Shown piece by piece: positions 1-64,000 of a stretch of DNA of 64,000 bases. Location of the stretch: the NCBI GenBank assembly GCA_025351795.1, contig JANXVG010000036.1, positions 1 through 64,000 of the forward strand, read 5' to 3'. The stretch's first letter is position 1. Each line of letters opens with the position of its first letter. The notes beneath the pieces were generated by a model. The model was not told the DNA's origin. It was given only the letters and a program-made list of their open reading frames with translations, and made no database searches. Source of the DNA: Salinibacterium sp. GTDB taxonomy: Bacteria > Actinomycetota > Actinomycetes > Actinomycetales > Microbacteriaceae. Position numbers and translations under genes: made by a program.

Positions 1-211
1 ACACCCTCAGGGACGCGACCCCGTGTGCTGCCTGCCCGCGAGGTGCCCCACAACGAGGAAGCCGGCAGTGAACGAGTTCGAAGTCCTCCTCGACGCGTTC
101 ACCGGTAACAGCTGGATCCCCCCACGAGCGAGCCTGACCACTGCCGCTATTGCACCGGTCACAACACGACCGGTCAGGGAAACGCTCGGCCACCCCAAAG
201 AACCTGACTAG

Positions 212-660
212 TTACTCGCCCGCGCGAGTGTGACGACCTACATTGTTGTTGTCGGAATCGTCTACAACTTGTTGCTCGCCGGGCTCGAAGGCGGAATCTC
301 GCTGGTGTGGGTGAACGGGGTGCTGCACGTCGCAATTCCGATCTACGCCGCGATCGACTGGATATTCTTCGGGGACCGGTCGGCACTGCGGTGGTCGAAA
401 TTCTGGATTGTGCTCGTGTACCCGATCGTGTGGATCGTTGTCGTGCTTATCCGCGGCAATCCACTGGTGCGGCTGACGGATCTGCGGCTAGTCAGCGACA
501 ACCGAAACCGGTTGCATTCGACCACGTTCACCCCACCGGATCTCGTTCACACCATTGCAGTCTCGCGCTCTTCTCGGGATCATCGGCATTGTGGTCGCGG
601 TGATTGCTGGCACCGGAGGGATGCTGTCGCTCGCGCGCTTCCGGGTCGCGTTCGGCAGTC
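212..660 (+). pseudogene. Decayed Pr6Pr/FAR-17a-like membrane protein remnant
   Basis: Frame 2 encodes LLARASVTTYIVVVGIVYNLLLAGL...LHVAIPIYAAIDWIFFGDR...LVYPIVWIVVVLIRG, typical of Pr6Pr membrane proteins. It has an in-frame stop upstream (about 209-211), and the last hydrophobic segment (LLGIIGIVVAVIAGTGGML) lies in another frame. Confidence 0.55.
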
Positions 661-720
661 AACTCGAGGTCGTGGCCACCATCCTAGCGATCGGGCGGGC
701 CACGATGTCGGAGACTTCCA

Positions 721-1467
721 TCAACTCAGGGATGCCAGATAGTACCGCGACGGCCACTCCCGCAGACGCCGGGGGGTGGCGCGCACGATCGCGCGCACGA
801 GGCCGAGAGCAGCGCGATAGCGACGAGGGTGAGTGGCTAGCCGATACGCTTCGCGCAGTACAGGCGGCAGCATGCCGGAGGTCAGACACCGCACGAGCGG
901 CATCCCGGGCTTGACCCACCACGGAACGGCAACCGGATGCAGCAGCTGGCGAGCGACCCGGCGCGCATCGTCGCTCACCACCAGGCGCGAGACCGCCGAC
1001 GCCCAATAGGTCGCGAATGCGGCCCGGGATTCTGGCCACGCGCCGATCGGTACCTGCAGTGCCTCGCCGAGCGCGGCGTGTGCGTGGTAAACCTCGTCTG
1101 CTTCGGTGCTGGAGAGTGCACCGTACAGTGCCTCATGCACCGTGGAGGCCGTTTCGTAGAGCGTGGCGGCGACCCACAGTTGGCGGTCGGCATCTATCGC
1201 GCCGATCACCCGGGAATGCGCTCGATCGACGTAGCCCGTCATCGCCGCCGCCTGATCAGACGTTCCGACGACCACGGCGTAGACGAATGTGAGGGTATTA
1301 CGCAGCCGCCGCATCGGTCGGCGCGCAAAATCGCTGTGTTCGGCAACGCCCGCGCCGACGACGGGGTCGGCGATCTGTAGGAGAATTGCGCGAGCGCCCC
1401 CCAGCACGAGCGCGCCGTCGCGCGCGAAACGCTCGACGGTAGCAGTAGGCACCCACCCATCGTGCAC
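721..1467 (-). CDS. Oxygenase MpaB family / DUF2236 protein
   Basis: FARDGALVLGGARAILLQIADPVVGAGVAEHSDF and YAVVVGTSDQAAAM...LWVAATLYETA match the MpaB/DUF2236 family; the ORF runs further upstream, so a GTG start near 1452-1467 is preferred. Confidence 0.8.
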   Translation of the reverse strand: MHDGWVPTATVERFARDGALVLGGARAILLQIADPVVGAGVAEHSDFARRPMRRLRNTLTFVYAVVVGTSDQAAAMTGYVDRAHSRVIGAIDADRQLWVAATLYETASTVHEALYGALSSTEADEVYHAHAALGEALQVPIGAWPESRAAFATYWASAVSRLVVSDDARRVARQLLHPVAVPWWVKPGMPLVRCLTSGMLPPVLREAYRLATHPRRYRAALGLVRAIVRATPRRLREWPSRYYLASLS

Positions 1468-1631
1468 GAGTTGGCAAGAATGGGCGAACTTAATCGGCGC
1501 TGCTGACCACCCTGAGAGGGCATCCACCTTCAAGCGAGTAGAGTGCTCGATGGCTAAAGTCTCTTGACGTCGAGGTATCTCGAGGTCGAGACAACGCCCA
1601 TTCACTCGCCCCCACGGATTGGAACCGCAGC

Positions 1632-2795
1632 GTGGATCTTTTCGAGTATCAGGCCCGAGACCTGTTCGAAGCATACGGAGTGCCCGTTCTGGCTGGCATC
1701 ATCGCCGACACACCGGAAGAAGCGAAAGCGGCAGCCGAGAAAATCGGTGGCACCGTCGTGGTCAAGGCGCAGGTCAAGGTCGGCGGCCGCGGCAAAGCCG
1801 GCGGTGTGAAGGTTGTGCACAACCCCGACGAGGCGTTTACAGCGGCCTCAGCCATCCTTGGCCTCGATATTAAGGGCCACGTCGTCAAGCGGGTCATGGT
1901 CGCCGCGGGCGCACGCATTGCCAAGGAGTACTACTTCTCGGTACTGCTTGATCGCGCCAATCGCTCCTACCTCTCGTTGTGCAGCGTCGAAGGTGGCATG
2001 GAAATCGAAGAGCTCGCGGTCGAGCGACCCGATGCTCTCGCGAAGATCGAGGTCAACCCACTCGCGGGCATCGACCTCGCGAAAGCGACAGAGATAGCGG
2101 TCGCCGGTGGCTTTGACGCAGCAACCGCAATCAAGGTGGCTCCCGTCATCGTCAAGCTCTACGACGTCTATGTGGGCGAAGACGCGACGCTCGTCGAGGT
2201 CAACCCTCTCGTACTCACCGAAGACGGCCACGTGCTTGCCCTCGACGGCAAAGTCACCCTCGACGAAAACGCCGATTTTCGTCACCCGAACCACGAAGCA
2301 CTCGAAGATGCGGATGCCGCCGACCCGCTCGAGGCGAAAGCCAAGGCCAATAACCTCAACTACGTGAAGCTCGACGGCGAGGTCGGCATCATCGGAAACG
2401 GTGCTGGCCTGGTCATGTCCACACTCGATGTGGTGTCATACGCCGGAGAGCGGCACGGTGGCGTGAAACCGGCAAACTTCCTTGACATCGGGGGCGGAGC
2501 GTCCGCTGCCGTCATGGCCGCTGGCCTCGATGTCATTCTCGGCGACCCGCAGGTGAAGAGCGTGTTTGTGAACGTCTTCGGCGGAATCACCGCGTGTGAT
2601 GCAGTGGCCAACGGAATCGTTGGCGCCCTAGCGACTCTCGGCGACACGGCGAGCAAGCCGCTCGTGGTGCGCCTCGATGGCAACAAGGTCGAGGAGGGTC
2701 GCGCGATTCTGCTCGCGGCCAAAAACCCGCTGGTAACCCTCGCAGACACCATGGACGAAGGCGCCGATAAGGCCGCCGAACTGGCTTCGAAGTAA
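1632..2795 (+). CDS. sucC: Succinate-CoA ligase (ADP-forming) beta subunit
   Basis: [22 protein letters not shown] ... [10 protein letters not shown] ... [16 protein letters not shown]; followed by sucD. Confidence 0.97.
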
Positions 2796-2806
2796 AGGGC
2801 GCGAAA

Positions 2807-3697
2807 ATGTCGATCTTCCTCAATAAGGACAACAAGGTCATCGTTCAGGGCATCACCGGCGGTGAAGGCACCAAGCACACCGCGCTCATGCTCAAGGCCG
2901 GTACGAAGGTCGTTGGCGGTGTCAATGCGCGCAAGGCGGGTACGACCGTCGAGCACGATGGAGGTATCTCGCTTCCGGTGTTCGGCACGGTAGCTCAGGC
3001 GATGGCAGAGACCGGAGCGGACACCTCCATTGTGTTCGTTCCACCGGCTTTCGCGAAAGACGCAGTAGTTGAGGCCATTGAGGCCGGAATTGCGCTCGTG
3101 GTCGTGATCACCGAGGGAATCCCGGTGCAGGACTCGGCCGAGTTCTGGGCCCTCGCCAAGAGTAAGGGCGGGGCGACTCGCATCATCGGACCGAACTGTC
3201 CAGGAATTATCACACCCGGTGAATCCCTCGTGGGCATCACCCCGGCAACGATCACCGGTAAGGGCCCGATCGGTCTTGTCTCGAAGTCAGGCACGCTGAC
3301 CTACCAGATGATGTACGAGTTGCGCGATCTCGGCTTCTCGACCGCCATCGGCATCGGTGGCGACCCCATCATCGGCACGACCCACATCGATGCGCTCGCG
3401 GCGTTCGAGGCAGACCCCGATACTACGGCGATCGTCATGATCGGCGAGATTGGTGGTGACGCCGAAGAGCGAGCGGCTGACTACATCAAGGCCAACCTGA
3501 CCAAGCCGGTTGTCGCATACGTCGCGGGTTTCACCGCGCCTGAGGGCAAGACCATGGGCCATGCCGGCGCGATCGTGTCGGCTGGCGCTGGCACGGCTCA
3601 GGGTAAGAAGGAAGCCCTGGAGGCAGCAGGCGTCAAGGTCGGTAAGACCCCGAGCGAGACCGCAGCACTCATGCGTGAGGTGCTTGCGGCCCTGTAA
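2807..3697 (+). CDS. sucD: Succinate-CoA ligase alpha subunit
   Basis: [29 protein letters not shown]...[12 protein letters not shown]...[21 protein letters not shown]. Confidence 0.97.
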
Positions 3698-3780
3698 CAG
3701 GCAACCCGGTATCGGAAAAGAGCGCGGAATCGTTGCCCAACCGAGCGCCGGTGGTCAGACTCGGCACTCGAACAGCTGCC

Positions 3781-4587
3781 TTAGTTCCGACTCGACCGAG
3801 GTGGTGGTGGCCATGCAGTCGCCCCGAGTTCGCGCGAAATATTTCGAGCGGTCTCACGAAGGTCGTTGAGCACATTGTCTTCTGGTGGCCATTCGCTTGA
3901 TGGCATAACCACGGATACCGCGGCAATCACGCTGCCACTCGAGTCGACCACCGGGGCGGCAATCGAGGATTCCCCGAGCACAGCTTCGTCCTCTTCGGTG
4001 GCGATCCCCCGCTCAGCGATCTGTGCGAACTGCAGACTCAGCTTCGCCGGGTCGGTGATGGTGTCGCCGGTGAGGCTGCGCAACGGTCTGCTGAGCAGGT
4101 CATCCGCAGCATCCGGGTTATAGGCGAGAAGCACCTTGCCCATCGCGGACGCGTGGGCAGGGATCGAGAGGCCCGTTTCGGGCATCTGCTGGCTGCCGTC
4201 TGGCCGGCGGTTGTGGTGGATGATGATGACCTCGTCGAAAAGTTCGGCACCCAGTCGTGTCGAGAGTCCCGTTCGCCGGGCGAGTTCGCGGGTCCAGCGC
4301 ATGGCTCGCGCTCGCACATCGAGCGTGTCGAGGTAGACGTTAGAGAGCTTGAGTAGGGCGGGCCCGAGCATGTAGCGGTTGCTGTTTGGTTCCTTGGCCA
4401 CGAGGCCGTGCGACTGAAGAGATTTGACGATCCCATGCACCGTGGACGGCGGCAACTCCAGGGCCGCCGCCAGCTCGGTGATGCCGAGGTGCCTCGCCCC
4501 CTGCAGCGACGACAGTACTTTCGCTGCGCGATCGATCGCCTGAATCACCACTGACCTCCCGCTGTTTCTCTCATTATGGCGCAGCAA
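3781..4587 (-). CDS. IclR family transcriptional regulator (GylR-like)
   Basis: N-terminal HTH (AIDRAAKVLSSLQGARHLGITELAAALELPPSTVHGIVKSLQSHGLV) plus IclR effector domain; divergent from glpF-dhaKLM. Confidence 0.9.
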   Translation of the reverse strand: MLRHNERNSGRSVVIQAIDRAAKVLSSLQGARHLGITELAAALELPPSTVHGIVKSLQSHGLVAKEPNSNRYMLGPALLKLSNVYLDTLDVRARAMRWTRELARRTGLSTRLGAELFDEVIIIHHNRRPDGSQQMPETGLSIPAHASAMGKVLLAYNPDAADDLLSRPLRSLTGDTITDPAKLSLQFAQIAERGIATEEDEAVLGESSIAAPVVDSSGSVIAAVSVVMPSSEWPPEDNVLNDLRETARNISRELGATAWPPPPRSSRN

Positions 4588-4612
4588 CGCTAAAAGTCGT
4601 TCAGCTGAACTA

Positions 4613-4656
4613 TTGACACAGCACCGATCTACGTACCATATTCGACATTGTCGAAT
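4613..4656 (+). promoter_or_regulatory. glpF promoter with IclR-type operator palindrome
   Basis: TTGACA (4613-4618), candidate -10 around 4636-4642, overlapped by the perfect palindrome ATTCGACATTGTCGAAT (4640-4656). Confidence 0.55.
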
Positions 4657-4707
4657 GACATTCCAAATTTATGAACGTCTGCGGCACTCGTCGCATCGCC
4701 ACTTCAC

Positions 4708-5481
4708 ATGTTCAAAGGAGAACTCATGGATGAGAACAAGCAGTGGCAAAAGCTCACTGCAGAATTCCTCGGAACCGCCTTCCTCGTATTCATCGGGGTC
4801 GGATCTGTTCCGGCAACGCTCATCGTGAACGGTAAAGCACCATTCACGATGGCCGACCTCGGTTTCATCTCACTCGCGTTCGGCACCGTCGTCATCGCAA
4901 CGGTGTATGTATTTGGCTACATTGGCGGAAACCACATCAATCCGGCGGTCACACTGGGTCTTGCTGTCACTGGCAAGTTTCCCTGGCGCGAAGTTCCCGG
5001 CTATTTGCTGGCCCAACTTCTCGGCGCGATCGTGGGGGCAGTCACGATCGTTGGCGTGCTCGGCCCGAAGGCAAGCGAGGTCGGACTCGGTGTCGCGTCT
5101 TACGGTCCGACCGTGCCGATCTATCAGGCATTCATTGCCGAGTTCGTGGGCACGTTTATCCTCGTGTTTACGGTCTTTGGCGTCATCCACCGCAAGGCGG
5201 CTCCCGGGTTCGCGGGGCTCGTCATCGGTCTAGTCGTATTTGCGGCGATCATCCCGGTTGCCCCGACCACGGGCGCATCCATCAACCCGGCACGCACCAC
5301 GGGCCCGATGCTCGTTCAGCAGCTTCTGGGCGGCACCGTGCACTGGGAGCAGTGGCCCGTGTACGTGATTGCCGAACTCGCCGCTGGCATCGCTGCCGGG
5401 CTCTTCTTCGGGTTGATCTCGAAGACGAGCGCTGACACGACTACCCTCACTGAAGCACTGACCGAAGAGAAGGCACGGTAA
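4708..5481 (+). CDS. glpF: MIP family aquaporin / glycerol facilitator
   Basis: Two NPA motifs (GGNHINPAVTLGLAV; GASINPARTTGPML), six hydrophobic segments, next to dhaKLM. Confidence 0.9.
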   Translation: MFKGELMDENKQWQKLTAEFLGTAFLVFIGVGSVPATLIVNGKAPFTMADLGFISLAFGTVVIATVYVFGYIGGNHINPAVTLGLAVTGKFPWREVPGYLLAQLLGAIVGAVTIVGVLGPKASEVGLGVASYGPTVPIYQAFIAEFVGTFILVFTVFGVIHRKAAPGFAGLVIGLVVFAAIIPVAPTTGASINPARTTGPMLVQQLLGGTVHWEQWPVYVIAELAAGIAAGLFFGLISKTSADTTTLTEALTEEKAR

Positions 5482-6479
5482 TGAAGAAGCTCATCAACAA
5501 CCCCGACCACGTGCTCGCGGACTCGCTCGTCGGAGTCGCGGCAGCGCATCCAGAACTGAACGTCGATCACATCAACCGCATCATCTACCGCGGCACCCCC
5601 ACGAGGAAGGACAAAGTAGCGCTTATCTCGGGAGGGGGTTCTGGTCACGAGCCGTTGCACGGCGGCTTTGTCGGACTCGGGATGCTCGATGCCGCGTGTG
5701 CTGGCGAGGTGTTCACCTCGCCGACGCCCGACCAGATGCACGAGGCAACCAAGGTTGCTGACTCTGGAGCCGGCGTGCTGCACATCGTTAAGAACTACAC
5801 GGGCGATGTGATGAACTTCGAGATGGCCGCGGAGATGGCGGAGGCGGAGACGGGTGTGAAGGTGGCGTCCGTCGTCACGACTGACGACGTGGCCGTCGAG
5901 GACTCCACGTGGACAGCGGGGCGTCGTGGCGTCGGCATCACGGTGCTGCTCGAGAAGATCGTGGGCGCTGCAGCCGAAGAAGGTCGCGATCTCGCCGCCG
6001 TGACGGCGCTGGCCAAGCACATCAACGACTCGGGCCGCTCGATGGGTATGGCGCTCACGAGCTGCACGGTGCCAGCAGCAGGCAAGCCAACATTCGAGAT
6101 TCCGGATGACATGATGGAGATCGGCGTGGGCATCCACGGCGAACCCGGGCGTCATCGCGTGCCGCTCGCGAGCGCGGCGGAGATCGCCCAGCAGCTTGTC
6201 GAACCGATCCTCGTCGACTTCGACTTCACGGGCTCGCCGACGATCGTTATGCTCAACGGCATGGGTGGATCGCCGCTGATCGAGCTGTATGTCATGTACG
6301 GCGAGGTCGCAAAAATTTTGCAGAAGTCAGGAATCACGATCGCCCGCAATCTCGTTGGCAACTACATCACGAGTCTCGACATGGCTGGCTGTTCCGTCAC
6401 TCTTCTGAAGGTGAACGACGAACTGCTCGGCCTGTGGGATGCTCCGGTAAACACGGCCGGACTGCGCTGGGGAGTATAA
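5481..6479 (+). CDS. dhaK: Dihydroxyacetone kinase subunit DhaK
   Basis: [26 protein letters not shown]...[19 protein letters not shown]... typical DhaK. Confidence 0.96.
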
Positions 6480-6483
6480 GAAT

Positions 6484-7122
6484 ATGATTGAAGGCACCGT
6501 CTCGCTCGGGCAACTTGTCGACTGGTTGTCGCGATTCTGCGACGTGGTAACCGAGCAACGCAGTTACCTCACGGAACTCGACTCCGCGATCGGCGATGCC
6601 GACCACGGAGCGAACATGACGCGCGGAATGACCGCTGTCATGAAAAAAATCGGTGCCTCTCCTGCTGGTGCCGCTGACGAGTTGTTCAAGACGGTCGGTA
6701 TGACCCTCGTGACCTCGGTCGGCGGTGCCAGCGGCCCGCTCTACGGAACGTTCTTCCTGCGCATGGGCATGGCGGCGGGGCCCGTGACGGAATTTAATCG
6801 GGCGGCCTTATCTGCCGCGTTGCATGCCGGCCTCGATGGTGTTGTCGCGAGGGGTAAAGCCGAGGCGGGCGACAAGACGATGTTTGATGCACTGTCACCG
6901 GCCCTCGACGCTTTCGACGCGGCTACCGGTGACGGCATTGCCGCCGCAGCTGTCGCCGCGTTCGCTGCTGCGGCGAAAGGGCGAGACGCTACGGAGGCGC
7001 TCGTGGCTCGCAAGGGGCGCGCGAGCTACCTAGGAGAGCGCAGTATCGGTCATATCGATCCTGGGGCCACCTCGACAACGCTGCTGTTCCAGGCACTGTC
7101 CGACGTGCTCACCAAGGAGTAG
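6484..7122 (+). CDS. dhaL: Dihydroxyacetone kinase subunit DhaL
   Basis: ELDSAIGDADHGANMTRGM...GGASGPLYGTFFLRMG...GRASYLGERSIGHIDPGATST. Confidence 0.96.
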   Translation: MIEGTVSLGQLVDWLSRFCDVVTEQRSYLTELDSAIGDADHGANMTRGMTAVMKKIGASPAGAADELFKTVGMTLVTSVGGASGPLYGTFFLRMGMAAGPVTEFNRAALSAALHAGLDGVVARGKAEAGDKTMFDALSPALDAFDAATGDGIAAAAVAAFAAAAKGRDATEALVARKGRASYLGERSIGHIDPGATSTTLLFQALSDVLTKE

Positions 7123-7124
7123 CA

Positions 7125-9521
7125 GTGATCGGCATAGTGGTGGTGTCGCATAGCCCGCGGCTCGCCCAAGCCGCAGTCGAGCTGGCTCTCGAAATGGTGC
7201 ATGGCGACACGCCTGCCATCGCGATAGCGGCCGGCGCCGGCGCGGGCATAACGGGAACGGATGCCGTGAAGGTCTCCGAGGCAATCGCGCGGGTCTCCGG
7301 CCCAGACGGCGTGCTCGTCATGATGGATCTTGGCTCGGCCGTGTTGAGCGCTGAAATGGCACTCGAGTTTGTGACCAACCCTGATGTCGAGATTCGTCTC
7401 ACGAGCGCGCCCTTTGTCGAAGGACTACTCGCTGGGGTCGTGAGTGCCGCTGGCGGGGCATCCCTCGCAGCTGTCGAACGCGAGGCGATCGGCGCACTCG
7501 CCGCGAAACAGAGCCAGCTCGGAGATTTCCCCGCCGCCGCGCCAGAGGTCCTTGAGACCCCGGACTTCTCTGCCGAGGTCACGATTTGTAATCCAGACGG
7601 CGTGCACGCGCGCCCAGCGGCAATGATCATCGGGGCATTGGGCGGCCTTGATGCGCGCGTGTCGATGGCTAACCGTCGCACGCGAAAGCCGGCCGTGTCG
7701 ATCACGGGACCGACATCGTTGCTCACTCCGGGGGCTCGCACGGGTGACGTGCTCGTGGTCTCGACAGCGGGGTCACAGGCCGCTGAGGCGCTCGCAGCAG
7801 TGACGAAACTGGTGGCTGCCGGCTTCGGAGAACTCGAGGCCGCTGTGCCCGCGATTGCGGTGCCAGGGAATACTGCGCCGCGAGGGGGTCCGCTCGGGGT
7901 GAGCCCCGGTCGGGCGGCGGGTCCCATCCTTCACCTGGCGGAGCCGCTCACGAAGCCCGCGGCGCAGGTGGCACTGCCAGCCGAGGCACGTGCGGCGGAG
8001 GCTGCGCGGATCGGGGTCGCTGCGGCATCCGTCTCAGCGATGTTGAACGATCGCGCGTCGCACCTGAGCGGTACGGCCAAGCACATTCTTGAGGCCACGG
8101 CAATGATGGCCGTCGACCCAGGGTTTACCGGGGATGCCGAGGCGCTCGTCACCGACCGTGGCGAGCACGCGGAGCACGCAGTATGGGCGACGATCGACTC
8201 GCTCGTCGAGGTGTTCACCGGGGTCGGCGGCAGAACGGCCGAGCGTATCGCTGACCTGCAGGATGTGCGAAACCGGGTGGTCTCCGAGCTCCTTGGTCGC
8301 CCAGCGCCCGGCGTTCCTTCTCGCGTCGAGCCATTCGTGCTTGTTGCTCGCGACCTCGCTCCCGCTGATACGGCTGTCCTCGACCCTTCCCTGTGCCGCG
8401 CTCTTGTGACGGCGGAAGGCGGTCCGACCTCACACACGGCGATCCTCGCTCGCTCGCTTGGCATCCCGGCGATTGTCGCGGCACCCGCGGCACTCGACCT
8501 CCCCGAAGGGAGCATCGTGATCGTCGATGGTTCACTCGGCGAGATCATCACGAACCCGACCGCTGAGCAAATCTCGTCGGTCTCGACCGATACGGCGGTT
8601 GATTTCGACGGCACCGGGCGCACGGCAGACGGTCATCGCGTGCACCTGCTCGCCAATGTCGGCTCGCCCGCTAGCGTCGCCGAAGCCGTCGCAGCCAGGG
8701 CCGAGGGCGTCGGCCTGTTCCGCACCGAGTTCTGCTTTCTCGATCGCGCCGAGGCCCCGACGGTCGATGAGCAGGTCGCCGCGTACCGCACGGTTCTTGG
8801 CGCATTCCCGGGCCAGAAAGTGATCGTGCGCACACTTGACGCCGGAGCAGACAAGCCACTCAGCTTCGTCAGTACCGCGTACGAGCAGAACCCGGCGCTC
8901 GGCCTTCGGGGGTTTCGTACCTCGTGGCGCAAACCCGGGCTGCTCGATGACCAGTTGCGGGCGATCGCCATCGCAGCGAGTGCCGAGAAAGCGGATGTTG
9001 GCGTCATGGCCCCGATGATTAGCACGGCTTCCGAGGCGGCCGAGTTCGCCGTACTCTGTGCTGCACACGGCCTCGATGCGGTTGGCGTCATGATCGAGAC
9101 TCCTTCGGCCGCGCTAACCGCCGAGGATCTGCTCGCGCACGTCACGTTCGCAAGCCTGGGAACGAACGATCTCACCCAATACACGATGGCCGCCGATCGC
9201 CTTGTCGGCGATCTCGCGCTGCTCAACGATCCGTGGCAACCCGCGGTACTGCGCGCCATTGAGTTGGCCTGTGCGGCCGGGCAGCGCGTCGGAAAGCCGG
9301 TAGGCGTATGTGGCGAGGCCGCTGCTGATCCGCTTCTGGCAACCGTGCTGGTTGGGCTCGGCGCGACGAGCCTGTCGATGTCAGCGCGCGCCCTCGGTCG
9401 GGTCGCAGCCTCGCTCGCCTCAGCGACGGCTGAGCAGTGCCGTGCCGCCGCCGAGGTGGCCACGGCAGCAACTGATCCGGCCGAAGCGCGGGCGGCCGTG
9501 CGCGTCGTGCTCGGGCGCTAA
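7125..9521 (+). CDS. dhaM: DhaM-HPr-Enzyme I fusion, PEP-dependent phosphoryl donor for DhaKL
   Basis: N-terminal DhaM (GIVVVSHSPRLAQAAVELA), HPr-like domain (GVHARPAAMI), then full EI (GGPTSHTAILARSLGIPAIV...VGLFRTEFCFLDR...GVCGEAAADPLL). Confidence 0.92.
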   Translation: MIGIVVVSHSPRLAQAAVELALEMVHGDTPAIAIAAGAGAGITGTDAVKVSEAIARVSGPDGVLVMMDLGSAVLSAEMALEFVTNPDVEIRLTSAPFVEGLLAGVVSAAGGASLAAVEREAIGALAAKQSQLGDFPAAAPEVLETPDFSAEVTICNPDGVHARPAAMIIGALGGLDARVSMANRRTRKPAVSITGPTSLLTPGARTGDVLVVSTAGSQAAEALAAVTKLVAAGFGELEAAVPAIAVPGNTAPRGGPLGVSPGRAAGPILHLAEPLTKPAAQVALPAEARAAEAARIGVAAASVSAMLNDRASHLSGTAKHILEATAMMAVDPGFTGDAEALVTDRGEHAEHAVWATIDSLVEVFTGVGGRTAERIADLQDVRNRVVSELLGRPAPGVPSRVEPFVLVARDLAPADTAVLDPSLCRALVTAEGGPTSHTAILARSLGIPAIVAAPAALDLPEGSIVIVDGSLGEIITNPTAEQISSVSTDTAVDFDGTGRTADGHRVHLLANVGSPASVAEAVAARAEGVGLFRTEFCFLDRAEAPTVDEQVAAYRTVLGAFPGQKVIVRTLDAGADKPLSFVSTAYEQNPALGLRGFRTSWRKPGLLDDQLRAIAIAASAEKADVGVMAPMISTASEAAEFAVLCAAHGLDAVGVMIETPSAALTAEDLLAHVTFASLGTNDLTQYTMAADRLVGDLALLNDPWQPAVLRAIELACAAGQRVGKPVGVCGEAAADPLLATVLVGLGATSLSMSARALGRVAASLASATAEQCRAAAEVATAATDPAEARAAVRVVLGR

Positions 9522-9742
9522 CGATACCGGGGCAGCCCTTGCGTACACTTCGCTCGTGGCACGCTTCGTCTGCGACGATGTGGTCTGTGCGCGAGGCGAT
9601 ATCGGGTACCTGCCCTCTGCCTCATGAGGATTGTGCTCACGCCGGCCGCCACGACCGCAGTTCGCAGATTGGCTCACCAATCGGTGAACGTACGGAAAGG
9701 CACGGCCTCATGCACGGTCTGCCCGGGTAGGGTCGCCCCAGA

Positions 9743-10972
9743 ATGAACCGTTCGCTCACCGCACTCTTCGCCGCAGCCGAGGCGTTTCTCGTCGTCGCGA
9801 TCGGGCTTGCCCTCCCGCTCGTTCCGCTCACCATTCTGTGGGGTTCTCAGTATGGTTTCGCGATCAACTGGGTAGTTTTCTGGCGGGTATCGGTTGACCT
9901 GTGGGTGCTCGGTCACGGTGCCGAGGTCACTATGGTTCTTGACCCGCAGTCGGCTGCCGCCCTCGGATTCCCCGCGGCCGGTGCGCCGGTAGTTCTCACG
10001 ATCGCGGCCTTGGGTTTTGGTCTCCTCACGCTTCTGCTCGCGATTCGGGCTGGCGCGCGACTGGCAGAGTCCAGGTTCCGTGTGCTCGGCGAGTTCGTGG
10101 CGGTCGGCGTGTTCGCGCTCCTCTCCTTCGTTGTCACCTGGACAGCGCTCGATCCGGTTGCCCGCCCTTCGTTGTGGCAGGGTACGGCGCTTCCCACGCT
10201 CGTTTTCGCTGTGGGCCTTGCCATTGGTTCCACTCGTGAACGTCGCGGGCGAGCGGATTCCTCAGCCGCTCCGATTCGCGACTGGATCGCGGGTTGGCGA
10301 CCGGCCACCCGCGCTGTCGTTGTCGGCGCGCTCCGCGGCGGCGGAGCGGCCGCGGCCGCGGTCACTACCGTCGCCGCACTCGCCACGGCGCTGCTCATCC
10401 TCCTGAGCTACGCGAAGATCGTCACGCTGTACGAGGGGTTGCACACCGACGTGCTCGGCGGCATCCTGGTCACGATCGGCCAGCTGGCCTTCCTGCCGAA
10501 CCTGGTGATTTTCGCGGCCGCATGGCTAGTCGGCCCCGGGTTCGCGATAGGAACCGGCTCAGCTGTCAGTCCGCTGGCAACGCAATTGGGGCCGATTCCG
10601 GCGATTCCTCTTCTTGGCGCCCTGCCGACCGGGCATCACGCGTTCGGGTACCTCGGGTTGCTTGTGCCGGTGCTCGCCGGTTTTTTGGCTGGGGTGGTGA
10701 TCCGTAGCTCGGTCGACCGCGGCGGGCCCCGCTCGCTCGCGATGACGGCAGTCGGCATCGGCATTTTTGGCGGAATCGCGCTCGGTGTGCTTTCGTGGCT
10801 GTCGGCCGGTTCGGCCGGTCCTGGGCGACTCGTGAACGTGGGCCCCGACCCGTGGAGTGTCGGATTGTGGGCGGCGATCGAGATTATGGCGGGTGCGTTG
10901 GTCGGCGTTTTTGCCGCGGTACGAAATCCATTTTCCCGAGCGCGGGCGGCCCGGTCAAGAGCCTCCCGGTAG
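9743..10972 (+). CDS. DUF6350-like polytopic membrane protein
   Basis: Many hydrophobic segments; located directly upstream of purN as in related actinobacteria. Confidence 0.6.
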   Translation: MNRSLTALFAAAEAFLVVAIGLALPLVPLTILWGSQYGFAINWVVFWRVSVDLWVLGHGAEVTMVLDPQSAAALGFPAAGAPVVLTIAALGFGLLTLLLAIRAGARLAESRFRVLGEFVAVGVFALLSFVVTWTALDPVARPSLWQGTALPTLVFAVGLAIGSTRERRGRADSSAAPIRDWIAGWRPATRAVVVGALRGGGAAAAAVTTVAALATALLILLSYAKIVTLYEGLHTDVLGGILVTIGQLAFLPNLVIFAAAWLVGPGFAIGTGSAVSPLATQLGPIPAIPLLGALPTGHHAFGYLGLLVPVLAGFLAGVVIRSSVDRGGPRSLAMTAVGIGIFGGIALGVLSWLSAGSAGPGRLVNVGPDPWSVGLWAAIEIMAGALVGVFAAVRNPFSRARAARSRASR

Positions 10973-10975
10973 GCT

Positions 10976-11569
10976 GTGCAGGTGCTGCGTTTGGTCGTTC
11001 TCATCTCCGGCGCTGGGTCCAACCTCCGCTCTCTTCTTGAGACGTCACAAGACGCAGAGTTTCCGGCGAGAGTTGTTGCCGTCGGGGCAGATCGCGTTGC
11101 AGAAGGGTTCGATCACGCTGAACAGTTCGGCATCCCGACGTTTTCGGTCGCGCTCTCGAGCTTCGCAGATCGGGATGCCTGGGGTGACGAGATTCTGGCG
11201 CAGATCGAGTCGTGGCAGCCCGACCTCGTGATCCTCAGCGGTTTCATGAAACTCTTACCGCCGCGGGTGGTCGCAACGCTTAGCCCGAACCTCATCAACA
11301 CCCATCCCGCCTACCTGCCTGAGTTTCCCGGCGCCCACGGCGTGCGAGATGCGATCGAGGCGGGCGTGACCGAGACGGGGGCGACGGTGATCGTCGTCGA
11401 CAACGGTGTCGACAGCGGCCCGATCATCGTCCAAGAGCGCATTTCGATCGTGCACGGTGACACCGAGGCGACCCTGCATGAACGCATCAAGCCCGTGGAG
11501 CGCCGCCTGCTCATTCAGGCTGTGCTCGATATTGCCAACGCGACCATCGATTTGAAGGAGCTCTCGTGA
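10976..11569 (+). CDS. purN: Phosphoribosylglycinamide formyltransferase
   Basis: [17 protein letters not shown]...[13 protein letters not shown]...[32 protein letters not shown]. Confidence 0.96.
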
Positions 11570-13188
11570 GCGGTCCCGTTATTGACACCACCCGCTACCG
11601 CGCGCGCGATGCGATCCCGATCAGCCGAGCACTTATCTCGGTGAGTGATAAGACGGGGCTCGTTGACCTCGCGACTGCTCTCGTCGCGGCCGGCGTGGAG
11701 ATTGTGTCGACCGGCTCCACCGCGAAAACGATTTCGGATGCTGGCCTCGCCGTCACCGAGGTCGCTGCGGTCACGGGCTTCCCGGAATCCCTGGACGGGC
11801 GCGTGCGCACGCTACATCCGGCCATTCACGCTGGACTCCTCGCCGATTTGCGCCTCGAGTCGCACGAGACCGAGCTGGCTGCGCTGGGTATCCGCCCGTT
11901 CGAGCTCGTCGTTTCCAACCTGTACCCGTTCGTCGAGACCGTCGCGTCTGGTGCTGCGGCAGATTCGGTGATCGAGCAGATTGACATCGGCGGCCCAGCG
12001 CTCATGCGGGCAGCTGCCAAAAACCACGCCAACGTCGCCATCGTCACGAGCCCGGCCAGCTACCCGCAGATCGTCAAGGCGATTCTGCTGGGCGGCACGA
12101 CCCTCGCGCAACGCGAGCGGCTCGCGGGTGAAGCCTTCGCGCACACCGCTGCCTATGACGCGGCCGTCGCCTTCTGGTTCTCGGGACACGTCGGAGTGCG
12201 TGCGCAGCACCCCACGGCGAGCACCGACCATGCAGAGTTTGCGGGCGTCATCGGGTATCAGGCCCGCCTCGCGCACCCCCTGCGCTACGGCGAGAACTCG
12301 CACCAGTCCGCCGCCCTGTACATCGAAAATGACGGCCACGGAATCGCCCAGGCCACGCAGTTGCACGGCAAAGAAATGTCCTACAACAACTATGTAGACG
12401 CGGATGCTGCCCTCCGTGCCGCGTACGACTTCGCTGAGCCGACCGTCGCGATCGTCAAGCACGCCAACCCGTGCGGCATCGCCGTCGCTCGCGGAGCAGG
12501 CGACGCGATCGCTAATGCGCACGCCCGAGCTCACGCCTGCGACCCGGTCTCGGCCTTCGGTGGCGTGATCGCCGCCAACCGTGAGATCACGCTCGCCGCG
12601 GCAGAGTCAATGGCGAATATTTTCACGGAGGTCATCATCGCTCCGGGTTTTGCGCCCGGCGCTCTCGAGCTGCTGACGAAGAAGAAGAACCTGCGCCTTC
12701 TGCAGCTGCCGGCCGACTACGCCCGTTCCGGCCACGAATTCCGGCAGATTTCAGGTGGCGTACTCGTGCAGTCGGCCGATAGTTACGCCGATTTCGATTC
12801 GGCACACTGGACACTCGTATCAGGTGTCGAAGCCGACCCGGCCACCCGCGCTGACCTTGAGTTCGCCTGGCGAGCGGTACGGGCGGTTAAGTCGAATGCG
12901 ATTCTGCTCGCGCACGACGGGGCATCCGTCGGTGTCGGTATGGGGCAGGTCAATCGTGTCGACTCGTGCGAGCTCGCGGTCAAACGTGCCGGTGATCGTG
13001 CTGCTGGTTCGGTTGCCGCGAGTGACGCGTTCTTCCCGTTTGCAGACGGTGCGGAGATTCTCATCGCGGCGCGCGCGTCGGCGATCGTACAGCCGGGCGG
13101 CTCCATTCGCGACGATGAGGTCATTGCCGCAGCCCAGGCTGCCGGAGTGACAATGTATTTCACGGGTGAGCGCCACTTCTTCCACTGA
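11566..13188 (+). CDS. purH: Bifunctional AICAR formyltransferase / IMP cyclohydrolase
   Basis: [18 protein letters not shown]...[13 protein letters not shown]...[12 protein letters not shown]...[11 protein letters not shown]...[11 protein letters not shown]. Confidence 0.97.
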
Positions 13189-13233
13189 GGCACGCGCAGC
13201 AGATTCATAGCTCGCGTTCGGTAGATTGGGGGC

Positions 13234-14457
13234 ATGGCAATCGCACCCTGGTCCCGACCGCTCACCATTGGCCGCCGCCTCGCCGCTGCACTAGTGTGCG
13301 GGCTCGCTGTCGCTGTTATTGTGCACGTCTCAAACCTGCTCGTTTTGTTCGCGACCAACGGATCGTCTGCGGCGAATATCGTGCCGATCAGCGACTATTT
13401 CCTCGCGTCGAGCCTTGTGCTGTTCGTGCTTGTCTCGATCGCTGTGTTCGTGGGCGCGTGTCGCAACCGGTTTACCGCGCTTGCCAGCGGTCTCATTGCG
13501 GGTGCGCTCGCCGCGTTCGCGGGCACCGCATACTTGCTCATCTCCAGTGGTAAGGGGTGGGACGCTACGTCTGCGGCGGCGGCAGCCGGTTCACTCGGCG
13601 GCACCAGTCTTGTTTTCGTTGTCGTGAGCACCATCGCGGTGCTCGTTGTCGTGCGGCCGTTATGGGGTTGGTTCGCGCGCGTCTCCGCGGGAGTCGATCG
13701 CCCGATCGCCATGGTTCGTCGCCCGGCGTCTACGCTCGAGAACGGTCAGGTCACTCACATCGACCGGGTCGCCGTCGACACCGATCTCGCCGACGAGCAG
13801 TGGGAAGCGTACGTTGACACTCTCGAGGCCAACGGCTTCGAGATCGTCGAAGTGGCGACGGCCGATGACCTGCCTGATTCGGTTTTCGTGGAAGACACGA
13901 TCGTGATCTTCGGGGGCACAGCGGTTGTGACGAGTCCGGGTGCCGAGAGTCGTCGTGCCGAAACGGATGCCGTGCATCCGCTTGCCGCCCGCATCGGGTT
14001 GAAGGTCCGCGAGATCGAGCTGCCAGGCGCGCTCGACGGTGGGGATGTGCTCAAGGTCGGCGCAACGGTTTACGTGGGGCGCGGCGGGCGCACGAATGCA
14101 GAGGGCATTCGTCAGTTGCGGGCAATCGTCAGCCCGCTCGGCTACACAGTAATCACGGTGCCGATCACGAAGGTGCTGCACTTGAAGAGCGCCGTCACAG
14201 CGCTGCCCGATGGTACCGTCATCGGGTTTGCCAAGTTTGTCGACACCATCAGTGTGTTCGATCGGTTCATGGCGGTGCCCGAAGCGACCGGTGCTGCTGT
14301 CGTGGTGCTCTCGTCAGACACGGTTCTGATGGCGTCGTCTGCACCCAAAACGGCGGCCATGATCGAGAACCTCGGCTACCGCGTGGTTACCGTCGACGTC
14401 AGCGAATTCGAGAAGCTTGAGGGCTGCGTCACGTGCCTATCGGTGCGCATTCGCTGA
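13234..14457 (+). CDS. N-terminal multi-TM domain fused to dimethylarginine dimethylaminohydrolase-like domain
   Basis: About 4 hydrophobic helices (residues ~10-150), then a DDAH-type amidinohydrolase (FVEDTIVIFGGTAVVTSPGAESRRAET...LDGGDVLKVG...LEGCVTCLSVRIR). Confidence 0.8.
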   Translation: MAIAPWSRPLTIGRRLAAALVCGLAVAVIVHVSNLLVLFATNGSSAANIVPISDYFLASSLVLFVLVSIAVFVGACRNRFTALASGLIAGALAAFAGTAYLLISSGKGWDATSAAAAAGSLGGTSLVFVVVSTIAVLVVVRPLWGWFARVSAGVDRPIAMVRRPASTLENGQVTHIDRVAVDTDLADEQWEAYVDTLEANGFEIVEVATADDLPDSVFVEDTIVIFGGTAVVTSPGAESRRAETDAVHPLAARIGLKVREIELPGALDGGDVLKVGATVYVGRGGRTNAEGIRQLRAIVSPLGYTVITVPITKVLHLKSAVTALPDGTVIGFAKFVDTISVFDRFMAVPEATGAAVVVLSSDTVLMASSAPKTAAMIENLGYRVVTVDVSEFEKLEGCVTCLSVRIR

Positions 14458-14581
14458 TTCACTTGCTTCCCCTCGGCAGCCAGAGATAGTCTGGAGGGCT
14501 GTCGGGGCACCAGTACCTGTACATTTCGGTGCGTGAGTACCGGTCGGCCTACGGTAGCGGCAACGAACTCAGGAGGACGAC

Positions 14582-14662
14582 ATGACCAAGACAATCAACA
14601 CGCGAACGACCGCGACGTTGGGTGCTGGCTTCCCGGTCCCGGTCCTGGGCTTCGCACTCTAA
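14582..14662 (+). pseudogene. 26-aa ORF resembling a truncated aldo/keto reductase N-terminus
   Basis: MTKTINTRTTATLGAGFPVPVLGFAL* behind a perfect AGGAGG 5 nt upstream of ATG; resembles AKR starts (TxxLxxGxxxPVLGFG). Confidence 0.45.
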
Positions 14663-14758
14663 CTCCCGGCCCGTCATGGCGGCTGCGCCGCATCACTTCG
14701 AAAGTTCACACTTCTTCGATCGCCCACACGGTCGCGCGTAACCACCTCAGGGATCTTC

Positions 14759-16588
14759 ATGTCTTCCGCATCGACCGTCGCCGGCCCACCCGCACAGACT
14801 GGCAGCACATTCGCCGCCATCGTGCGGCTCTATCCATTCGCGAAACCAGCCATGCCGCGGATCTATCTCGGCATGGTCTCGGCTTTGCTGGCCGGCGTGG
14901 TTGCCCTGCTTATCCCTCAAGTGTTGCGGTCACTCGTGGATGGCCCGCTCCAGTCGGGTGACTCCGCCCAGATCTGGCCGGCATTCTGGCTGGTACTGGG
15001 GCTCGGGGCGCTGGAGGCGATCATGATCGCGCTTCGGCGCTGGTTCGTGCTCACTCCGGGTACACACATCGAGGCGCGGCTGCGCAATGCGCTCTACGAC
15101 ACATTGCAGCATCTCCCGGTGAGTTTTCACGATCGCTGGCCGAGCGGACAGCTACTGTCACGCGCCGTGAGCGATCTCAACCTGATCCGCCGCTGGATCT
15201 CGTTCGGTCTCGTTCTTCTGGTAGTCAACGTCATCACGATCGTCATCGGTTTCATCTTCCTGGTAAACATTTCATGGATGCTCGGCGTGCTTTTCACGGT
15301 CTGTTCGATTCCGCTGTGGATCTACGGCTATCTGTTCGAGAAGAAGTACTCGGTGGTCGCCCGGCGCAGTCAGGACCAGTCCGGTGACCTCGCGACGACC
15401 GTCGAGGAATCGGTGCACGGCATCCGAGTGCTCAAGGCGTTTGGTCGCGGCACGCACGCGCTCAACAACTTTGCCAACCAGGCTGACGAGCTGCGCGGAA
15501 CGGAGATTGAGAAGGCCAAAGCAATCGCCGGCATTTGGTTATGGCTGTTGCTCGTGCCCGACGTCACCTTTGCGTTGTGTCTGCTCGGCGGAGTGTGGCT
15601 CGCCGTGCAGGGGCAGTTGACCGTGGGTGAACTCGTCGCGTTTTTTGCGACGGCGACGGTGTTGCGCTTTCCGGTTGAGTCGATTGGCTTCCTGCTGTCG
15701 ATGACCTTCGACACGCGCACAGCCGCTGATCGGTTCTTCGAGGTGATGGACTCGCCGAACACCATAACCGATCCTCAGCACCCGCAGACCATCGCTCACC
15801 CTGAAGGACGGCTGGTGTTCACCAATGTGCACTTTCGCTACGCCGACTCGCCCGCACACGTTCCCGACCTGATCAACGGGGTCGACCTCACTCTGGAGCC
15901 GGGCGAAACCATGGCCGTTGTAGGACTCACCGGTTCCGGCAAGTCCACGCTGACGGCGCTTACCACGCGGCTCTACGACGTGACTGGGGGGTCGATCACG
16001 GTCGATGGCGTTGATATACGTGACCTTTCGCTCGAGAATCTGCGCAGCCACCTCGCTATGGCGTTCGAAGACGCGACGTTGTTTTCGGCATCCGTTCGCG
16101 ACAACGTCATGCTCGGTCGCCCCGACGGAACGGATGCCGAATTAGAGGAAGCACTGAACATCGCGCAGGCCGGGTTCGTACACGAACTGCCAGCTGGCCT
16201 TGACACCGTCGTGGGAGAGGAAGGGCTCAGCCTCTCGGGTGGGCAACGTCAGCGACTTGCCCTGGCGCGTGCGGTCGCGGCCAGGCCCAGCGTGCTCGTG
16301 CTCGACGATCCACTGTCTGCGCTCGATGTAGACACCGAGGCCCTCGTTGAGGCAGCCCTGCGCACGGTGCTCGCGTCGACGACGGCGCTGATCGTCGCAC
16401 ACCGACCATCAACGGTCATGCTTGCCGACCGAGTGGCATTGCTCGAAGCCGGGCGCGTCACGGCGGTCGGCAAGCACAGCGATCTGCTCGCGTCGAGCGC
16501 GCACTACCGGTTCGTGATCTCGAGTCTCGAGGATGAACAGGCGCGGGAAGAACGATCGCGCGCTGACGAAACGGACGACCACTCATGA
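14759..16588 (+). CDS. ABC exporter half-transporter (TMD-NBD), degenerate catalytic site
   Basis: Walker [24 protein letters not shown], Walker [13 protein letters not shown] (Asp in place of the catalytic Glu). Confidence 0.92.
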
Positions 16589-18390
16589 GCGTCGTCGGAG
16601 TCGAGGGCGAAGACCGAAGCGACTTCACTAGCGTGGAAAGCCGGCAGATTCGCGCGCGGTCGCTGCGCCTGCTCGGCTCGCTCATTCGGCCGGTGCGGCC
16701 GCAGGTAATTCTCACCATGATCGTCGTGGTGGTGAGCACGGCTGCACAGGTGGCTGGCCCCGCTCTCATTGCCTACGGCATCGACAGCGGACTACCCGCA
16801 TTGATCAGGCATGACTGGTTTCCGCTCGGGCTCGCCGTCGTCGCCTACCTCGGAACGGGTGTGATCGGGGCTGTGCTGATCGCTTGGTACACGGTGCTGA
16901 CAGCGCGCATCAGCCAGGCAATCCTGTTCGACCTTCGCAAACGAGTATTCCGGCACACGCAGCGATTGAGCCTCGAATTTCACGAGAAGTACACCTCGGG
17001 CCGTATCATCGCGCGCCAAACGAGTGACCTCGATGCGATTCGCGAACTTCTCGACTCCGGCATCAACCAGCTCGTGCAAGGCGCGCTGTACATGGCGTTC
17101 ATCGCGATCGCACTGTTCTCACTCGATGGGGTGAGCGGGCTGGTTCTGCTCAGCTCGCTCGTTCCGCTGTACTTTCTCACCAGGTGGTTCCAGAAGCACT
17201 CTCAACGCTACTTCCGGCAATCGCGCACGGCGTCCGCCAAGCTCATCGTGCACTTTGTGGAGACCATGACAGGCATCCGGGCGGTGAAGGCCTTCCGTAA
17301 AGAGAAGCGCAACGAAGCCAAGTTCGGTGAGCGCGTCGAGGACTATCGCAATACCAACAGCAAGGTCATCCAGTTGTTCGGGATTTTTGATCCTGGCCTC
17401 GTGCTGATCGGCAATGTCGCGCTCGCCATTGTTCTGCTGGCGGGCGGCCTTCGGGTGGCAAGCGGCAGCGTGGCGATCGGCGTGCTGCTCGCAACGCTCC
17501 TGTACACCCGTCAATTCTTCGCACCGGCGCAAGAGATGGCGATGTTTTACAACTCATACCAATCGGCCGCGGCTGCGCTCGAGAAGATTTCCGGCGTGCT
17601 CGAGGAGAAGCCCACGGTGGCAGACCCGACGAAGCCGATCGCACTCTGGAAGGCGAAGGGAACCGTCGGGTTTGCCGGTGTGACATTTGCCTATCGAGCT
17701 GACCGCGTCATCCTGCCCACATTCGATCTCACGTTGCAGGCAGGGCAAACTGTCGCGCTCGTCGGCTCCACCGGTGCAGGAAAGTCGACGCTGGCCAAGC
17801 TCATCTCGCGGTTCTATGACCCGAGCGAGGGCACGGTTTCGCTTGACGGAGTAGACCTGCGGCAGTTGCATCCTAAAGATCTGCGCCGTGCAATCGTCAT
17901 GGTCACACAAGAGGCGTACCTGTTTTCCGGTACGGTCGCCGACAACATCGCGCTCGGAAAGCCAGATGCCACGCGCGCCGAAATACTCAGCGCAGCGAAG
18001 GCTGTTGGTGCCCACGAGTTCATCGAAACCTTGCCGAACGGGTACGACACCGATGTGAACAAGCGTGGCGGGCGCGTGTCGGCAGGCCAACGCCAGCTGC
18101 TGTCTTTTGCGCGAGCATTTATCGCTGACCCGGTTGTGCTGATCCTCGACGAAGCGACCGCCTCACTCGATATTCCCAGCGAGAGGCTTGTGCAGGAGGG
18201 CCTGCAGACCCTGCTGGCCGACCGCACGGCGGTGATCATCGCGCATCGTTTGTCGACGGTCGCGATCGCCGACCGGGTTCTCGTCATGGAGCATGGGCGC
18301 ATCGTCGAAGACGGCACGCCACGCGATCTCATCGCGGGCACCGGGCGGTTTGCGCAACTGCACGCCGCGTGGCGGGACTCGTTGATTTAA
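16585..18390 (+). CDS. ABC exporter half-transporter (TMD-NBD), canonical partner
   Basis: Walker [24 protein letters not shown], Walker [17 protein letters not shown] overlap with previous gene. Confidence 0.92.
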
Positions 18391-18420
18391 GGCGTGTATT
18401 CCGGCGTTGTGGCGTCTGCC

Positions 18421-18507
18421 CTTCCGAAATGACGGAGAACTGGCGGATGCTGACTTCGACATCCGCGAAAGCAGGGCTAGGTTGCCGCACATCCGTCATT
18501 TCGGAAG
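18421..18507. repeat. Palindromic element, left copy (flanks DUF559 gene)
   Basis: 16-bp perfect inverted arms CTTCCGAAATGACGGA (18421-18436) / TCCGTCATTTCGGAAG (18492-18507), 55-nt interior with hairpin GCGGATG..CATCCGC. Confidence 0.9.
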
Positions 18508-18533
18508 CGCAGCGCCCAGAAAGTTGCTTCACG

Positions 18534-19406
18534 TCAGGACAAGTGGTCCCCGCGGGAGAGCGCCGCGTGGATGGCCGCCGATACTTCCTCCCAGCGCCGC
18601 TCGACCTGAATGTAGCTGAACCGGAGAACTCGATAGCCGAGACTGCTCAGCACCGCATCGCGGCGGCGGTCTTCCTCGAACGCGTGGGGATTGTTATGGA
18701 ACCGGGCGCCATCCACTTCTACAACGAGCTTCGCCCCCACGAGGAAGTCGACCCTGCCTACCCGGTCGATCTGGCGCTGTTGTTCGAACGGGATGTGGTC
18801 GACGATGAGGTGATACTTCATCAGCGATTCGCCACCGCTCTCGCTGTTTCGGTTCGAAGCCGACAGCTGCCCGCGTCGTCGTCGAGGCGTTTCTGCCAGT
18901 TCCCGGGTCCATCTGGACTGCGAGACGAGCCCTTGGAACAATGCGGACTCGACGGCCGCGAAGGCGACGAGCGGAGACTTCGTTCGCACGATCTCGCGAA
19001 GGCAAAGCAGGGGGCTGGTCACCGATCGGGTACCGATAGCACCCTTATCGGACCAGCTCACCTGCACCCGTGGGCGCGCAAGGGTGGAAAGCCGAACGGT
19101 TTTGTCGGTTGGGCTGCGCAGGGAACGCGCATTCGGATGCACCGTCACCTCAAGGATTCCGGTGGCCGGTGCCCAGATTCCGTAGTGGCGCGCGCCGGCT
19201 AGACCGGTGAGGCGACCGCCCACGCGGCTCGCTCTGATTTCGGGCGTGCTGAGCTCGGGGCAGGCGTAGTGTCCTTGCCGCACACGGATAACGTCGCCTC
19301 GACGCACCGCCGTCGTGAGTTGGTGTGAGGTGTGGCCATCGCGGAGGAGCTCATAGGTAGCGGCAAGCCCACCCCGGCGTCGAACGTCGTAGTAAATGGT
19401 TTTCAT
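18534..19406 (-). CDS. DUF559 (Vsr-like) endonuclease-domain protein with AbiEi-like N-terminal domain
   Basis: N-term HTH-like (GGLAATYELLRDGHTSHQLTTAVRRGDVIRVRQGHYA), C-term RVDFLVGAKLVVEVDGARFHN...FEEDRRRDAVLSSLGYRVLRFSYIQV typical of DUF559. Start set at MKTIYYD. Confidence 0.85.
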   Translation of the reverse strand: MKTIYYDVRRRGGLAATYELLRDGHTSHQLTTAVRRGDVIRVRQGHYACPELSTPEIRASRVGGRLTGLAGARHYGIWAPATGILEVTVHPNARSLRSPTDKTVRLSTLARPRVQVSWSDKGAIGTRSVTSPLLCLREIVRTKSPLVAFAAVESALFQGLVSQSRWTRELAETPRRRRGQLSASNRNSESGGESLMKYHLIVDHIPFEQQRQIDRVGRVDFLVGAKLVVEVDGARFHNNPHAFEEDRRRDAVLSSLGYRVLRFSYIQVERRWEEVSAAIHAALSRGDHLS

Positions 19407-19481
19407 CGCTACAGGATGAGGCTGCTGCGGTAGCAGCATCCCGTCTCTCGACGGTTCTGGGGAGAACGCCTCGCGGCGACT

Positions 19482-19564
19482 GAAATGACGGAGAAGCAGC
19501 CCGGTACCCACGTAGCATCGCTGCTCGCGCGGCGTCGCACGCCGAAACTCCGTCATTTCGGAAG
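19482..19564. repeat. Palindromic element, right copy (flanks DUF559 gene)
   Basis: GAAATGACGGAG (19482-19493) / CTCCGTCATTTC (19548-19559), continuing GGAAG; 54-nt interior with AGCAGC..GCTGCT and GGCGTcgcACGCC. Confidence 0.9.
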
Positions 19565-19585
19565 TATGCAGATGCGTACACGGGT

Positions 19586-19900
19586 TCAGGGGCGCCACCG
19601 CGCGGATGACAGGTCGACACGGTACGTACCATCGCGCGCCCACGCGAGCGGGGTCGACTCCGCACGGTAATACTCGAGCGCACGCTGCTCGTGGCCGACG
19701 GCGGGATGCCCGCTCGCGCGTACCACCCGCCACCACGCCACATCCGCTCCGTAGTGGGCCATCACATGGCCAACCGCGCGCGGAGCCCGCGATCCGATGG
19801 CCGCAGCCACGTCACCGTACGCCATCACTGTGCCTGCGGGAATGCTGGCCACGACGTCGAGCACGCGGGACGCAAAGTCCTCGCCCGGGAGCGTGGCCAC
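19586..19900 (-). CDS. Alkyltransferase-like protein (MGMT family, ATL)
   Basis: VLDVVASIPAGTVMAYGDVAAAIGSRAPRAVGHVMA...WWRVVRASGHP; lacks the PCHR catalytic-cysteine motif. Confidence 0.85.
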   Translation of the reverse strand: MATLPGEDFASRVLDVVASIPAGTVMAYGDVAAAIGSRAPRAVGHVMAHYGADVAWWRVVRASGHPAVGHEQRALEYYRAESTPLAWARDGTYRVDLSSARWRP

Positions 19901-20352
19901 TAGATCTCGAGCGCTCCGATGTTTTCGCCGTATTGCGTCTGGCCGACGATAGTGAAACCCACCTTCACGAAGAACTCCTCAGGACCTTCCTCGCCGGGCT
20001 CCCAGATCGCGTTGATCCGGTTGTAGCCGCGGCTGCGGGCTTCCTCGGCGAGGGCGAGGACGGCGAACTTGCCCACCCCCCTGCCCTGAGCGGATGCCGC
20101 GACGGTCACCCGCCAGATGCAACTGCGAAACTCCTCTTGGATCGCCTCAGGGTCAAAATTGCCACGGACGAATCCGATCACATCATCACCGTCGAGCACG
20201 ACCCGCGGCCACGACGTGACCGGGTTGATGTACGCATCTGCAATGGCGTAGGACGGCGGAGTGACGAATTGCTCTTGCCCGCGCCGGAGGGTGAGGGTAT
20301 TTGCGGCCACGATGGTCCTCGCGGACAGTTCTTCCAGTCTCAACTCACCCAT
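19900..20352 (-). CDS. GNAT family N-acetyltransferase
   Basis: IWRVTVAASAQGRGVGKFAVLALAEEARSRGYNRINAIWEPGEEGPEEFFVKVGFTIVG. Confidence 0.85.
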   Translation of the reverse strand: MGELRLEELSARTIVAANTLTLRRGQEQFVTPPSYAIADAYINPVTSWPRVVLDGDDVIGFVRGNFDPEAIQEEFRSCIWRVTVAASAQGRGVGKFAVLALAEEARSRGYNRINAIWEPGEEGPEEFFVKVGFTIVGQTQYGENIGALEI

Positions 20353-20390
20353 GCTCACAGGGTAACCTGCGCGCTGAAGCTTGGCGAAGA

Positions 20391-20408
20391 TATCTTGATG
20401 TCGAGATA
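20391..20408. promoter_or_regulatory. 18-bp palindrome TATCTTGATGTCGAGATA upstream of icd
   Basis: Near-perfect dyad ~50 bp upstream of the icd start; resembles tandem sites upstream of sucC. Confidence 0.6.
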
Positions 20409-20456
20409 CTTCTGCACTTCTTGTAGTATTGTTTCGGCCCATCGAAAGGAAGAATT

Positions 20457-21671
20457 GTGGCAAAGATCAAGGTAGAGGGAACCGTCGTCGAGCTTGACGG
20501 AGACGAGATGACTCGCATTATCTGGCACAAGATCAGAGATACCTTGATCCACCCCTACCTCGACATCACCCTTGACTATTACGACCTGGGCATGGAGAAC
20601 CGCGACGCTACGGATGACCAGGTCACGATCGATGCGGCCCACGCGATCCAGCAGCACGGCGTGGGCGTCAAGTGCGCCACCATCACTCCAGACGAGGCCC
20701 GCGTCGAGGAGTTCGGGCTCAAGAAGATGTGGAAGAGCCCGAACGGCACGATCCGCAATATCCTCGGCGGCGTCATCTTCCGTGAGCCGATCATCATCTC
20801 CAACATCCCGCGACTGGTTCCCGGCTGGAACAAGCCGATCATTATCGGTCGCCACGCGTTCGGCGACCAGTATCGCGCGACTGACTTCCGCTTCGAGGGC
20901 AAGGGCACGCTCACCATCAGTTTCCAGCCGGACGACGGTGGCGAAGCCCAGTCGTTCGAGGTCTTCAAGGCTCCAGGCTCTGGCGTTGCGATGGCGATGT
21001 ACAACCTCGATGACTCGATTCGCGACTTCGCGCGCGCTTCGCTCAACTACGGACTCACGCGGCACTACCCGGTGTACCTCTCGACCAAGAACACGATCCT
21101 CAAGGCGTACGACGGTCGATTCAAGGACATCTTTGAAGAGATCTTCCAGACCGAGTTCAAGACCCAGTTCGACGCCGCGGGCCTCACCTACGAGCACCGG
21201 CTAATCGACGACATGGTGGCATCCGCGATGAAGTGGGAGGGCGGCTACGTCTGGGCGACCAAGAATTACGACGGTGATGTGCAGTCGGACACGGTCGCGC
21301 AGGGTTTCGGTTCGCTCGGACTGATGACCTCAGTGTTGGCTACGCCCGACGGCAAGATCGTCGAGGCCGAGGCGGCCCATGGAACTGTCACGCGCCACTA
21401 CCGCATGCACCAACAGGGCAAGCCCACATCGACCAACCCGATCGCCTCGATCTACGCCTGGACGCGCGGACTCGCGCATCGCGGCACGCTCGATGGTAAT
21501 CAGGCTCTCATCGACTTCAGCCTGACCCTTGAAGACGTCGTGATTACCTCGGTCGAGGCCGGCGCGATGACGAAGGACCTCGCTGCCCTCGTCGGGCCTG
21601 ACCAAGCGTGGCAGACCACGGAAGAGTTTCTGGACACCCTCGACAAGAATCTCGCGGCTCGGCTGGCCTAA
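20457..21671 (+). CDS. icd: NADP-dependent isocitrate dehydrogenase
   Basis: [41 protein letters not shown]... dimeric IDH family. Confidence 0.97.
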
Positions 21672-21774
21672 CCAATTCCGTGAGCGGCCCACGTCGATTG
21701 TGATTCACGCGAGCGGACCGGTGGAGGTGGCGTGGCCCACCCAGCGCTGTCCGGCGGCACTCAGGCTTCATGGA

Positions 21775-22134
21775 TCAATACCCCGAGAACGAGTCGGTGT
21801 GCACGTGCTTCGCGCCGTGGGAGCGTAGCTCGGCGCGGAGGTCGGTGACGAGTGCTGGGGGGCCGGACACGAACGCGTGGCGCTGGGCTATATCCGGCAC
21901 GTGGGCAGCGAGTCGTTCGCCTGTGACTCGGCCCGCGCCGCCGTACTCCCAGCTCGTCGGCAGGGCTCGGGGCTTCTCGGGCAGGTCTGCGTATGGCATT
22001 CCGTGCAGCGCCGCTGATCGTGTAGATGACCATCTCAGCGCCGTTCTCGCCGACTGCGTGCGAGTGGGCGAGCGGCCTCGCGAACCGTGTGCTGCTGATG
22101 CCGCCGCCGACGGGCAACAGGGGCTCAGCGGCAT
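21775..22134 (-). pseudogene. Frameshifted C-terminal remnant of a ferredoxin-reductase-type FAD/NAD(P) oxidoreductase
   Basis: One frame has PVGGGISSTRFARPLAHSHAVGENGAEMVIYTISGA; the other has DLPEKPRALPTSWEYGGAGRVTGERLAAHVPDIAQRHAFVSGPPALVTDLRAELRSHGAKHVHTDSFSGY*. Confidence 0.6.
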
Positions 22135-22406
22135 CCTGGGCCTGCGGTGATTGTGAGTGGGTACGCGGTGGTAGTCATTCGGCTGCTTCTTGTCAGACAG
22201 CGGCCGCGACGGTGATCATCTTGGGCGGTGTTCTGCGCGTGCTTGGACCTGCAGGAAAATCGGTACGAATCGAATCGGTGTGGCTTCCTTAGCCCGTGGT
22301 GGATACGGGCAGCATTACTTAGTGCACTGTATCGAGTGCAGAGGTGATTCACGATGGTCGCGTCAGGCACGAGTAAGTAAAGCCTTCGCTGAGGGGTTGC
22401 GGAAAG

Positions 22407-22431
22407 TTTGTTCGTAAGCTTTACTAACAAA
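22407..22431. promoter_or_regulatory. Candidate ROK regulator operator
   Basis: TTTGTTCGTAAGCTTTACTAACAAA, near-perfect 25-bp palindrome ending 1 nt before the ATG at 22433. Confidence 0.6.
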
Positions 22432-22432
22432 C

Positions 22433-23572
22433 ATGACAACGGGGTTTGCGGCAGGACGGGCATTGCGCCTGACCACAAAAGTTCTTCCGGAGCAGGCCCG
22501 GGGGCACAACCGGTCACTCGTGCTTCAGACGTTGTATCGCGCGGGCCAGCAGAGTCGGGCAGACATTGCACGCGAGACCGGGCTCACGCGCGTCACGATC
22601 TCCGACCTGGTCGCTGAGCTGATTGTTGATGGTCTCGTCGTTGAGACTGGTCAACGCGAAGATGCGAGGCCGGGAAAGCCAGCGACTCTTCTCGATCTCA
22701 ATCGCTCGGCATTCCAGATCGTTGGCATCGATCTCAGCCAGTACGGTGTTTTTCGCGGCGCGGTGCTCGATCTCGACGGCCAGATCCTGCACCGCAGCGA
22801 GGTCGCAGTAGCCGGCAGCACCGGGGCGGATGCCACGGCCAAAGTGCTTGCCATCATCGCGTCACTGGTGGCCGAGGCCACCCTGCCGATCCTCGGCATC
22901 GGCGTCGGATCTCCCGGGGTGGTCGACCTCGCCGGAGTAGTGCTCAGCGCCCCGAACCTGGGCTGGAGTGGCGAGCCGCTGCAAGCGCTCGCGGGTGAGC
23001 GATTTGGTGTGCCGGTCGTGGTCGCAAACGATGCAAACGCGGCGGCCCTCGCCGAGCACAGCTTTGGCGACGCAGACAGTGACATGATGCTGATCAAGGT
23101 CGGTCACGGCGTCGGTGCTGGCCTGCTCCTCAACGGCAACCCACTCTTCGGCAGTCGCTTTGCCGCAGGAGAAATTGGTCATGTCGTTGTCGGTACCGAT
23201 GGCGGTCTTGACTGCGTCTGTGGCAAGCGCGGCTGTCTGGAGACCTGGCTCGCTACCCCTCGGCTCGAGCGGGCTCTGGCTGGTGCGACCACGCCGCAAC
23301 GAAAGACCGACATTCTTCGGGAAGCTGGTCAACGCCTCGGCATTGCTCTTGCTCCCGTGGTCGGAGCGCTCAATCTCGCAGAGATCGTATTGAGCGGGCC
23401 GACCGAACTACTTGATGGGCCGCTCGCGCACGCGACCATCGAGACACTCCGCGCGAGGACGATGGCCGAATTCCACGGCGATCTCAGCCTGCGGATGACA
23501 ACGCTCGGCGAAGACATAGTCATGCGCGGCGCAGCCGTCATGGTCCTCTCCGCGCAGCTAGGGGTTTCTTAG
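22433..23572 (+). CDS. ROK family transcriptional regulator
   Basis: N-terminal HTH (SLVLQTLYRAGQQSRADIARETGLTRVTISDLVAELI), ROK domain with CVCGKRGCLE. Confidence 0.92.
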   Translation: MTTGFAAGRALRLTTKVLPEQARGHNRSLVLQTLYRAGQQSRADIARETGLTRVTISDLVAELIVDGLVVETGQREDARPGKPATLLDLNRSAFQIVGIDLSQYGVFRGAVLDLDGQILHRSEVAVAGSTGADATAKVLAIIASLVAEATLPILGIGVGSPGVVDLAGVVLSAPNLGWSGEPLQALAGERFGVPVVVANDANAAALAEHSFGDADSDMMLIKVGHGVGAGLLLNGNPLFGSRFAAGEIGHVVVGTDGGLDCVCGKRGCLETWLATPRLERALAGATTPQRKTDILREAGQRLGIALAPVVGALNLAEIVLSGPTELLDGPLAHATIETLRARTMAEFHGDLSLRMTTLGEDIVMRGAAVMVLSAQLGVS

Positions 23573-23636
23573 CAAACCCATGCACCACGGGGTGTCTAGC
23601 CTCCGCTGACACCATCGCCCTAGGAAAGGAAACACA

Positions 23637-24905
23637 ATGAGGAAGCTCAGCATTGCTGCGCTCGGCATCACCGCCGTGCTCGCTCTCGCGGGTTGTGCCA
23701 CAACTAGTGGAGACACGGGCGGGGCAGCCGAAAAAGGCAACATCCGCGTGTGGCTCGTCGGTACAGACACGCCGCAGGCGGCGCGCGACTATCTGAAGAC
23801 CACGTTTGAGAAGCAGAACCCCGGTTCGACCCTTGCCATCGAAGAGCAGGCGTGGGGTGGGCTCGTCGACAAGCTCACGACGAGCCTCTCCGGCAGCGAC
23901 AGCCCAGACGTCGTCGAGGTCGGCAACACCCAGGCAGCCGCTTTCACGTCGGCTGGCGCGTTCCTCGATCTGACGAGCGACTACACGACACTCGGTGGCA
24001 ACGACCTGCTGCCGGGGTTCGTGGAGGCCGGATCGTACAACGGCAAGTTCTACGCTGCCCCGCTATACTCGGGTGCACGACTCGTCTTCTACAAGAAAGA
24101 TGCCCTCGCCGCAGCGGGCCTGTCCGTACCGAAGACACTCGCCGAGTACGTGTCCCACGCCGAAACCTTAGCTACCGCCAACCCGGGAAAGTCCGGCATC
24201 TGGTGGCCAGGACAGGACTGGTACAACGCACTCCCGTACATCTGGGAGAACGGTGGAGACATTGCCTCGTTCACGAATGGCAAGTGGGCTGCCGGGTTCT
24301 CATCCGCTGGGTCGATCACGGGTCTCACCGAGGTTCAGCAGGTGATGACCAAAGCATCGGTTGCCCCGAAAGACGGCAACGAGACGAACCCGCAGGTCGG
24401 GTTCTGCGACGGGAGCACGCTGCAGCTGTCTGCACCGAGCTGGGTCAAATGGTCGATTCTCGCCAAGGCTGACGCGGCGACCCCGGGTTGCCCCACCCAG
24501 GAACCCAACCTCGGCGTCTATGCGCTTCCGGGCAAAACCGGCGGGGCTGCTGCGGTCTTCGCTGGTGGATCGAACATCGCGGTCTCCGCGAAGTCGGCTC
24601 ATTCTGCACTCGCCAAGAAGGCGCTCGCGATTATCTTGAGCGACGGTTTCCAGACGATTTACGGCAAGAACGGTCTCGTGCCGGCCAAGCTGTCACTCGC
24701 GTCGACCCTCGGCACGGATGACGTGGCCAAGGCCATCGCGGACGCAGCCGGACACGCGCGCCTCACTCCGGCATCTCCGAAGTGGGCGAACGTCGAAGCA
24801 TCGGGTGTGCTCACCGACTTCTTCGTGCAGATTGCGCTGGGTGGCGACGTCAAGGCTCTGGCCGCCGCACTCGACACGAAGATCAATGGCATGCTGAACG
24901 GCTAG
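23637..24905 (+). CDS. Sugar ABC transporter substrate-binding lipoprotein
   Basis: Lipobox LALAGC; family 1 extracellular solute-binding features; followed by two permeases. Confidence 0.9.
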   Translation: MRKLSIAALGITAVLALAGCATTSGDTGGAAEKGNIRVWLVGTDTPQAARDYLKTTFEKQNPGSTLAIEEQAWGGLVDKLTTSLSGSDSPDVVEVGNTQAAAFTSAGAFLDLTSDYTTLGGNDLLPGFVEAGSYNGKFYAAPLYSGARLVFYKKDALAAAGLSVPKTLAEYVSHAETLATANPGKSGIWWPGQDWYNALPYIWENGGDIASFTNGKWAAGFSSAGSITGLTEVQQVMTKASVAPKDGNETNPQVGFCDGSTLQLSAPSWVKWSILAKADAATPGCPTQEPNLGVYALPGKTGGAAAVFAGGSNIAVSAKSAHSALAKKALAIILSDGFQTIYGKNGLVPAKLSLASTLGTDDVAKAIADAAGHARLTPASPKWANVEASGVLTDFFVQIALGGDVKALAAALDTKINGMLNG

Positions 24906-24917
24906 CCATCAGGAGAG

Positions 24918-24961
24918 GGATGCTCGGCTCGGCCGCGCAAGGCTGAGCCGAGCATCCTTTT
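24918..24961 (+). terminator. Intrinsic terminator/attenuator between solute-binding protein and permease genes
   Basis: 13-bp perfect stem GGATGCTCGGCTC...GAGCCGAGCATCC followed by TTTT. Confidence 0.75.
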
Positions 24962-25018
24962 CATTGCCCACCGCCCTAGGAAAGAAGCCGGGGCATCGCA
25001 ATCTTAATGGGAGCGATC

Positions 25019-26005
25019 ATGTCCTCGATCGATATTGCCGTTGACGCGGTGCCGAGCGGTACCGCGGGCGAGCGGCTTGGTGCGCCGTCCCACCGTGCGC
25101 CGTCGCCGAAGAGACGCAAGTCCGGCGGTTTTACGCCGTACCTGCTGCTTGTTCCCGGCAGCGTGGTCCTCGCCGCGGTGGTTGGTTGGCCGCTCATCCA
25201 GCTCGTGATAATTTCGTTCCAGCAGTATGGTCGTGCTCAGGTTTTCGGCGCGCCGGCCCCATTCATCGGGTTTGACAACTACCTGAAAGTGCTTTCAGAC
25301 CAGCAGTTCTGGAATGTGCTGTTGCGGAGTTTCTCGTTCTGTGTGGTGAACGTCGTCGTGACGATGGCGCTAGGAACCCTGATCGCACTGCTGATGACGG
25401 CGCTTCATAAGTTCTTCAGGACGTTGCTGTCGATCGGTCTCCTGCTTGCTTGGGCGATGCCCGCCCTCACCGCGACGATCGTGTGGGGCTGGATGTTCGA
25501 CACCGGATACGGCGTGATCAACTTCGTGCTCACGAACTGGTTTGGCCTCGGCTACCACAACCATTCCTGGCTCATTAACCCGCTCAGTTTCTTCCTCGTC
25601 GCGACCATCATCGTGGTCTGGGGCGCCATCCCATTCGTCGCGTTTACGATCTACGCCGGACTCACTCAGGTGCCGGGCGAGGTGCTCGAAGCTGCACAGC
25701 TTGACGGAGCTGGCACAGTTCAACGTTTTCGACTCGTGGTTTTCCCCTACCTGCGTTCGATCTTCGTGGTCGTGATCATCCTGCAGGTGATCTGGGATCT
25801 GCGCGTCTTCACGCAGATATTCGCTTTGCAGGGCATCGGCGGCATCCGCGAACAAACGTCCACGCTGGGCGTATACATCTACCAGACCTCTCTCGCCGGG
25901 GGCGAGTACGGTATAGGGGGCGCCATTGCGGTCATCACTGTGATCATCATGATGGCGATCTCGCTGTACTACGTGCGTCAGAGCATCCGTGAGGAAGAGC
26001 TGTGA
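25019..26005 (+). CDS. Carbohydrate ABC transporter permease (MalF-like)
   Basis: Multi-TM; EAAxxxGA motif (EVLEAAQLDGAGTVQRFRLVVFPYL). Confidence 0.9.
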   Translation: MSSIDIAVDAVPSGTAGERLGAPSHRAPSPKRRKSGGFTPYLLLVPGSVVLAAVVGWPLIQLVIISFQQYGRAQVFGAPAPFIGFDNYLKVLSDQQFWNVLLRSFSFCVVNVVVTMALGTLIALLMTALHKFFRTLLSIGLLLAWAMPALTATIVWGWMFDTGYGVINFVLTNWFGLGYHNHSWLINPLSFFLVATIIVVWGAIPFVAFTIYAGLTQVPGEVLEAAQLDGAGTVQRFRLVVFPYLRSIFVVVIILQVIWDLRVFTQIFALQGIGGIREQTSTLGVYIYQTSLAGGEYGIGGAIAVITVIIMMAISLYYVRQSIREEEL

Positions 26006-26862
26006 GCGCGCGCGCTGGAAGCACAAGAAAGCGCGTGATCTCTGTGGTGCTGAGCGTGACGGCGGTGATCGTCTTCAGCGCGGCAGTGTTCCCCGTGTAT
26101 TGGATGATTCAAACCTCGTTCCAGCCGAATAACGAGATTCAGGGTTCCATCGTTAATTTCTGGCCAGAGAATTTCACTCTCAAGAACTACCAGACGGTGC
26201 TCTTCGACTCGGCACGGTCGCAGTTTATTCCGGCCCTGCGCAACTCGCTTGCTGTGACGATCATCACCGTCGTGGTTTCCCTCATCTTCGCGTTTCTGGC
26301 ATCCCTCGCGGTGACGCGGTTTCGGTTCGCGACTCGCAAGGCTTTCATTCTCACGATCCTCATCGTGCAGATGATTCCTGGAGAAGCGATGATCGTGTCG
26401 ACCTACCGCGTGCTCGACTCCTGGAACCTGCTCAACACGATCGGGGGCCTCTCGCTCGTCTACATTGCGACGGTGCTGCCGTTCACGATCTGGACGCTCC
26501 GCGGATTCGTGAATGGTGTGCCGATCGACCTCGAAGAAGCCGGGATGATCGATGGGCTTTCAAGGCTTGGCGCGTTCTGGCGCATCACTTTTCCCTTGCT
26601 CGCCCCCGGCCTCGTGGCTACCGGAGTGTTCGGGTTCATTCAGGCCTGGAACGAGTTTCTGCTCGCTCTGGTCGTCAACTCGCGCCCGGCAATGATGACC
26701 CTGCCCGTGTGGCTGCGTACCTTCCAGGTGCAGAGTGGCACCACCAACTGGGCGGCGATCATGGCGGGTTCGACCCTCATGGCCATCCCGGTGATCGTCT
26801 TCTTCCTGATCGTCCAGGGGCGCATGACTTCCGGGCTCGTCGCGGGGGCGGTGAAGGGATGA
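26002..26862 (+). CDS. Carbohydrate ABC transporter permease (MalG-like)
   Basis: Multi-TM; EEAGMIDGLSRLGAFWRITFPLLAPGL motif; ATGA overlaps on both sides. Confidence 0.92.
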   Translation: MSARAGSTRKRVISVVLSVTAVIVFSAAVFPVYWMIQTSFQPNNEIQGSIVNFWPENFTLKNYQTVLFDSARSQFIPALRNSLAVTIITVVVSLIFAFLASLAVTRFRFATRKAFILTILIVQMIPGEAMIVSTYRVLDSWNLLNTIGGLSLVYIATVLPFTIWTLRGFVNGVPIDLEEAGMIDGLSRLGAFWRITFPLLAPGLVATGVFGFIQAWNEFLLALVVNSRPAMMTLPVWLRTFQVQSGTTNWAAIMAGSTLMAIPVIVFFLIVQGRMTSGLVAGAVKG

Positions 26863-27821
26863 CCACCTCACCTGCTCGTCTCGGTGCCCCGCTCGTCGGC
26901 ACTCCGTTCATTCACACTCTGCGAATTGGCGTTGACATTGGGGGTACCAAAACAGATGCAGTGGCGATCGCCCCAGACGGCCGCATCGTGCACCAGCTTC
27001 GCGTGCCCACCGGGTTTGGGTCGTCGGCTGTCGTCACGACAACCATCGCCGCCGTCGCGCAACTTGGTCGCCTCGCCGGTTGTAATACAGCCGACTTTCG
27101 GTCGATTGGTGTGGGGATTCCCGGCGCGGTCGATAATGGAAGCGGTCGCGTCTCGCACGCCGTGAACCTGGGTTTTGACGGGCTTGATCTCGGGGTCGAG
27201 CTATCGGCTCGGCTTGGCCGAGACGTGCGCATCGAGAACGACGTGAACGCGGCAGCGCTCGGTGCGTTCCACCTGCTCGAAAAAAATGACAGCCAGTCGA
27301 TGGCGTACCTCAATCTCGGTACTGGCCTCGCGGCTGGCCTCGTGCTCGGGGGGAAGCTGTGGCGAGGATCGCGTGGTGCGGCTGGCGAGATCGGGCACAT
27401 TCCGGTCGATCCGAGCGGTCCACTGTGTCTCTGCGGTCAGCGCGGCTGCCTCGAGACCATGGCGTCGGGCTCTGCGGTCGCACGCCAGTGGCCGAGCACC
27501 GACCCCAAGCCGGTACGCGCACTGTTCCTCGCGGCAGAGTCCGGGGACCCGCTCGCGATCGAGGTGAAGAATCGACTCGTGGAAAATATCGCAGCAGCAA
27601 TTCGCATTCTGGTGCTCACGGTCGACGTTGACAGCGTGGTGATCGGCGGTGGGATCAGTTCGCTTGGTGCCGCGCTTCTTGCGGAGGTGCGCCGTGTTTT
27701 GGGAACGTGGGCAACGGTCTCGCCCTTTCTCGCGTCGCTCGACTTGGCGGCTAGAGTTGAGGTCGTGCCCGCAGACTTCCCCGCCGCCGCGGTAGGCGCA
27801 GCCCTGGTTGGAGTGGCCTGA
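26859..27821 (+). CDS. ROK family kinase (likely N-acetylglucosamine kinase)
   Basis: RIGVDIGGTKTDAVAI...GEIGHIPVDPSGPLCLCGQRGCLETMASG; no HTH; upstream of nagB. Start set at the ATGA overlap with the permease gene. Confidence 0.88.
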   Translation: MTTSPARLGAPLVGTPFIHTLRIGVDIGGTKTDAVAIAPDGRIVHQLRVPTGFGSSAVVTTTIAAVAQLGRLAGCNTADFRSIGVGIPGAVDNGSGRVSHAVNLGFDGLDLGVELSARLGRDVRIENDVNAAALGAFHLLEKNDSQSMAYLNLGTGLAAGLVLGGKLWRGSRGAAGEIGHIPVDPSGPLCLCGQRGCLETMASGSAVARQWPSTDPKPVRALFLAAESGDPLAIEVKNRLVENIAAAIRILVLTVDVDSVVIGGGISSLGAALLAEVRRVLGTWATVSPFLASLDLAARVEVVPADFPAAAVGAALVGVA

Positions 27822-28591
27822 TGGCCGAGGTAGTCATTGTGGGCTCGACGGATGACGCTGGCGAACTGGCGGCTGACGCGATCCAATCGCTGGTCGCGGC
27901 GAAAGCCGACGCCGTGCTCGGCCTCGCGACCGGGTCAACTCCGCTCACCACCTGGCGTGCCCTCGCGGCGCGTCATCTCGACCTCTCTCGGGTGCGCGGG
28001 TTCGCGCTTGACGAGTATGTGGGGTTGCCAGCCGCGCATCCGGAAAGCTATCGTTCCGTGATCGCGCGCGAGGTCGTCGAGCCGCTCGGGCTCACCCCCG
28101 CGCTCGTGCGCGTGCCAGCCGATCGTGGCCCAATCGAGACCGCGGGGGCAGACTACGAGCGCGCGATTCTCGCGGCGGGAGGCATCGACCTGCAGATTCT
28201 GGGTATCGGTCGCACCGGTCACATCGGGTTCAACGAGCCCGGGTCGTCGTTCGCATCGCTGACGCGCGTTAAGACACTCACCCAACAGACACGCATCGAC
28301 AATGCGCGCTTCTTCGACTCGGTTGAGGATGTGCCGATGCACTGCATCACCCAGGGGCTCGGCACGATCATGCGTGCGCGTCACCTCGTGCTTCTCGCGT
28401 TCGGCGAGGAGAAAGCGGATGCCGTTGCCGGCGCCGTCGAGGGCCCGGTAACCTCGAGCGTGCCCGGCTCGGCCATCCAGCTCCACCAGAAGGTGACAGT
28501 GATCGTCGATGAGGCCGCGGCCGCGATGCTGCGATTTGCCGACTATTACCGCTACGCGTGGAACAACCGGCTCGCATGGGAGAAGCTCTAG
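27821..28591 (+). CDS. nagB: Glucosamine-6-phosphate deaminase
   Basis: LGLATGSTPLTTW...FALDEYVGLPAAHPESYR...LGIGRTGHIGFNEPGSSF. Confidence 0.95.
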   Translation: MAEVVIVGSTDDAGELAADAIQSLVAAKADAVLGLATGSTPLTTWRALAARHLDLSRVRGFALDEYVGLPAAHPESYRSVIAREVVEPLGLTPALVRVPADRGPIETAGADYERAILAAGGIDLQILGIGRTGHIGFNEPGSSFASLTRVKTLTQQTRIDNARFFDSVEDVPMHCITQGLGTIMRARHLVLLAFGEEKADAVAGAVEGPVTSSVPGSAIQLHQKVTVIVDEAAAAMLRFADYYRYAWNNRLAWEKL

Positions 28592-28657
28592 CTGCTTCGG
28601 CTGGGTGCCGCCGGGCTTGCGTCCGCCCGTCGCGCGTCCGCTACCTCCGGGCGACGC

Positions 28658-28730
28658 CTGCTGGCCGCAGCCCTGCTGGCCGCAGCCCTGCCGGCCGCAG
28701 CCCTGCTGGCGGCAGCCCTGCCGGGCGGCC
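28658..28730. repeat. 15-bp tandem repeat, ~4.9 copies
   Basis: CTGCTGGCCGCAGCC x2, CTGCCGGCCGCAGCC, CTGCTGGCGGCAGCC, then partial CTGCCGGGCGGCC. Confidence 0.9.
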
Positions 28731-28772
28731 GTCCCGCCCTGTCCGACTCGCGTCGGTATTCAGTTTGCGCCT

Positions 28773-28828
28773 GAGAGTGCAATTCCGCATAGTCGGGCGC
28801 AGTTTGCACTATGCATAAGTGCACTCTC
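28773..28828. repeat. Intergenic inverted repeat between convergent nagB and nagA
   Basis: GAGAGTGCAATTCCGCATAGT / ACTATGCATAAGTGCACTCTC, 21-nt arms with few mismatches, 14-nt loop. Confidence 0.75.
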
Positions 28829-28960
28829 GCGGGCTGCAAGGCCGCGGGCTCCCAGGGGGGCTGCCTGCCGGGGCGGTCAACAGCCCGCGCGGCGAGAACG
28901 AACCGGCAGGCCCCACGTGCGGCGAGAGCGAACAGCCCGCGCGGCGCAAGGGAACAGCGG

Positions 28961-30094
28961 CTAGCCGAGCCTCTTTCCGGCGGCCCAGACCGCCGTGACT
29001 CGCCACTCGTAGTCGAGGAGCACAGCATCCGCGGCGTGACCGGAGGCAAGCAGGCCGAGCCGGTGGCCGAGGCCGATGGCAGCGGCGGGGGTTGCGGTGA
29101 GCGCTGTGACAGCAGCGACCGGCGCGATACCCGCACCCTCGATCGCTAGGCGCAACGCCGTGTCTTGGGTGACAGTCGAGCCCGCGATCGTGTGGGTGCC
29201 ACTGAGTACGGCCAAGCCGCCCTCGACGGTGACATTGAGCGACCCGAGGCGGTAGTCGCCGTCGTGTGCCCCGGCGGCGGCCATGGCATCGGTAACGAGG
29301 GCGACGCGACCGGGCGCTGAGGTAAATACCAGTTTTGCGACATCTGGATGCACGTGCTGACCATCGAGGATCAGTTCGATCACGACGCGGTCATCTTCGA
29401 TCGCCGCGATCACCGGACCGGGTGCTCGGTGGTGGATGCCGGGCATGGCGTTGAAGACGTGCGTGAGGATTCGGGCGCCGCGGTCGAACGCCTCACGGGT
29501 GAGCGCGAAGGTGGACTCCGTGTGCCCAACGGCGACGGCAACCCCCGCCGCCACGAGGATATCGATCGCCTCCATCGCACCCGGTAGCTCCGGTGCAATC
29601 GTGAGTTGACGAAGAGTGCCGCGCGCCGCGCTGATGAGCTCGTCAAGCTCGAATGGTTGCGGCTCGATGAGAAAGTCGGCGTTGTGTGCACCTCGGCGAC
29701 CGGGCGCGAGGAACGGGCCCTCGAGGTGTGAGCCCAGAATGAGCGGGTCGGTCGCGGCGAGCGTGGCGATCGTCGACAAGCTCTGCGTGAGCGACTCGAT
29801 CGGGTTGGCCACGAGGCTGATCACCGATCGGGTCGTACCGTGGGCGCGGTGTGTGGCGAGGGCCAGCGCGATTTCGTCGGCCCCACCGTCGAAGGAGTGC
29901 CCGCCGCCGCCGTGTGCGTGCAAATCGATGAAACCGGGCACAAGCCAGTGACCGGCCACGTTTATCAGGTCGTCACCGAGTGGGTGCCGCCCGTCGCCGG
30001 TCGCGATGATCGTGTCGCCGTCGATGAGCATCCAGAAGTCGTCGACCTGCCCTCGTGCGTCAAGCTTGCGAGCCCCATGGAAGACGGTTGTCAT
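28961..30094 (-). CDS. nagA: N-acetylglucosamine-6-phosphate deacetylase
   Basis: WLVPGFIDLHAHGGGGHSFDGG...LGSHLEGPFLAPGRRGAHN...VAVGHTEST...THVFNAMPGIHHRAPG. Confidence 0.95.
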   Translation of the reverse strand: MTTVFHGARKLDARGQVDDFWMLIDGDTIIATGDGRHPLGDDLINVAGHWLVPGFIDLHAHGGGGHSFDGGADEIALALATHRAHGTTRSVISLVANPIESLTQSLSTIATLAATDPLILGSHLEGPFLAPGRRGAHNADFLIEPQPFELDELISAARGTLRQLTIAPELPGAMEAIDILVAAGVAVAVGHTESTFALTREAFDRGARILTHVFNAMPGIHHRAPGPVIAAIEDDRVVIELILDGQHVHPDVAKLVFTSAPGRVALVTDAMAAAGAHDGDYRLGSLNVTVEGGLAVLSGTHTIAGSTVTQDTALRLAIEGAGIAPVAAVTALTATPAAAIGLGHRLGLLASGHAADAVLLDYEWRVTAVWAAGKRLG

Positions 30095-30495
30095 GGTCTC
30101 GTATCGCGGGCGATTTCCGCACGCAGGTTGACAATCCCGCTGACAATCGCGAGCACAGCGAAGAGCACAGCGAAGAGCAGAGCGAAGAGCAGAGCGAAGA
30201 GCGCCGCGATGTATGACTTTCCGAGGGAAAGCCAGGCCACCGTCGCACCTGCCATGACGACGATCTCAATGATCGCGCGCCCGACGGGAGACAGCGGAAA
30301 GCGCGCTTTCGGCGAGCCGAAGAGTCCCCACAGAATTGCGGCGACGAGTGGTGTTGCGATGCCGAGCAGGACGCTGAGTGGCGGAACCCACGCCAGGAAG
30401 CCCCAGATTGCGAGGGACAGGATGGCGAACAACTCCAGAAAGAGCCGCACGATGTCGTTGGGGCCGACTTTCGAGGACGACGTCGGGACTGCCAT
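30091..30495 (-). CDS. YrdB/DUF2568-like small membrane protein
   Basis: Four hydrophobic segments; FLELFAILSLAIWGF...ILWGLFGSPKA; overlaps the nagA start. Confidence 0.7.
   Translation of the reverse strand: MAVPTSSSKVGPNDIVRLFLELFAILSLAIWGFLAWVPPLSVLLGIATPLVAAILWGLFGSPKARFPLSPVGRAIIEIVVMAGATVAWLSLGKSYIAALFALLFALLFAVLFAVLAIVSGIVNLRAEIARDTRP
30151..30198. repeat. 12-bp in-frame tandem repeat inside the YrdB-like gene
   Basis: GAGCACAGCGAA x2 then GAGCAGAGCGAA x2; encodes the repetitive LFAL/LFAV helix. Confidence 0.9.
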
Positions 30496-30515
30496 GTGTG
30501 CAGCCTACCGAGTGG

Positions 30516-32516
30516 CTAGGTTCGCGGGCGCGTGCGACGCCCGATCACGATCACGATCACTAGGCCGAGCAGCGACAGTAGCGATCCGATGACGAGCGGG
30601 GCGGCGGGGTCTGTGCCGGTGACCGCGAGCGTGACCACGAGCAACTCTGGTGTTTCGACGGCTCCCATGTCGATCACGGCGACGATGCGCGGCAGGCCGC
30701 GTTGGTCGGTAGCGGGGGCACCGGTGATCGCCGGATTGCCGGCATTGACGGCGGGACTCGATGGCGCGGGAAGCTGGGTGAACGTCGGACCGCCATTGTC
30801 GCCGAGTGCGCCGAGCTTCGGATCCACGCCGGTGATGTTTCCTGTGCCCGCCGTGACGTATGCCAGCACTGCCGAGTTCGCTGCCTGCACCAGACTCCAG
30901 TTAGACACCACCAGCGTCGGACCCTCGGGGAACGGTTGCACGGTGAGATCGAGAGCGCCGTTGCCGGCCACGATCGAGTGATCGAGGCTCAGAACGCCTA
31001 CGCCTGCAACGAAAACGCCGGGGCTGGACTGGCTCGCCGAGTTGTTGGCAACAGTGGAGTGAGTGAGCTCAAAGGTTGCGTCTGCTGCGCCCGACACCAA
31101 ATACATGGCGCCGAAGGCCTCCGCCGAGTTGCCCGAGATGGTCGAGTTCACCACGCGAATGAGCCCGGCCATACCGCCGATTACTCCGGCTTCCTCGGCC
31201 CACACGCCACCACCAGCCAACGCCTGATTGTGGGAAATCGTGGACTGGTCGACGGTGACCACCGGGGCAGCCGGATCTGCTCCGCCGCGCCACCCCCAGT
31301 TTTCGATCGACAAGCCGCCACCCGTGCCGCCGCCGGTGTCGAGTGCCGCGGCCGCATGATTGCCGTCGATGGTGGTGCGTACTATCGATACGCCGCCCGT
31401 CGGGCCGCCCTCGCCCACGTTGTCGAGGAAGATACCGCCGTACGAATAGTCGGCGACGTTATCGACTACCTCACTGTCGGCGATCGAGGCGTGTGCGCCA
31501 ATGCCGTCGACCCCAAAAATTCTGATTCCGCCGCCGAGGCCCTGACCGTTGATATTAATTGCATGATTGTTGTCGACGTGCGTCTTCGCGATGTCGAGCG
31601 TGCTGTCATAGACATCCGCACTTATGCCGCCACCGTTACCGGCGAGATTGCCGGTGATCGAACAATCATCGAGCGTTGCGGCCGACCCGGCGTGCAGAAC
31701 GAGGTCTAACCCGCCGCCGAACGTGGCGAAAGTCGACCCGGTGCCGTTATTCTGCATCGTCGTGCCTCGAATGCTGAGTGATGATGCGTTCAGGTCGCCG
31801 CCGAACCCCCCGAGCACGTTCTGGCCGAGTGACGAGTTCACAATGGTAATCGTGGCGCCACCCGTCGACTGAAATTGTGCCCCTCGTGCGGCGTTGCTGG
31901 TAGCTGAGACGGTGTCGATGGTCGCCGTGGACTCGCTTATCACCGCCGCGATGCCGTTTGCGCCGTTGCTGCTCGATCGCACGTGGCTAAACGAGAGAGC
32001 ACCGGACTGAGTGTTGATGCCGTTGTCGTGATTGGAGCTTGAGACGACGTCAGACAGTGTGAGGTCAACACACTGCGAGCGGATGCCGTCGGCGCCAAAT
32101 CCGGTAATCGTGACGCCGGAAATCGAAACCGCGAAGCTCGTGGGGATCGAGCAGTCACCGGCTTCCAGCCCGTTGCCGGCACTGGTAGCCGCGCCGTCGA
32201 TGACTAGCTTTGCCGAGCCAGGGCCAGCGATCGTGAGTGCTTTCATAATGATCGGGAGCGGTGTGGCTGGGGTCAGGGTATGGGTTCCTGATCCTGGCAG
32301 CAAGAACCCAATGGTATCTGGGCCAGCGGAGAGGTTCGCCAAGTCGATAGCGTCACGCAGGGAGCCGGGCCCGGAATCTGCGGTCGAGGTCACCGTGAAG
32401 GTGACCGCCGCCGCCGGTTCGGCGATCGCGAGGGCACCGACAAGCCCGAGCGCTGCCGCAGCTGCTATCGCTAGCGCCGCGCGCAACTGATGCCGAACGG
32501 TCGAAGTGGTGGTCAC
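30516..32516 (-). CDS. Secreted right-handed beta-helix (choice-of-anchor Q-like) surface protein with LAVTG sorting signal
   Basis: Signal peptide; repetitive parallel beta-helix pattern; C-term LAVTGTDPAAPLVIGSLLSLLGLVIVIVIGRRTRPRT. Confidence 0.85.
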   Translation of the reverse strand: MTTTSTVRHQLRAALAIAAAAALGLVGALAIAEPAAAVTFTVTSTADSGPGSLRDAIDLANLSAGPDTIGFLLPGSGTHTLTPATPLPIIMKALTIAGPGSAKLVIDGAATSAGNGLEAGDCSIPTSFAVSISGVTITGFGADGIRSQCVDLTLSDVVSSSNHDNGINTQSGALSFSHVRSSSNGANGIAAVISESTATIDTVSATSNAARGAQFQSTGGATITIVNSSLGQNVLGGFGGDLNASSLSIRGTTMQNNGTGSTFATFGGGLDLVLHAGSAATLDDCSITGNLAGNGGGISADVYDSTLDIAKTHVDNNHAININGQGLGGGIRIFGVDGIGAHASIADSEVVDNVADYSYGGIFLDNVGEGGPTGGVSIVRTTIDGNHAAAALDTGGGTGGGLSIENWGWRGGADPAAPVVTVDQSTISHNQALAGGGVWAEEAGVIGGMAGLIRVVNSTISGNSAEAFGAMYLVSGAADATFELTHSTVANNSASQSSPGVFVAGVGVLSLDHSIVAGNGALDLTVQPFPEGPTLVVSNWSLVQAANSAVLAYVTAGTGNITGVDPKLGALGDNGGPTFTQLPAPSSPAVNAGNPAITGAPATDQRGLPRIVAVIDMGAVETPELLVVTLAVTGTDPAAPLVIGSLLSLLGLVIVIVIGRRTRPRT

Positions 32517-32610
32517 GATGGTCCCTGCTGTGTGGTTTCTGCGTTGTTTCTGGAAACGGGTTAGAGCTCGCCGTAGTCTATCGGCTGCACGGGCTGTGCC
32601 GACGGTCAGG

Positions 32611-33468
32611 TCAGCGGAAAATTATGGTGCGGGCGCCGTCGAGTAACACGCGACCTTCGGCAAACCACTTGACCGCCTGGGTGAGGGTGCGCGACTCTTC
32701 GTCCTGACCGATCGCGACGAGCTCAGCCGCACTCCGCGAGTGGTCGACACGCACCACGTTCTGCTCGATGATCGGCCCCTCATCGAGTTCTCTCGTAACG
32801 AAGTGCGCGGTCGCTCCAATAAGTTTCACGCCCCGCGCGTGAGCTTGTTTATATGGATTGGCCCCCTTGAACCCGGGCAAGAATGAATGATGGATGTTGA
32901 TCACCCGACCGCTGAGGGCGGCACACAAGTCGGGTGAAAGTATCTGCATGTATCTCGCGAGCACGACGAGTTCGATAGCTCGGTGCTCCACCACTTCGAG
33001 AACACGGTCTTCGAATGCGAGCTTTTGCCCGGCCGTCGACACGGCGTGCGATTCGAACGGTACGTCATAAAACTTCGCGAGGCCGGCGAGTTCGGGATGG
33101 TTGCTCATCACGAGCGGAAGGTCGACAGTGAGTTGCCCGGTACGTTGCCGGTACAACAGGTCATTGAGGCAGTGCCCAGCTGTCGAAACCAGTACCAGCG
33201 TGCGTAGCGGACGACCGACGATGTCGAGTTGCCAGATCATTCCGTAGCTCGCCGTCACCGGCAGGAGTTTCTCTTCAAAGGCTTCACGATGTGCGGCCGA
33301 TTCGACCTGCAGGCGCATGAAGAACCGCCCGGTGTCTGCGCTCGAAAATTGTTGAGACTCGGTAATGTTGCCGCCTGCTTCGACAATCGCGCCACTGACC
33401 GCGTGCACGATGCCTGGCCTGTCGTCGCACACAAGAGTCAAGATCCAGTGGGTGGTCACGTCGGTCAC
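32611..33468 (-). CDS. purU: Formyltetrahydrofolate deformylase
   Basis: WILTLVCDDRPGIVHAVSGAIVEAGGNITESQQF...NIHHSFLPGFKGANPYKQAHARGVKLIGATAHFVT; start near 33459-33468. Confidence 0.94.
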   Translation of the reverse strand: MTDVTTHWILTLVCDDRPGIVHAVSGAIVEAGGNITESQQFSSADTGRFFMRLQVESAAHREAFEEKLLPVTASYGMIWQLDIVGRPLRTLVLVSTAGHCLNDLLYRQRTGQLTVDLPLVMSNHPELAGLAKFYDVPFESHAVSTAGQKLAFEDRVLEVVEHRAIELVVLARYMQILSPDLCAALSGRVINIHHSFLPGFKGANPYKQAHARGVKLIGATAHFVTRELDEGPIIEQNVVRVDHSRSAAELVAIGQDEESRTLTQAVKWFAEGRVLLDGARTIIFR

Positions 33469-33552
33469 CTCACCAGAGTAGCGGCGCGAGTACTCTGGAA
33501 CGGATGCCGCTGCACCGCGACATCCCGCAGGGGCGGCGCGGCGCACCACACC

Positions 33553-34779
33553 ATGAACGGATCCCTGCGCTCCATGAGCCCACGTGACGCGGCCACGACC
33601 AAACCTTTTCCGTGGCCGGGACTTCTCATTCTCTCTGCGCTCGTGTTCGTGTCTGTCACGAGCGAGTTTCTGCCCACCGGACTGCTGCCAGACATCGCAC
33701 GCGAATTGAACGTCACCGAGTCGCAGGTAGGGCTTCTCATAACGCTCTTCGCTGGCACTGTAGTACTCACTGCGGCGCCCCTCACGACGATCACTCGCCG
33801 ATATTCTCGTAAATCGCTTGTGATCGTGGTTCTTCTGGTCTTCGTGATTGCCAACGCGCTCGCGGCGATCGCTCCAAGCTATGCGGTGTTGGCGATCGCG
33901 CGCGTTGTTGGTGGGCTCGCGCACGGACTCTTCTGGGCCGTGGTCGGTGCATACGGCGGCTATCTGGTGCCGAAGCATCAGCTCGGGCGGGCAGTCGCGG
34001 TCACTAGCGCCGGGGCAACTGCCGCGTTCGTGCTGGGGGTTCCGCTAGGCACCGCGGTGGGCCACGCGCTCGGCTGGAGACTCGCGTTTGGTGTTGTCGC
34101 AATCGTGGTGCTTGTTCTCGTGGGGCTGGTTGTGCGTTTCCTGCCGGCGGTGCGGCACGTCGAGCCGCTGACGACAGGCGAAATTCCACTCCCGCTCCGA
34201 CGGGACAAGAGCATTCCGGGCGTCGTGATCATCTGTGCGATTGTGCTCGTGGTCATGATTGGCCACAACCTCTTCTATACCTACGTCGTTCCCTACCTCA
34301 CAACTGTCGCTGGTTTCGCGCCCGGGTCGATCTCTGCCCTCCTATTCGTCTACGGTGGCGCCGGCGCGATCGGGCTGGTCGTCGCAGGCACATTGGCTAA
34401 CCGGTACCCGCGCGCTGGACTGGTGATCGCCATCGCTGTCGTGGCGGCCAGTGTTGTGGTGATCGGCATGTTCCCGACGCTCACCGTGATCGTCCTCCCG
34501 ATGATTGTGGTGTGGGGGATCGCCTTCGGCGGCGCACCGGCGATGCTGCAGACCCGGCTGCTGCACACGGCATCCGCGCGGCTGAGAGACGTGGCATCCG
34601 CATACCTTACGACCGCGTTCAACGTCGGGATCGGCGGCGGCGCCCTCATCGGCGGCCTGATCCTCGATCGGGTTGGTCTGAGAGCACTTCCATTCGTGGA
34701 TGCCGCGATCATCGCGCTCGGCGTAGTTCTCGTCGTGGTCGGCGATGCCTGGTTGCGGGCACGCCACGTGCATCGTTAG
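33553..34779 (+). CDS. MFS transporter
   Basis: About 12 hydrophobic segments; EFLPTGLLPDIARELNVTESQVGLLITLFAGTVVLTAAPL. Confidence 0.88.
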   Translation: MNGSLRSMSPRDAATTKPFPWPGLLILSALVFVSVTSEFLPTGLLPDIARELNVTESQVGLLITLFAGTVVLTAAPLTTITRRYSRKSLVIVVLLVFVIANALAAIAPSYAVLAIARVVGGLAHGLFWAVVGAYGGYLVPKHQLGRAVAVTSAGATAAFVLGVPLGTAVGHALGWRLAFGVVAIVVLVLVGLVVRFLPAVRHVEPLTTGEIPLPLRRDKSIPGVVIICAIVLVVMIGHNLFYTYVVPYLTTVAGFAPGSISALLFVYGGAGAIGLVVAGTLANRYPRAGLVIAIAVVAASVVVIGMFPTLTVIVLPMIVVWGIAFGGAPAMLQTRLLHTASARLRDVASAYLTTAFNVGIGGGALIGGLILDRVGLRALPFVDAAIIALGVVLVVVGDAWLRARHVHR

Positions 34780-36257
34780 TGGTGCCACGCCACCTCGGGC
34801 GCCCGGTAGTAGCCGATGCCGGCGGCGTCGAGCCGCAGTCCCAGCGCGGCGAGCCGTGGCGCGAAGTCCGCGAAGTTGCGCGGCACGGACGGTCGCGCTG
34901 ACCAGGCGATTTCTGCCACACACGCGATGCGCGGAAACGCCATCGACTCAAGGTCGGCGATAGTGGCAAGTGTTTCGGTCCAGAGGGCTGCCTCGATGCC
35001 GAGCAGCTGGTCATCGTCGATGCCGGGGAGAATGGCGGCCGGGTCCCACTGGTAAGAATCCGGCACGCTGGTTGCGCCATCGGCCCACGTGAGTCCAAGG
35101 GTGCTGGAGTCGTCGTACTTCATGTCGAGGTAGGCAACATCTGCTGGGGCCATGACGAGTCGCCCACCCTGCTGAATGAACGAGAGTGCGTGTGCTGCGG
35201 CATCCGCCTGGGCAGTCGTGAAGCTCCAGTATTCGCCGATCGTGCCGGCCGGCAATCGAGTGCTGCGTCCCAGCTCGTGCCAGCCGATCACGGTCTTACC
35301 ATGGCTGGCAACGATGGCGGCGGCACGACTCACAAAGGTGAGAAAGTCTGCTTCTGGAGTTGTGAGAGACTCATCGCCGCCGATGTGGATCCACGGCCCT
35401 GGCGTCAGTTCAGCGAGTTCGGTGATGACATCGTCGAAGAACTCGTAGGTGCGCTCGGCACCGATGCAGAGCGATGAGAAGCCAACCTCGATGCCCTCGT
35501 ACACAGCCGGTGAACGTCCATCGCAGTTGAGTTCTGGGTAGCTCGCGAGGGCGGCATTGGTGTGGCCGGGCACGTCGATCTCTGGCACCACGGTGACGTA
35601 TCGCGATGCCGCGTATGCCACGATGTCTCGATAGTCGTCGTGCGAGTAGAAGCCACCCCCGGTGCCACCCACCTGTGTCGCCGCACCGATCTCGGTGAGC
35701 TTCGGCCAGCGATCGATCGCGATGCGCCAGCCTTGATCATCGGTGAGGTGCAGATGCAGCACATTGATCTTGAGCATGGCGATGTCGTCGATGTATCGCT
35801 TCACCGTCGCTATGTCGAAAAAGTGCCGCGCGACATCTAACATTGCGCCGCGATACGCGAACCGTGGGTAGTCGTGGATGACCGTAGCTGCCACCACCCA
35901 CTCGGCATCAGCCTGCGCGCGACCCTCGATGGCGGGCGGCAGAAGCTGGCGCAGGGTTTGCGCCCCGGCGAATAGTGCGGCTGCATCGTCTGCTGCCAGC
36001 CGGATGCCGGTTGTCGTCACCACGAGGTCATATCCGCCAGCCGGGTGCCCGGCTTCGATTACGAGTGTGATGTCGCCCGTGTCTCCGACCGGGAACGGCA
36101 ATCCGGTGGCGGGTCGTAACAACTCGCCGAGGTAGTTAGCGACAGGGAGACCATCACCCGTTGCGCGAATGCCCGTGGTCGGGGTGATCACGAATTCTCC
36201 CTGGCCCGCAACCTGCGACACGGGATCGGGAATGACGGTGCCGGGTACCGTGGGCAT
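34776..36257 (-). CDS. Beta-N-acetylhexosaminidase (GH20)
   Basis: AYRGAMLDVARHFFDIATVKRYIDDIAMLKINVLHLHLTDDQGWRI...WIHIGGDES. Confidence 0.95.
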   Translation of the reverse strand: MPTVPGTVIPDPVSQVAGQGEFVITPTTGIRATGDGLPVANYLGELLRPATGLPFPVGDTGDITLVIEAGHPAGGYDLVVTTTGIRLAADDAAALFAGAQTLRQLLPPAIEGRAQADAEWVVAATVIHDYPRFAYRGAMLDVARHFFDIATVKRYIDDIAMLKINVLHLHLTDDQGWRIAIDRWPKLTEIGAATQVGGTGGGFYSHDDYRDIVAYAASRYVTVVPEIDVPGHTNAALASYPELNCDGRSPAVYEGIEVGFSSLCIGAERTYEFFDDVITELAELTPGPWIHIGGDESLTTPEADFLTFVSRAAAIVASHGKTVIGWHELGRSTRLPAGTIGEYWSFTTAQADAAAHALSFIQQGGRLVMAPADVAYLDMKYDDSSTLGLTWADGATSVPDSYQWDPAAILPGIDDDQLLGIEAALWTETLATIADLESMAFPRIACVAEIAWSARPSVPRNFADFAPRLAALGLRLDAAGIGYYRAPEVAWHH

Positions 36258-36282
36258 GGATGATCCGTTCGGGTTAGGTCAA

Positions 36283-36303
36283 TTTGCTAGGAGTCTTAAC
36301 TAA
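36283..36303. promoter_or_regulatory. Candidate second ROK-regulator operator upstream of GH20 gene
   Basis: TTTGCTAGGAGTCTTAACTAA matches 15/21 positions of TTTGTTCGTAAGCTTTACTAA at 22407. Confidence 0.35.
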
Positions 36304-36346
36304 CTCGCCAGACAATTCTCGCAGAGACAGCCAGCCGTCGCCACCG

Positions 36347-36440
36347 CTAGACTGGGATGGTCGCAACTGGCGTTGAGGTGGGCAACCATCGGGGAGCGAT
36401 CGACATCGATTGGGCCGTACGCCTGGGCTCACCGGATACC
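36347..36440 (+). ncRNA. ZTP (ZMP/ZTP, pfl-type) riboswitch upstream of glyA-folD
   Basis: Contains CGCAACTGGCG...GGTGGGCAACCATCGGGGAGCG...GTACGCCTGGGC, the conserved pfl-motif segments, 5' of glyA. Confidence 0.88.
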
Positions 36441-36475
36441 TTTGTCATATCCGTCTGAGTGTCTAGGAGCCGCCA

Positions 36476-37783
36476 GTGTCTGCAACCGTCACATCCTCAC
36501 AGTCTTCTTTCACTGCCCCATTGGCCGAGGTCGATCCCGAGATCGCCGCCGTGCTCGAGTCTGAACTCGGCCGTCAGCGCGGCACCCTTGAGATGATCGC
36601 CAGTGAGAACTTCGTTCCGCGCGCCGTGCTCGAGGCGCAGGGCTCGGTGCTCACCAATAAGTACGCGGAAGGTTACCCCGGTCGCCGCTACTACGGTGGC
36701 TGCGAGTTCGTGGATGTCGCGGAGTCCCTCGCCATCTCCCGGGCGAAGTCGTTGTTCGGTGCCGCGTACGCCAATGTGCAGCCGCACTCCGGGGCATCCG
36801 CGAACGCCGCTGTTCTCGCCGCCATCGCCGCGCCTGGTGACAGAATTCTCGGGCTGGAGCTTGCCCACGGCGGCCATCTCACGCACGGCATGAAGCTCAA
36901 CTTCTCGGGCAAGCTCTACGAAGCGCACGCCTACGGAGTGGACCCCACAACCTTCCTCGTCGACATGGATGTTGTGCGCGAGAAAGCGCTTGAGGTGCGC
37001 CCGCGGGTGCTCATTGCCGGCTGGTCGGCTTACCCGCGCCAACTGGACTTCGCTGCGTTCCGTGCCATTGCCGACGAGGTGGGAGCCGTGCTCTGGGTCG
37101 ACATGGCCCATTTCGCGGGACTCGTGGCCGCGGGCCTGCACCCTTCGCCGGTGCCGCACGCGCACGTGACGTCATCCACCGTGCACAAAACGATTGGCGG
37201 ACCGCGGTCGGGCTTCATCCTCACCAATGACCTCGACTTGCAGAAGAAGATCAACTCAAACGTCTTCCCGGGCCAGCAAGGGGGGCCGCTCATGCACGTC
37301 ATCGCGGCCAAGGCGACGGCGTTCAAGCTTGCGGCAGAACCCGAATTCACGGATCGCCAGGAGCGCACCATTAGGGGCGCACAAATTCTGGCCGCTCGGC
37401 TGACCGAGCCAGACTCGGTTTCGGTGGGCATCGACGTGCTGACCGGCGGTACCGATGTGCACCTCGTGCTCGTCGATTTGCGCAACGCGGCGATTCACGG
37501 TCAGGATGCCGAGGATATTTTGCACTCGGTCGGCATTACCGTGAACCGCAATGCGGTGCCATTCGACCCGCGGCCGCCGATGACGCCGTCTGGTGTGCGC
37601 ATCGGTACCCCGGCGCTCGCCACCCGCGGTTTCGGCGACGAGGAGTTCACCGAGGTTGCCGACATCATCGCGACGGCCCTCAAGCCCGCTCCGGATGTCG
37701 CGGCGCTCCGCGCTCGCGTGCTGACCCTCACCGACGGCTACCCGCTCTACCCGGGACTTGTTTCGCCGGGAGCGTGGGCGTAG
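36476..37783 (+). CDS. glyA: Serine hydroxymethyltransferase
   Basis: [43 protein letters not shown]...[18 protein letters not shown]. Confidence 0.97.
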
Positions 37784-37796
37784 GGACGTACGCATC

Positions 37797-38690
37797 GTGA
37801 CAGCCATCCGACTTGACGGTGTCGCCACCGCGACCGCGGTCAAGAACGAGCTCGCCGCGCGGATTGCGGCCCTGCGGGCGCGCGGCATTGTTCCCGGGCT
37901 CGGCACCCTGCTCGTGGGGGAGAACCCAGGCTCGATTTCGTACGTGGCAGGCAAGCACCGTGATTGTGCGGAGGTGGGCATCGAGTCGATTCGTGTTGAT
38001 TTGCCGGCCACGGCATCAGAAGCGGATGTGCGCGCCGCCATCGCCGACCTCAATGCGAATCCCGTGGTCACCGGCTATATCATCCAGCTGCCGTTGCCTG
38101 CGGGCAATGACGAGAACGCGATGCTCGAACTGATGGATCCGAACAAGGATGCAGACGGACTGCATCCCACCAACCTCGGCCGTCTGGTGCTCGGGGTGGG
38201 CGGCGATATCAGCTCGCCCCTGCCGTGCACCCCGGCCGGGATCGTCGAGTTGCTTCAGCGTTATGACGTGCCGATCTCGGGCCAGCACGTCGTCGTGGTC
38301 GGACGCGGGTTGACAGTGGGGCGCCCGCTCGGCTTGCTGCTCACGCGTAAGGGCTTGGATGCGACCGTCACACTGACCCACTCCCGCACCCGAAATCTTG
38401 GGTCGTACGTGCGCCAGGCCGACATTTTGGTCGCCGCGGTCGGCGTAGCCGCACTTATCGCGCCCCACTGGGTGAAGCCCGGTAGCGCCGTGCTCGACGT
38501 CGGTATCACCCGCGTGGTCAACCCGGAGACCGGTAAGGCACGCCTGGTGGGCGACGTAGACCCGGGGGTCGCGGATGTCGCGGGCTACCTGTCACCCGTG
38601 CCCGGCGGTGTCGGCCCGATGACGCGCGCAATGTTGCTCAAGAACGTGGTGGATGCGGCTGAGCGCCTCCAGCCAGCACTGACTACGTGA
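37797..38690 (+). CDS. folD: Methylenetetrahydrofolate dehydrogenase/cyclohydrolase
   Basis: [26 protein letters not shown]...GYIIQLPLP...[17 protein letters not shown]...[16 protein letters not shown]. Confidence 0.96.
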
Positions 38691-38694
38691 CCGC

Positions 38695-38747
38695 GGGCCG
38701 CCCCGCGCGGCGCCGCGGCGCCTCGGTATGACCCGGCGCGGCGGCCC
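38695..38747. terminator. Candidate bidirectional hairpin between convergent folD and galK
   Basis: GGGCCGCCCCGCGC pairs with GCGCGGCGGCCC with one bulge; loop contains GGCGCCGCGGCGCC. Confidence 0.4.
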
Positions 38748-38820
38748 CACCTGACCGACCGCGCCCGCCCTCGTCGGCCGAGCACCGACCCGCTGGCCGC
38801 ACCGACCCGCCCGCCGCGGA

Positions 38821-39981
38821 CTACCGGTCGCGCGAAGCTCCGTCCGCCGCGTTCACCGTAAACGTTGTCGGCTGTCGAAAAGCATGCTCGGCGAAACCGC
38901 CATCGATCGCGACCTGCAGCCGCGAGATGTCGCCGGATGGAACGAGGGCGATTGCTGCTCCGCCAAAACCGCCGCCGGTCATCCGCGCTCCGATCGCACC
39001 GTTGGACTGGGCGATTTCAACGGCCAGATCGAGCTCGGCAACCGAGATCTCAAAGTCGTCGCGCATGGAGCGGTGGGAGGCATCGAGCAACTCGCCGATT
39101 GCGAGCGGGCCGGATGAACGGAGGGCCGCGACGGTGTCCAGCACGCGCTGGTTTTCGGTGACCACATGACGCACGCGGCGGAAAGTCTCGTCATCCATTG
39201 ACGCCCGCGCGAGCGGCAGATCATCGACGGTCAGGTCGCGCAGCGACGCGACCCCCATCGCGACCGCCCCTGCCTCACACGATGCGCGCCGCGCCGCGTA
39301 GCCACCGGTAGCGTGCGAGTGCGAGACACCGGTATCGATAATCAGCAGCTCGAGACCGGCCTCCGCGAAACCGAGCTCGACTACCTGCGCCTCGAGCGAG
39401 CGGCAGTCCAAAAATACTGCGCTGTCGCGCCGCCCGAGCAGAGACGCCGACTGGTCCATGATGCCGGTAGGGGCGCCCACCACTTTGTTTTCGGCAAGCT
39501 GACCGACTTTCGCGAGCGTAGGCCGGTCCAAGCCGAGCAGCCAGACCTCGTTGAGAGCGATAGCAACCGAGCTTTCGATGGCGGCAGACGACGACAGACC
39601 GGCCCCCACCGGAACCACCGAGGCTACGTAAATGTCGACGCCAGGAACTGCCCCGAGATCCGCCCCGAACTGCCCGAGCGCCCAAGCCACGCCGAGCGGG
39701 TAGGCAGCCCAGCCGCGCAGGCGATTGGGGCTGAGCTCGGCAATGTCAATCGCACCCACCTCGTCTGCGTACTCCGACGCGACGCGAATGACCGTGTCAT
39801 CCCGAATGCCGAGCGCGATGACGGTGCGACGGTTGATCGCGAACGGCAGCACGAAACCGAGGTTGTAGTCGGTATGCTCGCCAATGAGGTTGACCCGGCC
39901 GGGAGCGGACCAGAGCCCCGTCGGCTCGTAGCCGTACGCTTCCCGGAAGCCGGTCGTCGCGTCGTCCCTGATATCGGTCAT
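38821..39981 (-). CDS. galK: Galactokinase
   Basis: SAPGRVNLIGEHTDYNLGFVLPFAI...GAGLSSSAAIESSVAIAL...GARMTGGGFGGAAIAL. Confidence 0.96.
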   Translation of the reverse strand: MTDIRDDATTGFREAYGYEPTGLWSAPGRVNLIGEHTDYNLGFVLPFAINRRTVIALGIRDDTVIRVASEYADEVGAIDIAELSPNRLRGWAAYPLGVAWALGQFGADLGAVPGVDIYVASVVPVGAGLSSSAAIESSVAIALNEVWLLGLDRPTLAKVGQLAENKVVGAPTGIMDQSASLLGRRDSAVFLDCRSLEAQVVELGFAEAGLELLIIDTGVSHSHATGGYAARRASCEAGAVAMGVASLRDLTVDDLPLARASMDDETFRRVRHVVTENQRVLDTVAALRSSGPLAIGELLDASHRSMRDDFEISVAELDLAVEIAQSNGAIGARMTGGGFGGAAIALVPSGDISRLQVAIDGGFAEHAFRQPTTFTVNAADGASRDR

Positions 39982-41066
39982 GCTCTCGAAATACCTTCCC
40001 TAATGAACGCGGCTTCCTGCTCCGGTGTGACGTCGCCGATCCACGCACCCATCGCGGCCTCCGAGCCAGCGAGGTACTTGAGCTTGGCCGCAGCTCGCCG
40101 AGGCGACGTTACCTGAAGCATCAGGCGAATGTCGTTGCGCCCCACATTCACCGGCGCTTGGTGCCAGGCGGCGATGTACGGCGTCGGGGTGTCGTAGAGT
40201 GCGTCGATGCCGCGCAGCAGTCGCAGATACAGCCCAGCCAGTTCATCGCGCTCGACATCGTGCAGAGCGGCGAAGTCGGGAACCTGGCGGTGCGGCACCA
40301 TGTGCACTTCGATCGGCCAGCGCGCCGCAAACGGCACATACGCCGTCCAGTGCTCGCCGCTCAACACGACGCGCTCTGATGCTCGCTCGGTCTGCAGGAT
40401 CTGGGCGAACAGCTCGGGCCCAAACTTCGAGATCGACTCGAGCAGCCGGGTTGTGCGCGGTGTCACGTAGGGATACGCGTAGATCTGGCCGTGCGGGTGC
40501 AGCAGGGTCACGCCGATCGCCTCGCCGCGATTCTCGAACGGAAATACTTGCTGGATGCCGGGCATCGCAGACAACGCTTCGGTGCGGTCGGCCCACGCTT
40601 CAATCACCGTGCGTGCCCTGATCTCCGTCTGCGAGCCGAACGAGCCCTCGTGCTGTGGGCTGAAACACACGACTTCGCAGCGGCCAATGGACGGCAGGGT
40701 ACGCCCGAGGCCGACCGAGTCGAGCAGCGCCGGGTCGAATGCCGCGAGCGACGGGCCGAACGAAGGGGAGCGATTTTCGAACACTACGACGTCGTAGTTA
40801 TTGGGCACTTCGCTCGGGTTGCCCGGCGTGGTCGGAGCCAGCGGGTCGTGATCGGCGGGGGGAAGAAAAATCCGGTTCTGGCGCGATGCTGCGATCGAGA
40901 TCCACTCGCCGGTGAGTGGATCTTGGCGCATGGTCGCGGTCGCCGGCCTCGCGTCGAGGTGGCGGGCATCCGCAGTGCGCTCGGCTGACAGCGTGGTGTC
41001 TGGGTCGTCGAAGTAAATGAGTTCGCGACCGTCGGCGAGCATGGTCGATCTTTTGACGATGGGCAT
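39978..41066 (-). CDS. galT: Galactose-1-phosphate uridylyltransferase
   Basis: QDPLTGEWISIAASRQNR...VVFENRSPSF...NRGEAIGVTLLHPHGQIYAYPYV; start at MPIVKRSTM. Confidence 0.95.
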   Translation of the reverse strand: MPIVKRSTMLADGRELIYFDDPDTTLSAERTADARHLDARPATATMRQDPLTGEWISIAASRQNRIFLPPADHDPLAPTTPGNPSEVPNNYDVVVFENRSPSFGPSLAAFDPALLDSVGLGRTLPSIGRCEVVCFSPQHEGSFGSQTEIRARTVIEAWADRTEALSAMPGIQQVFPFENRGEAIGVTLLHPHGQIYAYPYVTPRTTRLLESISKFGPELFAQILQTERASERVVLSGEHWTAYVPFAARWPIEVHMVPHRQVPDFAALHDVERDELAGLYLRLLRGIDALYDTPTPYIAAWHQAPVNVGRNDIRLMLQVTSPRRAAAKLKYLAGSEAAMGAWIGDVTPEQEAAFIREGISRA

Positions 41067-41074
41067 GGTATTAC

Positions 41075-41102
41075 GATATCGAAAGAAGGTGGTTTCGTTA
41101 TC
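41075..41102. promoter_or_regulatory. Candidate DeoR-family operator between divergent galT and regulator gene
   Basis: GATATCGAAA-(8 nt)-TTTCGTTATC, arms 9/10 complementary. Confidence 0.5.
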
Positions 41103-41123
41103 ACAAGTAGTCGGAAGGTCTGG

Positions 41124-41906
41124 ATGAGTGCATATGCGAGACGGCACGTGCTGCTGCGTCTTGTCATCGAGCGCGGTTTCGTGCGGGTCACAGACGCGAG
41201 CGCTGAGCTCAAGGTGAGCGAGGTGACTATTCGCGGCGACCTCGACGCACTCGAAGCACACGGCGACATCGTGAGGGTTCACGGTGGAGCGATGCCGCGA
41301 ACAGCATTGGCCTATCGCGAGTCGCCCATCGCGAATTCGCTCGAGCGCGATTCCGCGGCCAAACGGGCTATCGGTCGGGCAGCCGCCGAGCTCATCACGA
41401 GCGGCGACAGCGTCTTTCTCGACGTCGGAAGTACGGCGCTCGCCGTCGCTCACTCGCTCGCCGCGCGCACCGACCTCCACGACATCGTCGTCGTCACGAA
41501 CGGGCTCACCATCGCGCTCGCGCTGGAGACCGCAGTGCCGCGATTCACCGTCATCGTGACCGGCGGCACGTTACGTCCGTTACAGCACTCTCTCGTGAAC
41601 CCGTATGCCTCGGGCATGCTCGCCGCCCTGCACGTCGACGTCGCCTTCATCGGCTGCAACGGCATCGACGTTGACCGAGGGGTCACGAACGTCAACCTGC
41701 CAGAGGCGGAGGTCAAGCGTCAGGTGCTCGCCTCGTCTCGGCGGCATGTGCTGATTGCAGACTCGAGCAAGCTCGGGCGGGTCGAACTCGGGGTCGTGGG
41801 GCCGGCGTCGGCGTTCGATACGTTCGTGACGGCGGGCAAGACCGGCGCAGCGGTACTCGACCGACTGTGTCGGCTGGGTGTGACCGTGATTCTGGCCGAC
41901 CAATAG
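41124..41906 (+). CDS. DeoR/GlpR family transcriptional regulator
   Basis: VTDASAELKVSEVTIRGDLDALEAHGDIVRVHGGAM; DeoR C-terminal sensor domain (FLDVGSTALAVAHSL). Confidence 0.92.
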   Translation: MSAYARRHVLLRLVIERGFVRVTDASAELKVSEVTIRGDLDALEAHGDIVRVHGGAMPRTALAYRESPIANSLERDSAAKRAIGRAAAELITSGDSVFLDVGSTALAVAHSLAARTDLHDIVVVTNGLTIALALETAVPRFTVIVTGGTLRPLQHSLVNPYASGMLAALHVDVAFIGCNGIDVDRGVTNVNLPEAEVKRQVLASSRRHVLIADSSKLGRVELGVVGPASAFDTFVTAGKTGAAVLDRLCRLGVTVILADQ

Positions 41907-41915
41907 GCTGGCAGC

Positions 41916-42827
41916 ATGCACCCTCCGACCGGCCGACAGTTCGAACTTATTCGAGGAACGGCGAAAGCCACGATCACCGAAGTTGCTGGTGGGTTGCGCA
42001 GTTTTTCGATCGACGGCGTGGATCTGATCGAACCGTTCGGTGCCGACTGCACGCCGCCCTTCGGTGATGGCATCGTTCTGGTGCCATGGCCCAACCGGGT
42101 GCGCGATGGACGGTGGGTTCTCGATGGCGAGACACTTCAACTCGACATCACCGAGGTTGCCCACGGCAACGCCCTGCACGGGCTATTGCGTCATGCGTCG
42201 TACATCGTGGTCCACCAATCGCCCGCGATGGTGACCCTCGCCGCAACGGTGTTTCCGCAACACGGGTACCCGTTCCACCTTGAGACTACCGTGACCTACG
42301 AACTCGTCGACAACGCTCTCACGGTGACTCATGGCTTCCGCAATGTGTCTGAGACGAAGGCTCCGGTTGCCGTGGGCACGCATCCGTTCCTGACCATCGG
42401 CGATGTGCCGACCGAGACCCTCGTGCTGACTGTGCACGCCGCGACTCGCTTCGAGGTGGATGCCCGCCTCAACCCGGTAGGCCAGCGGCCGGTCGAGGGT
42501 TCCGACTATGACTTACGCGCCGGGCGCCGGGTTGCCGACCTCGAGCTCGACGACGCCTTCGGCGACCTCGCTACCGTCGATGGGGTTAGCGCATCGCTGC
42601 GGGCCCCTGACGGGCGCGAGGTGCGCCTCGTGCAAGACGAGTCTCACGGTTTCGTGCAAGTTTTCACGACTCGAATTTTTCCCAAGAACGGTGGTCACGG
42701 GCTCGCGATTGCGATTGAACCGATGACGGCTCCGCCAGATGCGTTCAATAGCGGAATCGGCCTGCACTGGATCGAACCAGACGATACCTGGGCCGTCAGC
42801 TGGGGCATCCAGTACTACCGGCCATGA
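41916..42827 (+). CDS. galM: Aldose 1-epimerase family protein
   Basis: VPWPNRVRDGRWVLDGETLQLDITEVAHGNALHGLLRH; gal neighbourhood. Confidence 0.88.
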   Translation: MHPPTGRQFELIRGTAKATITEVAGGLRSFSIDGVDLIEPFGADCTPPFGDGIVLVPWPNRVRDGRWVLDGETLQLDITEVAHGNALHGLLRHASYIVVHQSPAMVTLAATVFPQHGYPFHLETTVTYELVDNALTVTHGFRNVSETKAPVAVGTHPFLTIGDVPTETLVLTVHAATRFEVDARLNPVGQRPVEGSDYDLRAGRRVADLELDDAFGDLATVDGVSASLRAPDGREVRLVQDESHGFVQVFTTRIFPKNGGHGLAIAIEPMTAPPDAFNSGIGLHWIEPDDTWAVSWGIQYYRP

Positions 42828-43879
42828 GTGCACCCTCGAAAAGCGACATTCGGCGCTGGCGCAAGCATCTCGCTGCTGAGCGCTCGGAGGCCGCGATCTA
42901 CCGCGATCTTGCTTCGCGCCGAACCGGTGAGGAACGCGAGATCCTGTTGGCGCTTGCCGATGCCGAACGGCGTCACGAGCAGCACTGGCTCGATCTGCTC
43001 GGACACCACGCGGGTAAAACGCCGCGCGACCCTGTCGGTGCCGGCATTCTCGGATTTTTCGCACGTCGGTTCGGATCGGTATTCGTGCTTGCTCTCGCCC
43101 AACGTGCCGAGTCACGGTCACCGTATGACATCGACAACGATGCCACGAACGCCATGGCCGCCGACGAGCGCATCCACGAGGAGGTCGTGCGTGCGCTGGC
43201 CGCCCGCGGCCGCCAGCGTCTTTCCGGAACCTTCCGCGCTGCAGTCTTTGGGGCGAACGATGGGCTCGTCAGCAACCTTGCACTTGTGCTGGGTGTGAGC
43301 GCGGCCGGGCTTCCTACTCATACAGTGCTTCTCACGGGTATCGCCGGCCTCCTGGCTGGCGCCCTGTCGATGGGTGCAGGCGAATACGTCTCGGTGCGCT
43401 CGCAACGCGAGTTGCTCGACGCGTCCACTCCGAACCCGGCGGCAGGGGCATCCGTTCCGCATCTCGAGGTGGATGCCAACGAACTCGCGCTCGTCTATCG
43501 TGCGCGCGGTATGGGCATCGCACAAGCCGAGGCGCACGCGCTCGAGATTCTGCACGGACGGGACGTTCCCGCCGAACTGCGCGCTGAGACCCACGAGTCG
43601 GTGGGATCGGCGATGGGCGCCGCAGTGTCGAGCTTCTGCTTCTTTGCGTCTGGCGCGTCGATTGCCGTGTTGCCGTACGTGTTTGGCCTGGAGGGGTTCA
43701 CTGCCGTGCTTGTTGCATGCGTTCTCGTGGGCGTCGTATTGCTCGGCACCGGCTCCATCGTCGGGCTGTTGTCTGGCGCATCACCACTCAAGCGTGCGCT
43801 GCGGCAGCTCGCGATCGGCTTCGGCGCAGCCGGGGCTACCTACCTGCTGGGCCTGTTGTTCGGGGTGAGCGCGGCATAA
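42824..43879 (+). CDS. VIT1/CCC1-family protein with N-terminal ferritin-like domain
   Basis: Ferritin-like helices (ERSEAAIYRDLASRRTGEEREILLALADAERRHEQHW) then FGANDGLVSNLALVLGVSAAG...LAGALSMGAGEYVSVRSQRELL. Confidence 0.88.
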   Translation: MSAPSKSDIRRWRKHLAAERSEAAIYRDLASRRTGEEREILLALADAERRHEQHWLDLLGHHAGKTPRDPVGAGILGFFARRFGSVFVLALAQRAESRSPYDIDNDATNAMAADERIHEEVVRALAARGRQRLSGTFRAAVFGANDGLVSNLALVLGVSAAGLPTHTVLLTGIAGLLAGALSMGAGEYVSVRSQRELLDASTPNPAAGASVPHLEVDANELALVYRARGMGIAQAEAHALEILHGRDVPAELRAETHESVGSAMGAAVSSFCFFASGASIAVLPYVFGLEGFTAVLVACVLVGVVLLGTGSIVGLLSGASPLKRALRQLAIGFGAAGATYLLGLLFGVSAA

Positions 43880-43886
43880 TGCAGAG

Positions 43887-44333
43887 ATGATCTCCATCGA
43901 GCTGGCGCGTGCTCTGCGCGACTCTGGGCTTGTGTGGCATCCACGAGCCGCAGACAACTTCGTGATCGATCGTATCGAAGCGGATGACGAGGTCTTCACG
44001 CTGAGCGACATGACCGTCGAGGCGCACGAGTTCGCATCGGGCACCGTGCTCGGTTTCAACGGAACCACTGAATGGGCGCTGGACTCAATCGCCCTCGGGG
44101 ATGCCCTGTGGTTGCCGCGTGAAGACCAACTTCGCGAGCTGCTGCGCACGACCTTCCGCGCGCTGTCGTTCGCGCATGAGCGCTTCACCCTCGCCGTCGT
44201 GATCGAGGGTCAACCCCGTGAGTTCGAGGCGGCGGATGCCTCCGGCGCCTATGCCCGAGCTCTGCTCGCCCTCATCGACGAGTCGATCGGCGATCCGTTG
44301 CCCGATCTGGATGACGAGCTGCCGGTTCTGTAG
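43887..44333 (+). CDS. Conserved hypothetical protein (sometimes labelled CpaE-like in relatives)
   Basis: Uninterrupted 148-aa ORF with high-GC codon use in correct phase; no clear domain. Confidence 0.65.
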   Translation: MISIELARALRDSGLVWHPRAADNFVIDRIEADDEVFTLSDMTVEAHEFASGTVLGFNGTTEWALDSIALGDALWLPREDQLRELLRTTFRALSFAHERFTLAVVIEGQPREFEAADASGAYARALLALIDESIGDPLPDLDDELPVL

Positions 44334-44436
44334 GTCGGGGCACGCCGCCATTTCGGCTCGACCACGTCACGCACAGCACTCATGCCGCTTGCCATCTGCC
44401 GTTGGGTAGTGCGCGACGGCGATCGCTGGGGACGGG

Positions 44437-44509
44437 TGGGCCCCGTCGGGCTCGAACCGACGACCCACGGATTAAAAGTCCGATGCTCTACCAACTGAGC
44501 TAGAGGCCC
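44437..44509 (-). tRNA. tRNA-Lys (anticodon TTT)
   Basis: Complement GGGCCTCTAGCTCAGTTGGTAGAGCATCGGACTTTTAATCCGTGGGTCGTCGGTTCGAGCCCGACGGGGCCCA folds as a cloverleaf; CC follows, no encoded full CCA. Confidence 0.97.
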
Positions 44510-44533
44510 TTGCATTAAATGTAGCGTGGACTT

Positions 44534-45163
44534 GTGACCGATGAGTTCCATAAGCCCACCCAGTATTCGGGCGACAAGTTCGACACCTACGTGGGCGGCG
44601 AAGATCCGGCTCAGATCATGCGTGTCGCCCACGACACCGCACGCCTGCTCGTCAATCGCGCGCGGAGCACGGATGACCCGGCCGTCATCGACAGGCTCGT
44701 CGCATACACCGACGAGCACGGCATCGATGCCCTGGCCGAACTGTGGGCCAGGTCGAGCCCGCGCAGCCTGCCCGGAGCGCTCTGGCGCATCTATCTGATG
44801 CGCGTGCTGATCCGTCAGGATCCGCAGGAAATGAGCTATTTGTTCCAGCGTGGAACGGAAGTGCTTCGCACGATCGATGCCGTGGTCGCCGGTGCGCCGA
44901 TGCCGACCGGGCCAGACGAGATCACCGAACTCGCCGACCAGATTCTGCGCGGCCTGTTCCGCGGCGACTTTGGCATCGCGCTCGATCGGGCCGCGGCATT
45001 CTGCCGCGTCTCGGCGGCCGGGTGTACCAGTGTTGCCGACGATGTCGAGCTGGTGACTCCCGAGCGGGCAACCGAACTCACCACGAGAGCGCTGCGGCTA
45101 TCGCAGACCGCAGAGGAGTTCGCTGCCTGCGCACGCCTGCACCGTTCAGGTGGCCTCGACTAA
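44534..45163 (+). CDS. Conserved actinobacterial hypothetical protein
   Basis: 209-aa ORF in phase, MTDEFHKPTQYSGDKFDTYVGGEDPAQIMRVAHDTARLLVNRAR. Confidence 0.75.
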   Translation: MTDEFHKPTQYSGDKFDTYVGGEDPAQIMRVAHDTARLLVNRARSTDDPAVIDRLVAYTDEHGIDALAELWARSSPRSLPGALWRIYLMRVLIRQDPQEMSYLFQRGTEVLRTIDAVVAGAPMPTGPDEITELADQILRGLFRGDFGIALDRAAAFCRVSAAGCTSVADDVELVTPERATELTTRALRLSQTAEEFAACARLHRSGGLD

Positions 45164-45174
45164 AATAAATACCA

Positions 45175-45250
45175 CCGGGCCGCAGTAACCCCGGGCTCCA
45201 CTAATAGCCGGTTCGACCGGCCTCGCGCCGAGAGGTGTTCTGCGGCCCGG
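45175..45250. terminator. Large nested hairpin between convergent hypothetical gene and pstB
   Basis: CCGGGCCGCAG / CTGCGGCCCGG (11-bp perfect stem) enclosing GCCGG-TTCGA-CCGGC. Confidence 0.5.
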
Positions 45251-45290
45251 GTCTCCACTGCCCGAGAGCTGGCCCGCCGAGCCGTGCGAG

Positions 45291-46070
45291 CTATCCGAAC
45301 TTTCCGGAGACGTAGTCTTCCGTCGCCTGAACGCTGGGCTTCGAGAAGATCGTGTTGGTGTCGTCATATTCGATGAGCTTGCCGGGTTGGCCGGTGGCCG
45401 AGATGGTGAAGAACGCGGTGCGATCGGAGACGCGGCTGGCCTGCTGCATGTTGTGCGTCACGATCACGATCGTATAGTTCTGCTTCAGTTCTTCGATGAG
45501 GTCTTCGATGGCGAGTGTGGAGATGGGGTCGAGGGCCGAGCAGGGCTCGTCCATGAGCACGACATCCGGAGCCACTGCGATCGCACGGGCAATGCACAAG
45601 CGCTGTTGCTGGCCACCCGAAAGACTCATTCCCGGCTTATCGAGGCGGTCCTTTACCTCGTTCCAGAGGTTCGCGCCCTGGAGCGACTGCTCGACGAGTG
45701 CGTCACCGTCTGACTTCGACAGCTTGCGGTTGTTCAGGGTCACTCCGGCGAGCACGTTGTCGCGGATCGACATCGTGGGAAACGGATTCGCGCGCTGGAA
45801 AACCATGCCGACCTGCCGGCGAACGAGTACCGGATCCACTCCCGGACCGTAAAGATCATTGCCGTCGATCAGAACCTCGCCTTCCACGCGGGCCCCGGGG
45901 ATCACCTCGTGCATACGGTTGAGCGTGCGCAGGAACGTCGACTTACCGCACCCGCTCGGTCCGATGAGTGCGGTCACGGTTCGCGGCTCAATGGTGATAG
46001 ACACACCTTCGACCGCCAAGAAGTCACCATAGAAGGCATTAAGGTTTTTCACTTCGATGCGTTTAGACAC
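45291..46070 (-). CDS. pstB: Phosphate ABC transporter ATP-binding protein
   Basis: [22 protein letters not shown]...[38 protein letters not shown]. Confidence 0.97.
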
Positions 46071-46102
46071 AGTTGTTCCTTTTGATCCGTTCTCTTGCCG
46101 GT

Positions 46103-47209
46103 CTACCTAGTGCCCTTGGGGGCGAAGGCGCGGGCGACGATTCTGGCGATGATGTTCAGGATGACGACGATCAGCACGAGCAGGAGCGCTGCTCCCCAGG
46201 CGGAGGCGTTCGATGCCGCGATGTCTTGTCCCGGAAACTTGTACCCGGTGTATGCCAGCACGGGAAGGGTCTGCATCGGCCCGCTAAACGGATTCGCATT
46301 GAAGTTATCGGTAAAGCTCGCCGCCATGAAGATCGGTGCGGTCTCGCCGATCACGCGAGCAATGGCAAGCATGACGCCCGTGATGATGCCGGCGATCGCC
46401 GTCGGCAGAACAATTTTGATGATCGTGGAGAACCGCGACACCCCGAGAGCAAACGATGCCTCGCGCAGATCATGGGGCACGAGCCGCAGCATCTCTTCAC
46501 AGGATCGCACGACGATCGGAATCATCAGTACCGACAGCGCTACAGCCGCAGAGAAGCCGCTGAACGCTTTAGGCCCCACGATGAGAGTGAACAGGGAGAA
46601 GGCGAATAGGCCCGCGACAATTGACGGGATGCCCGTCATGACGTCGACCAGAAAGGTCACCGATCGTGCCATCCACTCGGTTGGCCGCGCGTACTCGACG
46701 AGGTAGACGGCCGTGAGGATTCCGATGGGAATCGACATGAGCGCGGCGGTACCGGTGATAATCAGCGTTCCCACGATCGCTTGGAGGGCGCCAGAAGTGA
46801 TCGTGACGGCGAGCGTGTCTGGGTTGAACGCGGCCCCACCGGCCTGAGAGATGAAGGCCCAGTTGAGCTGGCCGATGCCCTTCGCCGCGACGGTGAAAAG
46901 GGTGGAAATCAGTGGAGCGATCGCCAGCAGGAAGGCTATCGAGACCAGGCTGCGCACTATGCGATCGGTGGCTTTACGCCGGTTTTCGGCGATCGTGGAC
47001 AATGCGCCGAGTGCGATCAGGTAAAGGACGATGGAGAGAAAAATCCACCCGCCCCAGCTGAACCCGATAAGTAGCAGCGCCCCACCCATTACGACGAGCG
47101 CGCCGGCGAGAACATAGAACTCGACGAAGCGGGGCAGTTGGCCCGTCGTCAGTGTGTTGGTAATCGGGTTGTGAGGTCGCGGCGATCTCGAACCCAACGT
47201 TACGGTCAC
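46103..47209 (-). CDS. pstA: Phosphate ABC transporter permease PstA
   Basis: PstA-like TM pattern; [44 protein letters not shown]; start set at GTG overlapping pstC. Confidence 0.94.
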
Positions 47210-48372
47210 GACTGTGCTCCTTCGTGATGGTCGGAAATCGAGACGTCCACCCGGCCGACGCCCGCCGTTGATGCGGGAGTGGCAGCAGAAGCGGCCGGCT
47301 CGACTCGCTTCCTCTTCGGCTTGCGGGTTGCTTGCGGCCCGGTGCGAACCACGATGACTCGCGCGATCATGTTGACGCCGAGTGAAATCACGAACAGCAT
47401 GAGGCCGGTTCCGATGAGTGCTTGACGCTGGAGTCCGTCGGCTACCTGAAAGTTCAGGGCAATGTTGGCCGCGATGGTCTGCGAGTTTTCGCCCTCGGTG
47501 AGAATTCGCCAAGACACTTGGATAGACGGCGAAATGATGAGCGCGATCGCCATGGTCTCACCGAGCGCGCGCCCGAGTCCGAGTAGCGTTGCGCTCACAA
47601 CGCCAGACCGCGCGTAGGGCAACACGGCCAACGTGATCATTTCCCACTTGGTTGCGCCGAGCGCGAGTGCGGCCTCTTCGTTGAGGCGTGGCGTTTGCAG
47701 GAAGATCTCGCGGGAGATGGAGCTGATGATCGGCAAGATCATGACGGCGAGCACGACAGCGCCAGCGAGGATCGTCGAACCGGTGGTCGATGCGGTGCCA
47801 CCGAAAATCGGAATCCAGCCAAGGTTGTGATTGAGCCAGGCGCTGAGGGGAAGCAGTAGTGGGCGAATCACGATGATGCCCCACAGTCCGAAGACAATGG
47901 ATGGTACTGCGGCAAGCAGGTCGATGAGATAACCCAGCACGCCGGCGACACGACGCGGTGCGTAGTGGGAGATGAACAGCGCGATGCCGATGGCTATCGG
48001 AGCGCCGATCACCAGCGCGATGGCGGATGCCCAGAGCGTTCCCCACATGAGCGGTCCGACGTAGGCCCAAAAGTCTGCGTAGCCTGAAGTGGGACCCTGC
48101 GACAGGTTGGCATTGGTCCGCCAGTTAGCGGTGATGGCGGGAACGGCCTGAATGATGAGGAAGAGGGCAACCGCAGCCAAAATCACGATGATGAGGCCGG
48201 CCGAGCCGATGCTCAGACCGAAGAACACACGGTCGGCGGGTCGAGACGTGATCTTTACACGAGCCGGCCCCGCTCCCTGAGGGGAGCGAGAACCGGTCGT
48301 GTGGGGCGCAGCGGTCGTGGTGTTGGCCGATAGGCCAGCATTCGGACGGGAAACAGTTTTGTTGGTGCTCAC
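47206..48372 (-). CDS. pstC: Phosphate ABC transporter permease PstC
   Basis: EAALALGATKWEMITLAVLPYARSGVVSATLLGLGRALGETMAIALI. Confidence 0.95.
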   Translation of the reverse strand: MSTNKTVSRPNAGLSANTTTAAPHTTGSRSPQGAGPARVKITSRPADRVFFGLSIGSAGLIIVILAAVALFLIIQAVPAITANWRTNANLSQGPTSGYADFWAYVGPLMWGTLWASAIALVIGAPIAIGIALFISHYAPRRVAGVLGYLIDLLAAVPSIVFGLWGIIVIRPLLLPLSAWLNHNLGWIPIFGGTASTTGSTILAGAVVLAVMILPIISSISREIFLQTPRLNEEAALALGATKWEMITLAVLPYARSGVVSATLLGLGRALGETMAIALIISPSIQVSWRILTEGENSQTIAANIALNFQVADGLQRQALIGTGLMLFVISLGVNMIARVIVVRTGPQATRKPKRKRVEPAASAATPASTAGVGRVDVSISDHHEGAQS

Positions 48373-48443
48373 TGAATTCTCTCTCGCGAAGGCTGACTGT
48401 CGATGCCGAACACGTTACCGTGCTGGTAGTGCGGTGGTGCTAA

Positions 48444-49556
48444 TTACTTGACGAGCGCGAGGCTCTTCTGGATGTCCGCAAGGATGCTCGCGGGAATCGG
48501 TGCAGATCCAGCGTTCTTCGCAGCCACTTTCTGGCCGATGTCGCTGCCGATGAAGCCGATGTATGCCTTCGCGAGCTTCGCCTGGGCCGGGTCCTTGAAC
48601 GTCGTGCACAGGATCTGGTATGACAGCAGCGGGATCGCGTACGACGCCTTATCGGTGATCTTCGTGTAGTCGATCTTCTTGGTCAGGTCGCCAGCTGTGG
48701 TCGGGGCAGCAACTGCAGCGATATCGAACGCGTTCGTAGCTCCATCCGGCGAGTAGGCGACGAAGTCCTTGCTAGTGCCGACCTGAACCGCGGCAGCGGT
48801 CAGAGTGCCAATCGAGCTGTGATCTGCGTATCCGATCGCGCCAACACCAGCCTTGACCGTGTTGACTACGCCCGATCCACCCTGCTGGCCGCTCGTTCCG
48901 GCGACCGGCCACTTGGATCCCACCGTCTGGGTGAAGATGGTCGGCTGAACCTGGCTCAGGTAGGAGGTGAAGTTCGCGGTCGTGCCGGAGCCGTCTGAGC
49001 GAGTCACTGCGGTGATGGGGGTTGCGGGAAGCGTCGCGCCGGCGTTGTCCGCGGCGATGGCCGGGTCATTCCAGGTCGTGATCTGCAGGGTGAAGATCTT
49101 CGCGAGTGTTGCCGACGACAGCTTGAGGTCTACACCCGGGAGGTTGTAGACGATCGCAACGCCCGACAGGTAGGTCGGCAAGTTGAGCGCGCCACCGGCG
49201 CCGCAGTTGGCTTGTGACTTGGTCTGGTTGTCGGCCGATAGTGCTGAGTCCGAGCCCGCGAAGTCGTAGCTGCCGGCGAGCCAGTTGGTGACGCCGCCGC
49301 CAGAGCCCTGCGACTTGTCATAGTTGATGGTGACGCCGGCAGCCTGCGCGACGAATGCTGCGGTCCACGCGGTTTGAGCGTTCGACTGGGCGCTGGAGCC
49401 ACCAGCGGTGATGATGCCCTTCAGCGTGGGGTCGATAACCACTGCTGCCGCGGTTGGGGTTGGGGTTGCGGTCGGAGTGGTCGCGGCGCAGGATGAAAGT
49501 GCAATTACAGCGGTAAGCGCGATCGCGCTTGCTCCTGCCAAATTCTTGAACTTCAC
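48444..49556 (-). CDS. pstS: Phosphate-binding protein PstS (lipoprotein)
   Basis: Lipobox ALSSCAA; TAGGSSAQSNAQTAW...YDKSQGSGGGVTNWLAG...RSDGSGTTANFTSYL. Confidence 0.95.
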   Translation of the reverse strand: MKFKNLAGASAIALTAVIALSSCAATTPTATPTPTAAAVVIDPTLKGIITAGGSSAQSNAQTAWTAAFVAQAAGVTINYDKSQGSGGGVTNWLAGSYDFAGSDSALSADNQTKSQANCGAGGALNLPTYLSGVAIVYNLPGVDLKLSSATLAKIFTLQITTWNDPAIAADNAGATLPATPITAVTRSDGSGTTANFTSYLSQVQPTIFTQTVGSKWPVAGTSGQQGGSGVVNTVKAGVGAIGYADHSSIGTLTAAAVQVGTSKDFVAYSPDGATNAFDIAAVAAPTTAGDLTKKIDYTKITDKASYAIPLLSYQILCTTFKDPAQAKLAKAYIGFIGSDIGQKVAAKNAGSAPIPASILADIQKSLALVK

Positions 49557-49678
49557 TGTGTTCCCTTCGGGGGTAATAGTCACGGCTGGCGTGCGCTCTC
49601 GCGCTAATTTGCTGGCCGAGAAGGCCGGTGCTGGCCTAGAAGAAGACGCTATGTGCGCATGTTAACTACGTTTGCCCC

Positions 49679-49700
49679 GGAAGGTGAACAGGAGGTTAAC
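49679..49700 (-). promoter_or_regulatory. PHO box (11-bp direct repeats) upstream of pstS
   Basis: Minus strand GTTAACCTCCT GTTCACCTTCC: two adjacent 11-nt units resembling actinobacterial PHO box units. Confidence 0.65.
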
Positions 49701-49744
49701 GAACCGGTAATTGTCGACCCACCAGGGGAGCGAAACGCCCACGG

Positions 49745-50704
49745 TTAGCTGGCGCGGCCGGCAAACAAGTTTGCGGAATGGATCTCGGTAGCGACGATTC
49801 CCGAGCGCGGATGCTCCCGCGAAATGTGGATCACGGCGAAGTCGCCAGGGGCGAGAGACGCAGCATTACTGAGCGCGGCACCGACTTTTGAGCGAGTAAG
49901 CGCAACGAGCTCATCGAGGAGCTGCGGCAGCACAGGCCCGTGGCTGCACAGCACCGTGGTGCGTTTCTTGCGCAGGCGCTTCGCTGCGATCGCGTTCACC
50001 ACGGTCGCCGTCACGTCATAGTTGTCCTGGCTGAGTTCGTCCTTAGCCTTCACCGGCAACTGAGTGAGCCGGGCAAGCGGATCGACCGTCGCGAGGCAGC
50101 GCGCGGCGCTCGAGCTGACGATCTTCACGGGCGAGAACGCCGCGATGCCTTTGGCGATTGCCACTGACTGGTCGACCCCGCGCTGCATGAGCGGGCGCGT
50201 TGCATCCGGGCCATCCCAGGATTCTGCGGGTACGGCCTTGCCATGGCGCACCACGATCAGGGCGAAGGTGCGCGCGTTACCCTTCTTGAGTCGTTTTGCG
50301 AATCGATCGACGACCTCGATGTCGTGCGGATAGCTGAGCTTCTTGCGCGCCTTGTCGAGGTCAAGCCATTCCAGAGCAGCAATCTCGTCGTTGGGCACAA
50401 ATCTGGCGAGTTCGAGAGCGTGATCATCGATCTCGGTCGACCAGTAGTACACGATCTTGTCGCGGCCGTTCGGCAGCACATATTCGACTGTTCCGAGCGG
50501 TGCGCCGAGAGTGACCGCAAGCCCGGTCTCCTCGGCGATCTCGCGCACGGCCGTCTCGGGCAGAGTCTCGCCTGGGTCGAGTTTTCCCTTCGGCAGCGAG
50601 ACATCCGCTCGGTCACCGCGGTGCACCACAAGAATGCGCGCCTTACCGTCGACCAGTCGCCAGCAGACGGCACCAGCCGCGAGTACAGCGGGCTGTACCG
50701 TCAC
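49745..50704 (-). CDS. NUDIX hydrolase fused to histidine phosphatase domain (MutT1-like)
   Basis: [30 protein letters not shown] box; [12 protein letters not shown]...VLCSHGPVL phosphatase motifs. Confidence 0.92.
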
Positions 50705-52881
50705 CTCAGCCCGCCCGAGCGCTTACGGTTGACGATCTCTTTCATCAAGACGTTTTGCATATCGGCCAGCGGTTCGCCGTCGTCGTTGCGACTGTGGCGC
50801 GTCCACGTGCCAGACGGTTCTAGCCACCACGACGCCGTCTCCTCAGACATCGCGAGGTCGAAAAGTTCGTCGAGTTCGATGAGGTGGTTTTCGCTCGTGA
50901 TGCGCACGAGAGCTTCGACACGACGATCGAGATTGCGGTGCATCAGGTCTGCGCTGCCGATGAAGACCTGCGGGTCTCCAGCGTTGTAGAACGAGAAAAT
51001 GCGTGAGTGCTCAAGGTAGCGACCTAACACGGATCGTACGCGGATGTTCTCGCTGAGGCCCTCTTGTCCGGGCGTGAGCGAGCAGATACCCCGAATCACC
51101 AAGTCGACGGGAACACCGGCGTTGCTCGCACGGTAGAGCGCATCGATGATCGCCTCGTCGACGATGGAGTTGAGTTTAATGCGGATGCCGCTCGGCAGCC
51201 CGCTCTTCGCATTCTGGGTTTCGGTACGAATACGTTTGAGCAGGCCCTTGCGCAGATGCAGCGGCGCGACCAGCAGTCGCTTGAATTTCTTCTCTATCGC
51301 GTATCCGCTCAGCTCGTTGAAGAGACGTGTGAGATCTTTGCCGACCTCATCACTCGCGGTCAGCAGCCCGAGGTCCTCGTACAACCGGCTTGTCTTCGGA
51401 TTGTAGTTACCGGTGCCAATGTGGCTGTAGTGGCGAAGAACACCCTGCTCTTGGCGCACGACGAGTGCGAGCTTGCAGTGGGTTTTGAGACCAACGAGCC
51501 CGTAGACCACGTGCACGCCAGCTTTTTCGAGCTTGCGGGCCCAGCTGATATTCGCCGTCTCGTCAAACCGCGCCTTGATCTCGACCAGTGCGAGCACTGC
51601 CTTGCCGGCTTCAGCCGCGTCGATGAGCGCCTCGACAATCGGGCTATCACCGCTCGTGCGGTAGAGGGTCTGCTTGATGGCGAGCACGTGCGGGTCGGCC
51701 GCCGCCTGCTCGAGAAAACTTTGCACACTCGTGGAAAAGGATTCGTACGGATGGTGCAGCAGAATGTCTTGCGCGGCAATCGACGCGAAGATGTCTGGCA
51801 CCGCGTTCGGCTCTGTCGGCAGCAAACTGACGCTCGTGGTCGGCACATTTCGTGGGTACTTGAGTGCGGGACGGTCGATGCGCGCGAGTTGGAACAGCCC
51901 GCCCAGATCGAGGGGCGCGGGTAGGCGGTAGACCTCCTGCTCGGTGATCGCGAGTTCGCGCACAAGAAGGCCGAGGGTGACCTCGTCCATGTCATCGGTG
52001 ATCTCAAGACGGATGGGCGGCCCAAAGCGGCGGTTGAGGATTTGTTTCTCGAGGGCCTGGATGAGGTTCTCGGACTCGTCTTCGTCGACGTCGACGTCTT
52101 CATTGCGGGTCACCCGAAATTCGTGGTGCTCAAGAATTTCCATGCCGGGAAACAGATCGCCCAGATGGTTCGAAATGAGGTCTTCGACCGGAATGAAGCG
52201 CAGGAGCCCGCTTCCGTCATTTGGCAACTGCACGAAGCGGGGGAGCATCGAAGGCACCTTGAGGCGCGCGAACTCTTCCTTGCCCGTTTTCGGATTGCGC
52301 ACCCGAATGGAGAGATTGAGTGAGAGACCGGAGATGTAGGGAAACGGATGCGCCGGGTCGACCGCGAGAGGCATGAGCACAGGGAAAATCTGGCCCGCAA
52401 AGATCTCGTCGATGCGTTCACGGTCGGTTTCGCCAAGGTCCGCCCACGTCTCGATGTGAATGCTGGACGCGTCGAGCGTGGGTTTCACCGACTCGCGGAA
52501 CACATTCGCGTGACGCTCTTGCAGTACGTGCGCCAGCTGGGCAACACCCGCGAGGACATCGGCGGGAGCCCAACCGATATTCGTCGGAACTGCAAGGCCC
52601 GTCGAGATGCGTCGCTTGAGGCCGGCGACCCGCACCATGAAGAACTCGTCGAGGTTGCTCGCGAAGATTGCCAGGAAATTCGCACGTTCCAGAATGGGAA
52701 TTGTCTGGTCTTCGGCGAGCTCGAGCACGCGCTGGTTGAAAGCCAGCCAGCTCAGTTCGCGGTCAAGGTAGCGGCCGGACGGCAACGTGCCATCATCGAC
52801 ACTCGACGACTCATCGACGTCATACTCGTCGAGGGAGTCGGTGACGACGCTCGCGTCATCTATCGGGCTCTCGCTATCCAT
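50701..52881 (-). CDS. ppk: Polyphosphate kinase (RNA degradosome polyphosphate kinase)
   Basis: [18 protein letters not shown]...[23 protein letters not shown]...[24 protein letters not shown]. Confidence 0.97.
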
Positions 52882-53082
52882 CCGTTTATCCTGCCACCCT
52901 CAACGAGAGGTCGGGTTAACGTCTGGTAAAGGCGAGTGTCTACGACGGGTGTCGGCGCCCGTCATTCGCTGCTGCTGAGGTGCAATTTACCGCGTTCACC
53001 GCATGATGACCCCGGTTCCCGTCGTCTGCGCGCACAACGAAATTCGCGGGTATGTCGAGGCTGTGCGCGGTGAGCTCGGGGC

Positions 53083-53964
53083 CTAGTGGGGCGACCAGCG
53101 GTACTGGATATCGATCGAATCCCGTTCGAATCCGTACGACTGGTACAGGCGAATCGCCGGCTCATTGCTGCCATCCACATACAGCTGGGCCGAGCGGATG
53201 CTGCGAGCCGCGAGTCGCTCCAGCCCGGCGTGAACGACCCGACGCCCCCAGCCCTCGCCCTGCCGCTCGGGCGCCACTCCCACCACGTAGAACTCACCTC
53301 GTTCGGCACCCGAGCAGTCTGCCTCGACCTTCAGCCAGCAGTATCCGGCGAATCCGCGCTCGTCGCGTAGCAGCAGGAAGTCATCGGGGTTGAACCAGGG
53401 TTCGGCCATGAGTAGGTCGAGGTCGGCTTGCGTCACCCCACCCTGGTCGGGGTAGGAAGCGAAGGTTCGCGCATTGAGGTCTAGCCACGCGTGCGCGTCG
53501 CTGGGGCGAAATCCTCTGATCGAGGTGTCAATGTTCGTCGGCTCGGTTGACGCGAAACCGGTAGGCGGTGACACCGCGGGGACGGTGCCAATCATGTGCC
53601 AGAGCTCGCGCACCGGTTCGAGTCCGTAGTGCGCGGCGAGGGCGCGTGCGGCCGGGTGGTCACCGTGCGCCCAGACGAGAAGTTCGTGCGGGCGGCGAGC
53701 GATGAGGTGTTCGAGGAGTGCGGTACCGATACCTCGCCCACGGGCATCCGGGTCTACGACGAACTCGGCCTCGGTGCGGGAGAAGATCGCCGCGCCCTCG
53801 TTGAGCCAATACAACTCGCGTTCGCCGGTTGCCAGTCCAATGAGACTACCGTCGGAAAACGGTGGCTGCCCGTCTGCGGCACGGGCCCGGGCGATGAGTG
53901 TGTCGAGCCGCTCGGTCGACAGGGCGGCTACCTCAGGATGAGATGGCGGGAGTGAGTCGCTCAT
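53083..53964 (-). CDS. mshD: Mycothiol synthase (dual GNAT)
   Basis: [24 protein letters not shown] and [66 protein letters not shown]. Confidence 0.93.
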
Positions 53965-54625
53965 TGTCGTCATCGTAGACGTTGAACCGGTAGCCGACGT
54001 TGCGCACGGTGCCGATGAGCGACTCGAGGTCGCCAAGTTTTGCGCGCAAGCGTCGTACGTGCACGTCAACCGTGCGGGTGCCGCCGAAGTAGTCGTAGCC
54101 CCACACTTCACTCAGCAACTGTTCACGGGTAAACACGCGCGCCGGATGCGTGGCGAGAAACCGCAACAGCTCGAATTCTTTGAAGGTGAGATCGAGCGGA
54201 CGTCCGTGCACTTTGGCCGAGTAGCTGGCCTCGTCAATCACCACTCCGGACGCTTGGATCTTCGAGGTCGACTTCTCGAGCGCCTGGCGCCCGATAGCGA
54301 GGCGGATGCGGGCATCCGCCTCTGCGGGACCGGCCGACTCGAGGATGACGTCGTCGACGCCCCAGTCGGCAGACACCGCCGTGAGACCGCCCTCAGTGAG
54401 AATGAGAATGAGCGGCACGCTAATGCCCGTGGTGGTGAGTATCTTGCACAGCGACTTAGCGCTGGCCAGGTCATAGCGCGCGTCGACAAAAATCAGGTCA
54501 CAACTGGGCGCAGTGATCAGCGAGGCGGGCGAGGCAGGTATTTGCTTGGACTTGTGGCTCAATAGTCCCAGTGCGGGCAGAACCTCGTTGTCGACCGCAG
54601 AGGTCAGGATCAACAACTGCGCCAC
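53933..54625 (-). CDS. OmpR-type winged-helix regulator (GlnR-like, atypical receiver)
   Basis: C-term [53 protein letters not shown]; divergent receiver domain. Confidence 0.85.
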
Positions 54626-54710
54626 GGGTCCTCCAAAGTGCGTAACAACAGTCTATTGCGCCCTGACGCCCACGAATCGCGCAGCGATCGGTGACCCTTA
54701 AGCTGTACCC

Positions 54711-54968
54711 ATGACGTGGCAATGGCACAGCATCATCCCGGTGTGGGTAGTCGCGGTTTTCGGTGCCGTACTGGTTGGGCTGCTGACGGCTGGAGCGCAG
54801 TCGTTCACGTGGCTTCCGATCGTGCTTGCGACGTGCGTCGTCGCGACCTTCGTTATTCAGCTCGCGCTGCAGCGCACCGAGGGATTCGTGCTGCGGGCCA
54901 TGGCGAGCATCGCGGTATCTGTCGTTATTCTCGGCATCGCGACCGGCATACTCGCGCTGCTCGGCTAG
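54711..54968 (+). CDS. Small membrane protein, hypothetical
   Basis: 85 aa, three hydrophobic segments, GC-phase consistent. Confidence 0.6.
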   Translation: MTWQWHSIIPVWVVAVFGAVLVGLLTAGAQSFTWLPIVLATCVVATFVIQLALQRTEGFVLRAMASIAVSVVILGIATGILALLG

Positions 54969-54994
54969 CTCGCGACCGAGGTTAGGATTGAGTC

Positions 54995-55105
54995 ATGTTG
55001 CTCGCCCTCGAACTCTTCTTCGTCGGACTCCTCGTCCTTGCGACACTCTCGATCGGGTTCATCTCGGTCGTCGTGCTGTACAACCTCTTTCGAGGCCAGC
55101 GCTGA
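54995..55105 (+). CDS. 36-aa single-TM small protein
   Basis: MLLALELFFVGLLVLATLSIGFISVVVLYNLFRGQR*, between the membrane protein and the FABP gene; absent from the supplied ORF track due to size. Confidence 0.5.
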   Translation: MLLALELFFVGLLVLATLSIGFISVVVLYNLFRGQR

Positions 55106-55108
55106 TTC

Positions 55109-55705
55109 GTGATCGACCTCGACCCGACTATTCCGGCTGAGCTCGCACCTCTCTCGTGGCTGATCGGGCTGTGGGAGGGTTCCGGTGTGGTCAACTACGC
55201 GATCGGCGCCGAAACGCGGCACCTCGAGTTTGGCCAGCGATTGAGCTTTACGCACGATGGCTTGCCCTACCTCAACTACACCTCGTACACCTGGCTCCTT
55301 GACGCCGAGCAGACGCCGCATGCCAGCGAGACCGGTTATTGGCGACTGAGCCGACCCGCCTCCGACGGAGATCAGGGCCCCGCACTTCTCCCCGGCGTCG
55401 GTGAGCGCATTTTTACCACGGCCACCGCGGTTGAAACCCTGCGCACTGACGATGGCGCCTTTAGCATCGAAGTCTCCCTTGTTCATCCGCGCGGGGTCAG
55501 CGAGCTCTACCTCGGCCAGGTGAAGGGGCCGCGAATCGATCTCGCGACCGACGCGGTGTTGCGCACGTCAACGGCCAAGGAATACGCGGCGGCGACTCGC
55601 ATGTACGGGCTCGTCGAGAGCCACTTGCTCTGGGCCTGGGATATTGCAGCGCTCGGTCAAGACCTGCGCACCCATGCCTCGGGAAGGCTCGCTCGTGGTG
55701 AATAA
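55109..55705 (+). CDS. FABP-like / nitrobindin family protein
   Basis: LAPLSWLIGLWEGSGVVNY...FTHDGLPYLNYTSYTWLLD...ETGYWRL. Confidence 0.85.
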   Translation: MIDLDPTIPAELAPLSWLIGLWEGSGVVNYAIGAETRHLEFGQRLSFTHDGLPYLNYTSYTWLLDAEQTPHASETGYWRLSRPASDGDQGPALLPGVGERIFTTATAVETLRTDDGAFSIEVSLVHPRGVSELYLGQVKGPRIDLATDAVLRTSTAKEYAAATRMYGLVESHLLWAWDIAALGQDLRTHASGRLARGE

Positions 55706-56804
55706 CATTCCGACCATTGCCGGTACAGCGCGGCTCGGCGACCCTTTCAGCTCTCTTGCTGGCGCGGTTGGTTCTCCTCCCGAGCACTACGGCAACCCGC
55801 TCGGTGAGCAGCGTCGGCTGGCAGCGGGCGAGGCGATCGTTGACCTCTCAGATCGGGCAGTTCTCACCATCGTCGGCCCAGACCGGCTGAGTTGGCTTGA
55901 TTCGCTCACATCGCAGTCGCTCACCCATCTCGCGCCCGGTGACTCAACCGAAACTCTTCTCCTCGACCCGACCGGTCGGCTACAGTACGCGGTGCGCGTG
56001 CTCGATGATGGAGTGACGACATGGCTGCTTCTCGAAGCGGATGAAGCAGCCGGGCTTCTGGGTTGGCTCACCACGATGCGCTTTATGTTGCGGGTGGAGC
56101 TCGCTGATGTCTCGGCCGAGTTTGCGACCATCGGAACGTTGGGGTCACCCGCGATCGATGCCGCTGCGCCCAATGGGGTGCCGCTCGTGTGGCGTGACCC
56201 ATGGTCAGCGGTTCAGGCCGGTGGGCACCAGTACTCCGTCGTGACCGAGCATCCCGGCGGTGCGTGGACGTACAGTGAGTTGCTCGTTGCGCGCGACGCG
56301 TTGGCTGCGGCATCCGCCTTTCCGGTTGCGGGCACTCTCGCTCTTGAGGCCCTGCGGATCGCGGCGTGGCGGCCTCGGGCTGCAACCGAAGTCGACGACA
56401 AGACCATCCCTCATGAGCTTGACTGGCTGCGCTCGGCTGTGCACCTCAACAAAGGCTGCTACCGCGGGCAAGAGACCGTAGCGAAGGTGCACAATCTGGG
56501 ACACCCGCCACGTCGTCTTGTGATGTTGCACGTGGACGGATCCGAGGGCGTGCACGCTGTTGCAGGCTCGGTTGTGACACGCGACGGCGTACCGGTCGGT
56601 CAGGTCACCTCGGCGGCACTCCACTACGAGCTTGGGCCGATCGCGCTCGCCGTGATCAAGCGCGCTGTCGAGGCAACTGCAGGGCTCTCGGTGGCGGTTG
56701 GCGACGTTGTTCTCAGCGCGATACAGGAGGTAATCGTTCCGACGGATGCGGGTGCCGAAGCAAATGTACCGCGTCTGCCCCGGCTTGGCGCAGTGCACCG
56801 TTGA
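55695..56804 (+). CDS. ygfZ: YgfZ/GcvT-type folate-binding protein
   Basis: DRLSWLDSLTSQSLTHLAPGDSTETLLLDPTGR...HLNKGCYRGQETVAKVHNLGHPPRRL (KGCYxGQE signature). Confidence 0.93.
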   Translation: MVNNIPTIAGTARLGDPFSSLAGAVGSPPEHYGNPLGEQRRLAAGEAIVDLSDRAVLTIVGPDRLSWLDSLTSQSLTHLAPGDSTETLLLDPTGRLQYAVRVLDDGVTTWLLLEADEAAGLLGWLTTMRFMLRVELADVSAEFATIGTLGSPAIDAAAPNGVPLVWRDPWSAVQAGGHQYSVVTEHPGGAWTYSELLVARDALAAASAFPVAGTLALEALRIAAWRPRAATEVDDKTIPHELDWLRSAVHLNKGCYRGQETVAKVHNLGHPPRRLVMLHVDGSEGVHAVAGSVVTRDGVPVGQVTSAALHYELGPIALAVIKRAVEATAGLSVAVGDVVLSAIQEVIVPTDAGAEANVPRLPRLGAVHR

Positions 56805-56817
56805 CGGTTGGATCGGC

Positions 56818-57624
56818 CTAGTCCCAGTGAAACCCGGCAGGCTCGACGCATGCCCAGCCGACGGTTAGTTCACCAAGGCGCCAGCGAGCTGCGTTGCCAC
56901 GCACCGGCCAGCCATCCCGGCGCATCGCCGTGGCGGTCGCGATCCAACGTTGGCTCGGCCCGTAAACCGACAACGGCGCGTTCACTCGCCAGTGCCGGTC
57001 TAGTGCGCACAGGAAGTCGTGGATGCGCTCACCCGGCACATTGCGATGGATCAGAATTTTGGGTAGCCGTTCAGCCACGACCGAGGGCTGAGCGCTGCTC
57101 GTCGGCGCGGTGAGCTCGGCCAGCCGCAGACTGATCGTGAGAGATTGGGGTCCCGCAGTCGAGGCGTTCACCCAACTGGCCACCCGGCCGAGCTCATTGC
57201 AGGTGCCTTCGACGAGCACTCCGCCCGGCTGCAGACGGTCGATCATGCGGTGCCAGTTGTCGAGCACGTCACCCTCGTCATACTGCCGCAGCACATTGAG
57301 CGCGCGGATGACCGTCGCCGTGCGGCCGGTCGGCAGCGGAACCTCAAATCCCCCACGTCGAAAGCTGACCCCTGCCCGGGCGAACGCTGCCGCCCGCCGC
57401 ACCCGTTCTGGGTCGATCTCGATACCGAGAACCTCAACGTCTGGCCGCACCGCGTGTAAGCGGGCATGTAGCTCGAGTGTCGTTGTGGCGGATGCCCCAT
57501 ACCCGAGGTCGACCACGAGCGGGTCGGCCGCGGTGAGAAAGGCTGGCAGCCCGGCAATCCATCGATCGACGCGCCGTAGACGGTTGGTGCCCGTTGTTCC
57601 CCTGGTGATCTCGCCGATCGGCAT
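56818..57624 (-). CDS. Class I SAM-dependent methyltransferase-like protein
   Basis: PLVVDLGYGASATTTLELHARLHAVRPDVEVLGIEIDPERV. Confidence 0.8.
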   Translation of the reverse strand: MPIGEITRGTTGTNRLRRVDRWIAGLPAFLTAADPLVVDLGYGASATTTLELHARLHAVRPDVEVLGIEIDPERVRRAAAFARAGVSFRRGGFEVPLPTGRTATVIRALNVLRQYDEGDVLDNWHRMIDRLQPGGVLVEGTCNELGRVASWVNASTAGPQSLTISLRLAELTAPTSSAQPSVVAERLPKILIHRNVPGERIHDFLCALDRHWRVNAPLSVYGPSQRWIATATAMRRDGWPVRGNAARWRLGELTVGWACVEPAGFHWD

Positions 57625-57704
57625 GGCTTCATTCTGCCCTCTAGGCCGCGCCAGCATCCCCGGGCGTGCTTCATGTCGTCGGCGCGCATCGGTACTCTAA
57701 AGCC

Positions 57705-58451
57705 ATGACGTATACCCTCATCCTGCTCCGCCACGGTAACTCAGACTGGAACCAGAAGAACTTGTTCACTGGCTGGGTCGATGTCGACTTGAGCGATCAG
57801 GGCAGGGTCGAGGCGAAGCGTGCTGGCCAACTGATCGCCGCGTTCGAGAAGCAGCCGGATATCCAGTACACCTCAGTGCTGAAGCGCGCCATTCATACCG
57901 CGAACATTGCACTCGCCGAAGCGGATCGCGACTGGATCGATGTCAAGCGCTCCTGGCGCCTCAACGAGCGTCATTACGGCGCTCTGCAGGGCAAAGATAA
58001 GGCGCAGACGCTCGCCGAGTTTGGCGAAGAACAGTTCATGACCTGGCGTCGTTCATTCGACGTTCCGCCGCCGCCGCTCGACGACTCCAGCGAGTTCAGC
58101 CAGGCCCACGATGTGCGCTACGTTGCCATCGACGGCGAGTTGCCCCGAACAGAATCTCTCAAACTTGTGATCGAACGGATTTTGCCCTACTGGGAGTCCG
58201 ACATTACGACGGACTTAGCCTCGGGCAAGACCGTGTTGGTGACCGCGCACGGTAATTCTTTGCGCGCACTCGTCAAGCACCTCGACGGAATCTCAGATGA
58301 AGAGATCGCCGAACTCAACATTCCCACCGGAATTCCGCTCGTCTATGAGCTTGCTGACGACTTCATGCCGTCGAAACCGGGCTACTACCTCGACGCCGAA
58401 GCGGCTGCGGCCGGAGCTGCTGCGGTCGCGGCGCAGGGTTCCACGCGATAG
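57705..58451 (+). CDS. gpmA: 2,3-bisphosphoglycerate-dependent phosphoglycerate mutase
   Basis: [30 protein letters not shown]...[19 protein letters not shown]. Confidence 0.97.
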
Positions 58452-59105
58452 CTAGAAGTGCTGCGGAGCCCAGTCGCCCGTCGCCAGATACTGCACCTTT
58501 TTGGCGATCGAGACCGCATGGTCCGCAAACCGCTCGTGGTAGCGCGACGCGAGGGTGGCGTCCACGGTGTCGACGGCTGCACCCTTCCAGGTTTCGCCCA
58601 GCACCTTGTCGAACACGCTGAGGTGCAGCGCATCAATGCGGTCATCGTCATTGCGAATCTCTTCGGCGAGGGCCATGTCTTCGCTCTTGAGCAGTTCGAC
58701 GAGCTTCTTCGCGATCGCAACATCGAGGGCGCCGAGCTCGGAAAATGTGCCGCGAAGGCTCTTGGGCACAACCTTGTCTGGAAAGCGGTACCGCGCGAGT
58801 TGGGCGATGTGTTCGGCCATATCGCCCATGCGCTCGAGTGAGGCGGAGATGCGCAGGGCGCTCACCACGATGCGCAGATCGCGGGCGACGGGCTGCTGGC
58901 GAACCAGGATCTGGATGGCAAGCTCGTCGAGTTCCAACGCGGCGTTGTCGATTTTTTCGTCGTCGGCGATCACCGTTTCGGCGAGCGACACGTTCGACTC
59001 ATTGAACGCGCGCGTGGCGTTTTCGATTGACACGGCGACAAGGCTGGAAATCTCGACAAGCCGATCCTGCACTTCTCGCAGTTCCTGCTGGAATACTTCG
59101 CGCAA
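58452..59105 (-). CDS. phoU: Phosphate signalling complex protein PhoU
   Basis: MREVFQQELREVQDRLVEISSLVAVSIENATRAF...RMGDMAEHIAQLA. Confidence 0.95.
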   Translation of the reverse strand: MREVFQQELREVQDRLVEISSLVAVSIENATRAFNESNVSLAETVIADDEKIDNAALELDELAIQILVRQQPVARDLRIVVSALRISASLERMGDMAEHIAQLARYRFPDKVVPKSLRGTFSELGALDVAIAKKLVELLKSEDMALAEEIRNDDDRIDALHLSVFDKVLGETWKGAAVDTVDATLASRYHERFADHAVSIAKKVQYLATGDWAPQHF

Positions 59106-59271
59106 TTTTTAGATCCCTTCGCTACGGGCACGACGAAACCCGCACGGTTGAAGCAACACTGGCTGCGCGAGGTTAACGGCGGGTATAGCTTGCCTGAACA
59201 AAACCCATACTGTAGCCACCGAAACAACGGCGCGATGCGCCTGAGCCGCAGATGTAACTAATCTAGTCGCT

Positions 59272-60441
59272 ATGGACTCCGCCTGGCTGGTGCCCGTGAC
59301 GCTGGTCTTCGGCGTACTCGTCGGGGCTGGCATCGTCACGATCGTGGTGATTGCCGCGCGCCGGGGTCGGCGCGCGGTGGAGGTCGTGAGTTCGGGAGTT
59401 CCGGATGGCGTCGACCAGGTGATCGAAGCACTCGAGTCTGCCGGGATCGTACTCGATCCGTCAAACAACGTCGTCAAGGCGAGCCCAGGTGCCATGGCCT
59501 TCGGCCTGGTGTGGAACCAGGCGCTTGTGCATCCCGAGCTCGTGAGTCTGGTTGACCGCGTGCGCCGCAACGGCGATCCGATCACCGAGGAACTCACGCT
59601 AGCGCGCGGCCCGTTTGGAGATGCGAACATCTATCTTTCGGTGCGTGTCGCCCGCCTGGGTGCACGCTATATTCTGCTGCTCGCCGAGGACCGCACGGAG
59701 TCGTACCGCCTCGAAGAGGTTCGTCGCGATTTCATCGCCAATATCAGTCACGAACTCAAGACACCGATCGGGGCGGTCGGGCTTCTCGCCGAAGCACTTG
59801 TCAGCGCCTCGGCTGAACCCGATCAGGTTAAGCGATTTGCCAAGCGGCTCACCAAGGAGTCTGAGCGACTGGCACGCATTACCCAGGAGATCATCGAACT
59901 GTCTCGGCTCCAGGCGACGGATGCCCTCACGAAGGCGGACCTGGTCGATGTCGATCACGTGGTGGCCATCGCGATCGATCAGAACCGGGTGGCCGCCGAC
60001 TCGCGCAAGGTTCACCTGGTGGGCGGAGGGGATGCTGGCGCCGAGGTCTACGGTGACGAAACTCTTCTCGTGACGGCGCTGCACAATCTGGTGGCGAACG
60101 CGATCCAGTACTCGCCGAAGGGATCCCGTGTCGGCATCGGTGTGAGCAATTCACATGGCATCGTTGAGATAGCGGTCACTGACCAAGGCGTCGGTATTGA
60201 GGAGGAGGAGGTGGACCGGGTGTTCGAACGGTTCTTCCGTACCGACCCGGCCCGATCCCGACACACCGGTGGCTCTGGGCTCGGCCTCAGTATTGTCAAG
60301 CACGTCGTGCAAAACCATGGCGGCGACATTCGGGTATGGTCTCAACCTGGCAACGGGTCCACTTTTACCATCCGCCTCCCTGAGGCATCCCACGCGACCG
60401 CTGTGTCGCTCACGCCAGAAACCCTCGGAGAAGCATCGTGA
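59272..60441 (+). CDS. senX3: Sensor histidine kinase (SenX3-like)
   Basis: FIANISHELKTPIGAVGLLAEAL...NLVANAIQYSPKG...FFRTDPARSRHTGGSGLGLSIVKHVVQNHGG. Confidence 0.93.
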   Translation: MDSAWLVPVTLVFGVLVGAGIVTIVVIAARRGRRAVEVVSSGVPDGVDQVIEALESAGIVLDPSNNVVKASPGAMAFGLVWNQALVHPELVSLVDRVRRNGDPITEELTLARGPFGDANIYLSVRVARLGARYILLLAEDRTESYRLEEVRRDFIANISHELKTPIGAVGLLAEALVSASAEPDQVKRFAKRLTKESERLARITQEIIELSRLQATDALTKADLVDVDHVVAIAIDQNRVAADSRKVHLVGGGDAGAEVYGDETLLVTALHNLVANAIQYSPKGSRVGIGVSNSHGIVEIAVTDQGVGIEEEEVDRVFERFFRTDPARSRHTGGSGLGLSIVKHVVQNHGGDIRVWSQPGNGSTFTIRLPEASHATAVSLTPETLGEAS

Positions 60442-61118
60442 CTCGTATCCTTATCGTCGAAGACGAAGCGTCTCTGAGCGAACCGCTCGCCTACCTGCTT
60501 GGGCGGGAAGGGTATGAGACGAAGATCGCCGCTGACGGGCTGGCCGCGATCGCCGAGTTTGATCGGAAGGGTGCCGACCTGGTGCTCCTCGACCTCATGC
60601 TGCCCGGCCTTTCCGGTACCGAGGTGTGTCGTGAGTTGCGCACTCGTTCGACCGTGCCGATCATCATGCTCACGGCGAAGGATAGCGAAGTAGACATCGT
60701 GGTGGGCCTCGAGCTGGGTGCGGATGACTACGTCACGAAGCCCTATTCGACGCGCGAACTGCTCGCCCGCATCCGCGCCGTGCTGCGCCGCCGGATTGAC
60801 TCGGATGACGATTCCGAGGGGGTACTGGAGGCCGGCGACGTGCGCATGGACCTCGAGCGCCACACGGTGAGCGTGGACGGCATACCGACCGCGATGCCGC
60901 TGAAGGAGTTTGAGCTGCTTGAGATGTTTCTGCGCAACTCCGGCCGTGTACTCACTCGTGGCCAGTTGATCGATCGGGTTTGGGGTGCCGACTACTTCGG
61001 TGACACTAAGACACTCGACGTGCACATCAAGCGTATCCGCTCGAAGATCGAGAAGACGCCGTCAGATCCCATGATGCTCGTGACGGTGCGCGGGCTGGGC
61101 TATCGCTTCGAGGCGTAG
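60438..61118 (+). CDS. regX3: OmpR-family response regulator (RegX3-like)
   Basis: ILIVEDEASLSEPLAYLLGREGYE...LVLLDLMLPGLSG...LGADDYVTKPYSTRELLARIRAVLRR; winged helix C-term. Confidence 0.94.
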   Translation: MTRILIVEDEASLSEPLAYLLGREGYETKIAADGLAAIAEFDRKGADLVLLDLMLPGLSGTEVCRELRTRSTVPIIMLTAKDSEVDIVVGLELGADDYVTKPYSTRELLARIRAVLRRRIDSDDDSEGVLEAGDVRMDLERHTVSVDGIPTAMPLKEFELLEMFLRNSGRVLTRGQLIDRVWGADYFGDTKTLDVHIKRIRSKIEKTPSDPMMLVTVRGLGYRFEA

Positions 61119-61143
61119 ACGCGGCCGATCGCTTGCGCTCGAC

Positions 61144-61689
61144 TTACGGCGCGTGCGTCGGGGTTGCGGCTGCGCTGGGCGTGCCAACCGGGGTCGATCG
61201 CGGGATGTCTGGCGCCACGAGGTTTTTGTACTCGGGCAGCGAGCCGTCGAGCACGGGCACAAGAGCAGTCTGGCCGGTCTCATTGCCATATTGCACGAAG
61301 ACGGGCAGCAGACCGCCAGCTTTGACGCCGGTACCGATGAGAATCAACTGGCTGCTCGGGTCTTTCGGGTCGTACCCGACGTTGGCGAGCATGCCTTTGC
61401 CGACGACGACGTTTTTCGTCTGCTGCACCACGTTGACACCGTAACCAAAGTTGACCTGCACTGCCTGGTCGCTGCCATTGACGATTGTGAGAATCAGACT
61501 GACGGCGCGGCCGTCTGCTCCAACTAGCGCGATGGCGTTGCGAATCTTGACCTTGCCAACGGTGAGGTTGACCCCGTCGCTTGCGTCATATTGTCGCGTG
61601 GTTTGCTGCACGGCGAAGAATGTGCAGCCAGCGGTGCCCAGTACGAGCGCCCCAGCAACGATGACGGATGCCGCGGCGCGTGCAATCAC
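61144..61689 (-). CDS. Secreted lipoprotein, hypothetical
   Basis: Signal peptide with lipobox VLGTAGC; T/P-rich C-terminus. Confidence 0.75.
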   Translation of the reverse strand: MIARAAASVIVAGALVLGTAGCTFFAVQQTTRQYDASDGVNLTVGKVKIRNAIALVGADGRAVSLILTIVNGSDQAVQVNFGYGVNVVQQTKNVVVGKGMLANVGYDPKDPSSQLILIGTGVKAGGLLPVFVQYGNETGQTALVPVLDGSLPEYKNLVAPDIPRSTPVGTPSAAATPTHAP

Positions 61690-61755
61690 GGAGCCCTCCA
61701 GAACCGAAAACGAACAGTGTGACCAGCTTATCGACCACGGCGCTTCTGCGTCGGC

Positions 61756-61773
61756 TTAGGTAAGCCTTACTAA
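61756..61773. promoter_or_regulatory. Iron-box-like (DtxR/IdeR-like) palindrome upstream of carD
   Basis: TTAGGTAAGCCTTACTAA resembles TTAGGTTAGCCTAACCTAA, next to candidate -10 TAAACT. Confidence 0.35.
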
Positions 61774-61818
61774 GAGTTCGCTGTGGTAAACTTGTGGTCT
61801 CTGAAAGGACCCCCATAC

Positions 61819-62301
61819 ATGTTGTTTGAGGTTGGCGAGACTGTCGTATATCCCCACCACGGCGCTGCCACCATCACCGAGGTGAAGAAGCGCACCGTCC
61901 GTGGTGAAGAAAAACTGTACCTAAAGCTCAATGTGACCCAGGGCGACCTCACGATCGAGGTTCCCGCAGAAAACGTCGACCTGGTGGGCGTTCGTGACGT
62001 TATCGGCCGTGAGGGGCTCGATAAGGTTTTCGAGGTATTGCGTGCTCCGTTCACAGAGGAACCGACCAACTGGTCGCGTCGCTACAAGGCCAACCTCGAG
62101 AAGCTCGCATCCGGCGACGTCATTAAGGTGTCTGAGGTCGTGCGCGATCTGTGGCGCCGTGACCAAGACCGTGGCCTATCCGCAGGCGAGAAGCGCATGC
62201 TCGCGAAGGCACGCCAGATTCTGATCTCCGAGCTCGCGCTCGCTGAGAAGACTGACGAAGAGAAGGCATCGAACGTGCTCGACGAGGTTCTGGCCTCCTA
62301 G
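61819..62301 (+). CDS. carD: CarD family transcriptional regulator
   Basis: [39 protein letters not shown]; 160 aa. Confidence 0.96.
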
Positions 62302-62327
62302 GTCCGTGATCGACTCCGTCGAGAAAG

Positions 62328-62367
62328 GCCCGCTAGTCGAGCCACTTACCTGCCCGGTAGTCGAGCC
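62328..62367. repeat. 16-bp direct repeat between carD and ispDF
   Basis: GCCCGCTAGTCGAGCC (62328-62343) and GCCCGGTAGTCGAGCC (62352-62367). Confidence 0.7.
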
Positions 62368-62397
62368 GGTCACCGGCCGGCTGATCGGGCAACGATC

Positions 62398-63606
62398 ATG
62401 ACGTCGGAGCACGAGCCGACGGTCGCCGTGATCGTCGTCGCTGCCGGTACCGGCAGCCGTCTTAGCGCGCGCGCGCCTAAGGCGTTCGTTTCGATCGCCG
62501 GCCGCACCATCCTTGAGCGTGCACTCGACCCGGTGTTTGCGATGGTCGTGCCCACGCAGGTAATCGTGGTCGTGCCGGCCGAGCGCCTTGCCGAGGCTGA
62601 ACGGCTGGTTCAGGGAACCGGAGCATGGGTGGTGGCTGGTGGGTCGACTCGACAGGCTTCAGTGGCAGCCGGTGTCGCCGCGATCACCCCGCAGATCGAG
62701 ACGGTGCTCGTGCACGATTCGGCGCGAGCGCTCACTCCTGCCTGGCTCTTCGACTCCGTCGTTGCGGCGGTTGCCGCGACCAATGGTGGCGTGGTGCCCG
62801 GCCTTGATGTAACAGACACCATCAAAGAAGTGGACCCAGCAGCAGAAGTACTGTCCACGCTCGACCGTTCGCGCTTGACGGCTGTCCAGACGCCTCAAGG
62901 GTTTCCTCGTGCGGCTCTCACTGCAGCGTATGCCGTGGCGACCGTTGAGCACACGGATGATGCCGCGCTGTTCGCGGCGGCAGGGCACGCGGTCACGGTC
63001 GTTCCTGGTGACCCACGCGCGTTTAAGATCACCACTCCGTGGGATCTACGGCGAGCTGAGTCGCTGGTTGCCGAAGTGATTCCTAGCGAACTCAACGCGC
63101 GCGTCGCGGGATCGCTGCATGATTCGAACGGCTTCGGCATGCGTACGGGCATCGGGGTCGACGTGCACGCGTATGACGACGCGAGACCACTCTGGCTCGG
63201 CGACGTCTACTGGCCAGATGAGGTCGGGCTCGCCGGTCACTCAGACGGCGACGCGGTCTGTCATGCGCTCTGCGACGCACTTCTGTCGGCTGCAGGACTC
63301 GGAGACATCGGTGGGCGGTTCGGTACCTCGGATCCGCGCTTTGACGGTGCCCACGGAGCCGTGTTCATCCGGGAGACGATCGCGCTCGTCACCGGCGCGG
63401 GATTCACGATCGGCAACATTGCCGTGCAACTCGTCGCCGATCATCCGAAACTTGCCGAGCGCCGCATGGAGGTTGAAAACCACCTGACCGACCTCGTTGG
63501 CGCCCCGGTGAGCGTATCGGCTACTACATCAGACGGCCTCGGTTTCACCGGCAAGGGGGAAGGGGTCGCGGCGATCGCGACCGCGCTGATCCATCACCAT
63601 CGGTAG
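62398..63606 (+). CDS. ispDF: Bifunctional IspD/IspF
   Basis: IspD: VAVIVVAAGTGSRLSARAPKAFVSIAGRTILERAL...VQTPQGFPR; IspF: RTGIGVDVHAYDDARPLWLGDVYWPDEVGLAGHSDGDAVCHALCDALL...TTSDGLGFTGKGEG, one continuous frame. Confidence 0.95.
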   Translation: MTSEHEPTVAVIVVAAGTGSRLSARAPKAFVSIAGRTILERALDPVFAMVVPTQVIVVVPAERLAEAERLVQGTGAWVVAGGSTRQASVAAGVAAITPQIETVLVHDSARALTPAWLFDSVVAAVAATNGGVVPGLDVTDTIKEVDPAAEVLSTLDRSRLTAVQTPQGFPRAALTAAYAVATVEHTDDAALFAAAGHAVTVVPGDPRAFKITTPWDLRRAESLVAEVIPSELNARVAGSLHDSNGFGMRTGIGVDVHAYDDARPLWLGDVYWPDEVGLAGHSDGDAVCHALCDALLSAAGLGDIGGRFGTSDPRFDGAHGAVFIRETIALVTGAGFTIGNIAVQLVADHPKLAERRMEVENHLTDLVGAPVSVSATTSDGLGFTGKGEGVAAIATALIHHHR

Positions 63607-63679
63607 CCGCCCGCGACCGGCTGGCGGCAGCCGTGCGCGATCCACCCGCAGCACGCGCCGCTCTCGCTAAACTTGCCCG

Positions 63680-64000
63680 GTGACTGTGCGCCTCTACGAC
63701 TCCAAGGCCCAGGCCGTGACCGACTTCGTTGCCATCGAAGACGGCAAGGTCGGCCTGTACGTCTGCGGACCCACGGTACAGTCGTCGCCCCACATCGGCC
63801 ATCTGCGCTCAGCCCTCGTCTACGATCTGTGGCACCGTTGGTTCAACTATCGCGGTTTCGACGTCAGCCTCGTGCGCAATGTCACAGACATCGATGACAA
63901 GATTCTGGCCTCCGCAGCTGGCGGCACCGAGCAATGGTGGGCGCTCGCATACCGGGTGGAACTCGAATTTACTGCCGCTTATCAGGCGCTCGGTATTCTC
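63680..64000 (+). CDS. cysS: Cysteine--tRNA ligase, 5' part (runs off window)
   Basis: VTVRLYDSKAQAVTDF...VGLYVCGPTVQSSPHIGHLRSALVYDLWHRWFNYRGFDVSLVRNVTDIDDKIL. Confidence 0.95.
   Translation, partial: MTVRLYDSKAQAVTDFVAIEDGKVGLYVCGPTVQSSPHIGHLRSALVYDLWHRWFNYRGFDVSLVRNVTDIDDKILASAAGGTEQWWALAYRVELEFTAAYQALGIL

Follow-up and report, generated by a model that had tools for sequence, protein, structure and literature searches.

Each nuclease gene of the family described here probably forms a cognate pair with its palindromes, and the arms of these palindromes are specific to the gene lineage. The representative in the window (the whole stretch of Salinibacterium sp. DNA that was analysed, 64,000 nucleotides in length) codes for an AbiEi-like region fused to a Vsr-type nuclease, and one palindrome is located on each side of it (Table 1). 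We assign a probability of roughly 0.6 to the interpretation that gene and palindromes constitute a cognate nuclease-palindrome system, wherein AbiEi-like binding is combined with nuclease-driven copying of the palindromes or with exchange of the cassette.

Table 1. Positions of the gene, its palindromes and the predicted arm-reading loop in the window.
Feature	Position	Strand	Description
Downstream palindrome	18421..18507	.	Arms CTTCCGAAATGACGGA / TCCGTCATTTCGGAAG, perfect over 16 bp; interior of 55 nt
DUF559 gene	18534..19406	-	N-terminal winged helix and AbiEi-like region, C-terminal Vsr/EDxHD-type nuclease
Predicted arm-reading loop (approximate codons)	19098..19157	-	Residues ~83-102, including R93-S94
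Upstream palindrome	19477..19564	.	Arms GAAATGACGGAG / CTCCGTCATTTC at 19482-19493 / 19548-19559

Both ~87-bp palindromes are real and are located where the initial annotation had placed them. Their shared orientation, which was emphasized at that stage, is nearly uninformative because any element of the form x-loop-rc(x) presents identical arms on both strands, with the exception of the loop. The DUF559 gene is indeed the single gene between them. It resides on the minus strand, such that the right-hand palindrome is the upstream (promoter-side) copy and the left-hand palindrome is the downstream copy, which corrects the earlier picture. The upstream palindrome has perfect arms of 12 bp and an interior of 54 nt, and its outermost CTTCC is kept on the 3' side alone (19560-19564); the arms of the downstream palindrome are also seen at orthologous loci. 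When up to three mismatches are permitted, the 16-mer arm has six matches in the window compared to 0.56 expected, and none of 100 shuffles reached six. Moreover, the two palindromes are the sole matched pair less than 3 kb apart (a four-site structure) that was detected in the window. The 14-base arm core has no further occurrence in the same genome at one mismatch or fewer, and thus the arm class of the window is not dispersed there.

The start codon of the gene (ATG at 19406) was inferred from homologs, and the frame is open further upstream; residue numbers given herein do not count the initiator methionine. The protein matches Pfam PF04480 (DUF559) at 2.2e-11, and AbiEi profiles match its N-terminal half. 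An AlphaFold2 model (65 family sequences; pLDDT 96.5) predicts a winged helix at residues 1-47, an AbiEi-like middle region, and a nuclease domain at residues 190-289. The best PDB matches are AbiEi (6y8q, the top match, E=1.1e-4) and the EDxHD homing nuclease I-Bth0305I (3r3p), which was found by sequence (3e-6) as well as by structure (TM 0.82 on target), and Vsr is also among the matches. Residues E192, D219, E229 and D245 are invariant across the 65 sequences, and D231, H236 and D249 are nearly invariant. At the window locus there is no adjacent gene for an AbiEii nucleotidyltransferase toxin, the neighbours being an ABC exporter and an alkyltransferase-like (ATL) gene. Searches by Pfam, PADLOC, NCBIfam and fold returned AbiEi and DUF559/Vsr alone, and revealed no HUH (Y1) tyrosine transposase between the palindromes.

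The genome from which the window derives carries seven full-length paralogs, each of which has a palindrome on either side with an arm sequence of its own. These arms are AAATGACGGA for the window gene, and AAATGCAGGA, AATCGACGGA, TTTTCAGGCTGAG, AAATGAAGGAGA, CTTTTCCGGA and ACTCATG for the other six, the last of which is weak and imperfect. In a survey of loci that covered the genus, the family (Microbacteriaceae) and a second family of the same class, left and right arms matched at 124 of 169 loci (score of at least 21), compared to 0 of 57 when flanks displaced by ~490 bp were used (maximum score 16); shorter seeds recover some of the loci missed at this threshold. The arm consensus, [GC]AAAT[TG]CAGGA(G), includes no GTAG or CGTC tag beside a short palindrome. 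Loci of the second family (L208-L236) exhibit the same architecture with other arms (e.g. CCCTGAGATCGTCC and GAAACTGT) and with left and right palindromes of equal length, and therefore the system extends beyond Microbacteriaceae. Identical cores were found in none of 49 within-genome pairs of paralogs versus 1.6 expected, counts that are too small to claim orthogonality. Phages and plasmids yielded one match each, and the gene is therefore not typically borne by either. A scan of genome contigs with the window protein gave no matches, and the same scan with an ortholog gave six loci of the Salinibacterium group.

That the palindromes belong to the gene, as the initial annotation proposed, is borne out by orthologous loci in four other members of the genus and in one other genus, where gene and arms are kept and interiors differ. 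The arms are conserved among orthologs at ~52-61% protein identity while the interiors drift. Relatives within the genus that lack the gene carry no intact palindromes, no arm-like palindrome was seen in the empty alleles examined, and in five of these relatives the stop codons of the neighbouring genes abut, which leaves a clean empty site. Remnants are also found at the ATL site, namely a solo degenerate palindrome (L056, G407:C49) and a fragment of a broken gene that retains one recognisable arm (L061, G311:C13). At another locus (L164, G153:C29), only an upstream palindrome is present, between likely rimM and trmD genes. The genome concerned has two further paralogs (62-72% identity) at other places, which suggests that the gene itself may have moved or duplicated.

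In one genus of seven species, a single site holds three alleles with different arms and flanks that are 91-93% identical, and at the L010 site the cassettes are merely 31-38% identical. Among 344 pairs that share a site, elements average 53% identity and flanks average 80%, and in no pair is the element more similar than both flanks. This comparison therefore indicates fast divergence or allele exchange with no sign of recent homing, and on the same grounds we rejected recent homing or horizontal spread. Sharp cassette edges were also rejected, given that flank homology ends between a few and >100 bp outside the palindromes. The notion of a self-contained ~1.1-kb element is compatible with allelic replacement at fixed sites, but these comparisons do not show that the whole unit has recently jumped.

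The sequence of the spacer between the arms is free, whereas its length corresponds to whole helical turns. Measured from the conserved GGA, spacers are found mostly at 43-47, 54-58, 65-68, 75-78, 86-87 and 96-99, with a best period of 10.5 bp. When each of 45 protein lineages contributes one value, the period is 10.5-10.6 bp (Rayleigh p ~5e-9). Left and right palindromes are equal in length in 85 of 124 elements and are 1-2 bp apart in 24; in most of the remainder the difference is ~10-12 bp. It is 31 and 41 in one case each, and the values 4, 16 and 19, also seen once each, are off the pattern. There is no phasing between left and right palindromes, and none is expected at 1 kb. The helical phasing of the arms indicates that the palindromes are probably double-stranded sites at which two copies of the protein bind the same face of the helix, rather than hairpins. 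Consequently, the 'selected structure' initially put forward is not upheld as a hairpin, and is better described as double-stranded DNA that would be bound as paired sites. In one genus (L387-L389 of G075, L380-L384 of G337 and L385-L386 of G273), the interiors are approximately half self-complementary, unlike those of other genera, and hairpin formation may be important there.

Arm positions 6-7 covary with protein residues 93-94. Arms of the form xCAGGA mostly pair with [SA]R at these residues, GACGGA arms pair with R[A/S/G] (8 of 8, with H or Y at residue 45), GAAGGA arms with CR (4 of 5), and CAAGG/CACGG arms with CQ (4 of 5). The predicted arm-reading loop was placed after strand 84-87 in the AlphaFold2 model, and is supported by these pairings and by the covariation. 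From these patterns we infer that the protein reads the arms, with the understanding that related sequences are not independent and that the covariation, though strong, is short of proof.

The two copies differ in the genes they accompany. An upstream palindrome is found for 15 of 27 nuclease-less AbiEi-like relatives (56%) and for 64 of 106 nuclease-bearing genes (60%), and therefore is most simply an operator. In contrast, a downstream palindrome accompanies the nuclease domain, being present for 74 of 106 genes with it and 0 of 27 without it (p=4e-12), a contrast that is independent of L298, the one member of the 27 that should be discounted as a gene cut by a contig end. On the basis of the nuclease-less paralogs and by analogy with published AbiEi operators, the upstream palindrome of the window is probably also an AbiEi-type operator. 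A TCCACA(G) motif is strongly enriched between the upstream palindrome and the gene start, with 34 of 94 elements (e.g. L099, L117, L127 and L204) carrying it there, whereas the region downstream of the right palindrome has it in 0 of 94. It clusters at ~59 bp (TT[AG]TCCACAGAT, DnaA-box-like) or ~86 bp (CTCCTCCACAG) ahead of the gene start, and a promoter or leader element is possible. Upstream of one nuclease-less AbiEi-like gene (L016, G000:C80, 1212-1265) is a perfect loop-less palindrome of 54 bp, formed by CTCTGCAGACTCCCACTTGTCAGGACG and its complement.

Dispersal away from the gene was searched for two arm classes. The gapped pattern for the AAATGCAGGA class, which allows spacers of 44 to 74 and demands intact arms such that decayed copies are missed, is present in 33 of 383 genomes of the family with up to 43 copies, and the reversed control gave 0. 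Copies number 43 in G356, 37 in G382, 36 in G125, 34 in G029, and nine in the genome of the window. Their spacers are nearly all 55-57 or 66-68, the same as those of gene-flanking pairs. No nuclease gene was found within 1.5 kb at 30 sampled loci, and 49 of 54 copies are extragenic, whereas random positions fall inside genes 76% of the time. None of the 38 copies for which both neighbours were called lies between divergent genes; convergent or tandem neighbours are the rule, in a REP-like manner. In G029 and G037, interiors are alike at unlinked sites (median identity 0.90 in the former; 0.65, up to 0.80, in the latter) but the flanks are not, and therefore the palindrome was copied as a unit. 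Interiors in G125 and G356 are nearly randomised, and the copies there are therefore old. The dispersed palindromes often lie two in tandem, 120-165 bp from each other, in the manner of REP clusters (G029 C3:73892/74014; G125 C1:14845/14986; G058 C1:1279454/1279608; G330 C137:33325/33486).

These data overturned a view that palindromes are confined to the gene, which had been drawn from the arm class of the window and a 14-mer search of the family. They also lend partial support to the resemblance to REP/RAYT systems originally noted, given that the AAATGCAGGA class is dispersed as miniature extragenic palindromes but the class of the window itself is not. Among genomes with at least nine copies, 14 of 18 carry a gene flanked by the AAATGCAGGA class (G022 and G337 were scored on the upstream palindrome alone). 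No nuclease gene was found at E<=1e-30 in G058 (14 copies), G272 (14) or G233 (2), and no gene with matching AAATGCAGGA arms was found in G037 or G041. Gene loss after dispersal would explain such genomes, as would another mobiliser, and either fits.

In the mechanism we propose, the AbiEi-like half would bind one arm, and two molecules on inverted arms at the same DNA face would assemble cooperatively into a complex on the double strand. When formed at the upstream palindrome, this complex would also act as a repressor of the gene, similar to AbiEi. The fused nuclease would cut at or near the paired-arm complex, and repair or recombination would then copy the palindrome elsewhere, as a REPIN-like miniature element moved in trans. 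Alternatively, the entire palindrome-gene-palindrome cassette would be exchanged between alleles at a fixed site. Once activity is lost, gene and palindromes would decay together. The nuclease is thus a putative mobiliser of the palindromes. Weighing against nuclease-driven spread, there is no candidate strand-transfer mechanism, and a Vsr-type nuclease is not a transposase. The main explanation must also accommodate the lack of dispersal of the window's arm class and the orphan copies in some genomes.

Several other explanations deserve consideration. The palindromes could serve autoregulation only, as operators bound by a repressor of the AbiEi type that carries a defence nuclease, with the downstream copy aiding repression via a DNA loop of ~1 kb. 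The dispersed copies would then be decoys or secondary sites of regulation. AbiEi and Rv2827c autorepress, and in their own promoters they bind paired inverted repeats of 23 bp with gaps of 3 and 13 bp (PMC7319586); this, together with the upstream palindromes of nuclease-less paralogs and the phasing of the arms, favours such a role. Nevertheless, we consider autoregulation alone unlikely, as it leaves unexplained both the dependence of the downstream copy on the nuclease and the copying of palindromes to extragenic positions that are unlinked and lack a nearby gene. Left and right palindromes are also unphased, a point of little weight at a distance of 1 kb. Distinctly unlikely, in our judgement, is that the palindrome-gene-palindrome cassette homes as an independent element, replacing the alleles at fixed sites. 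Although the nuclease domain is related to that of the homing endonuclease I-Bth0305I, and although the three alleles at one site, the different cassettes at the L010 site and the clean empty sites are all compatible with homing, the element itself contains the recognised arms and the empty sites examined lack them, which is the reverse of homing logic. The same-site identities and the blurred edges described above also argue against homing.

It is quite improbable that the palindromes are ordinary REPINs moved by another enzyme (e.g. an HUH/Y1 transposase), with the nuclease gene as a passenger or as a regulator that uses the sites. Orphan palindromes in genomes without the nuclease gene and a general likeness to REPINs (PMC3116915) would be consistent with this arrangement, but the arms covary with the nuclease's own residues and bracket its gene at both ends, and helical phasing is unexpected for single-strand hairpin substrates. 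Finally, the palindromes might act as single-strand DNA or RNA hairpins, be they terminators, mRNA structures or REP-type hairpins. Predicted folds are stable (z -4.3 to -5.9), and the interiors are partly self-complementary in G337, G273 and G075. However, interiors are mostly not complementary, spacer length tracks the 10.5-bp helix, and there is no Rfam match, and so we hold hairpins to be highly improbable. As a main role, a hairpin or terminator is largely excluded by the phasing, despite the strength of the predicted folds.

The cognate nuclease-palindrome system that we favour shares features with several known systems. With AbiEi/Rv2827c (type IV toxin-antitoxin) it has in common the N-terminal fold (6y8q) and the upstream pairs of inverted repeats. 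The two operator gaps in those systems are one helical turn apart, whereas the gaps in the present family are larger. Also unlike AbiE, a fused nuclease takes the place of the separate AbiEii toxin gene, a second palindrome pair is located downstream of the gene, and dispersed copies exist. As in REPIN/RAYT systems, palindromic doublets lie on both sides of an enzyme gene, and their inverted ends are conserved while the spacer varies. The gene also diversifies in step with its palindromes, and orphan palindromes occur. Multi-copy extragenic inverted doublets that carry gene-flanking arms are likewise found for the AAATGCAGGA class, but not for the class of the window. However, the enzyme here is an AbiEi-Vsr nuclease rather than an HUH tyrosine transposase, and the arms are not GTAG-type REPs. 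Spacers correspond to helical turns, copy numbers are 2-43, and each gene lineage has its own arm class, such that a family holds many. I-Bth0305I acts as a dimer on a target of nearly 60 bp (PMC3943268), and its nuclease fold and conserved acidic residues are common to the family, but the present gene is not intron-borne, and its predicted recognition sites flank its own gene and do not mark the empty target. IS200/IS605 elements similarly have palindromes near both ends of a gene, although no Y1 HUH domain is present in the window protein, and the arms are paired and phased rather than single imperfect hairpins.

Because the defining features of REP/RAYT, AbiE and IS200/IS605 are not all present, we set the system apart as new in kind, although its logic is REPIN-like. 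We consider the odds roughly even that it represents REPIN-like miniature mobile DNA in Actinobacteria, wherein a cognate AbiEi-Vsr nuclease acts on double-stranded, helically phased paired sites without an HUH transposase, with a readable specificity code and a private palindrome per gene lineage. In the open-access literature, we found no relevant paper that links DUF559 to palindromes, AbiEi or inverted repeats, or that ties extragenic palindromes to this nuclease family, and an earlier description elsewhere is possible.

HUH transposases are known as cognate enzymes of dispersed extragenic palindromes. The gene and its dispersed signal resemble a very small DNA parasite and its enzyme, of a kind not yet described. 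If this is true, a second solution, unrelated to the first, would make it possible to distinguish the general logic, in which a single-copy enzyme gene sustains private palindromes, from one particular chemistry. The code that connects protein residues to arms would open a direct specificity-swap test, and the 10.5-bp rule provides a clear prediction for binding. Likewise, the little-studied DUF559 family would gain a testable role.
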